From positions 1 through 64,000 of the forward strand of contig DATKRS010000003.1 of NCBI GenBank assembly GCA_035532035.1: a DNA stretch of 64,000 nt, given 5' to 3'. The translations under genes and the position numbers were made by a program. Each line of letters begins with the position of its first letter. Position 1 is the stretch's first letter. Below, in pieces: positions 1 through 64,000 of this stretch. This DNA comes from Candidatus Dormiibacterota bacterium. GTDB taxonomy: Bacteria > Vulcanimicrobiota > Vulcanimicrobiia > Vulcanimicrobiales > Vulcanimicrobiaceae. Below the pieces are notes generated by a model. It had not been told where the DNA came from and made no database searches. It was given only the letters and a program-made list of their open reading frames with translations.

Positions 1-116
1 CGAGCGCGTTTTAAAGCCCACCATGCAGGCAGCGCCACTCATTGCGCGGCAAACGCTCCGCGCCCTTGGCGCGCGCGCTCGACGGTGTCGTTGCGAACCA
101 ATGCCTCATGGCGACG
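1..116. other. Unassigned left edge
   Basis: No gene can be supported here. The open frames crossing it are not convincing as proteins. The 9-mer GCGCCCTTG also occurs in the left arm of the palindromic repeat at 6499-6587, so this may be the rearranged left half of that repeat, but the match is too short to be sure. Confidence 0.3.
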
Positions 117-164
117 ATGGGATTCGTCGAGGGATACTACATAAGGGCGCTCTAACGTCCGGTT
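117..164. repeat. Half copy of a palindromic repeat
   Basis: Bases 117-148 match 6536-6567 at 31 of 32 positions, and the AACGTCCGGTT tail (154-164) matches 6573-6583. Only the loop and right arm of the full 89-base palindrome are recognisable. The two copies bracket the orphan Rhs modules, the IS3 element and the solo cas1 gene, so they may mark a region built up by transposition or recombination. Confidence 0.7.
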
Positions 165-298
165 CCGCGGGGGCGCGGGCTATATCGCCGCGCCGGGCAC
201 CCGCTGAGACCAATCGTCCAAGATCGCAAAGGTGTCTCCGCTTCCAGCTTCTTGAGCGCCCCGACGATCTGGGTCTCAGAAGACTTGGACCTCTTCAC
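152..298 (-). pseudogene. IS3-family orfA N-terminal remnant
   Basis: A 48-codon frame starts at a GTG with a good ribosome binding site (AAGGAG on the minus strand, at 307-312). Its first 20 residues begin MKRSKSSETQIVGALKK when GTG is read as Met. This is the characteristic start of the helix-turn-helix OrfA of one branch of IS3-family transposases. The similarity ends after about 20 residues and the frame runs through unrelated sequence to a stop, so only the 5' tip of an orfA is left. It differs from the OrfA of the intact element at 2189 and so came from another insertion sequence. Confidence 0.5.
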
Positions 299-364
299 GA
301 TGGGGTCTCCTTGGCCAGCCTCCCCCGATATCTCACAGTTTCAACGGGCGAAGATTTCCCGCCC

Positions 365-1222
365 TCAAGTCACCGTCCAGGAGCACACGGGTGTGTAGTG
401 CCCATGCAAGACTATGTGTGTCCCAACCGCCAGGATCCAATCCCCGTCCGTTAGCAAGGCGGGCCTGCCGCCACCCGTGATGCACGCGAGATCGCCGTGG
501 TACCAGTGCTTCCCTCCATCAAGCGAGTACGTGGGATCATCACCGCTGCTACCGTACCCCAAGAGTGCGGGGACAGATGAATCCTGAGCAACAACTCCGC
601 TCGCGCAGCCTATCCTCCGAACGGAGCCGCTATATAGTCTTAGGATGTAGGCTGCCGTAGGCTCAAGAAGCATTCTCGGCAAGCTACTGGAGCACGCGCT
701 GTCTCCATTGATGAATGCTACGGCATTGTCGCCGACGAAGGCGAGAGAAGAGGGGAGTGGGTTGTCTATGGCGCCAACCAGAGCAATCCTCACCAAGACC
801 TTCGGTGCGTGACTGAAATCAAACACGAGTAACTGTTCCTTCCCCTTGCCGGCAAGGAACTCGATGCAGGCTCCGCGGGACCCGTTCGGCGACAACGCCA
901 CATTCGGAACTTCGCAGTGATGCCCAAGCAAAACGGGCCCGCCACGATACGTAACCTGGCCCGATCTGTCATTAGTGGGAACCTCCAGGGTCGCAGCCGC
1001 GTTGCGGCGGGCAACCGTTACGAACCTGCCTGAGATAAAACCCATCCTGCGCCCGGCCACAACATATGTGCCAATGCGCGCGGGCTTGTCCTCGCCGCGG
1101 CGCTCAACGGCGTATGCATACAAAACGCCCGGCACGCCCGTGACGTATCCTTGCCGGTGCGACGCGGCGCACCCGCACTCGATTGCGGCAATAATTCCTA
1201 TTGCACAGAGCGGCGTCGCCAT
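365..1222 (-). CDS. Hypothetical secreted protein next to an Rhs module
   Basis: I do not recognise this 285-residue protein. The chosen ATG is followed by a short hydrophobic stretch rich in Ala, Ile and Cys that could be a secretion signal; an in-frame start further upstream at 1369 would overlap the preceding gene. Near the C-terminus is a BNR-like segment (YSLDGGKHWY), which hints at a beta-propeller blade, but no full repeat series is visible. It lies 109 bases downstream of the orphan Rhs C-terminal module and on the same strand, where an immunity gene would be expected. Its size and apparent export would be unusual for a cytoplasmic immunity protein, so an accessory or unrelated function is as likely. 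Confidence 0.5.
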   Translation of the reverse strand: MATPLCAIGIIAAIECGCAASHRQGYVTGVPGVLYAYAVERRGEDKPARIGTYVVAGRRMGFISGRFVTVARRNAAATLEVPTNDRSGQVTYRGGPVLLGHHCEVPNVALSPNGSRGACIEFLAGKGKEQLLVFDFSHAPKVLVRIALVGAIDNPLPSSLAFVGDNAVAFINGDSACSSSLPRMLLEPTAAYILRLYSGSVRRIGCASGVVAQDSSVPALLGYGSSGDDPTYSLDGGKHWYHGDLACITGGGRPALLTDGDWILAVGTHIVLHGHYTPVCSWTVT

Positions 1223-1331
1223 CCATCGCCCTGCATTCGTGGAATCCGGTGCCTGAGAATCCCGGGGTCGGCGACGCGAGACTTGAGGCTTTTGCCAAAC
1301 GGCACGCGGGGTTAGGAGCATACTGCGCCTT

Positions 1332-2110
1332 TCACAACTGCGAAGCATCGGTAAGGAGCGGCTGCGCATTGTCCTTACTCCCGCCGCCGTTGAACGGGTC
1401 GCCGTTGCCGAAGTAATTCTTTGACCCGCTCCCGTTGACTAGGGTTACTCGGGCATAGCTGTCTAGGGTTCCGCCCTCCGCACGCACGGAATGCTGAAAG
1501 TTCGACCAGCTTTTCCTTATGGTCCCGCTGTTCGGATTGATACCCTGAGATTCGTAGACCGACGTTGGAACCCCATGCTCAACGGCCCCAACGATTGCAA
1601 CATGATCTTCGTGACCGCCGAAGTTTACGAAGATTATGTCTCCTACGTGCATACCCCCGCCGGTGAATTGCCGCAGTTCATCGTGGATCGCGAAGTAATG
1701 GTGCATGTTCTCCGTGTCCAGATCGGGTTTGTTTGAGAACAGACCGTGCATGTTATAGCCGTTCATCTCAAAAACATGTTGCCAATAATCAGATACTATC
1801 AGTTCGTGGAGGTTAATATCGAGGGCCCCTTTGTAGGCGTCTTCCACGTACGTGCTGCACGACTCGAGAATCTGGTTCGGCTGCCCGGCCATCCAGGCCC
1901 CTATTTGGGTCTCCTGTGCCTGAGTCAGAAACCCCGTCGGGTCGCTGTACGCTTCTGGATTGTTCCCGTTCCACATATAGGACTTTTGGGACGCAGGGGC
2001 GTCAACGTTACCTGCGTAGGCGTCGGGGGTGGTCCACGTGCCGGTGCTCGAATCATACGTACGGGCGCCCTGAATGGAATCCGTTCCGTCGGTGTAACCG
2101 TAGAGGTGGC
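1332..2110 (-). pseudogene. Orphan Rhs C-terminal module, CHAP/NlpC-like toxin tip
   Basis: The frame covers the last part of an Rhs core (segment YGYTDGTDSIQGARTYD, then a YMWNGNNP...DPTG boundary) followed by a unique C-terminal domain of about 200 residues. That tip has a Cys in ESCSTYVEDAY, a GDIIFVNFGGHEDHVAIV segment with a candidate catalytic His, and the layout of a CHAP or NlpC/P60 cysteine amidase; the fold call is an inference. The core upstream of about 2110 is absent. The sequence runs into about 25 bases of unrelated DNA and then the IS3-family element, so there is no signal peptide or proper start. This looks like a displaced orphan toxin cassette that could act only after recombination with an intact core. 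The tip is less GC-rich than its surroundings, as is common for these modules. Confidence 0.7.
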
Positions 2111-2188
2111 CTCGGTTAATCGAACACCCCTCTAAGTGATGAATCCGCTCCGTCGAAGGCGAAAGAGCCTTCAGAAAAGGAGCAGATC

Positions 2189-2491
2189 TTGACACGACGC
2201 GCCCGCCGGAACCATTCTCCGGCATTTAAAGCAAAGGTGGCCATCGCCGCGATCCAGGGGACGCTGACGATCTCGGAGCTGGCGAAGCGGTTCGATATCC
2301 ATCCGAACCAGATTGCGCAATGGAAGACGCAGCTGCTCGAAAGCGCAGCTGCGGTTTTCGGCAGTACTGCGAAAGCCGACGAGAGCCCCGACCTTCAGGC
2401 ATTACACGCGAAGATCGGGCAGCTCGCGCTGGAGAACGATTTTTTAGAGAAGGCGCTCGGGCGCGTCGGCGGTCCGAGCGTACGGCGATGA
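2189..2491 (+). CDS. IS3-family transposase OrfA
   Basis: A 100-residue protein with an N-terminal helix-turn-helix (HSPAFKAKVAIAAIQG, then ISELAKRFDIHPNQIAQWK) and a C-terminal leucine-rich helix (ALHAKIGQLALENDFLEKAL) as in IS3 OrfA proteins. It binds the element ends and dimerises. The start is a TTG preceded by AGGAG at 2178-2182, six bases away. The heptamer T TTT TTA at 2440-2446 lies in the reading frame so that a -1 slip would join OrfA to the orfB frame, giving the OrfAB transposase. OrfA alone usually acts as a regulator in this family. Confidence 0.92.
   Translation: MTRRARRNHSPAFKAKVAIAAIQGTLTISELAKRFDIHPNQIAQWKTQLLESAAAVFGSTAKADESPDLQALHAKIGQLALENDFLEKALGRVGGPSVRR
2440..2446 (+). 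promoter_or_regulatory. Predicted -1 ribosomal frameshift heptamer
   Basis: The bases T TTT TTA sit in the zero frame as codons TTT and TTA, which is the canonical X XXY YYZ slippery arrangement. After a -1 slip, reading continues in the orfB frame, which is open from here to the orfB ATG at 2488 and on to 3318. IS3-family elements commonly make OrfAB by -1 frameshifting; the site itself is read directly from the sequence and its use is inferred. Confidence 0.7.
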
Positions 2492-3318
2492 TCGACCGCG
2501 AGCACGATCTGTCGCTGACGCGCCAAGCCGAAATCCTTCGCCTCTCCCGCGGCTCGCTGTACTACCAACCGAAACCCGTGTCGGCCGCCGATCTGGAGCT
2601 GATGCGCGAGATCGATCGGCTGCACTTGGACTACCCGTTCGCCGGGGCTCGGATGCTGCGCGATCTGCTCAAAGGCAAGGGCTACGCCCCCCTGGGACGT
2701 AGGCATGTCGCGCGGCTCATGCGCCTGATGGGCATCGAAGCGCTCTACCGCAAGCAACGGACCTCTAAGCGCAATCCCGAGCATCCGGTCTTCCCATACT
2801 TGCTGCGCAACCTCGTCATCGATCACCCGAACCACGTGTGGGCTGCGGACATCAGCTATATCCCGATGCGTCGCGGCTTCCTCTACCTGTTCGCCGTTCT
2901 CGATTGGGCGACGCGCCGCGTGCTCTCGTGGCGCCTCTCGAATACGCTCACGACGGATTTCTGCATCGAGGCGGTGCAAGAAGCGATCGCGACGTACGGC
3001 AAGCCCGAGATATTCAACACCGACCAAGGCAGCCAATTCACCGATCACGATTTCGTGCAGCTCATTCGCGAGGAGCATGGCATCGCGCTGAGCATGGATG
3101 GCAAAGGCTGCTGGCGCGACAACGTCTTCGTCGAGCGCTTCTGGCGCTCGCTCAAGTACGAGGAAGTCTACCTGCACGCATACGAGAGTACCTCGGAAGC
3201 TCGCCGCGCCATCGGCAAGTACATCGACTTCTACAGCGGCCTACGGCCGCACTCGTCGCTCGACGGGCGCACACCCGATGCCGTATACTTCACCACACCG
3301 GCCGCAGAGGCGGCCTAA
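2488..3318 (+). CDS. IS3-family transposase OrfB (DDE integrase domain)
   Basis: A 276-residue rve-type catalytic protein. An N-terminal HTH_21-like region (LDYPFAGARMLRDLLKGKGY) precedes the catalytic core with Asp in HVWAADISYI, Asp in FNTDQGSQF and Glu in NVFVERFWRSLKYEEVY, the DDE triad of the family, and the C-terminal YNSLRPH-like motif reads FYSGLRPHSSLDGRTP. The ATG overlaps the orfA stop as ATGA. The frame is also open upstream of this ATG, so the active form is probably the frameshifted OrfAB fusion. All key residues are present, so the element may still be mobile. Confidence 0.93.
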   Translation: MIDREHDLSLTRQAEILRLSRGSLYYQPKPVSAADLELMREIDRLHLDYPFAGARMLRDLLKGKGYAPLGRRHVARLMRLMGIEALYRKQRTSKRNPEHPVFPYLLRNLVIDHPNHVWAADISYIPMRRGFLYLFAVLDWATRRVLSWRLSNTLTTDFCIEAVQEAIATYGKPEIFNTDQGSQFTDHDFVQLIREEHGIALSMDGKGCWRDNVFVERFWRSLKYEEVYLHAYESTSEARRAIGKYIDFYSGLRPHSSLDGRTPDAVYFTTPAAEAA

Positions 3319-3426
3319 CCTGCGGAGTTATCACTTAACGAGAGGCTATCCGCCGTTCAAAAAACCGGCGCCACCTCTGTTCGGCGACTACTTCGTGGGA
3401 GCTATATCAGTTAAGGAGGTAGAATA

Positions 3427-4806
3427 ATGACCGATCCTAGCGTTCTTACCATCGAAGGCTACGATGCCAGGTTATACGTAGAACGCGGTCACATCGTTAT
3501 ACGCGACGGCTTTCCGAGCGAAGGGAAAGTTCGCGAGATTCGCTTCCCGCGTGGCCGCTGCGAGGTCAAGCGCATCGTCGTGCGCGCGCCGGGCGGCACG
3601 ATTTCCATGCCTGCTATCGACTGGTGCGCGCGCATGGGCATCGCGCTCTCGTTCGTCGCCTCCGATAGCACCCTGCTCAACTGTATGATCCCGGACCAGC
3701 CGTACGACGGGCCCGTGAAGCGTGCTCAGGCCGTGGCAGGCACGACAGACGATGCGTGGGGTCTCGCGCGCTATCTCCTTACGCGCAAGCTGGACTCGCA
3801 GGTTAGTGCGATAACCCACGATTTCGCACGCCTGGGCGTAGGCAGCGCGCAATCTCGCTCCGCATCGGTCAAGCAGATCGAATCCTGCAAGGCGTCACTC
3901 GCGACTGCTAAGACCTTGGACGATTTCCTGGTGCTGGAGGGCAACGCGGCGCAAGCGTACTGGGAACTGCTCACTGCCACGCCACTGCCTTGGCGCGAAT
4001 GGGCCTACAAACGCATTCCCGCGCATTGGGCGGCTATCTCGCCACGCGCGAGTGGTGGGCGGGGTCGCGTGCGCGACGCAACTGACGCCTTTAATGCGAC
4101 CCTCAACTACTGCTACACGCTGCTGGAGGTGGAAACGCGAATCGCTTGTGAGGCCGTGGGGCTCGACCCGGACTTAGGGCTGCTGCACGTGGACGCTCGA
4201 CTGCGCGAGTCTTTCATCTTCGACCTACTTGAACCGCTGCGTGCGAAGGCTGACGTTTGGACGCTGGAACTCCTGCGCAAAGAGAAGCTGCACCCCGCCA
4301 TGTTCCACGAGCTGCGCGCCGGGATCGTGCGGCTCGATCCCGATCTGACGGAACTCCTCGCGAAGAGCCTCATGCCGCGATTCGGCAAAGCGGCGCTAGA
4401 GATTGCGAACGACTATGCGAAGCAGCTGCGCCGGATCACTGTGCCGCTCAAGCTCTTCCGCGCGGCGCCGAAGCCAATCGCTCAGCGGCGCGAGGCTTGG
4501 GCGCAGTCAACGTGCGCGTATTGCAAGGAGCCACTGCCGCGCAAGGGCTTGAAGTTCTGCGGGCGGCCGTGCTACCTGAGCTACAGCGTCGAGATCGCGA
4601 GGCCCATCGAAAAGGCTCAAGCGCGGCTTGCTGAGATGCGCGCAGCGGGACTAAGTCCGGGGCACGGCGGCGAGGCGGCCAAGAAGCGCGGCGCAAAGCT
4701 AGCGGAGAGCAATCGCAGGCGGAGTCTCGGGCTTACTCCCGACGAAATGCGTGCCCGCAAAGCGATCCAGATGCAGGGTTACCGCGCCGCGCGACGGACG
4801 CCGTGA
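3427..4806 (+). CDS. cas1: Solo Cas1-family integrase with C-terminal zinc finger
   Basis: A 459-residue protein with the two-part Cas1 architecture. An N-terminal beta-rich domain (about 1-100; RFPRGRCEVKRIVVRAPGGTIS, then IDWCARMGIALSFV) is followed by the alpha-helical catalytic domain. The three catalytic motifs are intact: Glu171 in LEGNAAQAYW, His254 in GLLHVDARLRESF, and Asp266/Glu269 in FDLLEPLR, with the family signature FNATLNYCYTLLEVE between them. Residues 350-459 are extra: a Cys4 finger (C363, C366, C378, C382) and a very basic tail. Cas1 normally works with Cas2 to insert spacers into CRISPR arrays; neither Cas2, an effector gene nor an array is visible in this window. The start has a strong AAGGAGG seven bases upstream. 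The next gene begins inside the stop codon. The pair sits between an IS3 element and a truncated Rhs module, so it may belong to a mobile element or be a domesticated integrase. Confidence 0.85.
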   Translation: MTDPSVLTIEGYDARLYVERGHIVIRDGFPSEGKVREIRFPRGRCEVKRIVVRAPGGTISMPAIDWCARMGIALSFVASDSTLLNCMIPDQPYDGPVKRAQAVAGTTDDAWGLARYLLTRKLDSQVSAITHDFARLGVGSAQSRSASVKQIESCKASLATAKTLDDFLVLEGNAAQAYWELLTATPLPWREWAYKRIPAHWAAISPRASGGRGRVRDATDAFNATLNYCYTLLEVETRIACEAVGLDPDLGLLHVDARLRESFIFDLLEPLRAKADVWTLELLRKEKLHPAMFHELRAGIVRLDPDLTELLAKSLMPRFGKAALEIANDYAKQLRRITVPLKLFRAAPKPIAQRREAWAQSTCAYCKEPLPRKGLKFCGRPCYLSYSVEIARPIEKAQARLAEMRAAGLSPGHGGEAAKKRGAKLAESNRRRSLGLTPDEMRARKAIQMQGYRAARRTP

Positions 4807-4997
4807 GCCTTCGCTATCGACCGTGGTTCGTGGTGTTCTGGCTAGCCTATGCGGTGTACTTGACCGGGCGGGCAATCTACACATGGCGCTCGTACCGTCC
4901 GGATGCGCTACACTTCTCGAATTCGCTAGGCATCATCTTCGGTCTCCTCGCCGGCGTGCTCAGTATCGCCTACCTGACGCGACGCCCGAAACAATAA
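4803..4997 (+). CDS. Small membrane protein coupled to solo cas1
   Basis: A 64-residue protein with two predicted membrane helices (about residues 8-26, WFVVFWLAYAVYLTGRAIY, and 42-58, LGIIFGLLAGVLSIAYL) and a short polar loop between them. It starts at a GTG that overlaps the cas1 stop as GTGA, so it should be translated together with cas1. I recognise no family. The coupling is the main reason to take it as a real gene and as a possible partner of the Cas1-like protein. Its stop lies about 12 bases before Rhs-derived sequence begins. Confidence 0.6.
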   Translation: MSLRYRPWFVVFWLAYAVYLTGRAIYTWRSYRPDALHFSNSLGIIFGLLAGVLSIAYLTRRPKQ

Positions 4998-5001
4998 TGG
5001 T

Positions 5002-6087
5002 TTGGGGGGGCAGCTTGACGATATCAAGATCGGTGCCCAGGGCGACATTCTGCCGCTTGACCCCAAGTACAAGGGCCTGACGTTTTACGACCGCGATCCA
5101 GGAGGTGGCGCGATGGGTTGTCATAACGCTACGGGCGCGACCTACATCGGTCCGAGTGAAACATACGCACGCACGACGACCGGCAAGATCCGGTCAGTCA
5201 CGTACGCTGTGTCACCGTGTTCGACTAACACGCGGTTCGCGCACGTTACCGGAACACCATCCATGCCTACTTCCGTCATGTGGTGGAGCAGCCCGTCGGC
5301 TGGGGTGGGCTTTCCATCGGGTGTAGGCGCAGGTAGCGTGCTCGGCATGCCCCGCACCGATGGTTACGCCGACGGAACAGATTCCATTCAGGGCGCCCGT
5401 ACGTATGATTCGAGCACCGGCACGTGGACGACGCCCGATGCGTATGCTGGCGACGCTAACGATCCCGCATCACAGAAGTCGTACATGTGGAACAGCAACA
5501 GCCCGGTGCAGTACTCTGATCCGACCGGCTTTGATAGCCTCTGGATTGGATATTCGGTCGCGTTTGCTACCGCGCTCATCATCCCGGTCCAGGGAATTCC
5601 TACCGTCGTTGTAACCGTAGTTGCGTGGCACGCCTACGCTGTGCTTGAAAACGATAACGGCAACATCGTGAAGACGTATTCCTATGGGCCCAGCGGAACG
5701 CGACCACCACGTCTCAATAATCACTATGACGATGACCAGACGCTGCGAAACGCGGAGCAAGCGAAAAGGAGCAACGCCCTAACGGAAGTTGGGAGTTGTC
5801 ACGGTCAATGTGCGTGGGAAAGACCTCTGAACGACTACTACAATAAGTGGCCAAACAACAAGGTGCCATACGACATTGTCTTCAATAATTCTAATAGCGC
5901 ACTGTCCGCAAACCTGAACGCGGCGGGATTCAACTCGCAAGCCCCTCCGGGCGCGCCGGGCTGGGTACCAGGCTGGAACGTCCCGATTCACGGGCTTAAC
6001 GGGAGCCTCTTTACTCAAGCCCTGCTCGAAGAGAGCGAGGGACTGGGCGGCAGCGCCGATCAGGAGCAGCGTGCGATTGGGTTTTGA
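5002..6087 (+). pseudogene. Orphan Rhs C-terminal module 2
   Basis: From about 5009 the sequence is almost the same as the end of the core of the full-length rhs gene (QLDDIKIGAQGD... through YMWNSNSPVQYSDPTG), for about 510 bases. After the DPTG boundary it changes to a unique 190-residue tip. The tip has a hydrophobic stretch (FATALIIPVQGIPTVVVTVV), a WHAYAVLENDNG segment and NNSNSALSANLNAAGF...PGWVPGW. This resembles His-then-Cys peptidase-fold domains with a typical NNCN motif, except that Ser replaces the Cys; the resemblance is tentative. The core has no 5' end because the cas1 region abuts it, so the module has no real start or export signal and lies opposite to the full-length rhs gene. 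Confidence 0.7.
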
Positions 6088-6117
6088 GTTACGCAGCAAT
6101 TGTGACGGAGGCACGAT

Positions 6118-6477
6118 ATGAAGAGGGCGATGAGGCTGGCTCTGCTTTCGCTGCCCGGTATCGCCGCAGCCTTCGGCTTTGGGGACGGTCTATACTTGTT
6201 CAGCTACAGTCCCTTTAAATGGGAATCCGCACTACAACTGAATCAGCTGGAGCTGTTCGACATGCTGACCCTCGTGCTAATGTGGCCACTGGGATTGCTG
6301 CTTACCGGATGGATAACGATCCCCGCGACCGTTTTGCTGTACGGCAGGTTGCGGCTCCTGGCAAAGCATGTCTGTCAGGGATGGAACTTGCTATGGTCGC
6401 TGCCCACCCACTTCGTCTTCGGTTTCATTTTGGGAGTGGCGCTTACGGTTCTGGGGATCAGGCTTCCGGCGATATAG
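6118..6477 (+). CDS. Membrane protein, possible immunity for Rhs module 2
   Basis: A 119-residue protein with three or four hydrophobic segments: an N-terminal one (LALLSLPGIAAAFGFG), one at about 49-75 (MLTLVLMWPLGLLLTGWITI) and one at the C-terminus (FVFGFILGVALTVLGI). It begins 30 bases after the stop of the orphan Rhs tip, on the same strand, which is the usual place for a cognate immunity gene. A membrane-borne immunity protein would fit a toxin with a hydrophobic entry segment. The function is inferred from position only; no family is recognised. Confidence 0.55.
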   Translation: MKRAMRLALLSLPGIAAAFGFGDGLYLFSYSPFKWESALQLNQLELFDMLTLVLMWPLGLLLTGWITIPATVLLYGRLRLLAKHVCQGWNLLWSLPTHFVFGFILGVALTVLGIRLPAI

Positions 6478-6498
6478 AAGCCATGCGCCCCGCGCCCC

Positions 6499-6587
6499 CG
6501 AAACCGGACGTTTGCGCGCCCTTGTGTAGTATCCCATGGGATTCGTCGACGGATACTACATAAGGGCTCCCAAACGTCCGGTTTTCG
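6499..6587. repeat. Nested palindromic repeat, full copy
   Basis: The outer arms CGAAACCGGACGTTTG (6499-6514) and CAAACGTCCGGTTTTCG (6571-6587) pair with a single extra base. The inner arms 6518-6534 and 6551-6567 pair at 16 of 17 positions, leaving a 16-base loop. The whole 89-base unit can form a long cruciform or RNA hairpin. A second, half copy is at 117-164. It could be a small non-autonomous transposable element or a REP-like repeat. The rest of 6478-6700 shows no gene. Confidence 0.75.
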
Positions 6588-6700
6588 CGAATGTCGCTTC
6601 GCGGCTGGGCTCAGGTCGGCGAAATGAAATGCCGCTGCCTATTCTTATCTCAGCGCCGCATCATAGAGCCTCCAGGAAGACGAGCAGTTCTGAAACGTGT

Positions 6701-7090
6701 TCAGCTTTCCCATCTCTTAAACGCTTCGAGCTCTGCGCGTCCTCTAGGCCCTAGGAGTTCGTCGAGAGCGAGCCCGGCAAGTTTTGGGCTCGCGAGCGGC
6801 TGGATGACCTCCAAGACGAAAACATCCTGTGAACGCGAATCGCCTTCTGCCAGCACTTTTTCGGTAAGTCGAAACAGCGACTGTAGGCGTTTCGTCGTGC
6901 CGTGGTCAGGGCGTCCCTTCGTCAGCGTGTCCTGTAGCGGACCCATGATCTGGCCAAGAATGACATAACTTGGCACTAGGTCCGGGTAGTCTGCCAGTTC
7001 TCGGTCGACCATCGCCACTGAGTCCGGGAGATAATCCTTGATTAGCTGAGGTATGTCGTCGTAGCGAATCACACTTACCAACAGTGACAC
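6701..7090 (-). CDS. Probable immunity protein for the full-length Rhs toxin
   Basis: A 129-residue, soluble, mostly helical protein (QLIKDYLPDSVAMVDRELADYP; VFVLEVIQPLASPKLAGLALDELLG). Its GTG start overlaps the last base of the rhs stop codon (TAGTG), so the two are translationally coupled. Polymorphic toxin genes are normally followed directly by their immunity gene, so this assignment rests on position and coupling. The ordered helical pattern resembles immunity or SMI/DUF-type helical proteins, but I cannot name the family with confidence. Confidence 0.65.
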   Translation of the reverse strand: MSLLVSVIRYDDIPQLIKDYLPDSVAMVDRELADYPDLVPSYVILGQIMGPLQDTLTKGRPDHGTTKRLQSLFRLTEKVLAEGDSRSQDVFVLEVIQPLASPKLAGLALDELLGPRGRAELEAFKRWES

Positions 7091-10000
7091 TACTTCGGTG
7101 GCGGCGCTGGCTTAGGCTCGGGCGCGACCGGCGGTGGAACGTTGTTCCTGATAAAGCTGTTCGGGTCGTACCTACCGTAGGCCTGCTGCAAGTCTTTCAG
7201 CAGGCTATTCGCGGCCGCGCGCTCCGCTTGCGTTAACGCACCGCTCTTTCCGGAAAGTATATTTTGCAATGTACGGATCAAGATCGCTCCTTTTTCTAGG
7301 TGGAACTTTCCTCCTACCTGCCTGCCGTTTGCGAGCTCGGAACGCACCGCGTTAGCGGTCCCACCCGGTGTCCTGTCGCTCTCTTGGAACAGTTGCCGGG
7401 CGACGTTGCGAAGAGCCGTGCTCGTATTTGCCTGGCTCTTGGCAAAGTCCGCCGCTGTTTCCGCCGTGCGCGTAAGTTCCGAAGCTTGTTCGATTGCCGT
7501 TGCAGCGCGAGCATCTCCGCTAAGTTCGGCGCCTAGCTCGATGCCTTCCTCGATCGCCGCCCCGCCCTCCTCAACGATCTCTACGATGCATTCAGGACAG
7601 TAGCCGCTTGGGTCCGAAAACTGGACTGGGTTATTTCCGTTCCACATATACGACTTCTGCGATGCTGGATCGCTAACATTGCCGGCGTAAACATCGGGCG
7701 TCGTCCACGTTCCAACGTTGGGGTCGTACGTACGTGTACCCTGAATACTGTCCGTGCCGTCGGCATAGCCATCGGTGCGCGGCATGCCGAGCACACCGCC
7801 AGCGCCTATGCCTGGCGCAAAGCCGAGGCTGCTCGTCGGGCTGCTCCACCACATGACGGAAGTAGGCATGGATGGTGTTCCGGTAACGTGCGCGAACCGC
7901 GTGTTAGTCGAACACGGTGACACAGCGTACGTGACTGACCCGATCTTGCCGGTCGTCGTCCGCGAGTACGTCTCGCTCGGCCCGATGTAGGTTGCGCCCG
8001 TGGCATTGTGACAGCCCATTGCGCCGCCGCTCGGATCGCGGTCGTAAAATGTGAGGCCCTTGTACTTGGGATCGCGCGGCAGAATGTCGCCCTGCGCACC
8101 GATCTTGATATCATCAAGCTGCCCGGAGCTGTTCGTCGTAAACAGCAACACGTCGCCGTCCCAGTGCAGCGTGTCGCGCTGCGTGGAACTAATACCCACC
8201 ATGATGGGATGCCCATTCGGGCCCCAGGCAACCGTGTTCGAAAGCAACTGCGAATTGCACTGAAAGTCGGGATAGTCGGCGGAGGTCGTTATCGTGTGAT
8301 TCTCCGCATCGTAGGAACGGCCGGCACTTGAACCGCAACCGGTGCCGGTGCTGCTCTGCCACGAAGTCAGCCTTCCAGCAGCGTCGAACGCTTTGCCGAA
8401 AGAGCCCGTCGCGGCACTTTCGGTCTGCGTCGCGACGGCCATGCGGTCATCCCACGTGACGTAACCATAGTAGTCCTGGTGTACTTGCGCGCCGTCCGCA
8501 TACCAGACTGGGAAGGGGCTATTGATGCCGAACTGTTGCGTCGGCCAACGCGTTAGCTCACCGCGTGCGTTATACGAGTATGTCGCGCTCCCGCCCAGCG
8601 GGGCAGTCGGCCCGGTAAAGCCAAGCATCTCATTTTCCGCGCTGTACTCCATAGAAGAGAGCGCTGCACCCGGAGTTGTATTCGTGATCTCGTTGCCGTT
8701 CGTGTCGTACGTGAATCTCGTCGGCGTGCTATTGGCCGCGGCGCCGGACTCGGCTCGCTGCGTCAAGCGGCCCGCGGCCGTGTACGTGTACGATACTGTT
8801 GTGGTTCCGGGGTTCACAATCCCCGGAACGCTCGCGTCATTGACTGCTTGCGTTTGAATTCGGCCATCCGTGCGGTAGGAGTACGCGAAGAGTCCGCTCT
8901 GGCTAAGCGCCGAGGAGCTGACGTCGAGGCCCTCTTCTTTGCCATCGGCGTAATAGTGATGGGTGAGCAACGCAGGCGAAGTAACCCCTCCGCCGCCGGG
9001 GTCTTGGCTCGTGCTGAGCCTGCCGTCCGCATCGTACGTGTAACTCTGCGTTCCAAACGTTGAGGACGTGGCCGACGTGAGGCGGCCGTCCGGATCGTAG
9101 GCCATCGTGCGGCTTGGGGTCGAGTCGCTGAAGGTCAGTGAAGACTCGGAGCCGCGTGCATCGTAACTGAAGGTTTGGCACTGGCTGAGCGCGTTGCAGT
9201 CTTGCGCGAGCAGCCCAAGCGTCGTCGGCGCGCTGTCGTAGGTGAGGGTCTCGGTATTCACGGTGTCCGGACCCGGCGTGCTCTGCGGTGCGACGAACGA
9301 GTATTTTGCGGTCGGGCGATCCAGGGCGTCGAACGCGGTTCCTTTTGTATCCTGGTAGGCGGTATTGGCAACCGGCGTGGGTGAGGGCTCGGGAGTCGCA
9401 GGGAGGTACCCGCGCGTAGCCGAGTACGTTGTGCCCGAAGGCAGTAGCTCTACCGTCTTAAAGAGGTTGCCGTGCGCGCTGTAGTTCGTTCCTCCGTAGT
9501 TGAAGCTCACGTGCCCATTCTGCGACAGATCGTAGAAATAGCGCGTGATCCACGGATTGGTGTACGTATCGCTCGTTGCATCGTACGGCTGCTCGACCTC
9601 GACGAGTCGGTCATCGGCGTCGTAGAACTTGTACGTGATCCCTTGCGCCGTCGGCAGAGTTGGCGCAGAGTTCGACACCCACGTTCCGCCATGCACCGCG
9701 GTCTGCGTGAGCCTATCGCCATCGGCATCGTAGGAGAACGCAGTCGCGTAGATGCCGGGCGGCGTAGCATGGCAAGTTGATGAGCCACCGTCACGGGCGC
9801 GCTGGTAGGAGGTTTCGCTGTAGTGCGTGCTGCCGTCGGCGTAGTAGCAGATATACGAGTAGACGCCGTCTGGGTCTTCGCGCGTCAGTACCCGGTTCAG
9901 GGTGTCATAGGTGAGATGCCACGTGCCGTTGCCGGGATTGTACGTCTGAAGGTTGCCGTACGCGTCGTAGGTGAAACTCTGCGTCGGCGTGCGCTGGGTG

Positions 10001-11961
10001 CTGTCCGCTTGCGTGATCGTATCGCCCACGACCGAGAGCGGCATGCCGTTGCTATCGTACGCGAGATGGTGATGGTAGCCCAGTGGCGTGTAGGTATCGC
10101 TCAGCTCACCATAAATCTCAGGCGCTGAGCCCGTTGCCCAGACGTAGTGCACGACGCCGCTCGGACTGCCCGTGCAGGGATCGCTGCCGCCCGGATAGTC
10201 GCCGTTGTGCTGATGCACCCAATTCGGATCGCAGTAGTAGAGGAGATTGCTGTACTGGTCGTACTGGTACCACGCGGTCGGCTGGAACGTGCCCATCGAG
10301 GTCGTGACCGAGGGCTGCGCCTCCATGATCGCGTTGCCGTTGCCGTCGTACGCGAAGGTCGTCACGTTGCCACGCTCGTCCGTGAACGTGAGCAGGTTGT
10401 CGTTGCCATCCCAAGTTTGATAACTCACGAGCCACTGTGACCCGGTCCATTCCTGCGTCTCGGTCACGCGCCACAGGCTATCGGCGGTCCACATGCGCGA
10501 ATGCCCGTCCGAGTCACTCACCGTCGTGACGCCGGAACCGTACCCCGAGAAACTCTCCGTGTACCACGTCTGCAGGCCGGTCGGGACCGGCGATGGCTGC
10601 AACGGTCGCTGCGAGGGATCGGGTAGGGTCGGGCTCACGCCATCTTGAGGGATAAAGTTCACCACGCCGTAGTCCGTCATCGATGTCGCGCGCCTGCTGG
10701 CATCGAATGCGAGGTTGACGGTATCGCCTTCTTGAGCTACACCGCCGTTATTTCGCTGGCTCACGGTGTAGCGCGGCGAGTTTGCCGTCGCGAGCAGGTA
10801 GCCGGAGCCGTACGTGTACGTCTCAGGGGTGCACGCCGTATTCGTACTACTGCACGTTGGCGCCGAGATGGTCGCATTTCCGGGGCGATCTACTTCGAGA
10901 AGGTCGCCACCGCTGTCGTACTCGTAGGAGACCGTTGCGCCGTCCGGGCGGGAAATCGACTGCAGCTCGTCCGGGCCTGTCCCATTGAGCAAGCCGAACG
11001 TGAGCGTCAACGACTGCCCGTCGCTGTGCTGCACGACGATCTGCGTAAGGTTTTCGGGATTGCTTGCGTCGCCGTTGACCCACGAATACGTGAAGGTTAG
11101 GGCGTTGTTGATGTTGCGGCCTTGAATCGCAAGAATGCGCCCTGCTAACCCCGCCGGAATCTGCGTTCCACACGTCGATGGCTGGTTCGGCGCCTCGAAA
11201 TAGTAGGCCGTGCCGGTCTTCTTCGTCCAGTAGTAACCGCAGGAACCGTCGCTGGTGAGTTGCGCATACTGGCCGGAAGGGGGCGTCCAACTGCCCTGGC
11301 CGTTGCTCGTGTAGTCGTACCGTGCACCGTCGATGTCGTAGACCTGGATGATGTTGTCGGCTGAGTCATAGGCGAGGTGCGCGTCGAACGTGTTCGTCCA
11401 ACCGTTGCCGAAGACCGAGGGCGTACTTCCGTCACTGTTGTTCGCGTCATGCCCGCTCTGAGAGTTATAGCTGCGGCGAAACGCGAGGTCGATGCCGCGC
11501 TCCGGGATGTCGAGGTCGTTGACTTGCACGAGCGTGTTGCCATTGCCAACATTCACCATCGCCTTACCGATGCCGGGTAGCGGCTCTTCCTCGTACGTCC
11601 AGTAATGATTGATGCCGGTCGTCGGCGGAGGCGGATCGGCTAGCGGGGTTAGCGCGGCGCCAGTCCGTCGCGTCGCCATCGGATCGCGAGGTGCCGTGCG
11701 CGGACGAACCGGCCGCGGGCGGTGAAGGCCGGGAACAGGTGCGGGTTTCCCTCGTCGCTTCACGAGGCGGGCCTGACCCGAGCGGCTCGCGTTCGGAGGA
11801 CGTAGCACTGGGATGACCCGAGGAATCGCAGGCGGGGGAGCGTGCATCGCAACTTCGCGCGACGTGCGAGGACTTGCTCCCGCCCTAGCTGCAGTCGCCG
11901 AGACTTCCGCCAACTGCGCGACGATAGCAATGACCAGAGCCCAGGGAACCACACGCCGCAT
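7090..11961 (-). CDS. Rhs-repeat polymorphic toxin, full length
   Basis: A 1,623-residue protein. A Sec-type signal (residues 1-29, MRRVVPWALVIAIVAQ...) is followed by a Pro/Arg-rich linker, a DUF6531-like start of the shell (LDIPERGIDLAFRRSYNS), and many YD repeats (for example YDADGRL, YSYNARGELTRW, YDPDGRLTSA) that should form the hollow Rhs shell. The core ends at a YMWNGNNPVQFSDPSGY boundary. A tip of about 160 residues follows, with a helical part and a GGTANAVRSELANGRQVGG...HLEKG region; I do not know its activity, though a nuclease-like role is plausible. The ATG was chosen because AGGAGG lies eight bases upstream; a TTG seven codons earlier is less likely. Together with the downstream gene it makes a toxin/immunity pair used in contact- or secretion-dependent competition. 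Confidence 0.88.
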   Translation of the reverse strand: MRRVVPWALVIAIVAQLAEVSATAARAGASPRTSREVAMHAPPPAIPRVIPVLRPPNASRSGQARLVKRRGKPAPVPGLHRPRPVRPRTAPRDPMATRRTGAALTPLADPPPPTTGINHYWTYEEEPLPGIGKAMVNVGNGNTLVQVNDLDIPERGIDLAFRRSYNSQSGHDANNSDGSTPSVFGNGWTNTFDAHLAYDSADNIIQVYDIDGARYDYTSNGQGSWTPPSGQYAQLTSDGSCGYYWTKKTGTAYYFEAPNQPSTCGTQIPAGLAGRILAIQGRNINNALTFTYSWVNGDASNPENLTQIVVQHSDGQSLTLTFGLLNGTGPDELQSISRPDGATVSYEYDSGGDLLEVDRPGNATISAPTCSSTNTACTPETYTYGSGYLLATANSPRYTVSQRNNGGVAQEGDTVNLAFDASRRATSMTDYGVVNFIPQDGVSPTLPDPSQRPLQPSPVPTGLQTWYTESFSGYGSGVTTVSDSDGHSRMWTADSLWRVTETQEWTGSQWLVSYQTWDGNDNLLTFTDERGNVTTFAYDGNGNAIMEAQPSVTTSMGTFQPTAWYQYDQYSNLLYYCDPNWVHQHNGDYPGGSDPCTGSPSGVVHYVWATGSAPEIYGELSDTYTPLGYHHHLAYDSNGMPLSVVGDTITQADSTQRTPTQSFTYDAYGNLQTYNPGNGTWHLTYDTLNRVLTREDPDGVYSYICYYADGSTHYSETSYQRARDGGSSTCHATPPGIYATAFSYDADGDRLTQTAVHGGTWVSNSAPTLPTAQGITYKFYDADDRLVEVEQPYDATSDTYTNPWITRYFYDLSQNGHVSFNYGGTNYSAHGNLFKTVELLPSGTTYSATRGYLPATPEPSPTPVANTAYQDTKGTAFDALDRPTAKYSFVAPQSTPGPDTVNTETLTYDSAPTTLGLLAQDCNALSQCQTFSYDARGSESSLTFSDSTPSRTMAYDPDGRLTSATSSTFGTQSYTYDADGRLSTSQDPGGGGVTSPALLTHHYYADGKEEGLDVSSSALSQSGLFAYSYRTDGRIQTQAVNDASVPGIVNPGTTTVSYTYTAAGRLTQRAESGAAANSTPTRFTYDTNGNEITNTTPGAALSSMEYSAENEMLGFTGPTAPLGGSATYSYNARGELTRWPTQQFGINSPFPVWYADGAQVHQDYYGYVTWDDRMAVATQTESAATGSFGKAFDAAGRLTSWQSSTGTGCGSSAGRSYDAENHTITTSADYPDFQCNSQLLSNTVAWGPNGHPIMVGISSTQRDTLHWDGDVLLFTTNSSGQLDDIKIGAQGDILPRDPKYKGLTFYDRDPSGGAMGCHNATGATYIGPSETYSRTTTGKIGSVTYAVSPCSTNTRFAHVTGTPSMPTSVMWWSSPTSSLGFAPGIGAGGVLGMPRTDGYADGTDSIQGTRTYDPNVGTWTTPDVYAGNVSDPASQKSYMWNGNNPVQFSDPSGYCPECIVEIVEEGGAAIEEGIELGAELSGDARAATAIEQASELTRTAETAADFAKSQANTSTALRNVARQLFQESDRTPGGTANAVRSELANGRQVGGKFHLEKGAILIRTLQNILSGKSGALTQAERAAANSLLKDLQQAYGRYDPNSFIRNNVPPPVAPEPKPAPPPK

Positions 11962-12063
11962 GGAAGAGCCCTCCTGGCCCAAGCGTACTACCGTTTGCCG
12001 TTGAGAACAAGGCTTAAGCCCGAGCCGCGCGGCCTACTAGCAGCCATCGCGCCTTGCGTCTTA

Positions 12064-12252
12064 GCCTCGCGGGTAGAGCATCTCTTCCACGTCGTTAAGC
12101 GTATTATTAGCTTCGCAAACGTTCGCGACCGCGGCATCGTTCAGAAGGCTCATCGACTGGTCGTCAACTTCGCGCTCGGCGACCTGTATTCGCACCGACG
12201 AAGGCTCTTGGCATCGGGCTCACGGCGGCTCTCCTTGCCGGTCTCTCTGTAG
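12064..12252 (+). pseudogene. IS5-type transposase C-terminal remnant
   Basis: The translated segment SRVEHLFHVVKRIISFANV followed by RDRGIVQKAHRLVVNFALGD and a closing LYSHRRRLL matches the well-known C-terminal end of IS5-family DDE transposases (consensus like RVEHPFRVIKR, KVRYRGLAKN, FALANLY, RR.L). Nothing upstream in the frame looks like the rest of the enzyme, so only the last 60 codons remain. It lies in the 388-base gap between the rhs start and the fliJ-like gene, which is otherwise without features, and marks the right end of the accessory island. Confidence 0.7.
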
Positions 12253-12334
12253 GACAATCACAGCTCCGCTGGCCACTTTCCCAGCGCACGCCACAAGGGC
12301 GGGTGGCCTCCCCCTAGTCGCTCGCCGTAGACGC

Positions 12335-12541
12335 GTGACGAGCCGAACGATGGGTGAACGGCGCTTCAGCCTCGAGCCGCTGCTCGAGGTGCGCAGAAAG
12401 ATCGAGGAGGAACGCCGCCGCGCCTTCCTGCACGCCGCCGCGGAGCTGCAGGCCGCCGCTCGGGAGCGCGCCGTGCTCGAGAAGCTGGAGCTGCGCCGGC
12501 GCGAGGCTTGGCTCGCGCGCGAGCGAAGGCCGGAAATGTAA
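12335..12541 (+). CDS. Short FliJ-like coiled-coil protein
   Basis: A 68-residue protein (63 if the ATG at 12350 is the start) whose N-terminus reads RFSLEPLLEVRRKIEEERRR, the typical opening of FliJ, a coiled-coil chaperone and ATPase stalk of the flagellar export apparatus. FliJ is usually about 145 residues, so this is either a truncated copy or a short relative that keeps only the first helix. The whole protein is predicted to be one charged helix. The stop is directly followed by the trpE ATG. A FliO-like gene at 14450 and a che operon at 15872 support a flagellar origin. Confidence 0.45.
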   Translation: MTSRTMGERRFSLEPLLEVRRKIEEERRRAFLHAAAELQAAARERAVLEKLELRRREAWLARERRPEM

Positions 12542-13870
12542 ATGCACTCACTCGTGCGGCGCGTCCCCGCCGACGTCTTCACGCCGATCGGCGCGTATCT
12601 CGCGCTCGTCCGCAACGGACCCGCGTGCCTGCTCGAATCGGTCGAGCACGGCGGGCGCATCTCGCGCTACTCGTTCCTCGGCGTCGATTATCTCGACGCG
12701 CGCGCGTTCGAAGGCGGCACCGCGCTCTTCGACGAGATACGCGCGTGGATCGCGCCGCATCACATCGCCGCCGGGGATGGCGCGCTCGGCGGAGCGCTCG
12801 TCGCGTTCTCGTACGACGCGGCGCGGCCATTCGCGCACCTGGCAGACCGCGTTCAAGACGTGCCTCGCATGCCGGCAGCCTACGTCGCGATCCCCGCCAG
12901 CTGGCTCATCTTCGATCACTTCACCGACACGCTCTCGATCTGGAGCTGCGGCGCCGACGCCGGCGCGGTCGAACGCCGAATCGACGGGTACGTCGACCGC
13001 CTGCAGCGCTCTATGCCGTCGCTGCCCGGCGACGTTCGCGCCGCCGGCGCGGTCTGCCAAAGCATCGAGCGCGATCGTTACCTGGCGCTCGTCGATGCCG
13101 TCAAGAAGCACGTCTACGATGGTGACGTCTATCAACTCCAGCTCGGGATTCGCTTCGGCACGGCGTTGGAGGGCGACGCGCTCGATCTCTACCGTGCCCT
13201 GCGGCGGCGCAACGCGTCGCCGTATATGTTCTACGTCGACGCGCCGTTTGGGACGCTTCTCGGCGCGAGCCCGGAGTTTCTCGTTCGCCTCGAAGGGCAT
13301 CGCGCACGCATTCGCCCGCTCGCGGGCACGCGGCCGCGTGGCGAAAACGACGATGACGACGCGCGGATCGCACAGGAGCTATTGAGCAACGAGAAGGAGC
13401 GCGCCGAGCACGTCATGCTCGTCGACCTTGGGCGTAACGATCTCGGCTCGGTATGCGACGTTGGCAGCATCGACGTCGACGAGCTTCTCCAGGTGGAGCG
13501 CTACAGTCACGTGATGCACATCGTCTCCGACGTCATCGGCAGGCTGCGCTCTGGCTGCGATGCGCTCGACCTCTTTCGGGCCGGCTTTCCCGCCGGCACG
13601 GTCACGGGAACGCCCAAGATGCGCGCGATGCAGATCATCGACGAACTCGAGCCGGTGACGCGCGGCTTCTACGCCGGAAGTGTCGGCCGCTGGAGCTACG
13701 GCGGCGATTTCGATTCGTGCATCACGCTGCGCAGCGTGCACGTGCACGGCGGACGCGCGTGGTGGCAAGCCTCCGCGGGCATCGTGGCCGACAGCGATCC
13801 GGCTGCCGAGTACGACGAGATCCTCGGGAAGACGCGCATCGTCCGTGAGGTCCTCGGAGTGGACGCATGA
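12542..13870 (+). CDS. trpE: Anthranilate synthase component I
   Basis: A 442-residue chorismate-binding enzyme that makes anthranilate from chorismate with ammonia supplied by TrpG, the first step of tryptophan synthesis. The N-terminal segment LLESVEHGGRISRYSF (30-45) is the LLES region that binds feedback tryptophan in TrpE. The chorismate domain carries GASPEFLVRLEG, RPLAGTRPRG and PAGTVTGTPKMRAMQIIDEL. The Ala in PLAGT (261), where aminodeoxychorismate synthases have a Lys (PIKGT), argues for TrpE over PabB. The gene overlaps trpG by four bases (ATGA). Confidence 0.88.
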   Translation: MHSLVRRVPADVFTPIGAYLALVRNGPACLLESVEHGGRISRYSFLGVDYLDARAFEGGTALFDEIRAWIAPHHIAAGDGALGGALVAFSYDAARPFAHLADRVQDVPRMPAAYVAIPASWLIFDHFTDTLSIWSCGADAGAVERRIDGYVDRLQRSMPSLPGDVRAAGAVCQSIERDRYLALVDAVKKHVYDGDVYQLQLGIRFGTALEGDALDLYRALRRRNASPYMFYVDAPFGTLLGASPEFLVRLEGHRARIRPLAGTRPRGENDDDDARIAQELLSNEKERAEHVMLVDLGRNDLGSVCDVGSIDVDELLQVERYSHVMHIVSDVIGRLRSGCDALDLFRAGFPAGTVTGTPKMRAMQIIDELEPVTRGFYAGSVGRWSYGGDFDSCITLRSVHVHGGRAWWQASAGIVADSDPAAEYDEILGKTRIVREVLGVDA

Positions 13871-14439
13871 AGGTCCTCTACGTCGACCACTACGACTCAT
13901 TCGCGTACAACGTCGTGCATTTGCTGGCGTCGCAGGGGGCGAACCTCGACGTCGTGCGCAGCGATGACGCGCGTCTCGCGCCTAAGCTGCTCGAGCGGTA
14001 CGAGGCGCTCGTGATCGGTCCGGGTCCGGGCCATCCGCGCGAGGTTCCGCGGGTCCTCTCCGCGATTGCAGCCGCCGTCGAAAGCGGGATGCCCGTGCTG
14101 GGCGTGTGCTTGGGGTTACAGGCGATCGGGGAGGTGCTCGGCGCGCGGATCGAGCATGCTCCACGCCTCATGCACGGCAAGACGTCGCGCATCGAGCATA
14201 CGGGGACCGGCGTCTTCAAAGACCTGCCCTCGCCGCTGATTGCAACGCGGTATCATTCGCTCGCGCTCGATCCCGAATCGCTTCCGGCGGAACTCACCGT
14301 CACGGCGCGCAGCGAAGACGGCGTCATCCAGGGTATCGCGCACCGGGAACGTCCCGTGCATGCCGTGCAGTTTCACCCCGAGTCGGTGCTGAGCGAGCAC
14401 GGCGCTCGCCTCGCGCACAACTTTCTCGAAGGAATCTAG
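13867..14439 (+). CDS. trpG: Anthranilate synthase component II (glutamine amidotransferase)
   Basis: A 190-residue class I glutamine amidotransferase that hydrolyses glutamine and passes ammonia to TrpE. It has the oxyanion segment GPGPGHPRE (51-59), the nucleophile Cys81 in GVCLGLQAIGE, and the His/Glu pair in AVQFHPES near residue 168. The ATG overlaps the trpE stop. Such subunits often also serve PabB, so a dual role in folate synthesis is possible. No other trp genes are near. Confidence 0.9.
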   Translation: MKVLYVDHYDSFAYNVVHLLASQGANLDVVRSDDARLAPKLLERYEALVIGPGPGHPREVPRVLSAIAAAVESGMPVLGVCLGLQAIGEVLGARIEHAPRLMHGKTSRIEHTGTGVFKDLPSPLIATRYHSLALDPESLPAELTVTARSEDGVIQGIAHRERPVHAVQFHPESVLSEHGARLAHNFLEGI

Positions 14440-14449
14440 CGGGCTGCTC

Positions 14450-14698
14450 GTGGCGGAGTTCGGCGTTCGTTACGCTCTCGCGCTCGCCGTCGTGACGGCG
14501 ATGCTCGCAGCCGCCTCGTTAGCCGGACGCGTCCTTCAGCGCCGCCTCCAAAAGAACAACGAAGCGCGGCGAATCCAGATCGTGGAAACCGTTGCGCTCG
14601 CGCCCCAGGCTGCGCTGCACCTCGTGCGAATCGACAACCGCGAGCTGCTCGTGGCCAGCGGAAGCGCGGCCGTCGTCCGGGACGCTATTGATACGTGA
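14450..14698 (+). CDS. FliO-like flagellar export protein
   Basis: An 82-residue protein with one N-terminal membrane helix (YALALAVVTAMLAAASLAG), a basic stretch, and a small beta domain (RIQIVETVALAPQAALHLVRI...ELLVASGSAAVV) matching the FliO pattern, in which the tail of this assembly factor for the FliP/Q/R export gate sits in the cytoplasm. It begins at a GTG ten bases after trpG and overlaps the convergent lipoprotein gene by 14 bases. The rest of a flagellar cluster is not in the window. Confidence 0.6.
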   Translation: MAEFGVRYALALAVVTAMLAAASLAGRVLQRRLQKNNEARRIQIVETVALAPQAALHLVRIDNRELLVASGSAAVVRDAIDT

Positions 14699-15710
14699 AC
14701 TGATCGAGTGCGTTGAGGCCGCTATCGGTGAAGTAGAGCTTATTGTCGAACCCGATCACGGCTTCTTGCGGTACCGATCCGGACTTGAGCGCAAACGACT
14801 TCTGCTTCGTCGTCTGCGGGTTGTACTGCACGACGACGGGCGAGCCACCGCTGCAGAGGACGTAGAAGTTCCCATCGGTGCCCTGTTCCAGCGCACCCGG
14901 AGACGCGCATCCGGTCAGCGCCACTTCGGTCAAGGCCCCGTTGCTCGGCACGATGCGCCCGAGTTTGCCGCTGGCATGTTCTGTGAACCACAGCGCGTGG
15001 TCGGAGCCGGCGATGATGGCGAACGGCTGCGATGCCGCGCTCACGTTGTGGAGCGTCACGCCACCGCCCGTCGTGATGGAGCCGACCTGATTGCTGCCTT
15101 CGAGCGTGAACCAGACGCTGCCGTCCGAGCCCTCGGCCGCGTCGAGCGGCGTCGTACCGCCTGTCGCATACTCCGTGATGGCGCCTGTCTGTGCGTCGGC
15201 GCGACCCATCTTGCCGGTTCCGGACTCGGTGAACCACAGTCCGCCGTCGGCCCCAAGGACGATCGACGTCGCCTGCGCCGAGCTCGTCGGAATCGAGAAC
15301 TCGGCAAAGTTTCCAGTTGACGTGTCGTAGCGACCGATCCGATTGCCCGCATACTCGGTGAACCAGATCTGACCGTCAGGCCCGCACGTGATGCCATAGG
15401 GTTGCGATCCGGCGTTGGGCAGTTGCAAGGTCGTGAACTTCGCAGCCTGATTCAGCGTACCGATCGAGTTATTGCTCTGCTCCGTGAACCAAATCACGCC
15501 CGCCGCGCAGTTCGAGACGCTCGGAGCCGAAGCGATTCCCTGAGGAAGTGCTGAGGCAGGCGGCGTCGGCAGCGTGTAGACGCTGGTAACGGACGGTTTG
15601 ATCGGCGGTGCCGTGGGCGCGATTGCCCCGACCGGGTACGTTTTGCCGCATCCGGCGAGGAGTATGGCGGCACCTACTGCGCCGGTTATGAAGCCCAGCG
15701 TACGCTGCAA
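14685..15710 (-). CDS. Vgb-like beta-propeller lipoprotein
   Basis: A 341-residue protein with a lipoprotein signal (LLAGCG, modified Cys near residue 21) and a Pro/Thr-rich linker. It then has about six repeats around WFTE and GxIGR (IWFTEQSNNSIGTL, IWFTEYAGNRIGRYD, LWFTESGTGKMGRAD, VWFTLEGSNQVG, LWFTEHASGKLGRI). This is the pattern of streptogramin lyase (Vgb)-type beta-propellers and NHL-like proteins. True Vgb enzymes are soluble; an anchored version like this more likely binds ligands at the cell surface, so no drug-resistance function is claimed. Confidence 0.75.
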   Translation of the reverse strand: MQRTLGFITGAVGAAILLAGCGKTYPVGAIAPTAPPIKPSVTSVYTLPTPPASALPQGIASAPSVSNCAAGVIWFTEQSNNSIGTLNQAAKFTTLQLPNAGSQPYGITCGPDGQIWFTEYAGNRIGRYDTSTGNFAEFSIPTSSAQATSIVLGADGGLWFTESGTGKMGRADAQTGAITEYATGGTTPLDAAEGSDGSVWFTLEGSNQVGSITTGGGVTLHNVSAASQPFAIIAGSDHALWFTEHASGKLGRIVPSNGALTEVALTGCASPGALEQGTDGNFYVLCSGGSPVVVQYNPQTTKQKSFALKSGSVPQEAVIGFDNKLYFTDSGLNALDQFTYQ

Positions 15711-15871
15711 GAAGAGCTCCCCCTTGGAGAAGGCATGATCAAGCCCTCTTATTGGCAGGCCGTACAGGGCAATCCCCCCAGGGCGGCTTGCATAAGCTTT
15801 ACAAGCGGTCGAGCCATCGTCGTAAAGAAGGCGGCGGCTACGGCCGAATGGCTAGAAATGTGGGGAGTAGC

Positions 15872-16234
15872 GTGAGTCGGAGAGTCCTCATCGTCGACGA
15901 TGCCGTCGTGATGCGGATGATGATCAAGGGAATTCTCGCCAAGAGCGGCTTCGAAATCGTCGGGGAAGCGCAGAATGGCGTGGAAGCCGTTGAGAAGTAC
16001 GTTCAGCTTCGCCCCGACTTGGTCACGATGGACGTCGTCATGCCCGAGATGGACGGCATTGCTGCGGTCAGGCAGATTCTTTCACACGATCCGGCGGCGC
16101 GCATCGTCATGTGCACGTCGATGGGGCAACAGGCGCTGGTCGTCGAGGCGATTCAGGCTGGTGCGAAGTCCTTCATCACGAAGCCGTTCCAGCCGCCGAA
16201 AATCGTCGAAACGCTCAACAAGGTACTTGCATGA
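15872..16234 (+). CDS. cheY: CheY-type response regulator
   Basis: A 120-residue single receiver domain. It has the acidic pocket in VLIVDDA, the phosphorylated Asp in LVTMDVVMPEMDG, the Thr/Ser in VMCTSMG and the Lys in FITKPFQ, with no output domain. Phosphorylated CheY signals to the flagellar switch. I chose the GTG at 15872 because GGGAG lies five bases upstream and the protein then begins like other CheY proteins; an ATG at 15848 would add eight residues. It is the first gene of cheY-cheC-cheA-cheW and overlaps cheC by four bases. Confidence 0.9.
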   Translation: MSRRVLIVDDAVVMRMMIKGILAKSGFEIVGEAQNGVEAVEKYVQLRPDLVTMDVVMPEMDGIAAVRQILSHDPAARIVMCTSMGQQALVVEAIQAGAKSFITKPFQPPKIVETLNKVLA

Positions 16235-16839
16235 TCGCAGCCCCTACGCTCACCGAGCTGCAAAAAGACGCGCTGAAGGAAATCGGCAATATCGGCGCCG
16301 GTCACGCCGCGACGGCACTCTCGCAGCTGCTCAACACGAAGATCGCGCTCGTCGATCCACGCATCGACATCGTCAAGTTTCGCGATCTCGCCGGCCGCAT
16401 GGGCCACCTGAAGGAGTCGGTAGCGGCGTTGCACATGTACGTGCGGGGCGACGCGCCGGGGCAGATCGTCGTGCTCTTCGATCGCAGCCAAGCGGTGGAG
16501 TTTGTCTCGCGCTTCATCCGGCGCGTCATCGGCGAAATCACGATCTACGATTCGATCGCCGAGTCGACGCTCAAGGAGCTGGGCAACATCGTTGCCGGAT
16601 CGTACCTCTCGGCAATCGTGCACCTCACGTCGACCCGGCTCGAACCGTCGGTGCCGACGCTGTCCTATGGGAGCGTCCAGGCGACGTTCCACAGCCTCAT
16701 GTCGATCTTGCCGGACCAAGACGTCTTTCTCGTCGAGAGCCTCTTCCTCGACAAGAGCGCGTCGATTGGGGGCGAGTTCGTCTTCATTCCCGACGCGGGC
16801 TCGCTCGAGCCGCTCCTCTCGGTCTTCGGCGTAGCGTAA
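16231..16839 (+). CDS. cheC: CheC-type CheY-P phosphatase
   Basis: A 202-residue CheC/CheX/FliY-family protein with two copies of the phosphatase helix motif: LQKDALKEIGNIGAGHAATA near residue 15 and ESTLKELGNIVAGSYLSA near residue 115. Each keeps the Glu and Asn that hydrolyse phosphorylated CheY. CheC replaces CheZ in many bacteria outside the beta/gamma-proteobacteria. The ATG overlaps the cheY stop, so enzyme and substrate are made together. No CheD gene is seen. Confidence 0.9.
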   Translation: MIAAPTLTELQKDALKEIGNIGAGHAATALSQLLNTKIALVDPRIDIVKFRDLAGRMGHLKESVAALHMYVRGDAPGQIVVLFDRSQAVEFVSRFIRRVIGEITIYDSIAESTLKELGNIVAGSYLSAIVHLTSTRLEPSVPTLSYGSVQATFHSLMSILPDQDVFLVESLFLDKSASIGGEFVFIPDAGSLEPLLSVFGVA

Positions 16840-16887
16840 CGAGCGGAAGCGGAGAGCGGCCCGAGCGAGCCGAAATACGCCTCCGCG

Positions 16888-18609
16888 ATGCCTGACGAGC
16901 CCTTCGACCGCGCGGAGTTCGTCGCATACTTTCGCGACGAAGCGGAGGAGCTGCTCCATCGCATCGACGCCGACGTCCTGCGGCTCGAGGAATCCTCGAA
17001 GTCCGCAAGCATGAATCCAGAGGTCGTCAACGCACTCTTTCGCGCATTGCACACGATCAAGGGCAACGCGGCGATGTTGGGCTTCGCGGACGTCGCCGAT
17101 CTCGCCCACGGTCTGGAAAGCCTGTGCGATCTCTTGCGCACGGAGCAGATCCCGCTCTCCGACTCCTGCGTCGAGCTGCTCTTCACCGGCCGCGACCTGC
17201 TCACGACGCTGGTCGCGTCGTCGCTCGCGGCCGCACCTCCGCCGACGGGCCTGCGCGAGTTCCTCGACCGGCTCGGCGGCGTCGCGCACGCGCGCGACAC
17301 GATGGAGACCGCGGAGTCGTTCGAAGCCGACGTTGCGCGTATGCTCGCGGGTGAATCTCCCGCCGCCCTCGCGCCGCAACTCCCCGGCCCCGGGCGCCGG
17401 CCGACGGTTCGCGTCGACATCGAGCGCCTCGATCATCTCTTGAATCTCGTTGGGGAGCTCGTCATCAATCGCACGCGGATCGGTGAGATTGCCGCATCCC
17501 TCGCCCGAGCGGGCGACGATCCTGCGTGCAAAGCGCTCGTCGAGAGCGTCGGATTGCTCGCGCGGACGAGTGGCGAGATCCAAGAGTCGCTCATGAAGGT
17601 GCGGATGGTGCCGATCGGACGGGTGTTCGAGCGCTTTCCGCGCATCGTGCGCGACATCGCACGCACGCGGGGGAAGGACGTGCGGCTGCAGATCGCCGGC
17701 GCGAGCACCGAGCTCGATAAAACGATCGTCGACGACATCGGCGAACCGCTGATGCACCTGCTGCGCAACTGCGTCGATCACGGCATCGAGTCGCCGAGCA
17801 TTCGTGAGGCAACTGGCAAGCCGCGCACCGGAACGATCTCGCTCAACGCCTACCATGCTGGAAATCAGATCGTCATCGAGATGTCGGACGACGGTGCGGG
17901 GATCGATCGCGAGCGCGTTCGCAGCCGCGCCGTTGCCGCGGGCATCACTGCTCGCGACGAGCGCTTGAGCGACCAAGAGCTCGTGGACCTCATCCTGCGC
18001 CCAGGTTTCTCGACGGCAGACGCCGTCTCGGACTTGAGCGGGCGCGGCGTCGGCATGGACGTCGTGGTCAAGACGGTTGCGCGCTTGAAAGGGCTCTTTC
18101 AGGTGCGCAGCGAGCCCGGGCTCGGCACGTACTTCGAAATCAAACTGCCGCTGACGCTCGCTATCATTTCCGCGCTCCTCGTGCGCGTCGGTAAGGAGCT
18201 CTACGCGATTCCCCTCGACGCGGTTACCGAATCGCAACGCGTGGAGATCGGCGACATCCGCACCGTGCGGGGCAACGAGGTCGTCACGCTGCGCGATGAG
18301 ATCGTGCCCCTGATTCGCGTAGCGGACGTCTTCGGCTTGCCGGCGCCGCGCGATCCGGAAAAGGCGATGGCCGTCATCGTGAGCATCCAGGGGCGCCACG
18401 TGGGCCTCGTGGTCGACGCCTTCGAGGGCGAGCAGGAGATCGTCATCAAGCCACTCTCCGACGTGGTCGGCCGCATCCCGGGAATCTCGGGAGCGACGAT
18501 TCTCGGCAGCGGCGCGATCTCGCTGATTCTCGACGTGCATGGCCTCGTCAGCAATGCCTATGCCGGCGGGAAAATTGCGCGCACCGAGCTGACGGCTTCG
18601 GAGGCATAA
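16888..18609 (+). CDS. cheA: Chemotaxis histidine kinase CheA, short form
   Basis: A 573-residue kinase that phosphorylates CheY. Domains in order: P1/Hpt with His55 in FRALHTIKGNAAMLGF; a short linker (about 105-165); the P3 dimerisation helices (VDIERLDHLLNLVGELVINR); the P4 ATPase with N box HLLRNCVDHGIE, DDGAGIDR and SGRGVGMDVV; and a C-terminal CheW-like P5 domain (about 435-560). The P2 CheY-docking domain seems to be missing, and the linker is far too short to hold one. It lies 48 bases after cheC and abuts cheW, which starts directly after its stop. Confidence 0.93.
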   Translation: MPDEPFDRAEFVAYFRDEAEELLHRIDADVLRLEESSKSASMNPEVVNALFRALHTIKGNAAMLGFADVADLAHGLESLCDLLRTEQIPLSDSCVELLFTGRDLLTTLVASSLAAAPPPTGLREFLDRLGGVAHARDTMETAESFEADVARMLAGESPAALAPQLPGPGRRPTVRVDIERLDHLLNLVGELVINRTRIGEIAASLARAGDDPACKALVESVGLLARTSGEIQESLMKVRMVPIGRVFERFPRIVRDIARTRGKDVRLQIAGASTELDKTIVDDIGEPLMHLLRNCVDHGIESPSIREATGKPRTGTISLNAYHAGNQIVIEMSDDGAGIDRERVRSRAVAAGITARDERLSDQELVDLILRPGFSTADAVSDLSGRGVGMDVVVKTVARLKGLFQVRSEPGLGTYFEIKLPLTLAIISALLVRVGKELYAIPLDAVTESQRVEIGDIRTVRGNEVVTLRDEIVPLIRVADVFGLPAPRDPEKAMAVIVSIQGRHVGLVVDAFEGEQEIVIKPLSDVVGRIPGISGATILGSGAISLILDVHGLVSNAYAGGKIARTELTASEA

Positions 18610-19074
18610 GTGGGAGAGAGCGTTCAAGTGGCGACCTTCCACATCGGCACCGAAGAGTACGGCGTCGACATTTCGCAGATTCAAGAGATCATCCGGATGA
18701 CCGAGATCACGCACGTTCCGCGGACGCCGGACTTCATCGAAGGGGTTATCAATCTCCGCGGTCAGTTGATCCCCATCATCGATTTACGCGCGCGATTCGG
18801 GATGGAGCGCATCGTGCCGACGAAGAGCACGCGGATTATCGTTACCGACGTCGGCACGAAGCGCGTCGGCATCGTGGTCGACAGCGCGTCGGCAGTGCTG
18901 ACGATCCCAATCGAAGCGATCGAGGAAGCGCCCGAGATGGTCGCCGGAGTGGGCGCGGACTATCTTCAGGGGGTAGGAAAGATCGGTGATCGCCTCGTCA
19001 TCCTGCTGGACCTGACGATGGTGATCTCCGCGCCGCAGCGCCACGATTTGGACGGTGCGTCTCTGTTGTCCTGA
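18610..19074 (+). CDS. cheW: Chemotaxis coupling protein CheW
   Basis: A 154-residue SH3-like adaptor linking CheA to receptors. It shows FHIGTEEYGVDISQIQEII at the start, the family signature GVINLRGQLIPIIDLRARFG, and VVDSASAVLTI. The GTG start follows the cheA stop with no gap. No methyl-accepting receptor, CheR or CheB is present in this window, so receptors must be encoded elsewhere. Confidence 0.93.
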   Translation: MGESVQVATFHIGTEEYGVDISQIQEIIRMTEITHVPRTPDFIEGVINLRGQLIPIIDLRARFGMERIVPTKSTRIIVTDVGTKRVGIVVDSASAVLTIPIEAIEEAPEMVAGVGADYLQGVGKIGDRLVILLDLTMVISAPQRHDLDGASLLS

Positions 19075-19184
19075 TCCCGTCGCTTCACGGATGCCGACGT
19101 CAAATGACGAGTGCGGAGCGATTCGCCATCGCCGGGCGAGAAAAAGCGGACCTGAGGCCGCTCTGGTCGTAGACTAAGAATCGC

Positions 19185-20054
19185 ATGCGCGTTCGCATCC
19201 TCGCCGTTCTTGGGTTTGCCGCTCTCGTCGCGGTGCTGTCTCCGCACGCTCCCGCGAACGCACCTCACCCGCGGCCCACGCACGCCGCGCATCAGACGCC
19301 GCTACCGCCGCCTGTTATCTATCACGGGCAAGCAAGCCCGCTCTGCGATGCGCTCGCGCGGCATATCAAGCCCGTCATCGGCATGATGATGGAGAACGAC
19401 CGCACGATCGCTCACAGCCCCCCGTTGTTTCACCGGTACGACCAAGATCTTGCCAACGTCAACCAATCCGGGAGCGATGCAGACAGTAGTACGGCGGAGC
19501 GGGATCTCACGTTGTATCATCTCGAGCAGCTCGTTGGCCCGCTTGCAAACAACGTTCTCGCAATGCAGCGCGAGCTCGAAGACCCGAGCGTCTTTCCACC
19601 GAATCCGCAGACGGACGACCAGCGCCGGCTCGACGCATTGCGCAACGAGCTTCTGAAAGCGCTCGCGACGCAAGCCGTATCGTTGGACCTCATCAACGGT
19701 TACGTGCAGACGCAACAGCTCGCGCAGATGCAGCACGAAGGACTCTCGGGCGGGAACATCAACGCGATCACGCAGAACGATACGACGTACTCGCCCAATC
19801 CTGCAACGCCGAACCCGCTGATCGCCGGCCACGATCAGGCCGGCCTGAGCCCCAATCCGTACGAGATCGATCCGCTCTCGATTCCCGGCATCGCCGGGTC
19901 GGTCGGCAACACGCCGCTTTCGCGCTTGACGGCCGCTTTGCAGTGGGTGCGTCAGCAGACGAACGAGCGCGAGAACATCGCATCCCATTCGATTGTCGAG
20001 GCGGCGAACTCGTGCGCGCGCCGGGCTGCTACGCCGTCGCCGCACCCCAGGTAG
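19185..20054 (+). CDS. Hypothetical exported protein
   Basis: A 289-residue protein with an N-terminal Sec signal (VRILAVLGFAALVAVLS) and a Pro/His-rich stretch just after it. The mature part is mostly helical (LYHLEQLVGPLANNVLAMQREL; RLDALRNELLKALATQAVSLDLINGYVQTQQLAQMQ) with Asn/Pro-rich loops in its second half. I recognise no family. It stands alone between cheW and the SOS cassette, and probably works outside the cytoplasmic membrane. Confidence 0.6.
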   Translation: MRVRILAVLGFAALVAVLSPHAPANAPHPRPTHAAHQTPLPPPVIYHGQASPLCDALARHIKPVIGMMMENDRTIAHSPPLFHRYDQDLANVNQSGSDADSSTAERDLTLYHLEQLVGPLANNVLAMQRELEDPSVFPPNPQTDDQRRLDALRNELLKALATQAVSLDLINGYVQTQQLAQMQHEGLSGGNINAITQNDTTYSPNPATPNPLIAGHDQAGLSPNPYEIDPLSIPGIAGSVGNTPLSRLTAALQWVRQQTNERENIASHSIVEAANSCARRAATPSPHPR

Positions 20055-20079
20055 CCCTAGCGCCCTAGCGGCGGGGGGA

Positions 20080-20108
20080 TTGACTATCGAACGTATGTTC
20101 GATTAGCA
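20080..20108 (+). promoter_or_regulatory. Probable SOS promoter of imuA
   Basis: A -35-like TTGACT (20080-20085) is followed after 17 bases by a weak -10-like TTAGCA (20103-20108). The LexA box fills almost exactly the spacer. Transcription should start near 20115, within a few bases of the imuA ATG at 20118, which predicts a leaderless or nearly leaderless message. The -35 is clear; the -10 is poor. Confidence 0.5.
20088..20101. promoter_or_regulatory. LexA (SOS) box
   Basis: CGAACGTATGTTCG is a perfect 14-base palindrome that fits the Gram-positive/actinobacterial-type LexA consensus CGAACRNRYGTTCG at every position. It lies 16 bases before imuA, the first gene of the mutagenesis cassette, which is LexA-controlled in many bacteria. 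Confidence 0.9.
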
Positions 20109-20117
20109 TGGTGGCCC

Positions 20118-20723
20118 ATGGGTCTGCCGGCACGCCCTTTGCCAAGCTCGAGACTGGCCTTCGAAGAGCTGCGAGAGCGGCTGCGCTCCACAGCCATGCC
20201 GGTGCGAGGGGAGCGGCTCGCGAGCGCTCTTCCGGCCTTGGACCGGGCGCTCGGCGGTGGCTTCACCAAAGGCACGCTGACGATGCTGGAGGGGCCTGCC
20301 GGCTCAGGGCGTTGGGCGCTCGCAACCCGCCTCCTCGCCCAGGGAACGCAACGTGGCCTCGCGGCGGTGATCGATAGCGGAGCGCTTTACCCGCCCGATC
20401 TCGCCGCTGCGGGCGTTGCGCTCGAGCGCCTCGTGATCGTCTCAGCCGCTGCGCCGGTAGCTGCTGCGCGCGCCGCCGATGCGTTGCTGCGCTCGCGGGC
20501 ATGCGGCGTCGTCGCTCTCGATGCGCCCACGCTGCGCTCCTCGCTCTGGGTACGCCTTGCGGGCCTCGCTCACAAGAGCGGGGCGTTGCTGCTCGTCGTC
20601 GCGATGCATGCACAGACGGAACTGGCAGCGGTCGCGGGGCTGCGTCTGCGCTGCGAACGGGCGGGCAACGAGTTTTGCTTCCACGTTCGCCACGAAAGCG
20701 TGCGGATACCATGCTCGCCGTAA
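20118..20723 (+). CDS. imuA: ImuA, RecA-like factor of the mutagenesis cassette
   Basis: A 201-residue protein with a RecA-like fold start: a substrate-binding GERLASALPALDRALGGGFTKG stretch just before a P-loop-like GPAGSGRW (59-66), with Arg where Lys is normal. ImuA proteins are shortened RecA/SulA relatives that join ImuB and DnaE2 in error-prone repair after DNA damage. The ATG at 20118 sits just past the LexA-controlled promoter; an ATG ten bases earlier is in another frame. It overlaps imuB by 13 bases. Confidence 0.8.
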   Translation: MGLPARPLPSSRLAFEELRERLRSTAMPVRGERLASALPALDRALGGGFTKGTLTMLEGPAGSGRWALATRLLAQGTQRGLAAVIDSGALYPPDLAAAGVALERLVIVSAAAPVAAARAADALLRSRACGVVALDAPTLRSSLWVRLAGLAHKSGALLLVVAMHAQTELAAVAGLRLRCERAGNEFCFHVRHESVRIPCSP

Positions 20724-22039
20724 CGCACTCCGAGCCGACGCTGCTTTGCGTGCTGGCCGATGCTGCACAAGTGGAGCCGGCGTGGGAAACGATGCTCGAT
20801 TCGCTCGATTCGGTCTCGCCACTCGTCGACGACGTTCGCCCCGGCCTCGTCTATATCGACATGCGAGGGGTGCCGGGCGACGTTCTGCGTTGGATCGAGC
20901 AGACGCGTTCGTGCCTCGCACCGTACGGCGTTCCTCTCTGCATCGGCGCGGGCGCCAACAAGTTTGCGGCCTACGCCGCGGCTCGTCTGCGCGACGGCAC
21001 GATCTGCGCACCCGGCGCCGAACGCTGCTTTCTCGCACCGCTCGCCGTCGATCTGCTCGCAGTCGACGAGCGCATAGGCGAGCGTTTGCGCCTGCTCGGC
21101 GTCACGACGCTCGGCGATCTCGCACGACTGCCGCACGGAGCGTTCGTGCGGCGCTTTGGCCCGCATGCAGCGCATTGGCACGCTTGCGCCCGTGGCGAGG
21201 ATCGCACCCCGTTCTTTCCTCGGGCGCATGCTGTCGCCATCGAAGCTTCGGCCTTCGGCGAAGGCCGCGTAGAAGAAGAGGCACAGCTCTTCTTTGCGTT
21301 GCGCGTCGTACTCGCGCGCGTCTGCGCAGATTTGGAACGCTGTGGGAAGCGTGCCGGTGCACTCGATCTCGATCTGGAGCTCGAAGACGGCACCGACCGG
21401 CGCATCGACGTACCGGTTGCCTCGCCCAGCTCCGACGAAAAGACGCTCGGCGACATCCTGCGCGCGAAGCTCACCGGCAGCGCGTTCTCGTGTGCGATCG
21501 TCGGATTGCGTCTGCGCGCGGTTCGCTTGGAAGAGGCCGGAGAGGCGTTACCGATCTTCCCCGCCGACGATGTCGATCCGCGCGCCGTCGCGGTGACGAT
21601 CGCGCGGCTGGAGGTGATTACCGGCGAACCGCCGCGGCGCGCGCGCATCCGCGCGGCACACGCGCTCGAGCGCCGTTTCTCGTACGAGCCGTTTGCGCTG
21701 CGTCGTCCCGAGCCCCTCGACCGCGCTTCGCGCGCTCGGGATAAACTCTGCGAGCACGTGATGCGAGCGAAGTCGAAAGAGCGACGTGACGAAACGTTGC
21801 TGTCGCAGCTTCGGCTGCTCGCCGTCCGCGAGATTGCCGTCCGCGTGGAGAAGGGCGTTCTCGCCTACGTCGGGCCGCACCGCGTGCTCTCGTGCGGTGG
21901 TCCGTGGCGAATAGAAGAGGGCTGGTTCGCGAACGATCCGGTCTCGCGCGACGAATACGACGTTCTGCTCGACGACATGTCGCTCGTGCGCGTCTACCGG
22001 CAGGGAGCGCACTGGTATCTTCGCGGCGCCTACGATTAA
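20711..22039 (+). CDS. imuB: ImuB, Y-family polymerase-like scaffold
   Basis: A 442-residue Y-family protein of the ImuB type. The palm region reads VYIDMRGV and lacks the full set of catalytic acidic residues of active polymerases IV and V. The thumb-like part (LRLLGVTTLGDLARLPHGAFVRRFG) and the polymerase-associated domain remain, and the C-terminal YDVLLDDMSLVRVYRQG...WYLRGAYD is typical of ImuB. It is thought to link DnaE2 to the sliding clamp. It overlaps imuA and is followed 24 bases later by dnaE2. Confidence 0.85.
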   Translation: MLAVTHSEPTLLCVLADAAQVEPAWETMLDSLDSVSPLVDDVRPGLVYIDMRGVPGDVLRWIEQTRSCLAPYGVPLCIGAGANKFAAYAAARLRDGTICAPGAERCFLAPLAVDLLAVDERIGERLRLLGVTTLGDLARLPHGAFVRRFGPHAAHWHACARGEDRTPFFPRAHAVAIEASAFGEGRVEEEAQLFFALRVVLARVCADLERCGKRAGALDLDLELEDGTDRRIDVPVASPSSDEKTLGDILRAKLTGSAFSCAIVGLRLRAVRLEEAGEALPIFPADDVDPRAVAVTIARLEVITGEPPRRARIRAAHALERRFSYEPFALRRPEPLDRASRARDKLCEHVMRAKSKERRDETLLSQLRLLAVREIAVRVEKGVLAYVGPHRVLSCGGPWRIEEGWFANDPVSRDEYDVLLDDMSLVRVYRQGAHWYLRGAYD

Positions 22040-22063
22040 CGCCATCCTCGAGCGCGTCGAAGG

Positions 22064-25000
22064 ATGTATGCCGAACTCCACGTTTCCTCGAACTTCACGT
22101 TTCTCGCGGGAGCCTCGCATCCCGAAGAGTTGATCGAGCGCGCCGCCGAGCTCGGTTTGGCGGGGATCGCGCTCACCGATCGCGACGGGCTCTACGGTGC
22201 GGTACGCTTTGCCGTGCACGCACGATCCTGTGGCATCGACGCCATCATCGGCAGCGAGCTGACCTTCGAGGAGGGCGGACGCATCGTATTGCTCGTCGAG
22301 GACGATATGGGATACGCGAATCTTTGCGAGCTGATCTCGCGTGCGCAGCTCCGCGGCAGCAAAGGCGACGCGCGCTTACGCATCGAGGATCTGGAAGGGA
22401 GGAGCGGCGGGCTCGTCGCGCTCGTCGGAGGCGAGCACGCAACGCGCAAGCGCGTACTCGTGCTGCGCGACCGATTCCCGGCAGCGCTCTATCTCGAGCT
22501 GCAACGCCACTTCACGCAAGAGGAGGAGCGCCGCACTGCCCGGCTGTTTGCGCTGGCGCGCGCGCTGCACCTTCCCGTCGTTGCGACGAACGGCGTTGCG
22601 TACGCGCGCAAAGACGACGCGCTGCTCGCCGATGTGCTCGCATGCATCAGGGAAACGACGACGCTGGAGCAGGCGCGTGCAGAGAACCGCCTGCGTCCGA
22701 ATGCCGAATATCACCTCAAATCGGCGCGCGCGATGCGTCGTCTCTTCGCCGATTGCCCGCAGGCCGTCGACGCGACCATCGAAATCGCGCATCGCTGTGC
22801 GTTCCGTCTGGGGCGTATCGTGGGGCAGTTCCCGCTTTTTCCCGTTGCGCAAGGCACGACGCCGCACGCGTATCTGCGCGAACTCGTCGCACGCGGGGCG
22901 GCGGAACGCTACGGTATGCCGCTGCGCTCGGAGGTGGAGCGCCAATTGGAATACGAGCTCGGCATCATCGCAAAGATGGATCTCGCCGGCTATTTCCTCA
23001 TCGTCTGGGATATCGTGCGCGCCGCGCACGAGCTCGGCGTGCTCTGCCAAGGTCGAGGATCCGCTGCGAACTCCGCAGTCTGCTACGTGCTCGGCATCAC
23101 CGCCGTGGATCCGATTGGAATGAAGTTGCTCTTCGAGCGCTTCATGTCCGAAGAGCGGCACGAGATTCCCGACATCGACATCGACTTCGCGCATCAGGAT
23201 CGCGAGCGCGTCATCCAGTACGTGTACGAGCGTTACGGCCGGACGAATGCCGCGATGACGGCGGAGGTCATCACCTACGGCGGTCGCTCCGCCCTCCGCG
23301 ATGTCGCCAAGGCGTTCGGTGTCACGCTTCAGGACGTTGAGGCCCTCGCTCGCGACTATGCGTCGGGAGAGGCACTGCCCGAACCGCTTGCGAGCTTCTG
23401 TACGAGGATGCGTGCGTTTCCGCGCCACATGGGCATTCACTCCGGCGGCATGGTGATCACGCGCGATCCGCTCGTGCGCGTTGCGCCGGTGGAGTGGGCG
23501 ACGATGCGCGATCGCACGATCGTGCAATTGGACAAGGACGATCTGCAAGAGCTCGGCCTCATCAAGATCGACTTGCTCGGCTTGGGCATGCTCTCGTTAT
23601 TACGCGAAGCCTTCGCACTGCATAACCGATACGCTCGAGAAGGTCGCGAGGGAGAGGAGCGTGCGTCGGCATCGGAGACGCTCGCCGCTCGTCATCCAAG
23701 ACTCGCTCCTGCTGCGCAGCCTCCTCTTGCGCTGCATACGATTCCCCCCGACGATCCCGAGACGTACGCAATGATTCAGCGGGCCGATACGATCGGCGTC
23801 TTCCAGATCGAATCGCGCGCGCAACAGTCGATGCTCCCGCGCATGAAGCCGGCCTGCTTCTACGACCTCGTGATGCAGGTTGCGATCATTCGTCCGGGGC
23901 CGATTCAAGGGCAGATGATCCATCCATTTCTGCGCCGGCGCTCGGGGCTGGAGCCGGTGACGTATCCTCATCCCAAGCTCAAAGCGGTGCTCGAGCGCAC
24001 GCTCGGCGTGCCGCTCTTTCAAGAACAAGGCATGCGCATGGCGATCGAAGCCGCCGGCTTCACGCCGGGCGAAGCCGACGTGCTTCGGCGCGCGATGGGG
24101 CACAAGCGCTCGCGCGAGCGCATGGGCGCAATTCGGGACCGTTTGGTGAACGGCATGACCGCAAACGGTATCGACCTCGCAGCCGCCGAGCAGCTCTTTC
24201 ACATGCTTGAGGGTTTTGCGGATTACGGATTTCCGGAATCGCATGCGGCGAGCTTCGCGTTGCTCGCCTACGCGTCGGCATATGTAAAATGCCATTTCCC
24301 CGCGATCTTTGCGGCGGCGATTCTCAATGTGCAGCCGATGGGATTCTATTCAACGGAAGTGCTCGTCAACGACGCCAAGCGTCATGGCGTCGCCGTCAAG
24401 CCGGTGGAAGTAAACGCAAGCGAGTACTGGTCGCACGTCGAGAGAGACGGCGCGTTGCGTCTGGGATTCCATCTCGTGCGCGGGCTCGGCGAAGCGCAGC
24501 GCGCGCGGCTCGAGGCGGCGCTGCGCGGCGGCGGCTTTTGCGATCTCGTCGATTTCACGCGCCGGACGCAACTCGAAAAGGAGGCGATCGAGAACCTCGC
24601 CGTCGCCGGAGCGTTCGCACCGTGGTTTGCGTCGCGGCGCGAAGCGATGTGGGCGCTGCGCGCGCTCGACGAGCGCGAGGCACGCGGTGCGCTCGGCAAG
24701 CTCATGGACGTCGAGGAACCGCAGGTCGCTTTTGCCGCACTCGACTCGAAGCAGAGCGCAGCCTTCGATCTGTGGTCGACCGGCGTCACGCCCAAGGGCC
24801 AAGCCGTCGAACACTTTCGCGCGCAGCTCGAGCGGCTGCGCGTCATCCCGGCGGCACGCCTTTCGGAGATGCCGCGCAATCTGCTATGCCGCGTCGGCGG
24901 CCTCGTCATTACGCGCCAACGCCCTGGAACGGCGAAGGGATTCGTTTTTCTCACGCTCGAGGACGAGACTGGGCTGGTCAACGTCATCGTGCGCCCCGAC

Positions 25001-25162
25001 GTGTACGAGCGCTATCGTCGCGAAATTCACACCTCACCCATGCTCGTCGTCGAAGGGAAACTTCAGAGGGAGGGCGGCTGCATCGACCTGCTTGCGCGCA
25101 CGGTCCGCAGCTTCGACAGCGAGGGCGTCGTCGACGGCGTGCAGGCCCATGACTTCAGGTAG
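22064..25162 (+). CDS. dnaE2: Error-prone DNA polymerase DnaE2 (ImuC)
   Basis: A 1,032-residue C-family polymerase that copies past DNA damage during the SOS response. It has an N-terminal PHP domain (MYAELHVSSNFTFLAGA; LTDRDGLYGAVRF), the catalytic triad in IPDIDIDF (Asp370, 372, 374), the fingers segment HKRSRERMGAIRDRL, a helix-hairpin-helix region and a C-terminal OB fold (GLVITRQRPGTAKGFVFLTL). The length and lack of the extra C-terminal domains of the replicative DnaE1 support DnaE2. A six-base hairpin (GGGAAG/CTTCCC, 25162-25178) overlaps its stop. Confidence 0.93.
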   Translation: MYAELHVSSNFTFLAGASHPEELIERAAELGLAGIALTDRDGLYGAVRFAVHARSCGIDAIIGSELTFEEGGRIVLLVEDDMGYANLCELISRAQLRGSKGDARLRIEDLEGRSGGLVALVGGEHATRKRVLVLRDRFPAALYLELQRHFTQEEERRTARLFALARALHLPVVATNGVAYARKDDALLADVLACIRETTTLEQARAENRLRPNAEYHLKSARAMRRLFADCPQAVDATIEIAHRCAFRLGRIVGQFPLFPVAQGTTPHAYLRELVARGAAERYGMPLRSEVERQLEYELGIIAKMDLAGYFLIVWDIVRAAHELGVLCQGRGSAANSAVCYVLGITAVDPIGMKLLFERFMSEERHEIPDIDIDFAHQDRERVIQYVYERYGRTNAAMTAEVITYGGRSALRDVAKAFGVTLQDVEALARDYASGEALPEPLASFCTRMRAFPRHMGIHSGGMVITRDPLVRVAPVEWATMRDRTIVQLDKDDLQELGLIKIDLLGLGMLSLLREAFALHNRYAREGREGEERASASETLAARHPRLAPAAQPPLALHTIPPDDPETYAMIQRADTIGVFQIESRAQQSMLPRMKPACFYDLVMQVAIIRPGPIQGQMIHPFLRRRSGLEPVTYPHPKLKAVLERTLGVPLFQEQGMRMAIEAAGFTPGEADVLRRAMGHKRSRERMGAIRDRLVNGMTANGIDLAAAEQLFHMLEGFADYGFPESHAASFALLAYASAYVKCHFPAIFAAAILNVQPMGFYSTEVLVNDAKRHGVAVKPVEVNASEYWSHVERDGALRLGFHLVRGLGEAQRARLEAALRGGGFCDLVDFTRRTQLEKEAIENLAVAGAFAPWFASRREAMWALRALDEREARGALGKLMDVEEPQVAFAALDSKQSAAFDLWSTGVTPKGQAVEHFRAQLERLRVIPAARLSEMPRNLLCRVGGLVITRQRPGTAKGFVFLTLEDETGLVNVIVRPDVYERYRREIHTSPMLVVEGKLQREGGCIDLLARTVRSFDSEGVVDGVQAHDFR

Positions 25163-25179
25163 GGAAGCCTAACTTCCCG

Positions 25180-26169
25180 ATGCTGCAGCTAGCCGACGCG
25201 TTTGCGCGGCCGATCGAGTACTTGCGAATCTCCGTCACGGACAAGTGCAATCTGCGCTGCGTCTACTGCATGCCCGAAGGCGGGCTTCCGTGGCTGCGGC
25301 GCGACGAAATTCTCTCGTACGAGGAGATCGCGCAGATCGTCGAAGCCGCCGCCTCGGTGGGCGTTCGCAGCATCCGGTTGACCGGCGGAGAGCCGCTCCT
25401 GCGCCGTTATCTGGAGCGCCTCGTCGCGATGCTCGCACGCATTCCGGGCATCGACGATCTCGCGCTCTCTACCAACGGCTTGCTGCTTGAAGAGCAACTC
25501 GACGGTCTCGCCGCTGCCGGCCTGCGACGGGTCAACGTCTCGCTCGATACCCTTCGTCCGGACCGTTTCGAAAGCATCGCGCGGCGCCCCGGTCTCGACC
25601 GGGTTCTTGCGTCGATCGAGGCGGCAATCGCGCGGGGCCTCGAGCCCGTGAAAATCAACTGCGTCGTAATGCGCGGCCGCAACGACGACGAGGTAGCGGA
25701 TTTCGCCGAGCTCTCGCGCCGGCTGCCCGTTGCCGTACGATTCATCGAGGCGATGCCCGTGCTGGAGTACGCGCAAGCGCAACGCGAGGAGTACGTCTGC
25801 GCCGACGAGATCCTCGCGCACATACGACGAATCGCCGATCTGGAGCCGGTCGACGGCCCTCGGGGTAACGGTCCCGCGCGTTACTTCGCATTTCCCGGCG
25901 CGCCGGGGACGATCGGCGTCATCACGCCGCTCTCGCACGACTATTGCGATCGCTGCAACCGTATTCGCTTGACCGCGGACGGCCGTCTACGGCTCTGTCT
26001 CTTCGGAAATCACCACGTCGATCTTCGCACGCAGCTACGCGCCGGTGCGACGCGCGACGAGCTCGCTGCCACGCTCGCGCGCTCGATGGCGATCAAACCC
26101 GAGCGCCACCATCTACGCCTCGGCGAGCCGGCGTCGCGAATGCGCGCGCTCTCCGAAATCGGAGGTTAG
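25180..26169 (+). CDS. moaA: GTP 3',8-cyclase (molybdenum cofactor)
   Basis: A 329-residue radical SAM enzyme for the first step of molybdopterin synthesis. The SAM cluster is bound by Cys23, Cys27 and Cys30 (DKCNLRCVYC), followed by RLTGGEPLLR. The substrate-side cluster has the usual C-terminal set in DYCDRCNRIRL and LRLCLF. The usual C-terminal Gly-Gly tail is present (SEIGG). It begins 17 bases after dnaE2; no other moa genes are close. Confidence 0.93.
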   Translation: MLQLADAFARPIEYLRISVTDKCNLRCVYCMPEGGLPWLRRDEILSYEEIAQIVEAAASVGVRSIRLTGGEPLLRRYLERLVAMLARIPGIDDLALSTNGLLLEEQLDGLAAAGLRRVNVSLDTLRPDRFESIARRPGLDRVLASIEAAIARGLEPVKINCVVMRGRNDDEVADFAELSRRLPVAVRFIEAMPVLEYAQAQREEYVCADEILAHIRRIADLEPVDGPRGNGPARYFAFPGAPGTIGVITPLSHDYCDRCNRIRLTADGRLRLCLFGNHHVDLRTQLRAGATRDELAATLARSMAIKPERHHLRLGEPASRMRALSEIGG

Positions 26170-26191
26170 TCCGACAGGTTCCTAGAGACCG

Positions 26192-27085
26192 CTACGGCAG
26201 GGTGCGGCGGTCGTACAGCCAGCGCAGGAACGGCGTGAGGTACGTCCCGGACGGCAAGACGTAGTCTGTTCCCGGCAGGAGGTACTCTTCGGGAACCGGC
26301 GAGCCTTCGGGAAGATCGAGCACGTCGCGGTTGGCCGGATAACAGAGCGGCCAGGGAATGTATCCGGTCTCCGAGCCACCCCTGCTGAAGACCACGTCGT
26401 ACCGCGCGTAATGACAGCGAATCCCGTTGCCGCCCTGCCAGTCACGCACGGAGGTAATCACCCCTTCGGCCGTTTCGTCGACGTGACGCTGCATGCCGTT
26501 GACGTTGAAATAGACGCGCCGGTATGCGGACGCTGGTCGCGGTGGAATCGTCGCGACGCTAAGCGGATTGTTGTTCGATTGCAGCTGCGCGACTTCGCGT
26601 GCGAACAACCGTTGATCGCGTTGCAGTTGCGAAGCGAATCCTTGCGGACGCGGTTGCGGCCGCACGCGCCGCGGAGCGGCCGAAGGCCGCGGCGGCGGTA
26701 ACGGGGACGCCGACGGGACGACGTACGTCATCTCGCGATGGACGGGAGGGGCGGCTGCGACGACCTGGCGCTGCAGTTGTCGTTGCTCTTGTCGTTGTTG
26801 CCGCTGGGGTTGCTGGGCGCGACGGGGGGTTACTTGGCGTTCGGAGCGCGCCGTCGGCTGCGCCCGCTGCGGGACGGGCCGGTGGGAGATCGTCGTCGAG
26901 GACGAGAGGACGATGATCGGCTCTTGCTTGGCCGGTGGACGCAGCCACGGGACCCGGCCGGCGATCATGCCGTAGAGCAGGAACCCGAACGTATGCATGA
27001 GGAGCGAGAGCGCAAGCCCGAAAATCAGGAGGCGCTGACCGCGCCGGTACAGGGTGGGGTTGGATATCACCGGGAAGAACCCCAT
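26192..27085 (-). CDS. Hypothetical single-pass protein with Gln/Arg-rich linker
   Basis: A 297-residue protein. A membrane helix (RLLIFGLALSLLMHTFGFLLYGM, residues about 18-40) follows a short cytoplasmic start. Then comes a linker of more than 100 residues very rich in Pro, Gln and Arg, with a coiled part, and a C-terminal domain of about 120 residues (YFNVNGMQRHVDETAEG; YDVVFSRGGSETGYIPWPLCYP). The layout recalls TonB-like energy transducers, a short anchor, a long linker and a beta domain, and the GMQRHVDETAEGVITSV strand pattern is compatible, but I would not call it TonB without structure evidence. Confidence 0.6.
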   Translation of the reverse strand: MGFFPVISNPTLYRRGQRLLIFGLALSLLMHTFGFLLYGMIAGRVPWLRPPAKQEPIIVLSSSTTISHRPVPQRAQPTARSERQVTPRRAQQPQRQQRQEQRQLQRQVVAAAPPVHREMTYVVPSASPLPPPRPSAAPRRVRPQPRPQGFASQLQRDQRLFAREVAQLQSNNNPLSVATIPPRPASAYRRVYFNVNGMQRHVDETAEGVITSVRDWQGGNGIRCHYARYDVVFSRGGSETGYIPWPLCYPANRDVLDLPEGSPVPEEYLLPGTDYVLPSGTYLTPFLRWLYDRRTLP

Positions 27086-27129
27086 GGCGGGGCAAGAAAA
27101 AGAGACCCGAGCATCGAGGGAGTTAGTAG

Positions 27130-27333
27130 TTGGCGAAACCGAGTCAAGAACATTTGCGCACCCTGCTCTGGATCGGGGTCGCGGGGGTGACGGCCGTCGC
27201 GGCCTTCGCCGTCGTGCGCTTTGCGTTGCAACGGCGTCCGCAGCCCGACGAGACCAGCCGGCGCATTCAGCAGTTGATCGACGAGGCGAACCAGCTTCTC
27301 AAGACCCTTGACGAACAGCGAAGTAGCGCGTAA
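27130..27333 (+). CDS. Small membrane-anchored coiled-coil protein
   Basis: A 67-residue protein with one membrane helix (TLLWIGVAGVTAVAAFAVVRFAL) and a C-terminal amphipathic helix (RIQQLIDEANQLLKTLDEQ). The TTG start has GAGGGAG about seven bases upstream. The gene overlaps the next gene by 26 bases, which suggests they are co-expressed. The function is unknown. Confidence 0.55.
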   Translation: MAKPSQEHLRTLLWIGVAGVTAVAAFAVVRFALQRRPQPDETSRRIQQLIDEANQLLKTLDEQRSSA

Positions 27334-28681
27334 AAGCGCCGCGGCACTCGCCCCCGGAACCGAGCTCGATCTCGTCTTCACCGACCTCCTAGCCAACGGG
27401 CAGGCCGTTGCGCGTGCCGAGGGGCTCGTGGTGTTCTGCTTCGGACCGCTGCCGGGCGAGCGCGCACGCGTGCGCATTACGTCGCGCAAAGCGACGTACG
27501 CCGTAGCCGATCTCGAATCTCTCATCCACATCGTACCGGAGCGCGCGAAGCCGTTCTGCCCCGTCTTCGGAACTTGCGGCGGCTGCCAGGTGCAACACCT
27601 TTCATACGATTCTCAGCTTCGCTGGAAGCGCGATATGGTACGTGCCGCGCTGCAGCGTATCGGCGGCATCGCGGATGCCGCCGTCGACGAAACGGTCTCC
27701 GCCGGGAATCCGCGCGCGTATCGTAACAAGGTCGCGCTCGTCGTCGAGCGCGGCGCATCCGGACCCCGGGTCGGGTTCTATCGCGCGCGCTCGCACGACC
27801 TCGTGCCGGTCGAAGGCTGCCCGGTCGTCACGCCGCAGCTGGACGATCTCATCGGGATCTTCGCGCGAGCGCGCAGCGAGGCTCCTGCTGCGGTCGCGCT
27901 CGAAAAGGCGCGCCACGTGGTCGCGCGCCACGCGCACCGTGGCGAAGCCGTGGTCTCGGTAACGACCGCGCAGCCCGACGAAGCGCTCGAAACGGTGGCG
28001 CCCGCGTTGCTGGCAGAGCTGCCCGGCGTGGTCGGCATCGTCAACTCCTTTGATCCGCGTAGCGCCAACGCCGTCGTCGGGCGAAATGATCGCGTCCTGG
28101 CAGGGCGTGCCGAGATCGAAGAGCAGATCGGCGGCATTCGCTATCGCGTCTCACCCGCTTCGTTCTTTCAGATCAACGTCGAGGTCGTCGCGCGCATCTT
28201 CGACGCGCTGCATGAACACCTCGGCAGCGCGGACGAGGTCGTCGACCTGTACTGCGGCATGGGCACGTTCTCGCTGTTCTTCGCAAAGAACGGTGCGCGC
28301 GTCCTCGGCGTGGAGGAGAGCCGCCGAGCGGTGGGCGAGGCGGGCGCGAACGCGCGCCTGAATGACCTGGAAGAGCGTGTGCGCTTCCGCATCGGGCTCG
28401 TCGAGCATTGGGTCCGCTCGCCGGAAGGAGCGAAGGCGCTCGCGTCGGCCGGCGCCGTCTTTCTCGACCCGCCGCGCAAAGGTAGCGACGACGTCACGCT
28501 GCGCGCAATTGCGGCCTCCAGAGTAAAATACATCGGATACCTCTCGTGCGATCCGGCGACGCTCGCCCGGGATTTGAAGCAGCTCGTATCCAACGGATAC
28601 GCCCTGCGTCGCATCCAGCCGTTCGACATGTTCCCGCAAACGGGCCACGTCGAAGTCCTCGTCGTCTTGGAAAGGCAGTAA
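27308..28681 (+). CDS. RlmD/RumA-type 23S rRNA uracil-5-methyltransferase
   Basis: A 457-residue SAM-dependent enzyme that methylates uracil C5 in rRNA or tRNA. A TRAM-like N-terminal domain is followed by an iron-sulfur cluster site (Cys84, Cys90, Cys93 in CPVFGTCGGC and Cys171). Further along are the SAM-binding LYCGMGTFSL, FLDPPRKG, the catalytic Cys414 in YLSCDPATLARDL and Glu449 in QTGHVE. The complete cluster favours the RumA/RlmD branch over TrmA. The TTG start overlaps the preceding gene; an internal start is possible but would remove conserved TRAM residues. Confidence 0.87.
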   Translation: MTNSEVARKSAAALAPGTELDLVFTDLLANGQAVARAEGLVVFCFGPLPGERARVRITSRKATYAVADLESLIHIVPERAKPFCPVFGTCGGCQVQHLSYDSQLRWKRDMVRAALQRIGGIADAAVDETVSAGNPRAYRNKVALVVERGASGPRVGFYRARSHDLVPVEGCPVVTPQLDDLIGIFARARSEAPAAVALEKARHVVARHAHRGEAVVSVTTAQPDEALETVAPALLAELPGVVGIVNSFDPRSANAVVGRNDRVLAGRAEIEEQIGGIRYRVSPASFFQINVEVVARIFDALHEHLGSADEVVDLYCGMGTFSLFFAKNGARVLGVEESRRAVGEAGANARLNDLEERVRFRIGLVEHWVRSPEGAKALASAGAVFLDPPRKGSDDVTLRAIAASRVKYIGYLSCDPATLARDLKQLVSNGYALRRIQPFDMFPQTGHVEVLVVLERQ

Positions 28682-28968
28682 TGGCGGAGCGCATCGACGT
28701 TCGGTACGTTGCAAAGCTTGCGCGTATAGAGCTCAGCGAGGAAGAAGTCGTGCGCTTTGGCGCGCAGCTTGGCGCGTTGCTCGAACACGTGAAGGCACTC
28801 GGCGAGCTCGACGTCGGCTCGGTCCCCGCCACGGCGCAAGTCGTCGAGTCGCGCAACGTGGCGCGCGAAGACGAGCCAAGGCCTTCGCTCGATCGCGAGA
28901 TCGTGCTCGGTGAAGCGCCGCATCGTCAGGGTGCGTTCGTACGCGTTCCGAAGATTCTGGTCGAATGA
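28681..28968 (+). CDS. gatC: Asp/Glu-tRNA amidotransferase subunit C
   Basis: A 95-residue GatC, the small subunit that wraps GatA and holds it to GatB. The conserved start (VRYVAKLARIELSEEEV) and the DEPRPSL segment are present. Its ATG shares one base with the previous stop (TAATG), and its own stop overlaps gatA by four bases. It is the first gene of gatC-gatA-gatB. Confidence 0.92.
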   Translation: MAERIDVRYVAKLARIELSEEEVVRFGAQLGALLEHVKALGELDVGSVPATAQVVESRNVAREDEPRPSLDREIVLGEAPHRQGAFVRVPKILVE

Positions 28969-30455
28969 GCGAGCTCGTCGAGCGCGGTGCAGCCGAGATT
29001 GCCCGCGACGTCAATGCAAAACGGGTCTCCGCGCGAGAGGTCACGGAAGCCGCGCTCGCACGAGCCGACGGCGTCGACGAGTGGGTTGGCGCGTATCTGC
29101 GCGTGCTCTACGACGTTGCGCGGGAGACCGCGACGCGCGTGGACGCACGCGTCGCGCGTGGTGAACGGCTGCCGCTCGCCGGCGTACCGCTCGCGGTCAA
29201 GGATAACATGTGTCTGAGCGGCACGCGCACGACGTGTGCGAGCAGGATGTTGGAGCGCTGGACTGCGCCGTATACCGCGACGGCGGTGCAGCGCATGCTC
29301 GACGCCGGCTGCGTTCCCATCGGCAAGACCAATCTCGACGAATTCGCGATGGGCAGCTCGTGCGAGAACTCCGCCCTGGGCGTTACGCGCAATCCTTACG
29401 ACCCGGCACGCGTGCCGGGCGGCTCGAGCGGCGGTTCGGCGGCCGCAGTGGCGGCGCGCGAGGCGGCGATCGGCATGGGAAGCGATACGGGCGGCTCCAT
29501 TCGTGAGCCGGCGGCCTTTTGCAATCTCGTCGGCCTGAAACCGACGTACGGCCGCGTCTCGCGCTACGGCTTGATTGCGTTCGCTTCGAGCCTCGATCAA
29601 ATCGGTCCGCTGGCGCGCAGCGTCGAAGACGCAGCGCTCGCGTACGACGCGATGGCCGGGCACGACCCGATGGATGCCACGTCGATCGCCGGTGCGGTCG
29701 ATCCCACCGCGACGGCGCTGCGCGACGACTTGCGCGGCCTACGGATCGGAATCGTGCGGGAGTTTCCGCTCGATCCGCTCGGCGCGGAGATGAAGAGCGT
29801 GTACGAGCGTGCCTACGCCGACCTCGAGGCGCTCGGCGCGTCGCTCGTCGAGGTCGCACTACCGACGGTCGATTACGGCGTCGCGACGTACTATCTCATC
29901 GCACCGGCGGAATGCTCTGCCAACCTTGCGCGCTTCGACGGCGTGCGCTACGGGCTGAACGTCGAAGCCGGCGACGTTGGAACGATGTACGAGCGGACGC
30001 GCGCCGCAGGTTTCGGCCCCGAGGTGAAGCGGCGCATTCTCATCGGCACCCATGCGCTCTCGAGCGGCTACTACGACGCCTACTACGTCCGCGCGCAGAA
30101 AGCGCGCACGCTCGTCGCACGAGACTTCGCGCAGGCCTTTGCCTCATGCGACCTCATCGCGTCGCCGGCAACGAGCTGCCCCGCGTTCGCGTTGGGCGCG
30201 AAGAGCGATCCGTACAGTATGTACCTGATGGACTACTATACGATCCCGATGTCGCTTGCCGGAATCCCGGCGCTCTCCGTTCCGTGCGGCTGGGTGCACG
30301 AGGGAGGGCGCGCACTGCCGGCCGGCTTGCAGCTTGCCGGGCCGCACTTCGCCGAGGCGCTGCTTTTCGGGGCGGCGCACGCGTACGAACGCGCGACGAA
30401 GCATGCTCGCAGGCACGCGCCGGCAGTCGCGATCCCGAAGGCCGCTGAATCGTGA
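28965..30455 (+). CDS. gatA: Asp/Glu-tRNA amidotransferase subunit A
   Basis: A 496-residue amidase-signature enzyme that releases ammonia from glutamine for amidation of Glu-tRNA(Gln) or Asp-tRNA(Asn). The catalytic triad is clear: Lys79 in LAVKDN, cis-Ser154 in PGGSSGGS and nucleophile Ser178 in GSDTGGSIR. The length is normal. It overlaps both gatC and gatB by four bases. Presence of this complex means the organism probably lacks a GlnRS or AsnRS, or both. Confidence 0.95.
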   Translation: MSELVERGAAEIARDVNAKRVSAREVTEAALARADGVDEWVGAYLRVLYDVARETATRVDARVARGERLPLAGVPLAVKDNMCLSGTRTTCASRMLERWTAPYTATAVQRMLDAGCVPIGKTNLDEFAMGSSCENSALGVTRNPYDPARVPGGSSGGSAAAVAAREAAIGMGSDTGGSIREPAAFCNLVGLKPTYGRVSRYGLIAFASSLDQIGPLARSVEDAALAYDAMAGHDPMDATSIAGAVDPTATALRDDLRGLRIGIVREFPLDPLGAEMKSVYERAYADLEALGASLVEVALPTVDYGVATYYLIAPAECSANLARFDGVRYGLNVEAGDVGTMYERTRAAGFGPEVKRRILIGTHALSSGYYDAYYVRAQKARTLVARDFAQAFASCDLIASPATSCPAFALGAKSDPYSMYLMDYYTIPMSLAGIPALSVPCGWVHEGGRALPAGLQLAGPHFAEALLFGAAHAYERATKHARRHAPAVAIPKAAES

Positions 30456-31912
30456 GCGCGTACGAAGCCGTTATCGGCATCGAGTGTCATGTCGAGCTGA
30501 AGACGCGCACGAAGATGTTCTGCGGGTGCGCCAATGCATTCGGCGCGCAGCCGAACACTCTGGTCTGCCCGGTATGCCTCGCGCTGCCGGGAGCGCTGCC
30601 CGTTCCAAACCGCGTCGCGATCGAGCAGACGCTTCTCGCCGGCGTCGCGTTCGGCTCGGATATCCCGGCGTTCTCGAAGTTCGACCGAAAGAATTACTTC
30701 TATCCGGACATGCCGAAGAACTACCAGATATCGCAGTACGACATGCCGCTCGTCGTCGGCGGTGAGGTGCGGTATTGGCTGGAAGACGGCACGGCGGGTG
30801 CCTGTCCGCTCGTGCGGATTCATCTCGAGGAAGATACGGGAAAATCCACCCACGCCGGTTCCGGCGACGGGCGCATAGCCGGAAGCGCGTACTCGCTCGT
30901 CGACTTCAACCGTGCGGGCGTGCCGCTGATGGAGTGCGTCTCCGCACCCGAGCTGCACAGCGCGACCGAAGCCGTTGCGTATCTCGGTTCCCTGCGGCGT
31001 ACGCTCCTCGAGCTCGGCGTGAGCGACGTAAAGATGGAGGAAGGCTCGCTTCGCTGCGATGCCAATGTCTCGGTACGCCTCGTCGGCGCACGCGAGCTGG
31101 GCACGAAGGTCGAAATCAAGAACATGAACTCATTTCGCTCCGTGCAGCGGGCGATCGAGAGCGAGATCGCCCGTCAGGTCACGCTGGTGGAGAGCGGTGA
31201 GCGCGTCGTACAGGAGACGCGCGGCTGGGACGAGATTCGCGGCGTCACGCATCCGATGCGCAGCAAGGAGCAGGCGCACGACTATCGCTACTTCCCGGAT
31301 CCCGACCTCGTGCCGCTGGAAATCTCTGCAGCCGACGTCGAGCGCATGCGTGGAGAGCTTCCGGAGCTGCCCTGGCAACGCTTCGAGCGCTACACGGGCA
31401 AGTACGATCTCGGCGCGAAGCCGGCGACGCAGCTCATCGACAATCCGTCGCTCGCACGGTACTTCGATCGCGTCGTCGAGCTCAGCCGCAACCCGCAGCA
31501 GAGCACGAACTTCGTCTTGGGAGAGCTTTCTCGACTCGCGAACGAGACCGGAACTCCGGTTGCCGACTCGCCGATCGCGCCGGAGGCACTCTGTGAGGTG
31601 ATCGCGCTGGTGGAGGGAAAGACGATCAACTCGAAGATCGCAAAAGAGCTCATCGAGCGGATGTGGGCTGGAGAAGTCTCCCCGAAGGCCATCGTGGAGC
31701 GCGAAGGACTCGCGCAGACGAGCGACCCCGCAGCAGTCGACGCGATCGTGGAAGAGGTGCTTGGGAAGCATGTCGACGTGGTTGCCGATTATCGCAGCGG
31801 AAAGACGAGCGTCGCTGGATATCTCGTCGGTCAAGTGATGAAGGCGTCGCGGGGGAAGGCCGATCCAGCGCTCGTCGCCGAACTCGTGAAGAAGCGCCTC
31901 GGCGCTTCGTAA
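30452..31912 (+). CDS. gatB: Asp/Glu-tRNA amidotransferase subunit B
   Basis: A 486-residue GatB, which activates and amidates the misacylated tRNA. Signature segments are IGIECHVELKTRTKMFCGC (zinc and tRNA-acyl site), RKNYFYPDMPKNYQISQYD and GVPLMECVS, with a C-terminal YqeY-like helical tail (INSKIAKELIERMWAGE) that contacts tRNA. The GTG start overlaps the gatA stop (GTGA). mutS2 begins five bases after its stop. Confidence 0.95.
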   Translation: MSAYEAVIGIECHVELKTRTKMFCGCANAFGAQPNTLVCPVCLALPGALPVPNRVAIEQTLLAGVAFGSDIPAFSKFDRKNYFYPDMPKNYQISQYDMPLVVGGEVRYWLEDGTAGACPLVRIHLEEDTGKSTHAGSGDGRIAGSAYSLVDFNRAGVPLMECVSAPELHSATEAVAYLGSLRRTLLELGVSDVKMEEGSLRCDANVSVRLVGARELGTKVEIKNMNSFRSVQRAIESEIARQVTLVESGERVVQETRGWDEIRGVTHPMRSKEQAHDYRYFPDPDLVPLEISAADVERMRGELPELPWQRFERYTGKYDLGAKPATQLIDNPSLARYFDRVVELSRNPQQSTNFVLGELSRLANETGTPVADSPIAPEALCEVIALVEGKTINSKIAKELIERMWAGEVSPKAIVEREGLAQTSDPAAVDAIVEEVLGKHVDVVADYRSGKTSVAGYLVGQVMKASRGKADPALVAELVKKRLGAS

Positions 31913-31916
31913 GCCG

Positions 31917-34121
31917 ATGCCGTTTGCCGACGAGCGGACGCTCGAGGCGCTGGAGTTCTCCGCCGTGCGCGAACGCGTCGTCTCTGCAACGCGCACGGAA
32001 CGCGGGCGACGCTACGCGGAGTCGCTGCTTCCGGACGACGCGTTCGAACGCGTGCGCGCCGAGCAAGCACGAACAGCGGCCGCGCGCGAGCTCGTCGCTG
32101 CGGCAGATCTGCACGCGTTGCCTGCGGTCGAGACGCACCCGCTGACCGTGGCGGCCGAGCAAGGCCGGGTGCTCGCGCCGCGAGAGCTGCGTTTGGTAGG
32201 CGAGGCTGTCGCGGCAGCGGCTGCCGCGTATCGCGCGGTGCGCGACGACGCGACGCTGCGGGAGATCGGCGGTGCGTATGCGTCGCTCGAGCCGTTACGC
32301 AGGACGCTCGCGAATGCAATTGACGAACGCGACGTCATCCTCGATCGAGCGTCGCCGGCGCTGGGGCGCATTCGCCGCAGCGTGAAGCAGGCGCAGGAAG
32401 AGGGCCGCGAACGCGTCGCCGCGATCTTGCGCGCCCCGAAGTATGCCAACGTGATTCAGGATGCGGTCGTGACGATTCGCGACGGCCGGTTCGTCGTGCC
32501 GATCAAAGCGGCGTTCGCGCATGGGTTTCCCGGCATCGTGCACGATACGAGCGCGAGCGGGCAGACGCTATTCGTAGAGCCGCTCGCAGCGCTCGAAGCG
32601 AACAATCGCTTGCGCACGCTGCGACTCGAGGAGGAGCACGAAATCGAACGGATCCTCGGGGAGCTCTCGCGCGGCGTCGGTGAAAACGCAGCCCAGATCG
32701 AAGACAACGTCGAGATGCTCGCCGCCATCGACCTCTTGGTCGCAAAGGCACGCCTTGCGATCGCACTCGATGCGGTCGCGCCGGTGCTCGACGAGGAACC
32801 GTTGCTCGAAATCGCGCGCGGTCGCCACCCCCTGCTCGGCGAACGTGCGGTGCCGCAATCGCTCACGCTGAACGACGCGACGCGGCTGCTCGTCATCAGC
32901 GGTCCGAACATGGGCGGCAAGACGGTCACGCTGAAGATGGTCGGGCTGTTCTTGGCGATGGCCTACGCAGGGATGCAGGTTCCGGCAGCAGAGGGAAGCC
33001 GCATCGGGCGGTTCACGCACCTGATCGCGGACGTCGGAGACGAGCAGTCCATCGTCGAGAACGCCTCGACGTTCTCCGCGCATCTCGATAGAATGCGCGA
33101 GATCCTCGCCACCGCGAGCGAAACCACCGTCTTCCTCGTCGACGAGATCGGTGCGGGCACCGAGCCTTCCGCCGGCGCAGCGCTCGCGGCAGCGATGCTC
33201 GAGCACCTGCTCGTCGCACGGGCGCGCGGGGTCGTCAGTACGCACGCGACCGAGCTCAAGCTCTTTGCACACGCCGCGGAGGGCGCGGCGAACGCGAGCG
33301 TGCGCTTCGATCCGCGCACGTTTTCCGCGACCTTCGAACTGGACGTCGGCTCGCCAGGCCAGTCTTTTGCGTTCGCACTAGCGCGCTCGCGTGGCATCGC
33401 AGAAGAGGTGGTGAGGCGCGCAGAGAGCCTCTTGGCATTGGAAGAACGCGAGTACGAGCGCGCGCTCGCGGAGCTTTCCGCGCGTAACGCAGAGCTGCAG
33501 CGCGAGCGCGTGACGCTAGCGGACGAGCGCCGCGCGAGCGCTGCCGAACGCGAGCGGCTCGAGCGCCGTATTGCCGAACTACGGGTGGAGCAGGAACGAT
33601 TCGCAGCTCGCGCGGAGGAACGGTTGCAGCAGGCACTGCGCGAGTTCATGACCGATTTGCAACGCCGCTCGCCCGAGAACGCCAAGCGCTCGCGTCTGAC
33701 GCCCTCGCAGAGTGCCGCGCTTTCGCGTACGCTCGAGCAGATGCATCGCGACTTGGGCATGCGGGAGGTCCAAGATGATGCGGTACCGCGCGAACGCGTC
33801 GCTTTTCCCCTCAGCGGCATGGAGCAATACCGGCCAGCCGGCGCAAGCGCGCGTTTCGATGCCGCAGCGTCCGCGCGCTCGGAGCTGGACGTGCGCGGGA
33901 AGCGGTACGCGGACGCCGAGCCGCTCGTCGATCGCTGGATCGACGAAGCGCTCCTCGCGGGCAGCTCGCCGCTGCGCCTTATCCACGGGAAAGGGACGGG
34001 CATGCTCGGCCGGGGCTTGCAAGAGTTCCTACGCGCGCACCCCGCCGTCGCGAGCGTGCGGTACGGTAACGAGGAGGAGGGCTCGCACGGCGTGACAATC
34101 ATCGACCTGAACGATCGATGA
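31917..34121 (+). CDS. mutS2: Endonuclease MutS2
   Basis: A 734-residue MutS2, which acts on branched DNA to limit recombination and, in other bacteria, helps rescue collided ribosomes. It lacks the mismatch-recognition domain of MutS1. A core and long coiled coil (residues about 1-300 and 500-600) surround the ABC ATPase with Walker A GPNMGGKT (about 329-336). The C-terminal Smr nuclease domain has LDVRGKRY and LIHGKGTGML. It is co-linear with gatB and overlaps tyrS by four bases. Confidence 0.94.
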   Translation: MPFADERTLEALEFSAVRERVVSATRTERGRRYAESLLPDDAFERVRAEQARTAAARELVAAADLHALPAVETHPLTVAAEQGRVLAPRELRLVGEAVAAAAAAYRAVRDDATLREIGGAYASLEPLRRTLANAIDERDVILDRASPALGRIRRSVKQAQEEGRERVAAILRAPKYANVIQDAVVTIRDGRFVVPIKAAFAHGFPGIVHDTSASGQTLFVEPLAALEANNRLRTLRLEEEHEIERILGELSRGVGENAAQIEDNVEMLAAIDLLVAKARLAIALDAVAPVLDEEPLLEIARGRHPLLGERAVPQSLTLNDATRLLVISGPNMGGKTVTLKMVGLFLAMAYAGMQVPAAEGSRIGRFTHLIADVGDEQSIVENASTFSAHLDRMREILATASETTVFLVDEIGAGTEPSAGAALAAAMLEHLLVARARGVVSTHATELKLFAHAAEGAANASVRFDPRTFSATFELDVGSPGQSFAFALARSRGIAEEVVRRAESLLALEEREYERALAELSARNAELQRERVTLADERRASAAERERLERRIAELRVEQERFAARAEERLQQALREFMTDLQRRSPENAKRSRLTPSQSAALSRTLEQMHRDLGMREVQDDAVPRERVAFPLSGMEQYRPAGASARFDAAASARSELDVRGKRYADAEPLVDRWIDEALLAGSSPLRLIHGKGTGMLGRGLQEFLRAHPAVASVRYGNEEEGSHGVTIIDLNDR

Positions 34122-35332
34122 ACCGACCTCAGCACTTCGCCGACGCAGAGTATCTGCTCGATGGCTTCGCGCACGTCGAAACCAGCGACGAGTTTCGCGC
34201 ACGCCTTCGCCTCGGGCGGCCGCTCAACGTCAAGCTCGGAATAGACCCCACGAGCCCGGATCTTCACCTCGGCTTCATGGTCGTGCTGCACGCCCTTCAG
34301 CGCTTCGCCGAGAGCGGTCACGCGGTGACGCTCATCATCGGCGACTTCACGGCGCGTATCGGCGATCCCAGCGGAAAGAAAGTCACGCGTCCGCAGCTGA
34401 CCGGCGACGAGATCGAAGCGAACATGCAGACCTACCGGCAGCAGGCGTCCAGCGTGCTCGACTTGGAGCGCATTACGATTCGGTACAACTCGGAGTGGCT
34501 CGGTGCGCTTTCGGTCGAAGAGCTCGTGACGCTCGCCGGAAAGACCACGGTCGCGCAGATGCTCGAGCGCAACGACTTTCGCGATCGCTACGAGAGCGGC
34601 GATCCGATCTCGCTGCACGAGCTGCTCTACCCGGTCGCGATGGCGTACGATTCGATCGTCGTCAAGGCGGACGTCGAGCTCGGCGGCGTGGATCAACTGT
34701 TCAACCTGCTCATGGGCCGTCACTACCAGCGTGAGCTCGGCCAGCCGCCGCAGATCTGCGCAATGGTGCCGTTGCTCGTGGGGCTCGACGGCGTGCAGAA
34801 GATGAGCAAGTCGCTGGGCAACTACGTCGGCGTCACCGAGCCGGCGCAGACGCAGTTCGGGAAGCTCATGTCGTTACCGGACGCATTGATCCCGACGTAC
34901 GCACGATATGCGGCATTCCGTTCGGAGGCCGACGTGCAGCAGCTGCAAGCCGATCTTCAGAACGACCGGCTCAGCCCGATGGAGGCGAAGAAGCGAATCA
35001 CGCAGGAGATCGTCGCGCGGTATCACGGGATCGAGGCCGCGAAGGCCGCGGGCGAGTACTTCGAGCGGACGGTACAGCGCAAAGAGTTCCCGGACGATGC
35101 GCCCGAAAGCATCGTCGACACGAGTACGCCGCTCATCAGCAGCGTGCTGGTTGCTTCGGGGCTCGCGGCCAGCAAACGCGAGGCAGAGCGCCTCATCAAA
35201 GGTGGCGGCGTTCGCATCGATGGCGCCGTGATACGAGATCCCAACGCAGAGTGGCAATGGTGGGCCGAGCCGGTGCGGGTGTCGATTGGAGCGCGGAGGT
35301 TTGCGCGGGTAAACGCGCGCCTGTCGCCCTAA
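34118..35332 (+). CDS. tyrS: Tyrosyl-tRNA synthetase
   Basis: A 404-residue class I synthetase. The HIGH-type motif is HLGF (50-53) and KMSKS is at 228-232, followed by LGNYVG. The tyrosine pocket and YPVAMAYDSI segment are present. A C-terminal S4 RNA-binding domain (LLVASGLAASKREAERLIKGG) recognises the long variable arm of tRNA-Tyr. The ATG overlaps the mutS2 stop. It ends two bases from the convergent hslO stop. Confidence 0.95.
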   Translation: MNRPQHFADAEYLLDGFAHVETSDEFRARLRLGRPLNVKLGIDPTSPDLHLGFMVVLHALQRFAESGHAVTLIIGDFTARIGDPSGKKVTRPQLTGDEIEANMQTYRQQASSVLDLERITIRYNSEWLGALSVEELVTLAGKTTVAQMLERNDFRDRYESGDPISLHELLYPVAMAYDSIVVKADVELGGVDQLFNLLMGRHYQRELGQPPQICAMVPLLVGLDGVQKMSKSLGNYVGVTEPAQTQFGKLMSLPDALIPTYARYAAFRSEADVQQLQADLQNDRLSPMEAKKRITQEIVARYHGIEAAKAAGEYFERTVQRKEFPDDAPESIVDTSTPLISSVLVASGLAASKREAERLIKGGGVRIDGAVIRDPNAEWQWWAEPVRVSIGARRFARVNARLSP

Positions 35333-35334
35333 CG

Positions 35335-36219
35335 TTAGCTCACGCGCTGGCTGAGGGCCACGAGTTCTTCGGCGGCAAAAGTATAGTCGTGTTTGCAGTA
35401 TTCGCAGCTCGCGTGCGTCGTGTCGTTCTCCCGCGCCATTTGGCGTAAGTCTTCCGCACCGAGCCCGACGAGCGCGGCCTCGACCTTGTCGCGCGAGCAC
35501 AGACACGCAAACGTAACGGCGAGGCGCCGATGCTCGTGCAGCTCGAGATCGCCGGCAAGGGCGCGTACGAGGTCATCCGCATCGGCGCCGTCGCTCATGA
35601 GCTGCGTGACCGGCGGGAGCGACTGCGCGCGCCGTTCGAGCTCGAGCACGGCACGCTCGTCCGCGCCGGGAAGGACCTGCGCGAGGATGCCACCGGCCGC
35701 AATGACGCCTGCAGGATTTGCGAGCACGCCGAGCGCGACCGCGCTCGGGATCTGCTCCGAGCGAACGAGATATGCTGCGAGGTCTTCGGCGATCTCACCG
35801 GAGTGCAACGCGACGATTCCCATGTACGGCTTGCCCACTTCGTAGGTTTTGGTGACCTGAAGTGAGCCGGAGCCAAGTGCGGCGGCGACGTCGAACTTGC
35901 CGCGCGCGTTCAGTGGCAGATCCACGTGGGGATTGCGCGCGTAGCCACGGGCACCTACCGTGTTTTCGTCGAGCAGCCATGCATCGGCGAAGAGCCCTTC
36001 GATGGGACCGTCGGACGCGATCTGGATCGAGAGGCGTTCTCTGCCCTTCAAGCCCGCGCCGAAGAGCACCGCACCCGCGACGAGCCGCCCGACGGCAGCG
36101 GTTGCGACGGGAGAGAGGTCGTGACGATCGCGGATAGCACGCACGAGATCGGTGACGACCGTCCCGATCACGGTTATGCCGGCAGAAGGGGCGTAGAGAC
36201 TCGAAATGCGGTCGGGCAC
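35335..36219 (-). CDS. hslO: Redox-regulated chaperone Hsp33
   Basis: A 294-residue Hsp33, a cytoplasmic holdase switched on by oxidation. The four zinc cysteines of the redox switch are all present: Cys239 and Cys241 in CLCSRDK, and Cys272 and Cys275 in CEYC. The N-terminal ligand domain has VGRLVAGAVLFGAGLKGRERL and GDGPIEGL-like residues. It starts at a GTG and is transcribed away from aroQ, with 52 bases between the two starts. Confidence 0.95.
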   Translation of the reverse strand: MPDRISSLYAPSAGITVIGTVVTDLVRAIRDRHDLSPVATAAVGRLVAGAVLFGAGLKGRERLSIQIASDGPIEGLFADAWLLDENTVGARGYARNPHVDLPLNARGKFDVAAALGSGSLQVTKTYEVGKPYMGIVALHSGEIAEDLAAYLVRSEQIPSAVALGVLANPAGVIAAGGILAQVLPGADERAVLELERRAQSLPPVTQLMSDGADADDLVRALAGDLELHEHRRLAVTFACLCSRDKVEAALVGLGAEDLRQMARENDTTHASCEYCKHDYTFAAEELVALSQRVS

Positions 36220-36271
36220 CGCTCGGTCTCGGCCGAGGGCTGCGGCATTTCCTCCCAGAAGGCAACGAGCG

Positions 36272-36706
36272 ATGCGCGTTCTGGTGATCCACGGACCGAA
36301 CCTGAACTTGCTTGGCGAGCGGCAACCGGAGATCTACGGATCGCAGTCGCTCGCCGAGATCGATTCAGCGCTCGTGCAGGAGGGGCGCCAACTCGGGACC
36401 GAGGTGCGATGCGTGCAGCACAATGGCGAGGGGCACATTATCGACGCGCTGCACGCGGCGCGCGGCGAGTACGATGCCGTCGTGCTCAATCCTGGAGCGT
36501 ACGCGCACTACTCGCATGCAATTGCCGATGCCGTCGCTTCCATCGGGATACCCGTCGTCGAGGTGCATCTTTCCAACATCGCAGCCCGAGAGCCGTATCG
36601 CCGCGTGAGCGTTACGGCCGCGGCGTGCGCGGGAAGCATTAGCGGCTTCGGGCTGCGCTCCTATCTCTTGGCGCTGCGTGCCGTGCGAGAAATCAGCGGG
36701 AAATGA
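36272..36706 (+). CDS. aroQ: Type II 3-dehydroquinate dehydratase
   Basis: A 144-residue AroQ, which removes water from 3-dehydroquinate in the shikimate pathway. Conserved features are the start IHGPNLNLLGERQPEIYGS with the catalytic Tyr and Arg, LNPGAYAHYSHAIADA, and VEVHLSNIAAREPYR with the catalytic His. The ATG at 36272 gives the standard length. It feeds chorismate for the trpE/trpG genes further upstream. Confidence 0.95.
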   Translation: MRVLVIHGPNLNLLGERQPEIYGSQSLAEIDSALVQEGRQLGTEVRCVQHNGEGHIIDALHAARGEYDAVVLNPGAYAHYSHAIADAVASIGIPVVEVHLSNIAAREPYRRVSVTAAACAGSISGFGLRSYLLALRAVREISGK

Positions 36707-36794
36707 GGCGGGCTGCCCGCAAGCGCGGGAGGAAGCACTGACCTGCCTGCGAAGCGGGAATTACGGTTCCCGCGTTATGAAGGAGATAGAAAGT

Positions 36795-37082
36795 TTGACG
36801 AAAGCCGATCTCGTTGATACCGTTGCCGACGAAGGCGAGTTGTCAAAGCGCCAAGCCGGTCAAATCGTCGATCTCATCCTTGACGAAATAAAAGCGGCGC
36901 TGAAGAAAGGCGACCGCGTCGCACTCACGCCGTTCGGAAGCTTCGTCGTTCGGTCGCGGAAAGCGCGCGAGGGACGCAACCCGAAGACGGGCGAGCGCAT
37001 CAAGATTGCGGCACGCAAAGTGCCGGCGTTCGTTGCCGGGAAGTCCCTCAAGGACGCCGTCGGCGGTTCCCGACGGAAGTAA
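36795..37082 (+). CDS. hup: HU-family DNA-binding protein
   Basis: A 95-residue HU/IHF-type nucleoid protein, starting MTKADLVDTVADEGELSKRQ, with the DNA-inserting arm (FVVRSRKAREGRNPKTGERIKIAARKVPAFVAGKSLKDAV). I prefer the TTG at 36795, which has AAGGAG nine bases upstream and gives the usual HU N-terminus; an in-frame ATG at 36777 overlaps that binding site and would add six residues. A strong hairpin follows the stop. Confidence 0.9.
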   Translation: MTKADLVDTVADEGELSKRQAGQIVDLILDEIKAALKKGDRVALTPFGSFVVRSRKAREGRNPKTGERIKIAARKVPAFVAGKSLKDAVGGSRRK

Positions 37083-37086
37083 GACG

Positions 37087-37114
37087 TGAGAGGTCCTGAA
37101 ACGGACCTCTCACA
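37087..37114 (+). terminator. Perfect hairpin after hup
   Basis: GTGAGAGGTCC and GGACCTCTCAC form an 11-base-pair perfect stem with a six-base loop, starting four bases after the hup stop. No run of T follows, so it may be a terminator that needs other factors, a 3' mRNA stabiliser, or an element shared with the next gene. It also makes the GTG at 37086 an unlikely start for that next gene. Confidence 0.6.
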
Positions 37115-37127
37115 CTCCAACGCAGGC

Positions 37128-37577
37128 ATGCTCGTCACGATCCTGCTTTGCGACGCCGCGCAGGCCGTCGGAGGCAAGCTGTACGTTCTCGGAGGCGGCT
37201 GGTCGATTACCGGACCGCAGCCGGCACCGATGGCCGTAGCCCTCAAGCTCTCCGTTCCGTGGGCCGATGCAAACCGTCGTTTCAACATTCGCATCGTGCT
37301 CGTGGACGCAGACGGTCACCCCGTGCGCTTGCCGACGGGCCCCGACGGCGTGGATCAGAGCGTCGAGGTCCCGTTCGCCTTCGAAGCCGGCCGGCCGGCG
37401 GGATTGGTACCCGGCACGGCGCTCGACGGTTGCTTCGCGGTGAACTTTCCGCCGATGCCGTTGCTCCCTGGGGCGCGCTACGAGTGGCGCGTCGAAGTCG
37501 ACGGCCGCTGCGAGGATGCATGGCGCGTTCCCTTTTCGGTTCGGCCAAACGGCCCGGGCGGGTTCTCTCCCGCCTGA
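37128..37577 (+). CDS. DUF6941-like protein
   Basis: A 149-residue soluble beta-rich protein with the opening MLVTILLCDAAQAVGGKLYVLGG, WSITGP, and SVPWADANRRFNIRIVLVD. This pattern is seen in a conserved uncharacterised family (DUF6941 type) found in actinobacteria and related groups. The ATG at 37128 was chosen because the earlier GTG falls inside a hairpin and its codons do not look conserved. The function is unknown. Confidence 0.7.
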   Translation: MLVTILLCDAAQAVGGKLYVLGGGWSITGPQPAPMAVALKLSVPWADANRRFNIRIVLVDADGHPVRLPTGPDGVDQSVEVPFAFEAGRPAGLVPGTALDGCFAVNFPPMPLLPGARYEWRVEVDGRCEDAWRVPFSVRPNGPGGFSPA

Positions 37578-37597
37578 CGCGAACATTCGTGGCTCGT

Positions 37598-37675
37598 CGG
37601 GCCGTAGCGTAGCTTGGTTAACGCGCAAAGCTGGGGGCTTTGAGAGCGCTGGTTCGAATCCAGTCGGCCCGACCA
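37598..37675 (+). tRNA. tRNA-Pro (anticodon GGG)
   Basis: A complete cloverleaf can be drawn. The acceptor stem is CGGGCCG with CGGCCCG. The D stem is GCGT/ACGC. The anticodon stem CAAAG/CTTTG holds loop CTGGGGG with GGG at 37633-37635. The T arm carries TTCGAAT, and the encoded end is ACCA. The anticodon reads proline codons CCC and CCU. Confidence 0.95.
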
Positions 37676-37691
37676 AACTCCTTTTACGCGG

Positions 37692-38276
37692 TCACGACGC
37701 CTGCACGTCGTACGCAAGCATGTCGTGTCCGAGACGCCGGACGCCGGCGGTGAGAACGTGCTGCTTCGCCGTGCCGTCGTGCATGAGATGCCGCACCTCG
37801 ACGCCTCGCAGCAGTACGGCAGCGTCTGCGATTAGGCGCCGGTGACAACGCCACCAAAGAGTCTCGGAGCACACGGCCGCCGTCTTGTGCAATAACGCGT
37901 CCGTCAAGAGCGTGTCGAGCGCCTCGACGAATGCCGGCGTCTGCATATAATCCGCGTATGCGCGAAACGACGGATTGCGCAACGCCGTATTTGGGCTCTC
38001 GGGTCGTTGTTTGCGAAATCCGCCGAGTGCCGGGCTTCGCGAGTAGGCCGCGCCGCCGAGCTCGGGGACCCAGCGCGCCATCTCCGCCTCCCACACGTGC
38101 GGGAGACGACGGCTCTTCGGAATGGTGCGCACGTCGACGACGTGCTCGAGCGCGGCGCCGCGAATCAGCGCAGCAAGCTCCTGCGCGCTCGCGGTCCCGT
38201 GGCCGAAGGTGTAAAGCGTCTTACCGAAGTGCGGCGAGCGAGTCTTTGAACGCGTCGAGGAACTCGCGCACGTCAC
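37692..38276 (-). CDS. DUF488 family protein
   Basis: A protein of about 194 residues with the DUF488 signature: TLYTFGHGTASAQELAALI near the N-terminus, VVDVRTIPKSRRLPHVW, and SETLWWRCHRRLIADA, with the conserved CHR. The family is widespread and its activity is not settled. No good start lies close to the conserved region; a GTG at 38276 and a TTG at 38291 both overlap the end of the preceding aminotransferase gene, so the N-terminus is uncertain. It is the last gene of the pyrimidine operon strand run but probably not part of the pathway. Confidence 0.8.
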   Translation of the reverse strand: MTCASSSTRSKTRSPHFGKTLYTFGHGTASAQELAALIRGAALEHVVDVRTIPKSRRLPHVWEAEMARWVPELGGAAYSRSPALGGFRKQRPESPNTALRNPSFRAYADYMQTPAFVEALDTLLTDALLHKTAAVCSETLWWRCHRRLIADAAVLLRGVEVRHLMHDGTAKQHVLTAGVRRLGHDMLAYDVQAS

Positions 38277-39504
38277 CGTCGTCGAAGACAAACGGCGGCT
38301 GGATGCGCAGAACGTTCCCGTACCGGCCGCCTTTGCCGATCAACACCTTGCGCTCGCGCATCTGCTCGAGCATCTTCGTTGCAAGATCGGGCGCGACGCG
38401 CTTGCTCGCTCGATCCTGCACGAGCTCGACGCCGATCATCAGGCCCTTGCCGCGCACCTCGCCGATGGACTGAAACGTCGTCGCGAGGTCGCGCAACCCC
38501 GCCATCAACGCCTCGCCCTGGCGTTTGCAGTTGGCGATGAGATCGCGCTTCTGGACCACGTCGATGGTCACGAGTGCCGCGCGCGTTGCCACCGGGTTTC
38601 CGCCGAACGTGTTGATGTGCGGGCCTTTGAAGGTGTCCGCCAGCTCCGGTCGCGTGATCGTGATGCCGATCGGGAAGCCGCTGGCGAGACCTTTCGCCGA
38701 GGTGATCATATCCGGAACGACGCCGTAGGAAGAGACCATGCCGAACCAGCCGTCGCCAAGGCGTCCCCATCCCGTTTGCACTTCGTCCGCGATGAGCAAC
38801 GTGCCGTACGGTGCGAGCGTCTCTTTGAGCACCTTGAAATACTCGAGCGGCGGCGCGACGATGCCGCCGACGCCGGAGATCGTCTCCGCGATCATTGCAG
38901 CGGGGGCGCCGTCGGTCTGCGACTCGACGACGCGCTTCGCGTATTTCGCGCACGCGATCTCGCACGACGGGTACGTCATGCCGAGCGGGCAGCGATAGCA
39001 GTACGGATTGGGAAGAAACGCGACGTGCGGCATCTGCGTAGCGAAGTTCCGCCATTGGCTCTGCCCCGCGAGCGCGACCGTGTACGCCGTGCGCCCATGG
39101 TACGCGTGATCGAGCGAGAGGAGATCGACACTCTTCTTGGACGTGCGGGCGATGAGCGTCGCCATCTCGTTCGCTTCGGACCCGGAGTTGGAGAAGAAAG
39201 ACTTCGTCATGCCCTCCGGCGCGATCTCGGCAATCTTTTCAGCGAGATCGAGCATCGGCTCGTTGAGGTAGAGCGTCGAGGTGTGAATGAGCTCCTTCGC
39301 CTGGTCCGCCACCGCTTGCGCGACGGGCGTGTCGCCGTAGCCGAGCGTGTTCGTGCAGATTCCGGCGAATCCATCGAGGTACTCGTTGCCGGCGTCGTCG
39401 CGCACGTGCGAGCCGTCGCCGCCGACGAGCGTGAGTGGTTGCTCGTAATACGTTTGCTGCGCGGGGAAGAGGTGGCGCTTCGCGCGCTCCGCGTTGTTCT
39501 GCAT
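38221..39504 (-). CDS. Class III aminotransferase of the pyrimidine operon
   Basis: A 427-residue PLP enzyme of the AGXT2/omega-aminotransferase type. It has SNSGSEANE (105-113), DHAYHGRT, LIADEVQTGWGRLG and the PLP Lys271 in ITSAKGLASG. A four-Cys patch (C169, C172, C181, C185) lies around YCYRCPLG. In this operon it should move the amino group of beta-alanine or 3-aminoisobutyrate to pyruvate or glyoxylate, giving malonate or methylmalonate semialdehyde for MmsA. The reading frame stays open far upstream, but the ATG at 39504 (or GTG at 39513) just after the permease stop gives a normal N-terminus. Confidence 0.87.
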   Translation of the reverse strand: MQNNAERAKRHLFPAQQTYYEQPLTLVGGDGSHVRDDAGNEYLDGFAGICTNTLGYGDTPVAQAVADQAKELIHTSTLYLNEPMLDLAEKIAEIAPEGMTKSFFSNSGSEANEMATLIARTSKKSVDLLSLDHAYHGRTAYTVALAGQSQWRNFATQMPHVAFLPNPYCYRCPLGMTYPSCEIACAKYAKRVVESQTDGAPAAMIAETISGVGGIVAPPLEYFKVLKETLAPYGTLLIADEVQTGWGRLGDGWFGMVSSYGVVPDMITSAKGLASGFPIGITITRPELADTFKGPHINTFGGNPVATRAALVTIDVVQKRDLIANCKRQGEALMAGLRDLATTFQSIGEVRGKGLMIGVELVQDRASKRVAPDLATKMLEQMRERKVLIGKGGRYGNVLRIQPPFVFDDGDVREFLDAFKDSLAALR

Positions 39505-39515
39505 CGTTTTCACGG

Positions 39516-41072
39516 TCAAGGAACCTCCGGTGCCGCCCAGGTCACGTCGGGATGGGGAAGGTGGGTTTCGACGCGCGTGATCGCGTCGTACTCTTGTTGC
39601 GAGATGCGCGAGCGGCTGCCCTGCATCAGCAATGCATACGCGGCGAGGCCGCCGGCCAAGCTCAAAACCCAGCCGCCGGACGACACGCGCGTGAAGAAGC
39701 CGTTGAGGCCACCGGCCCAGGGGTGGTGCGGGTCGAGCGCGACCGCGCCGCCGATCGCGAGGAGCCAGCCGATCGCCAGAGCCGCGAGTGCAAACGGATT
39801 GACACCGCCCGCATAGCCGTAGACGCCTTTGGGTGCGTAGAGCTGCGCCAAATCCAGGCGGCGCTTGCGCACGAGCCAGTAATCGGCGATCGCGATTCCG
39901 TCGAACGCACCGAGCATCGCGCCGTAGGCGCCGAGCCAGACGAAGATGTAGTTCGTAAAGCTCGAGAGCAAATACCACGGCTGCATGACGAGCGAGAGCA
40001 AGCCCGTGAAGATGGCGCCGAGCGCAAACGTCACGTGCTTCGGCGCGAGGTTCTCGAATGCGCGCGCCGGCGCCATGACGTTCGCGCCGACGTTGATCGT
40101 AACGGACGAAAGAATGATGATGATGCCCGCGATGACGACGACAGGCGTCGGGAACTTCACGATGAGCTCGACCGGGTTCCAGAGCGCGGTTCCGAAGACC
40201 GCGACGGTCGCGGACGTCACGACGATACCGACGAAGGAGAAGAGCGCCATCGTCAGCGGCATGGAGAAAATCTGTCCGCGAACCTGCGCGCGTTGCGAGG
40301 TCGCGTATCGCGTGTAATCGGGAATATTGAGCGCGAGCGTCGCCCAGAATGCGATGACGCCGACGACCGACGGAGCGAAGCTCGCCCAGAAAGCCGAGCC
40401 GTGAATCTTCGCCGGTTGCGCGAGCAGCGGCCCGAAGCCGCCGGTCGCATGGATCGCCCAAACGAAGAGTGCGATGGCGCCGACCGCGAGCGTCGGAGCG
40501 GAGACCTGCGCGAGCCTCCCAATCGCCTGCGGGCCGCGCATGGCGATGAGCACGTTGACGGCCCAGAAGATTGCGAACGCGATGCCGAGGTGCCAGGACA
40601 GGCCAGTCCACGACGGCACGATTCGCGTCAAGATTGCGTCGAGCGCTTGGCCGGCGAACCACGAGTTGATGCCGAACCATCCCGCCGCGATGACCGCGCG
40701 CGCGAGCGCTGGAACGTGGGCGCCGCGCGTGCCGAACCACAGACGCGCGAAGACGGGATATGGAATACCGAACTTCGTTCCCGCGTGCGAGACGAGGAGA
40801 ATCGCGCCCATGACGATCGTGCTTCCGACGAGAATCGTGAGCACGGCCTCCCACCAGTTCATGCCGAGCGCAATCATGGATGCCGCGAGCGAGTACGTCG
40901 GCAAGCAGATGCACATGCCGATCCACAACGACGCAAACTTCGACGCGGGCCACGAATGCTCGGCTAGTGAGCATGGCCGCAGGTCCTCGTTCCACATCGA
41001 ATGATTCTGCGCAGCCGCCGCTTCGGCGGCATCGGCGAGTACCACGACGTCGCCGACCTGCACTTGCGTCAC
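39516..41072 (-). CDS. NCS1-family nucleobase/hydantoin permease
   Basis: A 518-residue membrane transporter with about 12 helices. The N-terminal motif NEDLRPCSLAEHSWPASKFASLW and the WGINSWFAG-like AAGWFGINSWFAGQAL are NCS1 signatures, and ALNIPDYTRYA lies in the substrate region. It probably imports uracil, thymine or hydantoin-type bases for the enzymes in the same operon. The GTG start overlaps the pydC stop by four bases. Confidence 0.88.
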   Translation of the reverse strand: MTQVQVGDVVVLADAAEAAAAQNHSMWNEDLRPCSLAEHSWPASKFASLWIGMCICLPTYSLAASMIALGMNWWEAVLTILVGSTIVMGAILLVSHAGTKFGIPYPVFARLWFGTRGAHVPALARAVIAAGWFGINSWFAGQALDAILTRIVPSWTGLSWHLGIAFAIFWAVNVLIAMRGPQAIGRLAQVSAPTLAVGAIALFVWAIHATGGFGPLLAQPAKIHGSAFWASFAPSVVGVIAFWATLALNIPDYTRYATSQRAQVRGQIFSMPLTMALFSFVGIVVTSATVAVFGTALWNPVELIVKFPTPVVVIAGIIIILSSVTINVGANVMAPARAFENLAPKHVTFALGAIFTGLLSLVMQPWYLLSSFTNYIFVWLGAYGAMLGAFDGIAIADYWLVRKRRLDLAQLYAPKGVYGYAGGVNPFALAALAIGWLLAIGGAVALDPHHPWAGGLNGFFTRVSSGGWVLSLAGGLAAYALLMQGSRSRISQQEYDAITRVETHLPHPDVTWAAPEVP

Positions 41073-41953
41073 GGCGAGACCATCTCGTCGTACGCGTCGG
41101 GCCGGCGGTCGCGGTAGAACTGCCAGGTGTCGCGCACCTGGCGGATCACGTCGCGATCCATCACGCCGACGACGACCTCGTCCCTATCTCGGCTGCCGAT
41201 GGAAACGATCTGTCCGCGCGGATCGACGAGGTACGATTGCCCGTAAAACTCGCCCATGTTCCACGGCGGCTCCATGCCGACGCGGTTGATCGCGCCGACG
41301 TAGTAGCCGTTGGCGACCGCATGCGCCGGCTGCTCGAGCTTCCAGAGATACTCGGAGAGGCCCGCAACCGTCGCGGAGGGATTGAAGACGATCTCCGCTC
41401 CATTGAGGCCGAGAATGCGCGCACCCTCGGGAAAGTGCCGGTCGTAACAAATGTACACGCCCACCTTCGCAAACGCGGTGTCGAAAACCGGAAAGCCGAG
41501 ATTCCCTGGACGGAAATAGTACTTCTCCCAGAAGCCGCATCCGGGCGGGCCCGCCTGCACCTGCGGGATGTGGTGCTTGCGATACTTGCCGAGATACGAT
41601 CCATCGGCGTCGATCACCGCAGCCGTGTTGTAGTAGAAACCGGGCGCTTCGATCTCGTACATCGGCACGACCAGGACGATGCCGAGCTCTTTGGCGAGGT
41701 TTTGCATGAGCTTTGTCGTCGGCCCGTCGGGAATATACTCTGTCGCCTCGTACCACTTCGTCATTTGCTCGGTGCAGAAGTACGGACCGTAAAAGATCTC
41801 CTGAAGGCAGACGATCTGCGCGCCTTTTCCCTTCGCCTCGCGAATCATGCGCTCGTGCTTGGCGATCGCCGCCTTCTTGTGCTCGTCGACGGGCCGGCTT
41901 CCGTCGACGTCGTTGTGCGCTTGAATCAGCGCAATCGTTACTTTGCTTTCCAT
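41069..41953 (-). CDS. pydC: Beta-ureidopropionase (N-carbamoyl-beta-alanine amidohydrolase)
   Basis: A 294-residue nitrilase-superfamily enzyme with the Glu-Lys-Cys triad: Glu52 in LQEIFYGPYF, Lys126 in KYRKHHIPQ and Cys169 in YICYDRHFPEGAR. It splits N-carbamoyl-beta-alanine into beta-alanine, CO2 and ammonia. The genes before and after it (dihydropyrimidinase and permease) support this over other nitrilases. It lies six bases after pydB. Confidence 0.9.
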   Translation of the reverse strand: MESKVTIALIQAHNDVDGSRPVDEHKKAAIAKHERMIREAKGKGAQIVCLQEIFYGPYFCTEQMTKWYEATEYIPDGPTTKLMQNLAKELGIVLVVPMYEIEAPGFYYNTAAVIDADGSYLGKYRKHHIPQVQAGPPGCGFWEKYYFRPGNLGFPVFDTAFAKVGVYICYDRHFPEGARILGLNGAEIVFNPSATVAGLSEYLWKLEQPAHAVANGYYVGAINRVGMEPPWNMGEFYGQSYLVDPRGQIVSIGSRDRDEVVVGVMDRDVIRQVRDTWQFYRDRRPDAYDEMVSP

Positions 41954-41959
41954 GTACTC

Positions 41960-43351
41960 CTACAGCTGCACGGGGTAGAAGCGTGCGCTCTTGATATGTT
42001 TTCCGGCGCCTTTTTCACCGACGAACGTCTCGCCGTCCGCGACCATGCGTCCGCGCGAGAACACGTAGCGTGGGCGCCCCTTCACCGTCATGCCTTCGAA
42101 GACGTTGTTGTCGACGTTCATATGGTGCGCCTTCGCCGAGATCGTGCGCCGTGCTGCGGGGTCCCAGACGACGATGTCCGCGTCGCTGCCTGCCGCGATC
42201 GTCCCCTTGCGAGGGAAGAGCCCGAAGAGCTTTGCGGGGTTCGTCGAGCCGAGGGCGACGAACGCGTTCAAGCCGAATACGCCGCCGTTCACGCCCACGT
42301 CGTAGAGAATCGCGAGCCGGTCTTCGATGGTCGGGGCGCCGTTGGGAATCTTCGAGAAATCGTTCCTGCCGAGCTCTTTCTGGCCGCAGAGATTGAACGA
42401 GCAGTGATCCGAGCCAAAGCTCTGCAACTCCATGTTCTTGAGCTTGTGCAGGAGAACGCTCTGATTCCACTTTTCGCGGATCGGCGGCGAGAGCACGTAC
42501 TTTGCGCCCTCGAAGTTCGGCCGCTCGTAGTCGCTGAAGTCGCAGACGAGATACTGCGGACAGGTCTCGCCGTAGATCGGCAGGCCGCGCTTGCGGCCGT
42601 CGCTGATTGCATCGGCGGCCATCGCCGACGAAACGTGCACGACGTAGAGCGGCGCGCCAGCGATCTCCGCCAAGCGGATCGCGCGATGCGTCGCTTCGCC
42701 CTCGCACTCGACCGGACGCGTGAGCGCGTGCCACTTCGGCTCGGTCTTCCCCTGCGCGAGCGCTTGCTTCGTGATGACCTCGATCACGTCGCCGTTCTCG
42801 GCGTGCACTTGGACGAGGCCGCCCGCGTCGCGGCAGACTTGAAGCGTCTTGAAGATGGTCTCGTCGTCGACGTACAGCACGTGCTTGTATGCCATGAAGA
42901 CCTTGAACGAGTTGACGCCCTGCTCGCCGATCATCCTCGGAATCTCGGCCATCGTCTCGTCGCGGCCGTCGGCGACCGTGAGATGAAAGGCGTAGTCGAT
43001 GCAGGCTTTGCCCGATGCCTTCTCGTGCCAGGTCTTGACCGCGTCGAGCAGAGAGTTCCCGCGCGTATGCAGCGCGAAATCGACGATCGTCGTCGTACCC
43101 CCCATCGCAGCGCCGCGCGTCCCCGTTTCGAAATCGTCCGCTGTGACGGTGCCGCCGAAGGGCATGTCGAGATGCGTGTGTGGATCGATGCCGCCGGGAA
43201 ACACGTACGCGTCGCTCGCGTCGACGATCTCGTGCTTCTCCGCCGGCAGGCTGCGGCCAATTGCGCTGACGGTCTCGCCTTGGATGAGAACGTCGGCGGG
43301 ATACGTGTCGACAGCCGTGACGACGGTACCGCCCTTAATGAGCGTGCCCAA
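41960..43351 (-). CDS. pydB: Dihydropyrimidinase
   Basis: A 463-residue cyclic amidohydrolase that opens dihydrouracil or dihydrothymine. The two-metal site is complete: His58 and His60 in IDPHTHLDM, carboxylated Lys150 in NSFKVFMAYK, His183 in VHAENGD, His239 in VVHVSS and Asp315 in GSDHCSF. Hydantoinases share this fold; the operon context favours dihydropyrimidinase. It begins at a TTG and overlaps preA by 17 bases. Confidence 0.92.
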   Translation of the reverse strand: MGTLIKGGTVVTAVDTYPADVLIQGETVSAIGRSLPAEKHEIVDASDAYVFPGGIDPHTHLDMPFGGTVTADDFETGTRGAAMGGTTTIVDFALHTRGNSLLDAVKTWHEKASGKACIDYAFHLTVADGRDETMAEIPRMIGEQGVNSFKVFMAYKHVLYVDDETIFKTLQVCRDAGGLVQVHAENGDVIEVITKQALAQGKTEPKWHALTRPVECEGEATHRAIRLAEIAGAPLYVVHVSSAMAADAISDGRKRGLPIYGETCPQYLVCDFSDYERPNFEGAKYVLSPPIREKWNQSVLLHKLKNMELQSFGSDHCSFNLCGQKELGRNDFSKIPNGAPTIEDRLAILYDVGVNGGVFGLNAFVALGSTNPAKLFGLFPRKGTIAAGSDADIVVWDPAARRTISAKAHHMNVDNNVFEGMTVKGRPRYVFSRGRMVADGETFVGEKGAGKHIKSARFYPVQL

Positions 43352-44594
43352 CCGCGTTCCTCTCTTTCCAGCTCTGCGACGGCAGGCCGCTGTCGACGCG
43401 AATCATGTCGATGCAGTCGACGGGGCAGACCATCATGCACAAGTTACAGCCGACGCAGTGGTCGGCGTCGACGACGAGGTCGTAGGTGCCGTTGGTGCCA
43501 CTGGCGACGCGATCGATGCATTGGTGTGCCGCATCCTCGCAGGCGATGTAACACTTATTGCAGTGAATGCACCGCGACTGGTCGACCTCGGCGACGATCT
43601 TATAGTTGAGATTGAGATTTTCCCAGGTGGTGATGGTGTCACGCGACTTCCCGACGAGCTCGCGCACCGATGCCAAGCCTTTTGCGTCGAGGTAGTCGTT
43701 CAAGCCGTCGATCATTTCGCGCACGATGCGAAATCCGGAATGCATGACCGCGGTGCACACCTGAACGTTCGTTGCGCCCAAGAGGAGAAACTCGACCGCA
43801 TCGCGCCACGTCTCGACGCCGCCGATTCCCGAGATCGGAATCCCGACCTCCGGGTCGCGCGCGCAGTCGCTGACCATGTTGAGCGCGATCGGCTTGACCG
43901 CCGGTCCGCAGTACCCGCCGTGCGAGCTCTTGCCGTCGACGTGCGGGATCGGCTTCCATGACTCGAGATCGACGCCCATCACGCTGTTGATCGTGTTGAT
44001 GAGGCTGATCGCGTCGGCGCCGCCACGCGAAGCGCCGCGTGCGGGAAAGCGAACGTCGGTGACGTTCGGCGTGAGCTTGACGATGACGGGAACGCGGGCG
44101 GCCTCCTTGACGTACGTCGTCACGCGCTCGATGAGATCGGGATGCTGGCCGACTGCGGCACCCATGCCGCGTTCGCTCATGCCGTGCGGGCATCCGAAGT
44201 TGAGCTCGAAGCCGTCGATGTCGACCTCTTGCACGCGCTTCACGAGCTCGTGCCACGGCTGCTGCTCGCAGACCTCCATCAGCGATGCGACGATCGCGCG
44301 ATCGGGAAACGCTTTCTTGCACTCCGCGATCTCTTTGAGATTGTCGTCCAACGGCCGATCGGTGATGAGCTCGATGTTGTTCATGCCGACCATGCGGTGC
44401 TCGCGGTAGTTGAGGCCCGCAAAACGTGACGTTACGTTGACGATCGGCGTGCCGAGCGTCTTCCAAACCGCCCCACCCCACCCTTGCTCGAAGGCACGCT
44501 GCACCTGATAGCCGCTGTTCGTCGGTGGTGCCGACGCGAGCCAAAATGGATTCGGGCTGCTAATCCCGGCCAGGTTACTGCGTAAATCAGCCAT
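43335..44594 (-). CDS. preA: NAD-dependent dihydropyrimidine dehydrogenase, catalytic subunit
   Basis: A 419-residue protein matching PreA. An FMN-binding dihydroorotate-dehydrogenase-like barrel (NPFWLASAPPTNSGYQV; FELNFGCPHGMSERGMG; IPISGIGGVETWRDA) is followed by two [4Fe-4S] sites (CIHCNKCYIAC and CVGCNLCMMVCP). It reduces the C5-C6 bond of uracil or thymine, with electrons from PreT. It lies nine bases after preT. Confidence 0.93.
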   Translation of the reverse strand: MADLRSNLAGISSPNPFWLASAPPTNSGYQVQRAFEQGWGGAVWKTLGTPIVNVTSRFAGLNYREHRMVGMNNIELITDRPLDDNLKEIAECKKAFPDRAIVASLMEVCEQQPWHELVKRVQEVDIDGFELNFGCPHGMSERGMGAAVGQHPDLIERVTTYVKEAARVPVIVKLTPNVTDVRFPARGASRGGADAISLINTINSVMGVDLESWKPIPHVDGKSSHGGYCGPAVKPIALNMVSDCARDPEVGIPISGIGGVETWRDAVEFLLLGATNVQVCTAVMHSGFRIVREMIDGLNDYLDAKGLASVRELVGKSRDTITTWENLNLNYKIVAEVDQSRCIHCNKCYIACEDAAHQCIDRVASGTNGTYDLVVDADHCVGCNLCMMVCPVDCIDMIRVDSGLPSQSWKERNAVGHAH

Positions 44595-44603
44595 TGTCGT
44601 TCC

Positions 44604-45896
44604 TCACCCCGACGCTTCGACGGTGGTACGCAGGACGCCGAGATACTCGTGCACCGAGCGTGCCGCGATCTTCCCTTGTTCGGCCGCTTCCACCACCATC
44701 GCTTCGCGCACGCCCTTTGCGAAGATGCAATCGCCCGCCGCAAAGACGCCCTCGCGCGTCGTGCGCAGCGCATCGTCGACGCGAACGACGCCGTTGTCGT
44801 GCGCGACGCCGAGTGCGTCGATGGCGTCGAGCAGGCGGTTCTGCCCGATCGCACTGATGACGGTATCGCACGGCGCGACGAAGGAGCCTTCGGCGTTCGT
44901 GCGCGCGAGCTCTAACCCGACGACGCTCCCGCCCTCGGCGATCACGCGCACTGGCGCACAGTGAAAGCGAAACTCGATGCCCTCTTCCTTGGCAAAGTCG
45001 TACTCGAACTCGTAGGCGGGCATCTCCGCTTCGCCGCGGCGGTAGTACATCGTAACCTGCTCCGCGCCGAGCCGTTTCGCGCACGTGAGCGCGTCGATCG
45101 CCGTATTCCCCGCACCGATCACCGCGACGCGATTGCCCAATCCCGGAGCGTCGCCGGTGGTCTTCGCGCGCTCGATGAAAGCGAGCGCGTCTCGCGCGTA
45201 CTCTTGGCCGGGAATGCGCAGCTGCGGCACGTCACCCATGCCGCACGCGAGGATTATCGCGTCGTATTCCGCCACGAGCGATGCCGCCGATACGTCGTCG
45301 CCGACGCGCGCGCTCGTGCGAACGTCGCACCCGAGCTCGATCACCTGCTGCGCTTCCCACAGCGCGACGTCCGTGGAGAGCCGAAAGGGCACGATGCCAA
45401 ACGTGTTCAATCCGCCGAGTTGCTTGCGCGCTTCGAAGATCGTAACCGCGTGGCCGTACCGGCGCAGATCGCGCGCGGCGGCAAGACCCGCGGGGCCGCC
45501 GCCGACGATCGCGACGCGCTTGCCCGTCGGCGCGCCGGCGTCGAAGATGCGCGTGCCGGCTTCGCGCACGACGTCGGTAGAGTAGCGCTGCAGATCGCCG
45601 ATGCGTATCGGCGTGTCGCTCTCGGTGTTGTACACGCATGCACCCTCGCACAACTCTTCGACGGGGCAGACGCGCGCGCAGGAAGCGCCGAGAGGATTCG
45701 CGTCGAGAATCGTGCGCGCGCTGCCCGTGACGTTTCCATCGGCGATTTGCGCGATGAAGCGCGGAATGTCGATGTGCGTCGGGCACGCGCGCGTGCAGGG
45801 CGCGTCGTAGCAGTAGAGACACCGATTCGCCTCGATCGAAACCTCGAGGTGCGACAGCTCCTTTTGAATCGGTTTCCCGGGAAAATCCCCTGTCAT
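44604..45896 (-). CDS. preT: Dihydropyrimidine dehydrogenase, NADH-oxidising subunit
   Basis: A 430-residue GltD/PreT-type flavoprotein. The N-terminal Fe-S region has CLYCYDAPCTRACPTHIDIP and ASCARVCPVEELCEGAC. It is followed by an FAD site (VAIVGGGPAGLAAARDL) and an NAD(P) site (VAVIGAGNTAIDALTCA). It draws electrons from NAD(P)H and passes them through Fe-S centres to PreA. Separate preT and preA genes correspond to the two halves of the fused eukaryotic enzyme. Confidence 0.93.
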   Translation of the reverse strand: MTGDFPGKPIQKELSHLEVSIEANRCLYCYDAPCTRACPTHIDIPRFIAQIADGNVTGSARTILDANPLGASCARVCPVEELCEGACVYNTESDTPIRIGDLQRYSTDVVREAGTRIFDAGAPTGKRVAIVGGGPAGLAAARDLRRYGHAVTIFEARKQLGGLNTFGIVPFRLSTDVALWEAQQVIELGCDVRTSARVGDDVSAASLVAEYDAIILACGMGDVPQLRIPGQEYARDALAFIERAKTTGDAPGLGNRVAVIGAGNTAIDALTCAKRLGAEQVTMYYRRGEAEMPAYEFEYDFAKEEGIEFRFHCAPVRVIAEGGSVVGLELARTNAEGSFVAPCDTVISAIGQNRLLDAIDALGVAHDNGVVRVDDALRTTREGVFAAGDCIFAKGVREAMVVEAAEQGKIAARSVHEYLGVLRTTVEASG

Positions 45897-45901
45897 CTAC
45901 A

Positions 45902-47410
45902 TTACTTGTGCGTCGGAAAGCCGAGGTTCACGCCGGCATTGCTCTCGTGCCAGCGGCTCGTGACGACCTTGCCGCGCGTGTAGAAGCGAAACGCGTCGGG
46001 GCCGTACACGTGGAGATCGCCGAACAACGACGATTTCCAGCCGCCGAACGAATAGTAGCCGACGGGCACCGGGATCGGCACGTTGATGCCGACCATGCCG
46101 GCCTGCACCTCGCTTTGAAAGAGCCGGGCGGCGCCTCCGCTGCGCGTAAAAATGGACGTGCCGTTGCCGTATGGATTCGCGTTGACGATCGCGAGCGCAT
46201 CGTCGAGCGATCCCGCGCGGACGTTGACGAGCACGGGCCCAAAGATCTCGTCGCGATAGATCGACATCGCGGGCGTCGCGTTGTCGAAGAGCGTCGGCCC
46301 GATGAAGAAACCATCTTCGTATCCCGAGACGCGCAGGGTACGCCCGTCGGCGAGAAGCGCCGCGCCTTCTTTCACGCCGCTGTCGATGTACGAGAGAATG
46401 CGATCGCGCGCCGCCGGCGTCACGACCGGCCCCATATCGTTGCCTGCGTCGTGCCCGGCGCCGACCTTGAGCTTGTCGATGCGTTCGAGAACGCGTTGGA
46501 GCAGCGGCTTCGCGCAGTCGCCGACGGTAACGCTTGCGGAGATCGCCATGCAGCGCTGCCCCGCCGAGCCGTATGCACTCGAGACGAGCGCGTCCGCGGC
46601 GGCATCGAGATCCGCATCGGGCATGACGACGAGATGATTCTTCGCTCCGCCGAGCGCCTGCACGCGTTTGCCGTTCTTCGCGGCGGTCTCGTAGATGTAG
46701 CGCGCAATCGGCGTCGATCCGACGAAGGAGACGGCATTGACGCGCGGATGCGCGAGCAACGCGTCGACGGCAACCTTGTCGCCGTGCACGACGTTGAGCG
46801 CGCCATCGGGCAAACCCGACTCCTGCAGCAACTTCGCGATGAGCAGCGAAGCCGACGGGTCGCGCTCGGAGGGCTTGAGCACGAAAGTATTGCCGGCGGC
46901 GAGCGCGGGCGCGAGCATCCAAATCGGCACCATCATCGGGAAGTTGAACGGGGTGATGCCGACGCAGACGCCGACGGGCTGGCGCAGCGAGTAGGTGTCG
47001 ACGTTGGTCGAGACGTTCTCGCTAAGCTCGCCTTTGAGCAACTGCGGCAAGCCGCAAGCGAAATCGATGACCTCGAGCGCACGCGCAATCTCGCCGGCGG
47101 CGTCGGTAACGATCTTGCCGTGCTCGTTCGAAACGATGCGCGCGAGTTCGTCGGCGTGCGCGCGCACGCGCTCGCGAAAGGCAAAGAGCACTTCGGTACG
47201 CTTGCCGAGGGGCGTGCGGCTCCACTTCGGAAAGACGTCCGCGGCCGCACGCACGGCGGCGTCGACCGTTGCCTCGTCGGCAAATGTGACGCGCGCTTGA
47301 ACCTGCCCGCGCGCTGGATCGTAAATATCGCCGAAACGTGATGCATCGTCGCCGGCATCTCGGCCAGCGATGAAATGCCCCACGTTGCGAAGCCGAGCGG
47401 GTGCTTCCAT
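45902..47410 (-). CDS. mmsA: Methylmalonate/malonate-semialdehyde dehydrogenase
   Basis: A 502-residue CoA-acylating aldehyde dehydrogenase. It has the nucleophile Cys287 in GSAGQRCMAIS, PFNFPMMVPIWMLAPAL, and FVGSTPIARYIY, typical of the MmsA branch. In this operon it should oxidise the semialdehyde from beta-alanine or 3-aminoisobutyrate to acetyl- or propionyl-CoA, which completes uracil and thymine breakdown. It is the first gene of the operon, and its ATG is only 14 bases from the start of the divergent gene. Confidence 0.92.
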   Translation of the reverse strand: MEAPARLRNVGHFIAGRDAGDDASRFGDIYDPARGQVQARVTFADEATVDAAVRAAADVFPKWSRTPLGKRTEVLFAFRERVRAHADELARIVSNEHGKIVTDAAGEIARALEVIDFACGLPQLLKGELSENVSTNVDTYSLRQPVGVCVGITPFNFPMMVPIWMLAPALAAGNTFVLKPSERDPSASLLIAKLLQESGLPDGALNVVHGDKVAVDALLAHPRVNAVSFVGSTPIARYIYETAAKNGKRVQALGGAKNHLVVMPDADLDAAADALVSSAYGSAGQRCMAISASVTVGDCAKPLLQRVLERIDKLKVGAGHDAGNDMGPVVTPAARDRILSYIDSGVKEGAALLADGRTLRVSGYEDGFFIGPTLFDNATPAMSIYRDEIFGPVLVNVRAGSLDDALAIVNANPYGNGTSIFTRSGGAARLFQSEVQAGMVGINVPIPVPVGYYSFGGWKSSLFGDLHVYGPDAFRFYTRGKVVTSRWHESNAGVNLGFPTHK

Positions 47411-47424
47411 AATATTGCCTTAAT
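47411..47424. promoter_or_regulatory. Very short divergent start region
   Basis: Only 14 AT-rich bases separate the ATG of mmsA (minus strand) from the first ATG of the plus-strand gene. -10-like AT-rich hexamers can be read on both strands right next to the start codons, so both messages are probably leaderless or the -35 parts lie inside the opposite gene. Control of the pyrimidine operon must act within this overlap. Confidence 0.4.
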
Positions 47425-48201
47425 ATGACGGCGATGAAGCGTTATCCTCGGGCGACGCTCCTGCGCATCGCGACGCCGCTCGGCGTCGACCTGCTCGTCG
47501 ACGTCGCCGGTGGCCGGGTGATCTCCAGCCGCTTCGCGCGCCACCGCAAAACGCTCGCCGCTCGCGCTCCCGGCAAGGAAAGGCTCGCGCGTGAAGTCGC
47601 TCGCCAAGTCGCTGCCTATTTCAAAGGAACGCTCGAGCGGTTCACGCTGCCGCTCGCCTTCGAGGGGACGCCGTTCGAATGCGAGGTCTGGCGCCAAGTC
47701 GCGAGCCTCGCGTTCGGCGAGTTCGTCTCCTACGCCGACGTCGCTCGAGCGGTTGGCAGACCGCTCTCGCACCGCGGCGTCGCGCGCGCGGTGGGAAGGA
47801 CGCAGCACGCGCTCTTCGTCCCCGCGCAGCGCGTCGTCGGCGCCGACGGCAAACCGCGCGGCGTGTCGCCCGCGTCGCTGCGCCTGCGTCTCATCGCATT
47901 CGAACGTGGGAAGAGAGAAGACATGGCAACCAAACGCTGGTCGCAGAACGTCACCGAGCGCAGCAGCGCGCTCGACATCGAGCCGGACGTCTTCAAGAAG
48001 CGCAGCGCGAAGGCGATTGCGCAATCGTTGAAATCATCGGCGGAGCACAGCACGCGGCGAAAGGGCAGCGCGTACCAATCGGCGATGTCGATGCTGAACT
48101 TCTACATCAACCGTGCGGGCAAGAACTTGAGCGAGAGCCGACTGCAGACGCTCGAGCGCGCGAAAGCAGAACTGCGAAAGGCCTTCGGCAGGGAGCCGTA
48201 A
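47425..48201 (+). CDS. Ogt-like domain without catalytic Cys, fused to DUF3175
   Basis: A 258-residue fusion. Residues 1-165 match O6-alkylguanine-DNA alkyltransferases (TPFECEVWRQVASLAFGEFVSYADVARAVGR; SHRGVARAVGRTQ), but the active-site PCHRVV reads PAQRVV: the acceptor Cys is Ala134 and the His is Gln135. It therefore cannot repair by alkyl transfer, but could bind damaged DNA as alkyltransferase-like (ATL) proteins do, although those typically have Trp here. Residues 167-258 form a DUF3175 domain (KRWSQNVTERSSALDIEPDVF; SAMSMLNFYINRAGKNLS). An ATG at 47923 with GAGAGAAG before it might also allow separate production of the DUF3175 part. Confidence 0.8.
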   Translation: MTAMKRYPRATLLRIATPLGVDLLVDVAGGRVISSRFARHRKTLAARAPGKERLAREVARQVAAYFKGTLERFTLPLAFEGTPFECEVWRQVASLAFGEFVSYADVARAVGRPLSHRGVARAVGRTQHALFVPAQRVVGADGKPRGVSPASLRLRLIAFERGKREDMATKRWSQNVTERSSALDIEPDVFKKRSAKAIAQSLKSSAEHSTRRKGSAYQSAMSMLNFYINRAGKNLSESRLQTLERAKAELRKAFGREP

Positions 48202-48212
48202 GGCCTTTCGCA
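48173..48212. terminator. Strong bidirectional hairpin terminator
   Basis: TGCGAAAGGCCTT (48173-48185) pairs with AAGGCCTTTCGCA (48200-48212), and inside this CGGC pairs with GCCG, leaving a five-base loop and one bulged T: about 17 base pairs. It spans the stop of the Ogt-like gene and lies between two convergent genes, so it can serve both strands. AAGG/CCTT at the stem gives short T runs only. Confidence 0.75.
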
Positions 48213-48223
48213 CATGGTTGCGG

Positions 48224-48841
48224 CTACCGCGGTCCCCGATGATGCATCATCATCATGCCCATCATCTGCGCGTGACCGGGAAGCAAGCCGCGTAGGAGCG
48301 CTGCGCCGGCATCGGGTGCGTGACGCCCGTGCTCGTGCTCGCCCATCTCGCCGGCGTGCATGGCGACGACTCGCCCTTGCATGGCGCCTGCCCGCGACTG
48401 CATCTGCGCGCGCACCTGCTGCATTTGCGTTCGCATCTGCTGCATCTGGGCGTGCATCTGCTCCATCTCGGAGCGCTGTGCGGCGAGGATCGCGTCTTTT
48501 TCGGAGGCTGTGAGAACTGCGTCGACCTGCTGGACGGCACCGCGCCGGTTCGGTGTCGTCGCTATCGCGAGCAGCCCGAGAACGCGGCCGACGAACGCGC
48601 GATGCGCGGGCGTCAGCGCCGCAAGCATCTTCGCGCGGGTTGCGCGATGGATGTTCTCGGCCTGTTGGTGAAACCGGCGAAACGCCGCCATGTGCTCCTG
48701 CATGAGCTGCGGCGACATCCGCACCGGCGCCGCCGCCGGGGCCGCGGAGGGTGCGGGCGGGGGTGGATTCGAGGTCTGCGCGGCGACGAGCGCCGGCGCA
48801 AAGCCAAGGGTAAGAAGAAGAGCAAAAGTCTTGAGGTTCAT
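48224..48841 (-). CDS. Exported Met/Gln/His-rich helical protein (Spy/CpxP-like)
   Basis: A 205-residue protein with a Sec signal (MNLKTFALLLTLGFAPALVAAQ), a Pro/Ala stretch, and a helical region with an LTPAHRAFV segment like the LTxxQ motif of periplasmic Spy/CpxP proteins. A long Met/Gln heptad stretch (MEQMHAQMQQMRTQMQQV) and a Met/His-rich tail (MMGMMMMHH) follow. The Met/His content suggests metal binding, for example copper. This is an inference; no family is certain. Confidence 0.65.
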   Translation of the reverse strand: MNLKTFALLLTLGFAPALVAAQTSNPPPPAPSAAPAAAPVRMSPQLMQEHMAAFRRFHQQAENIHRATRAKMLAALTPAHRAFVGRVLGLLAIATTPNRRGAVQQVDAVLTASEKDAILAAQRSEMEQMHAQMQQMRTQMQQVRAQMQSRAGAMQGRVVAMHAGEMGEHEHGRHAPDAGAALLRGLLPGHAQMMGMMMMHHRGPR

Positions 48842-48892
48842 GCCTTGCTTGTACGCTTGCTCGCATAGAGTTTGCTGTGATAGGTTGAGGCC

Positions 48893-49594
48893 GTGGAACG
48901 CATCCGATTAAAAGTTACCGACGGCTCGACGATGGAGGCCGTCGTGGAGCGTCCGGCGGGCAAGGTTGGCGCGGGCCTGCTCGTCTTGCAAGAAGCCTTC
49001 GGCGTCAACGGCCACATCCGCAACGTCGCGCGTCACTACGCCGACCTCGGCTTCACCGCGATCGCGCCCGAGCTCTTTCACCGCACGGCGCCCGCCGGGT
49101 TCGAAGCCGCGTACACCGATTTCGATTCCGTCCGCGAACATATGGGCGGCCTGACGCCGCGCGGCCTTGCCGCGGACATGCGTGCCGCCTACGAGTGGCT
49201 CGCGGGCGACGCGCAGATCGCGCCGGCGCGCATCGCTGCCGTCGGCTACTGCATGGGTGGCCGCTGCGCGTACCTTGCCAACGCCGACCTTCCGCTCGCG
49301 GCCGCGGTCTCGTATTACGGCGGCGGCATTGCACCCGATCTGCTCGACCGCGCGACCAACCAGCACGGGCCGCTGCTCATGTTCTGGGGCGGCCTCGACA
49401 AACACATTTTGCCGGAGCAGTATCGCGCGGTCGCCGACGCGCTGAGCGCAGCCGGCGCCGACCACGAGCAAGTCGTTTTCGCGAAAGCCGATCACGGCTT
49501 CAACTGCGACGAACGCCCTGCATACAACGAGAGCGCCTCTCGTCAGGCGCTCGCGCTGGTTCTCGAGTTTTTCCGCGTGCGCGGCGTCCTCTAA
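48893..49594 (+). CDS. Dienelactone hydrolase family protein
   Basis: A 233-residue alpha/beta hydrolase. The catalytic triad is Cys120 in GYCMGGRCA, Asp in GGLDKHILPEQ and His in KADHGFNCDERP, the classic dienelactone hydrolase set with Cys as nucleophile. The N-terminal PAGKVGAGLLVLQEAFGVN is typical. Many relatives are general carboxylesterases, so the substrate is open. It starts at a GTG just after the divergent Met-rich gene. Confidence 0.88.
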   Translation: MERIRLKVTDGSTMEAVVERPAGKVGAGLLVLQEAFGVNGHIRNVARHYADLGFTAIAPELFHRTAPAGFEAAYTDFDSVREHMGGLTPRGLAADMRAAYEWLAGDAQIAPARIAAVGYCMGGRCAYLANADLPLAAAVSYYGGGIAPDLLDRATNQHGPLLMFWGGLDKHILPEQYRAVADALSAAGADHEQVVFAKADHGFNCDERPAYNESASRQALALVLEFFRVRGVL

Positions 49595-49947
49595 GAGCCG
49601 CCGACCCTGCGAAGCCGTTCGTTCGCGTTGTTCATGATGTAGATCTTGTCGGCGTGGCGCATGCCGAACGCCTTCTGATCGTAGATGACGGCGACGTAGC
49701 GCCCCGGGCGCAGGTACGTCATCTGGTACGTCGTCTTTCCGTCATCGGAGAAGAGCTGGTAAAAGTGCGGAACGAGCTCGAAGCTGAGAATTTGCCCGTT
49801 GTGCGGATTGCGAACCTTGACGTTGGTCGTCGAAACGTGCACGACCTCGCCGTAGAACACGTTCGCCGCGAGGGCGGCCTGCGGCACGAAGAGCAGCGCC
49901 GCTGCGGCCAGCGCGATTGCCAACGTGTGAAGTTTGATGCGTCTCAT
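49591..49947 (-). CDS. Hypothetical exported protein, small beta domain
   Basis: A protein of about 118 residues with a Sec signal (LHTLAIALAAAALLFVPQAALA) and a compact beta-rich domain (ANVFYGEVVHVSTTNVKVRNP; YLRPGRYVAVIYDQ) that looks like an OB- or SH3-type barrel. An ATG nine bases further upstream is also possible. The stop overlaps the dienelactone hydrolase gene by four bases. The function is unknown. Confidence 0.6.
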   Translation of the reverse strand: MRRIKLHTLAIALAAAALLFVPQAALAANVFYGEVVHVSTTNVKVRNPHNGQILSFELVPHFYQLFSDDGKTTYQMTYLRPGRYVAVIYDQKAFGMRHADKIYIMNNANERLRRVGGS

Positions 49948-50002
49948 AGATCCCATTCTACCCCAAAAAGGCAGGCGTCCACACGCTCGGGAAGAGGCTG
50001 CT

Positions 50003-50431
50003 GTGGAGGCTACGCTCTTCGCCGACGGCGGCGCACGTGGTAATCCCGGCCCCGCAGCAAGCGGGGCCGTGCTCGTTGGGCCGCAAGGCGAGATCCTCGA
50101 TGAGGTAGGGCACTACCTCGGCCGCGCGACGAACAACGTCGCCGAGTGGACGGCGCTCTGCATCGGCCTCGAAGCCGCGGTGCACCGCGGCATTCGGACG
50201 CTTGCCGTGCGCCTCGATTCCGAGCTCGTGGTCAAGCAGTTGCTCGGCGAGTATCGCGTGAAGCACGCCGATCTGAAACCGCTGCACCGGCGTGCGCTCG
50301 CGCTTTTGAAGAACTTCGAGCACGTCGACGTCGCGCACGTTCCGCGCGCGAAGAACAAGCTCGCGGATCGGCTCGTCAATCAAGTGCTCGACGCAAAGGC
50401 GCGCGCGGACGAAGAAGCGAGCATGATGTGA
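50003..50431 (+). CDS. Ribonuclease HI family protein
   Basis: A 142-residue RNase H-like protein, opening with FADGGARGNPGPAASGAVLV and followed by NNVAEWTALCIGLEAA, LDSELVVKQL and VPRAKNKLADRLVN. These carry the Asp-Glu-Asp-Asp metal site of RNase HI, which cuts the RNA strand of RNA-DNA hybrids. The GTG at 50003 has AGAGG just upstream and gives the normal N-terminus. It overlaps the next gene by four bases. Confidence 0.88.
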   Translation: MEATLFADGGARGNPGPAASGAVLVGPQGEILDEVGHYLGRATNNVAEWTALCIGLEAAVHRGIRTLAVRLDSELVVKQLLGEYRVKHADLKPLHRRALALLKNFEHVDVAHVPRAKNKLADRLVNQVLDAKARADEEASMM

Positions 50432-51087
50432 GCCGGCGCTTACCGATCGGCCTCGCCATCGTGATCTTCGCCATCGTTGCGATCGGCCTGACGTTGCGCT
50501 TCGTGCTGCCGCGAGAGTTCGGGCGCATTACGACGGTTACGAGCGTGAAGAACGCACCGAGCGACGTCTACGCCTCGCTCGACATTCGCTACGATCATCC
50601 GCCGATCTACAGCGAGACCTACGCCGTGCGCGACAACAACGGCGTTTCGAGTTATCGCTACACGATCGTGCGCGCCGATGGGCCGCGTACGCGCGAGCGC
50701 GTTACGATCGAGGCGCCGCCGCACGCGACGTACGAAGTGAGTTTCTTTCTCGGGCAGCTCCAGAGCGACGGTATCTGGGATGTCCCGAGCAGGCCCGCGC
50801 GCGGAAACACCGCGGTGACGTACGCGCTGACGGTACGCCAAACCGAAACGTACCAGCATGGCGCGCATACGGTGACCTTTACCGACCCGCACTACTGGGC
50901 GACGAGCGCCGGGCGCGAGTTCCATCTGCATCTCTCGCCGAAGGGACCGCTGCCGAATATCCTCCAGCTGCAAGGCACGAGCATCCGCGATCCGCGCTAC
51001 GAGCAGATCGTCGGCGACTTTCGCAGCTTCGGCCCGCCGCAGTTCCGCGCCGAGATCGCGCGAGCCCGCGCGAAGGCGCACCTGTGA
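50428..51087 (+). CDS. Hypothetical membrane-anchored protein
   Basis: A 219-residue protein with an N-terminal membrane helix (LPIGLAIVIFAIVAIGLTLRFVL) and an outside beta-rich domain (SLDIRYDHPPIYSETYAVRD; VTYALTVRQTETYQHGAHTVTF). It starts at a GTG that overlaps the RNase HI stop, and its own stop overlaps the deacetylase gene, so the three genes form an operon. I recognise no family; a cell-wall role is possible from its neighbour. Confidence 0.65.
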   Translation: MSRRLPIGLAIVIFAIVAIGLTLRFVLPREFGRITTVTSVKNAPSDVYASLDIRYDHPPIYSETYAVRDNNGVSSYRYTIVRADGPRTRERVTIEAPPHATYEVSFFLGQLQSDGIWDVPSRPARGNTAVTYALTVRQTETYQHGAHTVTFTDPHYWATSAGREFHLHLSPKGPLPNILQLQGTSIRDPRYEQIVGDFRSFGPPQFRAEIARARAKAHL

Positions 51088-51866
51088 GAAGAACGGCATT
51101 CGGCGCGGTCGCGCTGACCGTCGTCGCGTTGCTGCTCTTCGGCGCGTACGAGTACGCAGAGAGCCCTGCGAGCCAACTCTTCGGCGCAACCGTCGTCAGC
51201 GGGCCGCCCGATCGCCACGTCGTCGCGCTGACGTTCGACGACGGGCCGAATCCGCCATACACGAATCGCATCCTCGACGTGCTCGAACGCGAGCATGTGC
51301 GCGCGACGTTCTTCGTCGTCGGCCGCGCAGCGGCGGCGTACCCCGCTATCCTGCGCCGGGAGGCGCGCGACGGCGACGCGATCGGTGACCACACGTGGGA
51401 TCACGCGCACCTGATCGTCATGGATCCCGCGCAGATCGCGCGCTCGCTGGAGCGCACGAACGACGCGATCGCGCGCGCGACGGGGACGCGCACGACGCTC
51501 ATGCGCCCGCCCTTCGGCGCGCGCGACTGGCTTGTCTTGGCGCAGGCACGCAGGCTCGGTTACACGCCGGTGATGTGGTCCGTACCGCTCCCGCGCGATT
51601 GGCAGAATCCGCCGTCGCAGGTCGTCGCGCAGCGCGTCTTGCGCTACGTGCGCAACGGCTCGATCATCGTCTTGCACGACGGCAATCGCGGACTGCTCTG
51701 CGGCCGCGCGCGCGTTCCGGCCGGCGACTGCGATCGCAGTGCGGCGGCGGGGGCGACCCGCCTGATCGTCGAGGCGCTCAAGCGCCGGGGCTACGGCTTC
51801 GTGACGATTCCGGAGCTTCGCGCTGCGCAGAGTGAGTCCCAATATTCGACGAACTCATCCAACTGA
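51084..51866 (+). CDS. Polysaccharide deacetylase (NodB domain)
   Basis: A 260-residue protein with an N-terminal membrane helix or signal (FGAVALTVVALLLFGAYEY) and a NodB fold. It has TFDDGPNPP (Asp52/Asp53), the metal histidines His103 and His107 in GDHTWDHAHL, RPPFGARD, and LHDG near the end. It probably removes acetyl groups from peptidoglycan or another N-acetylated glycan outside the membrane. The last 76 bases overlap a minus-strand STAS-like fragment. Confidence 0.9.
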   Translation: MRRTAFGAVALTVVALLLFGAYEYAESPASQLFGATVVSGPPDRHVVALTFDDGPNPPYTNRILDVLEREHVRATFFVVGRAAAAYPAILRREARDGDAIGDHTWDHAHLIVMDPAQIARSLERTNDAIARATGTRTTLMRPPFGARDWLVLAQARRLGYTPVMWSVPLPRDWQNPPSQVVAQRVLRYVRNGSIIVLHDGNRGLLCGRARVPAGDCDRSAAAGATRLIVEALKRRGYGFVTIPELRAAQSESQYSTNSSN

Positions 51867-51961
51867 AGAATCTCCATCGCCCGGCGCAGCGAGGTGTTCG
51901 CGCCGGCGAGCCGGATCGCGAACGGCGTCCCGCGCTTCGCGATCGCGTTGCGTAGCGCCAT
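51791..51961 (-). pseudogene. STAS-domain C-terminal fragment
   Basis: The 57-codon frame MALRNAIAKRG...RLAGANTSLRRAMEILQLDEFVEYW resembles the second half of STAS (anti-sigma factor antagonist) domains, where the consensus ends in a helix and LxxLxLxxxF. The first half with the phosphorylated Ser is missing. It lies just downstream of the DUF3465 gene and overlaps the deacetylase 3' end on the other strand. It may be a decayed gene or a chance frame. Confidence 0.3.
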
Positions 51962-52005
51962 GAACGCGCTGATGAAGCGCTCCGTCCTACGCACTCCGCT
52001 CCGTT

Positions 52006-52335
52006 CTACGCATAGAGCCTCCCGCGCCACCGGATGAACCCGCCCGGATGGCGTCCGCTCGGATCGTGGTGCGTCCAATGAACGCGGGGTATATGGCCTG
52101 GATCGTGTACCATGACGCCCGCGACCTCGACGCTGTCGCCGCGTCGCACCGCAATCGGCGGCGCGAGGTTCACGTTGTCGATCACCTCGATCGGACCGGC
52201 GGCGCTGCGCACCCAAAACGACTCGTGCTCCGCATGGCTGCGGCGTCCGTAGAAGAAGTGCGGCGGGCCCTCGACGGTGGCGGCGAAATCGACCTGCGTC
52301 GGCGCGCTCGCGTGGTAGGCGGTGACGAGATTCAT
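52006..52335 (-). CDS. DUF3465-like protein
   Basis: A 109-residue soluble protein ending in VHWTHHDPSGRHPGGFIRWRGRLYA, the highly conserved signature of DUF3465, with VEGPPHFFYGRRSHAEHESFWV and NVNLAPPIAVRRGDSVEV before it, as in an OB-like fold. Family members are often exported, but no signal is visible here. The function is unknown. The start lies 20 bases from the divergent GNAT gene. Confidence 0.75.
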   Translation of the reverse strand: MNLVTAYHASAPTQVDFAATVEGPPHFFYGRRSHAEHESFWVRSAAGPIEVIDNVNLAPPIAVRRGDSVEVAGVMVHDPGHIPRVHWTHHDPSGRHPGGFIRWRGRLYA

Positions 52336-52355
52336 GGCGCACTCCCATCCCACGG

Positions 52356-52913
52356 ATGACCCGCGACGACAAGACCATCTCGAGTCCGCGCCTGTACCTC
52401 GCGCCCGTCGGGGCGTCCAACGCCGAGACGCTCTGGCGCTTGATGCAGACGCCCGAGTTGCGCACCTATCAGGATTTGCCGACGATGGCGCGCTCGCAGT
52501 TCGTCGGCCTCGTCTCCGCGCACACGCGGCACCCCGGATTGAACGGCCCGGGCCGCTACGAATGGCTGATCGAACGCGTCGAGGACGGAAGTCTCCTGGG
52601 CTGGGTCTCGTTGCGCGTGGCCGAGGGCACTTCAGATAATGGAGAGATCGGCTACAGCCTACTCCAGGAGTATCGCGGCCGCGGCTACGCGACCGAAGCG
52701 GTGCGCGCGCTGGTCGACGCGGCCTTTCAGCGGGCACGCCTGCGCCGCGTGCGCGCGTACTGTCTGCCGGAGAACGCACGCTCGCGCGCGCTTCTCGCGC
52801 GCATCGGTTTTCGCGAGGACGGGCGCTTGAAGCACGGGGCCTTGCTGCGCGGCCGCGCCGTCGACGTGCTCTGCTACACGCTGAACAACCCCTTGTCCCT
52901 CGCGTCAACCTGA
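52356..52913 (+). CDS. GNAT-family N-acetyltransferase
   Basis: A 185-residue RimJ/RimL-type acetyltransferase. The acetyl-CoA site is EIGYSLLQEYRGRGYATEAV, followed by LRRVRAYCLPENARSRALLARIGF, in which the Asn-Ala-x-Ser helix and GF turn are typical. It transfers an acetyl group to an amine, protein N-terminus or small molecule; the acceptor cannot be told. A REP-like repeat follows it. Confidence 0.87.
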   Translation: MTRDDKTISSPRLYLAPVGASNAETLWRLMQTPELRTYQDLPTMARSQFVGLVSAHTRHPGLNGPGRYEWLIERVEDGSLLGWVSLRVAEGTSDNGEIGYSLLQEYRGRGYATEAVRALVDAAFQRARLRRVRAYCLPENARSRALLARIGFREDGRLKHGALLRGRAVDVLCYTLNNPLSLAST

Positions 52914-52923
52914 TCTTCGACTC

Positions 52924-52955
52924 GTTACCCTGCCGCGCAGCGGCGGGTCGAAGGA
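52924..52955. repeat. REP-like element 1
   Basis: Begins GTTACCCTGCCGCGCAG and ends GGGTCGAAGGA. It resembles the elements at 55426 and 60084, all placed between genes and sharing a GTYAYCC start and a CGAAGG or CGAGGG end with an inner inverted repeat (GCCGC/GCGGC). Confidence 0.5.
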
Positions 52956-52995
52956 CGCCCTAAAGCTTCACGCTTGCTCTGCCGATAATCCAAGC

Positions 52996-53790
52996 ATGCC
53001 GCCCGGGAGCAATCAGCCGGCGGTCGTTCCGCGTGTCCTCGCCCATTATGCGAGCTGCGCGACGCTGCTGGACGCGAGCTTTGCCGGGTCTCCGATTGTA
53101 TTTGCGGACTTCCCGCGTGGCTTTCATGCGCCGCCGCGTTTTCGCGTCACGCAGCTGTGCCTGTCGACCGCTCGCATCGATTGGCTCGTGCAGCGCGAGT
53201 ACGCGATCGAGTTTCACAGCTGGGCTCCGTTGCCCGGCGAGCCAGAACGCCTGCGCTTCGGACGCATCCTCTTGGAGCCGCCTCGCGCGGACCGCGGCTT
53301 CGCGCAGATGAAAGAGGCCGCGCTCGTGATGCGCGAGCAACTGCGCACCGCCGCGGACTGCGACGCGATTCCGTTGCTCGACGGCACCGGCGGCATCGCT
53401 CTCTGGCTGCCCTTGCTCGACGCGCCGCTCGCCACGAAGGTGCGGGCGCGTCTGCAGCGTCTCTGCGCGCGCGCCGCAGCGCTTCACCCGCGGCTGCTCT
53501 GCAGCGGCGCGCTTCCATCCGAGAAACGCGTCCGTCTCGACGCCTCGACGAATGCCGCCGGGCAGTACAGCCCGCTGCCCTACAGCCTGCGCGGAACCCC
53601 GGCCCTGCCCGTCTGCACCCCGGTGACTTGGGACGAACTCAAATCGCTGCGCGCGCCCGTCGTCTGCACCGCGGAGAGCTGGCCCGCGCGTTTCGATGCC
53701 TGCGGGGATCTCTTCGCTGCGGGCGCCGCGGCGCTCGCTCAGCAGCGCCTGCGGACGCGGCGTCCCGCTGCGTCGGAATCCGCCCTCTGA
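52996..53790 (+). CDS. Degenerate LigD-polymerase-like protein
   Basis: A 264-residue protein with the outline of the primase-polymerase (AEP) domain of LigD, used in bacterial end joining. The C-terminal NAAGQYSPLPYSLRGTPALPV and TPVTWDELKSL match the LigD-pol ending (AP.YS.RARPGAPV, P..WDEL), and the middle FGRILLEPPRADRGF and LLDGTGGIALWLPLL fall where FDLDPP and SGGKGLHVVVPL are expected. Both catalytic Asp residues of DxD and the active-site His are absent, so it should be inactive. The N-terminal RVLAHYASCATLLDASFAGSP is shared with the broken gene at 61669. No Ku or ligase gene is near. Confidence 0.55.
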   Translation: MPPGSNQPAVVPRVLAHYASCATLLDASFAGSPIVFADFPRGFHAPPRFRVTQLCLSTARIDWLVQREYAIEFHSWAPLPGEPERLRFGRILLEPPRADRGFAQMKEAALVMREQLRTAADCDAIPLLDGTGGIALWLPLLDAPLATKVRARLQRLCARAAALHPRLLCSGALPSEKRVRLDASTNAAGQYSPLPYSLRGTPALPVCTPVTWDELKSLRAPVVCTAESWPARFDACGDLFAAGAAALAQQRLRTRRPAASESAL

Positions 53791-53885
53791 CGCACCGCCA
53801 ATAGGCCCTTCGTATGGGGGGGAGCGCGCTAGGTGCCGGGGAAGCGCGAAAACCAGGGGAGTGAGTGCCAGGAGGGCCCACCACG

Positions 53886-54107
53886 ATGCTCTGTCTGAAT
53901 CGGAAGGTGCGCGAGTCGATTTACATCGGCGATGACATTCGCATCGTCGTGATCGAGATCAAGCACAACGTCGTCAAACTGGGAATCGAGGCGCCGCAGG
54001 GCGTTTCGGTGCTGCGCTCCGAGCTACGCGAGGGGGAGCGTGTCGCAAACGCCATCATCCGCGGCGAGATCCCGAGCGGCAGCGTCGAGCGCAGCGAACG
54101 CACGTAA
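53886..54107 (+). CDS. csrA: Carbon storage regulator CsrA
   Basis: A 73-residue RNA-binding dimer that blocks translation of GGA-containing messages, here starting MLCLNRKVRESIYIGDDIRI and including VKLGIEAPQGVSVLRSEL. An AGGAGG lies ten bases before the ATG within CCAGGAGGGC, itself a GGA site that CsrA could bind to control its own message. CsrA often restrains flagellin in flagellated bacteria. The last 84 bases overlap the convergent gene. Confidence 0.93.
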   Translation: MLCLNRKVRESIYIGDDIRIVVIEIKHNVVKLGIEAPQGVSVLRSELREGERVANAIIRGEIPSGSVERSERT

Positions 54108-54830
54108 CCCCTCGAGCGTCGCGGCGGCGATACGCGCGTCGCGCAAGCCGCGCAGCTCCATGAGGAACCCGGTCTGCTCCTCGGAGATATCCTGGCCCCG
54201 CGCCGCGCGCGCGAGCCGGTTCAGCGCCTGCGCCTGACGCGCTAAGCCGGCATCCCCGCCCGCGCCGTCGAGCGCGCACGCGAGGGCGCACGCGAAGAGA
54301 GCCTGCCGAAGCGACGCCGGCGCCGGACGCCGAAAGATGTATTCGAAGTAACCGCGGGCGGCGCGCGCGAACTCGCGGTACGATGACGCCGCCTCGTGCT
54401 CGAGGCAATTCGTCTGGCGCGAAACGTGGATCGGCTCGGTTCCGAGCGCGCGCGTCGTCCCGGCCCATATCTGCGGAACGATGCGGATTGGCTCCTCGCC
54501 CGATTCGACGCGTAGCTTCCAGATGAACGCCGTGCGCGCCGCCGGCTCGAGCCGCGCGATCTCGCATCCCTCGCCGAAGAACCTGGTGCCGTCGATGCGC
54601 ACTGCGTCGTGAAAGAGGGTGCGCTCGACGAACGAGGTTCCGAAAGGCACCGGTACGGCGAGGTTGACGTCGCAGACCGTCTCGGAAGAGCAATTGATCA
54701 GGACGAGCGTGAGCGAGAGCGTGCCGCCCGCCTGGACGGTTCGGCGCGGCGACGCAAGCAGGGTTACGTGAAGCGGCGCAAACGGCGCAAAGACGGTCTC
54801 ACCGGCGAACGAGCGCGAGATGCGATGCAC
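54024..54830 (-). CDS. Hypothetical protein with beta-sandwich and helical parts
   Basis: A 268-residue protein. The first half is beta-rich (LHVTLLASPRRTVQAGGTLSLTLVLINCSSETVCDVNLAVPVP), like a DUF11 or immunoglobulin-type domain, and the second half is helical (LRQALFACALACALDGAG; ISEEQTGFLMELRGLRDARIAAATLEGL). No signal peptide is seen. The GTG start overlaps the cysteine dioxygenase stop by one base (TAGTG), so the two are co-expressed. Its end overlaps csrA by 84 bases on the other strand. No family is recognised. Confidence 0.6.
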   Translation of the reverse strand: MHRISRSFAGETVFAPFAPLHVTLLASPRRTVQAGGTLSLTLVLINCSSETVCDVNLAVPVPFGTSFVERTLFHDAVRIDGTRFFGEGCEIARLEPAARTAFIWKLRVESGEEPIRIVPQIWAGTTRALGTEPIHVSRQTNCLEHEAASSYREFARAARGYFEYIFRRPAPASLRQALFACALACALDGAGGDAGLARQAQALNRLARAARGQDISEEQTGFLMELRGLRDARIAAATLEGLRAFAALDAAARDLAADDGVCDTLPLA

Positions 54831-55396
54831 TAAAAAGGAGCGTTAAAGGTATCGACGCGCATCTCCCGCGCTTCGCGCGCGGCTTCGTCGAAGATCAAGC
54901 ACGACGTGTACGGCCGGACGTAGACGTGAATCGAAATCGCACCATCGCACTGCGGCGAGACGCGCACGCGATGGATGTCGCGCTCGCGCTCGAAGCGAAA
55001 ATCCGGCATGCCGACGGTGACGCCCGGCGTCGTCGCGACGCGCTCCACGACGGCGTGACCGGGCGCGCGCGTGCCGCCGATCTGCCGGTAATCCTCGACA
55101 ACGAAGACGCCGGAGTGCGCGACCATCCAGCAGCGCTGCCCGGCATGGTCGTGAATCGGCGTCGAGCTCGCCGTCGGCCAGTGCAGCGCGAGCACTTCGA
55201 CCTCAGGCGTGCGGTGGATCAGCGTGCGCGTGTACTCGCCGGCCGGGTCGACATTGACGTAGCGCGCCACGTCCGCGTCGCGAATCCTGACTTCCGTCAG
55301 CAAGCGCATCATCGGTTCGGTGGCAAAACCGTAATCGGCGAAGCCGAGCACGGCCGACACGAACTCATCTAAGGAAACGAGCCCCGTCTGCATCAT
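54830..55396 (-). CDS. Cysteine dioxygenase
   Basis: A 188-residue cupin of the type I cysteine dioxygenase family, which adds O2 to the thiol of cysteine to make cysteine sulfinate. The iron ligands His82 and His84 are in TPIHDHAGQRCW and the third is His142 in DIHRV. Cys89, in QRCW, is placed like the Cys that forms the Cys-Tyr link in other members. Related 3-mercaptopropionate dioxygenases share these motifs, so the substrate is likely but not certain. Confidence 0.85.
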   Translation of the reverse strand: MMQTGLVSLDEFVSAVLGFADYGFATEPMMRLLTEVRIRDADVARYVNVDPAGEYTRTLIHRTPEVEVLALHWPTASSTPIHDHAGQRCWMVAHSGVFVVEDYRQIGGTRAPGHAVVERVATTPGVTVGMPDFRFERERDIHRVRVSPQCDGAISIHVYVRPYTSCLIFDEAAREAREMRVDTFNAPF

Positions 55397-55425
55397 CCAC
55401 GTGGGTCTTCGGTGCCCGCCCCCGG

Positions 55426-55465
55426 GTCACCCCGAGCGCTGCGCGTTAGCACGGCAGGCGAAGGG
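55426..55465. repeat. REP-like element 2
   Basis: Starts GTCACCCCGAGCGCTGCGC and ends GGCAGGCGAAGGG. It aligns with the element at 60084 (GTCATCCTGAGCGTAGCGC ... CGAGGGA). It lies in the 147-base gap between the cysteine dioxygenase start and the membrane protein gene, which otherwise holds nothing I can name. Confidence 0.5.
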
Positions 55466-55543
55466 CGGTGGCCGTTCGGCTAGCCGCGTCTTCGAACAAA
55501 ATGCGGCACCGGAATCCAGAAATGGCCCGAGCCCGACAGACTC

Positions 55544-55831
55544 CTAGAGATGCCGAAAGTAGACGATCGCGAGAACCGCGATCAGGCCGCAACCCTGCAG
55601 CGCCAACACCCGGAGCGCCGGCAGCGGCCGCTTCGGCAGCCACGTCGCCGCGAAAAGGACGATGATGAGAACCTGCAGCGGCATTAGGATCTGGAACAGG
55701 TGCGCACCGGTGCCCTCGTCGGGCTGGCGGATGAGCGTACCGCCGACGATCCCGATCGCGAACGCGGTAAGGAAGCCCGCCGAGATCAGCAGCGGAACGA
55801 ACGCGCTCGGCCGCCGCAATAATGCAAGCAT
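55544..55831 (-). CDS. Small three-helix membrane protein
   Basis: A 95-residue protein with three membrane segments (FVPLLISAGFLTAFAIGIVGG; FQILMPLQVLIIVLFAATWL; VLALQGCGLIAVLAIVYF). A perfect 13-base inverted repeat lies directly against its ATG, which suggests tight repressor control. No regulator gene is adjacent. The function is unknown. Confidence 0.6.
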   Translation of the reverse strand: MLALLRRPSAFVPLLISAGFLTAFAIGIVGGTLIRQPDEGTGAHLFQILMPLQVLIIVLFAATWLPKRPLPALRVLALQGCGLIAVLAIVYFRHL

Positions 55832-55858
55832 CGCTAACTTTGTACTACAAAGTTAGCG
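55832..55858. promoter_or_regulatory. Operator-like 27-base palindrome
   Basis: CGCTAACTTTGTA (55832-55844) and TACAAAGTTAGCG (55846-55858) are perfect inverted repeats around one central base. The site touches the start codon of the minus-strand membrane protein gene. The ACTTTGTA/TACAAAGT core is like operators of small winged-helix repressors such as PadR; that match is from general knowledge and not tested. Confidence 0.6.
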
Positions 55859-55887
55859 AAAAGCACAAGATAGCGGCGCGCTAGCGG

Positions 55888-55916
55888 TTGACGCTCCCCG
55901 GCACCGGCGGTATGAT
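55888..55916 (+). promoter_or_regulatory. Promoter of rpoB
   Basis: TTGACG (55888-55893) and TATGAT (55911-55916) are separated by exactly 17 bases, a strong sigma-70-type promoter. Transcription should start near 55923, giving a leader of about 130 bases before the rpoB ATG. The leader is GC-rich with possible hairpins but no recognised riboswitch. Confidence 0.8.
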
Positions 55917-56054
55917 GTCCTCCTATGCCCCAGGGCGGGTGATCCCACAACCGATTTCAGGACGAGTGCGTCCGGGCCGGCCGGTCGACCTTGTCCTTTT
56001 TGGCGTGCACGCGGGTTTCATAGATTCTTCTAGGCTTTCAGAAAAGGATCGTAG

Positions 56055-60077
<4,023 letters not shown>

Positions 60078-60083
60078 CCCAGC

Positions 60084-60123
60084 GTCATCCTGAGCGTAGC
60101 GCCGAAGGCGCGAAGTCGAGGGA
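60084..60123. repeat. REP-like element 3
   Basis: Begins GTCATCCTGAGCGTAGCGC and ends CGAAGTCGAGGGA, with a GCGCC/GGCGC inner stem. It lies directly after the rpoB stop. This is a form of intergenic repeat often seen in bacteria and it recurs at 52924 and 55426. Confidence 0.6.
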
Positions 60124-60138
60124 AGCGCATCAAAGGTT

Positions 60139-60158
60139 GGGCCCGCTACCGCGGGCCC
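60139..60158 (+). terminator. Hairpin after rpoB
   Basis: GGGCCCGC and GCGGGCCC make a perfect eight-base stem with a four-base TACC loop, 62 bases after rpoB. Only two T follow, so the T-run is weak. It supports the idea that the rpoB transcript ends here and does not continue into rpoC. Confidence 0.65.
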
Positions 60159-60215
60159 TTCGCGTCTCGCGAACGCGACCTACCCGAGTTTGCATGGCAC
60201 GAGCCGTTGTGACCG

Positions 60216-60914
60216 TTATTCTAGCGGCCGCAGCGGCGAGCAGCAGCGCTTATACTTTTTTGCGCTACCGCAAGGACAAGGATCGTTTGCCCGCACTTTG
60301 GCGGCCGTGCGTCGTATCGGCGCTGCGGGTGCGCGATGAGATGCGAGGTACGCCTGCCACCAGTCGTAAATATCGAGAGCGCAGTCGGCAAGCGCATCGA
60401 GCGCCTTGCGATAGCGCTTCGGCTGGCGCACCGGATCGAGGACGTCGTCTTCGTCGGGTTCGCACAGATTGAGAATCGGCGTAAAGCACTTCGTGATCTC
60501 GGCGCTCTCCGTCGCGTTGGTCCAATCGTCCATGTGTTCGCCGACCCAATCCATGTAGCCCGCGCACCAATCGTCGGCATAGTCGACGGTGTCCGGCGGT
60601 TCGCCGATGCGGTCGATCATGATGCGAAAGTTGTCTTCCGATTGCAGATCCGCGGCGACCTCATTGTGAAACCGCATGAGCAAGGTCATTCCGCGCTGCG
60701 CCTGCTCGATATCTGCCCAACCGGGGCCTTCGAGCCCGCCGAACACGAACGGTACCCATTGGGAAGGCGGCACGAGCGGACCCGAGAGAACGGCGGTCAG
60801 CAGCCCGTGTAGCCACGTAATGGAGCCGCCGTGCGAGCCGCCGGGATTGCGCGCCTGCATCAGCGCTTCAAGCTCGTCACGCTCCGCGGCCGTAAGGCGA
60901 TCGTGCACAATCAT
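60216..60914 (-). CDS. UPF0149 (YecA-type) protein with SEC-C motif
   Basis: A 232-residue protein. The N-terminal UPF0149 region (LTAAERDELEALMQARNP; ITWLHGLLTAVLSGPLVPPSQW; WCAGYMDWVGEH) is followed by a C-terminal SEC-C zinc-binding motif (NDPCPCGSAKKYKRCC, residues about 211-226). SEC-C motifs bind SecB or ribosomes in other proteins, and YecA of E. coli binds ribosomes. The function is otherwise unknown. It is divergent from the toxin-antitoxin pair. Confidence 0.88.
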   Translation of the reverse strand: MIVHDRLTAAERDELEALMQARNPGGSHGGSITWLHGLLTAVLSGPLVPPSQWVPFVFGGLEGPGWADIEQAQRGMTLLMRFHNEVAADLQSEDNFRIMIDRIGEPPDTVDYADDWCAGYMDWVGEHMDDWTNATESAEITKCFTPILNLCEPDEDDVLDPVRQPKRYRKALDALADCALDIYDWWQAYLASHRAPAAPIRRTAAKVRANDPCPCGSAKKYKRCCSPLRPLE

Positions 60915-60937
60915 GGCGATGCGGTCTTTTCGCGGTC

Positions 60938-60966
60938 TTGCACCCGAAGTCCCAATTGTATATACT
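60938..60966 (+). promoter_or_regulatory. Promoter of the mazEF-like pair
   Basis: TTGCAC (60938-60943) and TATACT (60961-60966) are exactly 17 bases apart, a good sigma-70-type promoter. The -10 lies within the inverted repeat at 60955-60979, so binding there would block RNA polymerase. Confidence 0.7.
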
Positions 60967-60979
60967 AAGGATATACAAT
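60955..60979. promoter_or_regulatory. Toxin-antitoxin operator
   Basis: ATTGTATAT and ATATACAAT are perfect nine-base inverted repeats with a seven-base spacer, over the -10 element. AbrB-type MazE antitoxins repress their own promoter through AT-rich palindromes of this kind. Confidence 0.7.
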
Positions 60980-60997
60980 GAAAGCGACGCGTTCGCA

Positions 60998-61234
60998 GTG
61001 CCCATAACGATTTCGCGCTGGGGGAACAGCCTGGGCGTCCGCCTTCCGAAAGATGCGCTCGCTCGTGCGCATCTGCGCGAAGGGGACGCGCTTCTGGTCG
61101 AGGCCACCGAAGAGGGGCTTCTCCTGAGAGCCGCGGCTCGCTCGAATCTCGAGACGCTCCTAGCGGCGATCACACCGGAGAACCTCCACGGCGAGACCGA
61201 GACCGGCAGCCCTGTCGGGAAGGAGCTGTGGTGA
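60998..61234 (+). CDS. AbrB/MazE-type antitoxin
   Basis: A 78-residue protein with a swapped-hairpin DNA-binding domain (ITISRWGNSLGVRLPKDALARAHLREGDALLVEATEEGL) and a flexible C-terminal part that should bind the toxin. The GTG at 60998 gives the typical start. A nine-codon frame that begins at an ATG (60978) overlaps this start and might affect translation. The toxin gene starts within its end. Confidence 0.85.
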   Translation: MPITISRWGNSLGVRLPKDALARAHLREGDALLVEATEEGLLLRAAARSNLETLLAAITPENLHGETETGSPVGKELW

Positions 61235-61575
61235 GCCAAGACTACGTTCCGGACGCCGGCCATGTGATCTGGATCGATTTCGATCCTCAAGCAGGGCGCG
61301 AGCAACGCGGGCACCGGCCGGCGCTCGTGCTATCACCTGCCTCGTACAACGCGAAGACGTCGCTGCTTCTCGCTTGCCCCATCACCGCCAGCGCAAAGGG
61401 GTATCCGTTTGAAGTTGCATTGAGAAGCACGCCGAGCGCAAAGGGCGTTGTGCTCTCGGATCACGTCAAATCGCTCGATTGGCGCGCTCGGCGCGCGCGG
61501 TTCAAGGCGAGGGCCACATCGCAGACAACGCAAGCCGTCCGGGAAAAACTTGCTACGTTGCTCGGCGGCGTTTAG
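61231..61575 (+). CDS. MazF-type endoribonuclease toxin
   Basis: A 114-residue toxin of the MazF/PemK family, which cuts RNA at short sequences. The signature is GHVIWIDFDPQAGREQRGHRPALVLSPASYN, with the catalytic Arg in EQRGHRPALV and a Thr in CPITAS, then GVVLSDHVKSLDW. The GTG at 61231 has AGGAG five bases upstream; another GTG three bases earlier is also possible. It overlaps the antitoxin stop, as usual for coupled pairs. Confidence 0.9.
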   Translation: MSQDYVPDAGHVIWIDFDPQAGREQRGHRPALVLSPASYNAKTSLLLACPITASAKGYPFEVALRSTPSAKGVVLSDHVKSLDWRARRARFKARATSQTTQAVREKLATLLGGV

Positions 61576-61668
61576 GGTACGAGGGCGGCATAAGCCTTTA
61601 CCAACTCCGTACATAGCGAATAGCCTAACCGCCAAGAGCATCGTCGCTTAGCCGGTAAACTAAGCGGC

Positions 61669-61861
61669 ATGGAGTTGCTAACGGGAGTGAGCAGCGACGC
61701 ACCGATGATGCCGCGCGTGCTGGCGCATTACGCCGCGGTCGCGCCATTGCTGGAAGCGAGTTTCGCCGGCGCGCCCATCGTTTACAGAAACCATCCTGTG
61801 GGCCTCGACACGCCGGGGCTCTTTCGCGTTACGTCGCTCGAGCTGGAAGCTAAGACGCTCC
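61669..61861 (+). pseudogene. LigD-polymerase-like N-terminal fragment
   Basis: The first 62 or so residues (PRVLAHYAAVAPLLEASFAGAPIVY and PGLFRVTSLEL) match the start of the protein encoded at 52996 (PRVLAHYASCATLLDASFAGSPIVF, PPRFRVTQL). After about 61861 the match stops, and the frame reads through the remnant of another gene in the wrong frame. It is therefore a truncated paralogue. Confidence 0.65.
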
Positions 61862-62038
61862 TCCGATCGCGAGATCGCGTTCATGGCAGGATCGCTGCCG
61901 GGCGAGTTCCACGCGGATCCCGCCGACCGCCTCATCGTGGCAACGGCGATCGTACGGGGCTTGCGCTTGGTGACGCGCGATCGCCGCATTCTCGACTACG
62001 CGAAGCGGAGCCGTTCGTTTCCCGCAGCCGCCTGCTGA
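61862..62038 (+). pseudogene. VapC/PIN toxin C-terminal fragment
   Basis: In a different frame from the fragment before it, the sequence reads SDREIAFMAGSLPGEFHADP followed by ADRLIVATAIVRGLRLVTRD and RRILDYAKRS up to a stop. The motif LPGEFHADPADRLIVATA is the conserved last part of VapC-like PIN nucleases. The first two-thirds, with the first catalytic acidic residues, are absent. The two fragments join directly, which suggests a deletion. Confidence 0.7.
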
Positions 62039-62085
62039 AAGTGGCGCAGATGGGCGCCCCTTTCGCCGTACGCGGAGATTCAATA

Positions 62086-62114
62086 TTGACTAAATGGACT
62101 TAGTCCACTAAAAT
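62086..62114 (+). promoter_or_regulatory. Promoter of the Phd/VapC-like pair
   Basis: TTGACT (62086-62091) and TAAAAT (62109-62114) are exactly 17 bases apart. The start of transcription should fall about seven bases further, at or next to the GTG start codon (62121), so the message is probably leaderless. No ribosome binding site is present. Confidence 0.7.
62095..62107. promoter_or_regulatory. Operator in the promoter spacer
   Basis: TGGACT-T-AGTCCA is a perfect 13-base palindrome in the spacer between -35 and -10. It should be the binding site of the Phd-type antitoxin, which represses its own operon. Confidence 0.6.
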
Positions 62115-62120
62115 GCCAGT

Positions 62121-62354
62121 GTGAAACAGGTCAACATTCACGACGCCAAGACGCATTTCTCTGCACTGATCGCAGACGTTCAAGAAGGCGAGAGCGTCGT
62201 GATTGCCAAGGCCGGCAAACCGGTCGCAAAGCTGACGCGTGCGCTGGAGCGCCCGGCGAAGCGCGAGCTCGGATATGACGAAGGCTTGGAGTACTGGATC
62301 GCGCCCGACTTCGACGAGTACGTACCAGAAGAGTTCGGCGCATACGCGCGATGA
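62121..62354 (+). CDS. Phd/YefM-type antitoxin
   Basis: A 77-residue antitoxin. The first 55 residues (VNIHDAKTHFSALIADVQEGESVVIAKAGKPVAKL) form the Phd/YefM DNA-binding domain. The C-terminal part (DEGLEYWIAPDFDEYVPEEFGAY) is the acidic tail that wraps the toxin. It starts at a GTG and overlaps the toxin gene by four bases. Confidence 0.9.
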   Translation: MKQVNIHDAKTHFSALIADVQEGESVVIAKAGKPVAKLTRALERPAKRELGYDEGLEYWIAPDFDEYVPEEFGAYAR

Positions 62355-62746
62355 AGCTGTTGCTCGATACGCATTGCTGGCTTTGGCTCGGCCTCGAGCC
62401 AAAGCGGCTGGGCCGCAAGACGCGCGCCCTGCTCACCGATCTCGCGAACGAGACGCATCTCTCGGTCGCGAGTGTGTGGGAAATCGTCTTGAAGGATGCG
62501 CGCGGCAAGCTCCGCCTACCAATGCAAGCGGCGACCTACGTCCGAACGCGGCTGCGCATTTCGCAGACAATCCCACTCGGCGTCACGCTCGATCACGTGC
62601 TCGCCGTCGGCCAGCTGCCGGATATCCATCGGGATCCCTTCGACCGTCTGCTCGTGGCGCAGGCGCACGTCGAGAATATGACGATCGTCACCGCCGATCG
62701 GAGAATCGCTCGATACAACGTCCTCGTCCACGATGCAGGCTCCTAG
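62351..62746 (+). CDS. VapC-family PIN ribonuclease toxin
   Basis: A 131-residue PIN-domain toxin. The acidic site residues are Asp6 in LLLDTHCWLW, Glu in ASVWEIVLKDARGKL, and Asp in HRDPFDRLLVAQA and VTADRRI. These toxins cut tRNA or rRNA. It pairs with the Phd-type antitoxin, a common combination. The broken PIN gene just upstream shows an earlier TA module at the same place. Confidence 0.92.
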   Translation: MKLLLDTHCWLWLGLEPKRLGRKTRALLTDLANETHLSVASVWEIVLKDARGKLRLPMQAATYVRTRLRISQTIPLGVTLDHVLAVGQLPDIHRDPFDRLLVAQAHVENMTIVTADRRIARYNVLVHDAGS

Positions 62747-62788
62747 GGCCAAAACCGTGGCACGGCGTATATTGCAGAGGTGAGAAGC

Positions 62789-63229
62789 ATGGTAGCGGCC
62801 GCCTTTATAGCGGTCGGATTGGCGCTAACCGGCTGCGGCGGGAGCGGCACTCTGACCTTTCCCGGCGAAGGATCGTGTCTCTTCAGCGGCGTGACGCAGC
62901 TGGTCTACCCGATCCCGAACGCGACGAGCGTTCCCGACGCGCTCTCGCAGGTCGTCTTTGCGTCGAGTCAGCTCTTTCCGTACAGCTTCGAAGTGCTGAT
63001 CAACAACGATCCGAACCCCGGCCATGCGAAACGCGGCACGGCCGCCTTCTTCCAGCGCATCGGCGCCGGGCAGGTTCCCACTCCTTCGGCGCCGCCGACG
63101 CTGAGCAACCCGTACTACGAAAGCGCCACCTTGAGCACGACGTTCCCGCATGGGACCTACTACGTGTTCCTTAATGACTCCCAAGTCAGCTGCACGCCGA
63201 CGCAAGCGGGCTCGTTCACGACCCAGTAG
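62789..63229 (+). CDS. Hypothetical lipoprotein
   Basis: A 146-residue lipoprotein with a signal ending LALTGCGGSG (lipidated Cys near residue 16). The mature part is beta-rich with Pro (LVYPIPNATSVPDALSQVVF; FPYSFEVLINND; FPHGTYYVFLNDSQ), similar to small immunoglobulin-like folds. The ATG at 62789 has GAGGTGA five bases upstream; a GTG nine bases earlier is less likely. The function is unknown. Confidence 0.7.
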   Translation: MVAAAFIAVGLALTGCGGSGTLTFPGEGSCLFSGVTQLVYPIPNATSVPDALSQVVFASSQLFPYSFEVLINNDPNPGHAKRGTAAFFQRIGAGQVPTPSAPPTLSNPYYESATLSTTFPHGTYYVFLNDSQVSCTPTQAGSFTTQ

Positions 63230-63410
63230 CCCGCCCCTTTGGCGCCCTTGCCGGTTTCCCCAAAGGTACGCGTGATCTGTACGTCGCCGACCCTTCCGCT
63301 CGCGCTGCTCGTGCCCCCGGCGACATCGTCGTTGTCGGTCGCCTACGTTATCGCTCCCATGCAGGGCTTTTCACCTTGGAGCGTGCCGTTTGAACGTGGC
63401 GCACCCACCG

Positions 63411-63440
63411 TTGAACGCCCCGGGGCCCCTGTGGTATAGT
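63411..63440 (+). promoter_or_regulatory. Promoter of rpsB
   Basis: TTGAAC (63411-63416) and TATAGT (63435-63440) are 18 bases apart, a strong sigma-70-type promoter. Transcription should start near 63447, giving a leader of about 100 bases. The remainder of the gap 63230-63410 holds no feature I can support. Confidence 0.75.
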
Positions 63441-63486
63441 TGGCCGGCTGTCTATCTCGCCCTCACTATAGGAAGAAGGGCGTTTA

Positions 63487-63534
63487 TGGCCCCACAGAAA
63501 GGCTGCACGCTAGGGAGGCAAGCGGCAGGGGCCA
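63487..63534 (+). promoter_or_regulatory. Possible structured rpsB leader
   Basis: TGGCCCC (63487-63493) pairs with GGGGCCA (63528-63534), and inside it GCTGC pairs with GCGGC, so a long two-part hairpin can form 15 bases before the rpsB start. S2 operons are autoregulated through leader structures in several bacteria. It does not match any leader motif that I can name, so this is a structural inference only. Confidence 0.4.
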
Positions 63535-63548
63535 GAAAGGGAACCCTC

Positions 63549-64000
63549 GTGTCCGTCATCAGCATGAAAGAGCTCCTCGAGGCAGGAGTCCACTTCGGTC
63601 ACCAAACGCGCCGCTGGAATCCGAAGATGAAGCCGTATATCTTCCAAGAGCGTAACGGCATCTACATCATCGATCTCGCGCTCACCGTGCAGAAGCTGCG
63701 CGAGACGTACGCCGCCGTCAAGCAGATGGCCGTAGCCGGCAAAGTCATTCTCTTCGTGGGGACCAAGAAGCAAGCGCAAGAGGTGATCCGCGAAGAGGCG
63801 GAGCGCGCCGGCACGTTCTTCGTCAATCAGCGTTGGCTCGGCGGCACGCTCACGAACTTCGCGACGATCCAGAAGCGCATCAATCGCCTGCGCGAGCTCG
63901 AAAACATGAAGCTCCAGGGCGACTTCGATCGCCTTCCCAAGAAAGAGGTCGCGAAGCTCCAAGAGGAGATGGGCAAGCTCGAGCGCTTTCTGGGCGGCAT
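63549..64000 (+). CDS. rpsB: Ribosomal protein S2, 5' part
   Basis: The first 150 residues of S2 ([62 protein letters not shown]). The gene runs off the window. The GTG start has AAAGGGA seven bases upstream; an ATG five codons later is an alternative. The translation factor gene tsf usually follows in bacteria. Confidence 0.95.

What the first reader, a model, noticed from the sequence alone, without database searches (positions are those of the whole stretch)
3427..4997. Stand-alone Cas1 with zinc finger, coupled to a tiny membrane protein
All Cas1 catalytic residues are intact (E171, H254, D266/E269), yet no Cas2, effector gene or repeat array is seen within 64 kb. The protein has an added Cys4 finger and a strongly basic tail, and its stop overlaps the GTG of a two-helix, 64-residue membrane protein. 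It is neither a typical CRISPR adaptation module nor a clear casposon, which would carry a polymerase and terminal repeats. An integrase linked to a membrane partner is unusual and could be a new defence, competence or mobile-element system.
Basis: partly seen in the sequence, partly recalled or inferred. Interest (0 to 1): 0.93.

Follow-up and report, generated by a model that had tools for sequence, protein, structure and literature searches.

The report
PolB-less casposon in Eremiobacterota
The lone Cas1 gene is the integrase of a casposon, a mobile DNA element that is kin to the machinery CRISPR uses to store spacers; this copy has lost its DNA polymerase gene but keeps its two ends and its insertion scar, and it belongs to a little-known group of such elements in one bacterial phylum.

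Summary
The Cas1 gene is real, intact and the only Cas1 in the 2.25-Mb genome. The interpretation changes. It lies inside a 6.4-kb element (131-6535) with 48-nt terminal inverted repeats and a perfect 14-bp target-site duplication (117-130 and 6536-6549), the signature of a casposon. The 17-base end motif occurs three times in the genome, all here.

In related Eremiobacterota genomes the same Cas1 (50-82% identical, same Cys4 finger) sits beside a family B DNA polymerase, an HNH-like protein and an HTH-like protein, between the same kind of ends. In G019 and G050, deleting element plus one duplication rejoins a 408/431-residue gene. In six genomes that gene is cut at the same codons, and the window's left flank matches the same spot. 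A tree puts the window Cas1 inside this casposon clade (99/99).

The window copy lacks PolB, HNH and HTH; an IS3 element sits where they should be, so it is a casposon derivative, not an autonomous casposon. The membrane gene is not a partner: 2 of 149 genomes carry it. New: a casposon group in a phylum where I found none reported, with mid-gene target, defence cargo and core-less derivatives. Mobility is inferred, not shown.

The parts
81..131 (+). piece of the target gene (DGVVANQCLMATMGFVE), left flank of the insertion; the contig begins at base 1
   Evidence: tblastn of the rejoined target protein to the window; junction read directly
117..130 (.). left target-site duplication ATGGGATTCGTCGA (14 bp)
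131..178 (+). left terminal inverted repeat, GGGATACTACATAAGGGC...CGTCCGGTT
   Evidence: 85% complementary to 6488-6535, 19 of the outer 20 bases; motif found 3x in the genome, all in this window
365..1369 (-). 334-aa ORF, no Pfam match, inside the element
1332..2225 (-). ORF with an RHS C-terminal piece and a weak NlpC/P60 or CHAP-like end; its RHS part stops at about 2099
2102..3378 (+). IS3-family insertion sequence (orfA 2189-2491, orfB about 2320-3318; inverted repeats 2102-2125 / 3355-3378), where relatives have geneD, HTH, HNH and PolB
   Evidence: right end at 3378 supported by a second partial copy ending there
3413..3419 (+). ribosome-binding site AAGGAGG of cas1
   Evidence: read directly
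3427..4806 (+). cas1 (casposase), 459 aa, catalytic E171/H254/D266/E269, Cys4 motif C363-C382, basic tail
4803..4997 (+). 64-codon ORF, reads as a two-helix membrane protein; genus-specific passenger
5008..6087 (+). RHS C-terminal piece fused to a unique end (captured RHS tip)
   Evidence: 83% identical to 7602-8124 of the RHS gene
6118..6477 (+). 119-aa hydrophobic ORF, possible immunity protein of the RHS tip (inference from position)
6488..6535 (-). right terminal inverted repeat
6536..6549 (.). right target-site duplication ATGGGATTCGTCGA
6550..6584 (+). third terminal-repeat copy directly after the duplication: left end of a second, decayed tandem element
   Evidence: the same arrangement between the two G019 elements

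Best explanation
The window holds a casposon derivative. Its Cas1 is a casposase: it recognises the element's inverted ends and joins them to a preferred target made of an upstream stretch plus a 14-bp segment, which is copied on insertion. Complete relatives carry Cas1, family B DNA polymerase, an HNH-like and an HTH-like protein plus cargo, often defence genes. Most insert site-specifically into the middle of a conserved gene coding for ..VVANQCLMA(S/T)xGFA... The window copy kept both ends, the duplication and an intact cas1, but lost the PolB-HNH-HTH-geneD block, probably by an IS3 insertion and adjacent deletion, and holds pieces of a neighbouring RHS gene. Steps shown by sequence: ends, duplication, empty sites in two relatives, kinship, absence of the block. 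Inferred: catalysis as in archaeal casposases, the Cys4 finger and basic tail as DNA-binding parts, IS3 as cause of the deletion, and whether this copy can still move (alone, with host polymerase, or not at all).
For: Ends and 14-bp duplication. The same ends in G019 (two tandem elements, three copies of the duplication), G050, G031 and G076, a variant end in G010, and single ends in G003/G048 remnants. Empty sites rejoin a 408/431-aa ORF whose intact homologue is common in the phylum. Orthologous Cas1 genes lie beside PolB in 14 loci and beside Cas2 in none; CRISPR-type Cas1 in reference and phylum loci shows the opposite. PolB by motifs and profiles, HNH. Best solved match is the M. mazei casposase 6opm. 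Tree: window inside clade A, 99/99. dN 0.13 against dS 2.1 with the closest relative. Archaeal casposases make 14-15 bp duplications in vitro (PMC6614799, PMC6977970).
Against: No PolB in the element and only a C-terminal PolB remnant, of the other type, elsewhere in the genome, so the full casposon definition is not met. The contig starts at base 1, so the left half of the target gene cannot be seen; only about 17 codons match. No strain with an empty site for this very insertion was found. The third end copy at 6550 shows a tandem, partly decayed array, so the interior may have been rearranged after insertion.
Confidence: 0.91

Rival explanations
1. Dead relic (a version of the best explanation): the element inserted as a full casposon, then lost its core; nothing here moves now and cas1 is simply not yet decayed.
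For: PolB, HNH, HTH and geneD absent; IS3 and RHS fragments inside; a decayed tandem end at 6550; many Cas1 fragments in sister genomes.
Against: cas1 is intact with a good ribosome-binding site, catalytic residues and low dN/dS in pairwise comparison, though this also reflects the other lineage; the outer 20 bases of the two ends still match 19/20.
Confidence: 0.5
2. Mobile PolB-less element (a version of the best explanation): Cas1 alone moves the end-flanked segment, with gaps filled by host polymerase or PolB in trans, so RHS tips travel as cargo.
For: A 4-kb element in G031 without Cas1 or PolB sits between proper ends and a 14-bp duplication in the same target gene, so core-less elements do insert or persist; archaeal casposase alone integrates end-bearing DNA in vitro (PMC6614799).
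Against: No second copy of the window element in the genome; RHS also lies near the same host genes in G003, so the tips may come from a resident neighbour.
Confidence: 0.35
3. CRISPR adaptation gene left over from a lost CRISPR-Cas locus.
For: Cas1 profiles for CRISPR subtypes match at 1e-38 and weaker.
Against: Relatives never lie beside Cas2; the tree places it with casposases; it has casposon ends.
Confidence: 0.02
4. Two-gene defence or competence system of Cas1 plus membrane protein.
For: Overlapping stop and start, suggesting joint translation.
Against: Membrane ORF in 2 of 149 genomes, the second in a casposon remnant of the same genus.
Confidence: 0.03

Closest known systems
Bacterial family 3 casposons (Krupovic et al. 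2014, PMC4046053)
   Same: Cas1 with a zinc-binding domain fused to it (in AceAut-C1 at the C-terminus), PolB, HNH and HTH genes in complete relatives, inverted ends, target duplication of about 15 bp.
   Different: Window copy lacks PolB, HNH and HTH. Elements of this phylum mostly insert inside a gene body. No family 3 sequences were on hand, so branching with them was not tested.
Methanosarcina mazei casposase and its casposon (PMC6977970, PDB 6opm)
   Same: Closest solved structure by sequence; E162/H232/E247 active site there, E171/H254/E269 here; 14-15 bp duplications; tandem insertions known.
   Different: C-terminal HTH domain there, Cys4 finger plus basic tail here; tRNA target there, protein-coding target here.
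Thaumarchaeal family 1 casposons (PMC6563490)
   Same: Tandem insertion into a protein-coding gene (ef-2), OLD-family nuclease cargo.
   Different: Protein-primed PolB and compact Cas1 there; target is the 3' end of an essential gene there, the middle of a gene here.

Membership tests
Casposon (autonomous) | Cas1 with intact active site, outside any CRISPR-Cas locus | tested here: met
Casposon (autonomous) | terminal inverted repeats | tested here: met
   131-178 / 6488-6535
Casposon (autonomous) | target-site duplication of about 15 bp | tested here: met
   14 bp at 117-130 / 6536-6549
Casposon (autonomous) | family B DNA polymerase gene in the element | tested here: not met
   absent from the window copy; only a remnant elsewhere in the genome; present in 14 related loci
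Casposon (autonomous) | Cas1 branches with casposases rather than with a CRISPR subtype | tested here: met
   window in casposon clade A at 99/99; grouping with the M. mazei casposase 94/88, moderate and with long branches
Casposon (autonomous) | integration or excision activity | not testable with these tools
   needs biochemistry
Casposon family 3 (bacterial) | Cas1 and PolB branch with the published family 3 sequences | not tested
   reference sequences not on hand
CRISPR-Cas adaptation module | cas2 next to cas1 and a repeat array | tested here: not met
   no Cas2 beside the window cas1 or beside any close relative; it is the only Cas1 in the genome; the direct-repeat families shown for 1-14000 do not form an array

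The most novel reading that the evidence does not exclude
Casposons of Eremiobacterota form a phylum-wide vehicle for defence genes and RHS toxin cassettes, with Cas1-only and Cas1-less derivatives moved into one preferred codon stretch of a conserved gene, so that PolB is dispensable for movement and the gene serves as a CRISPR-like insertion array.
Probability: 0.2. Interest if true: 0.78.

Novelty: new variant of a known kind. Interest (0 to 1): 0.58.

Why it matters
Casposons are the proposed ancestors of CRISPR adaptation, and very few bacterial ones have been described (four in the 2014 paper). Here one phylum offers complete elements, tandem arrays, precise empty sites, core-less derivatives and a Cas1 with a zinc finger in place of the HTH domain. 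Repeated insertion at one site, each time beside a copied 14-bp segment, resembles a CRISPR array and makes the transposon-to-CRISPR scenario testable in bacteria.

Tried and rejected
CRISPR remnant (rejected by tree and neighbourhood). Membrane partner (rejected). Structure predictions of Cas1 and PolB were too poor to use (mean pLDDT 47 and 30), so no fold search was run. IMG/VR scan with the Cas1 profile found no relative; with PolB only two weak ones. Plasmids and phages gave only distant Cas1 below 60% identity, CRISPR-type where annotated. A search for exact ends and duplications around the type-B Cas1 loci and L151 in the fetched stretches found none; their ends remain undefined. The right end of the second tandem element after 6550 was not found. 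No paper joining casposons with Eremiobacterota was found; the library is open-access only.

Full report
What is there. The Cas1 ORF at 3427-4806 is intact, 459 aa, with Pfam Cas_Cas1 at 9e-37, and it is the only Cas1 in the 2.25-Mb genome. E171, H254, D266 and E269 are invariant in ten aligned sequences, and so are C363, C366 and C378 of the added Cys4 motif. A 64-codon ORF overlaps its stop.

Ends. A 48-nt inverted pair lies at 131-178 and 6488-6535, and a perfect 14-bp direct repeat ATGGGATTCGTCGA lies just outside at 117-130 and 6536-6549. The motif GGATACTACATAAGGGC, with two mismatches allowed, occurs three times in the whole genome, all in this window: the two ends and a third copy at 6550, directly after the right duplication. 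A scan for this arrangement around cas1 gave this single hit in 20 kb and none in 60 shuffles. The shuffle was by two-base blocks, so it is a rough control.

Relatives. A search of 60 related genomes and a contig scan found Cas1 orthologues with the same finger at 50-82% identity; two records are named Candidatus Eremiobacterota. Over 149 genomes of the phylum, 16 hold a match of 374 bits or more, and others hold fragments. Beside the orthologues lies a conserved divergent block: a protein of about 165-205 aa with an HTH-like start, one of about 150-220 aa with an HNH-like core, and one of about 960-1040 aa. The last shows the family B polymerase motifs FDTET, DFTSMYP, NSAYG and CDTDS; 5 of 7 members match PHROG DNA polymerases (best 5.8e-14) and Pfam DNA_pol_B_2 (best 1.5e-4). 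So complete relatives carry the gene set that Krupovic et al. give for casposon families 2 and 3 (PMC4046053).

Neighbourhood test. In the loci examined, strong matches lie near PolB in 14 loci and never near Cas2; weak, CRISPR-type matches lie near Cas2 in 12 of 14 and never near PolB. The window is a strong match without PolB. Of the three other full-length strong matches without PolB, two (L152, L154) lie near contig ends; L157 was not followed further, and L032 holds decayed fragments.

Insertion sites. G019 holds two tandem elements with three copies of ATGGGTTTCGCAGA; G050 one element with CTTGGGTTCGCAGA; G031 one with GAGAATCTTCTTGC in another gene's end. G010 has a variant end GGGATAGGAGACAGAGCG and duplication CTCGGCTTTTCGTC. 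Every duplication defined here is 14 bp. Joining the flanks of G019 and G050 rejoins an ORF of 408 and 431 aa. This target protein has no Pfam or PDB match; the DHGGG and NQC motifs recall C11/caspase-like peptidases, from memory only. Matches occur in 112 of 149 genomes. The gene is cut at the same codons in G006, G010, G019, G031, G050 and G076, and the window's left flank reads DGVVANQCLMATMGFVE up to the end. In the window genome another, uncut copy lies on contig C11.

Derivatives. G031 also carries a 4-kb element in the target gene with proper ends and duplication but no Cas1 or PolB. Core-less elements of this group therefore exist between proper ends; insertion by Cas1 in trans is the likely route, loss of the core after insertion the alternative.

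Tree. With 34 Cas1 rows the window lies in clade A (99/99), nearest to L022 of the same genus; clades A and B join at 100/99; the M. mazei casposase joins them at 94/88, a moderate support with long branches. By profile the best solved relative is that casposase, 6opm (1.7e-37; CRISPR Cas1 of A. fulgidus 4.3e-34).

How the window copy came about. IS3 (2102-3378) ends 48 bp before cas1, where relatives have geneD and the PolB block; on its other side an RHS piece stops at about 2099. An IS3 insertion with adjacent deletion explains this; it is inference. RHS pieces inside the element match the RHS gene at 7090-11982 and nothing else in the genome. G003 has RHS sequence 8.6 kb from the same host genes, so RHS may be a resident neighbour and not old cargo.

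Mechanism. Archaeal casposases integrate end-bearing DNA with 14-15 bp duplications and need sequence upstream of the duplicated segment (PMC6614799, PMC6977970). The conserved upstream codons and the 14-bp length here fit this. The M. mazei enzyme needs its HTH domain; the finger and basic tail may do that job here, untested.

Cargo. Complete relatives carry genes matching known defence proteins: a SIR2-HerA pair in L023, OLD-like ATPases in L025 and L026, a GmrSD/NsnA-like nuclease in L022.

Membrane ORF. It has one relative in 149 genomes, in a G003 remnant beside Cas1 fragments with the same border at 5007. It is a passenger of this genus.

Verdict. A casposon derivative of a bacterial casposon group that I found described nowhere in the open-access library. 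The autonomous definition is not met because PolB is absent. Whether it still moves is open.

Noticed in passing
L083 1885-5897 (G031:C6): A 4-kb element with casposon ends and 14-bp duplication but no Cas1 or PolB, in the shared target gene; a complete casposon lies elsewhere in that genome.
   Followed up: partly
L084/L085 (G047:C18 about 189.9-290.0 kb): The same target gene is split about ten codons further on, at ASPET, by about 100 kb without a casposon-type Cas1 match; G048 is split at the same place on two contigs. Another kind of element may use this gene.
   Followed up: no
L034 4227 and 11085 (G048:C57): Tandem array with duplication CTTGCTTTTGCCGA in which a different inverted end (GGGTTAATAAGGAGTGGGGC) faces itself across the duplication: a mosaic of two element types.
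   Followed up: partly
L052 1414-2604 (G000:C9): C-terminal half of a PolB of the other casposon type, starting at motif C: remnant of a second casposon in the window's genome.
   Followed up: partly
L022 2940-3584 and relatives: The HNH-like protein of the casposon block ends in what looks like two membrane helices in several relatives.
   Followed up: no
L045 14292-14470 and L027 12700-12790 (G031): The element ends carry repeated copies of AAACGTCCGGT at short spacing just inside the terminal repeat, possible binding sites.
   Followed up: no
window 7090-11982, 1332-2225, 5008-6087: RHS gene with two detached RHS tips in opposite orientation; the search found no other matching RHS DNA in this genome.
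   Followed up: partly
window 12067-12207 and 12219-12295: Short stretches left of the conserved host genes recur several times in sister genomes (G003, G001, G007); unidentified dispersed repeats.
   Followed up: no
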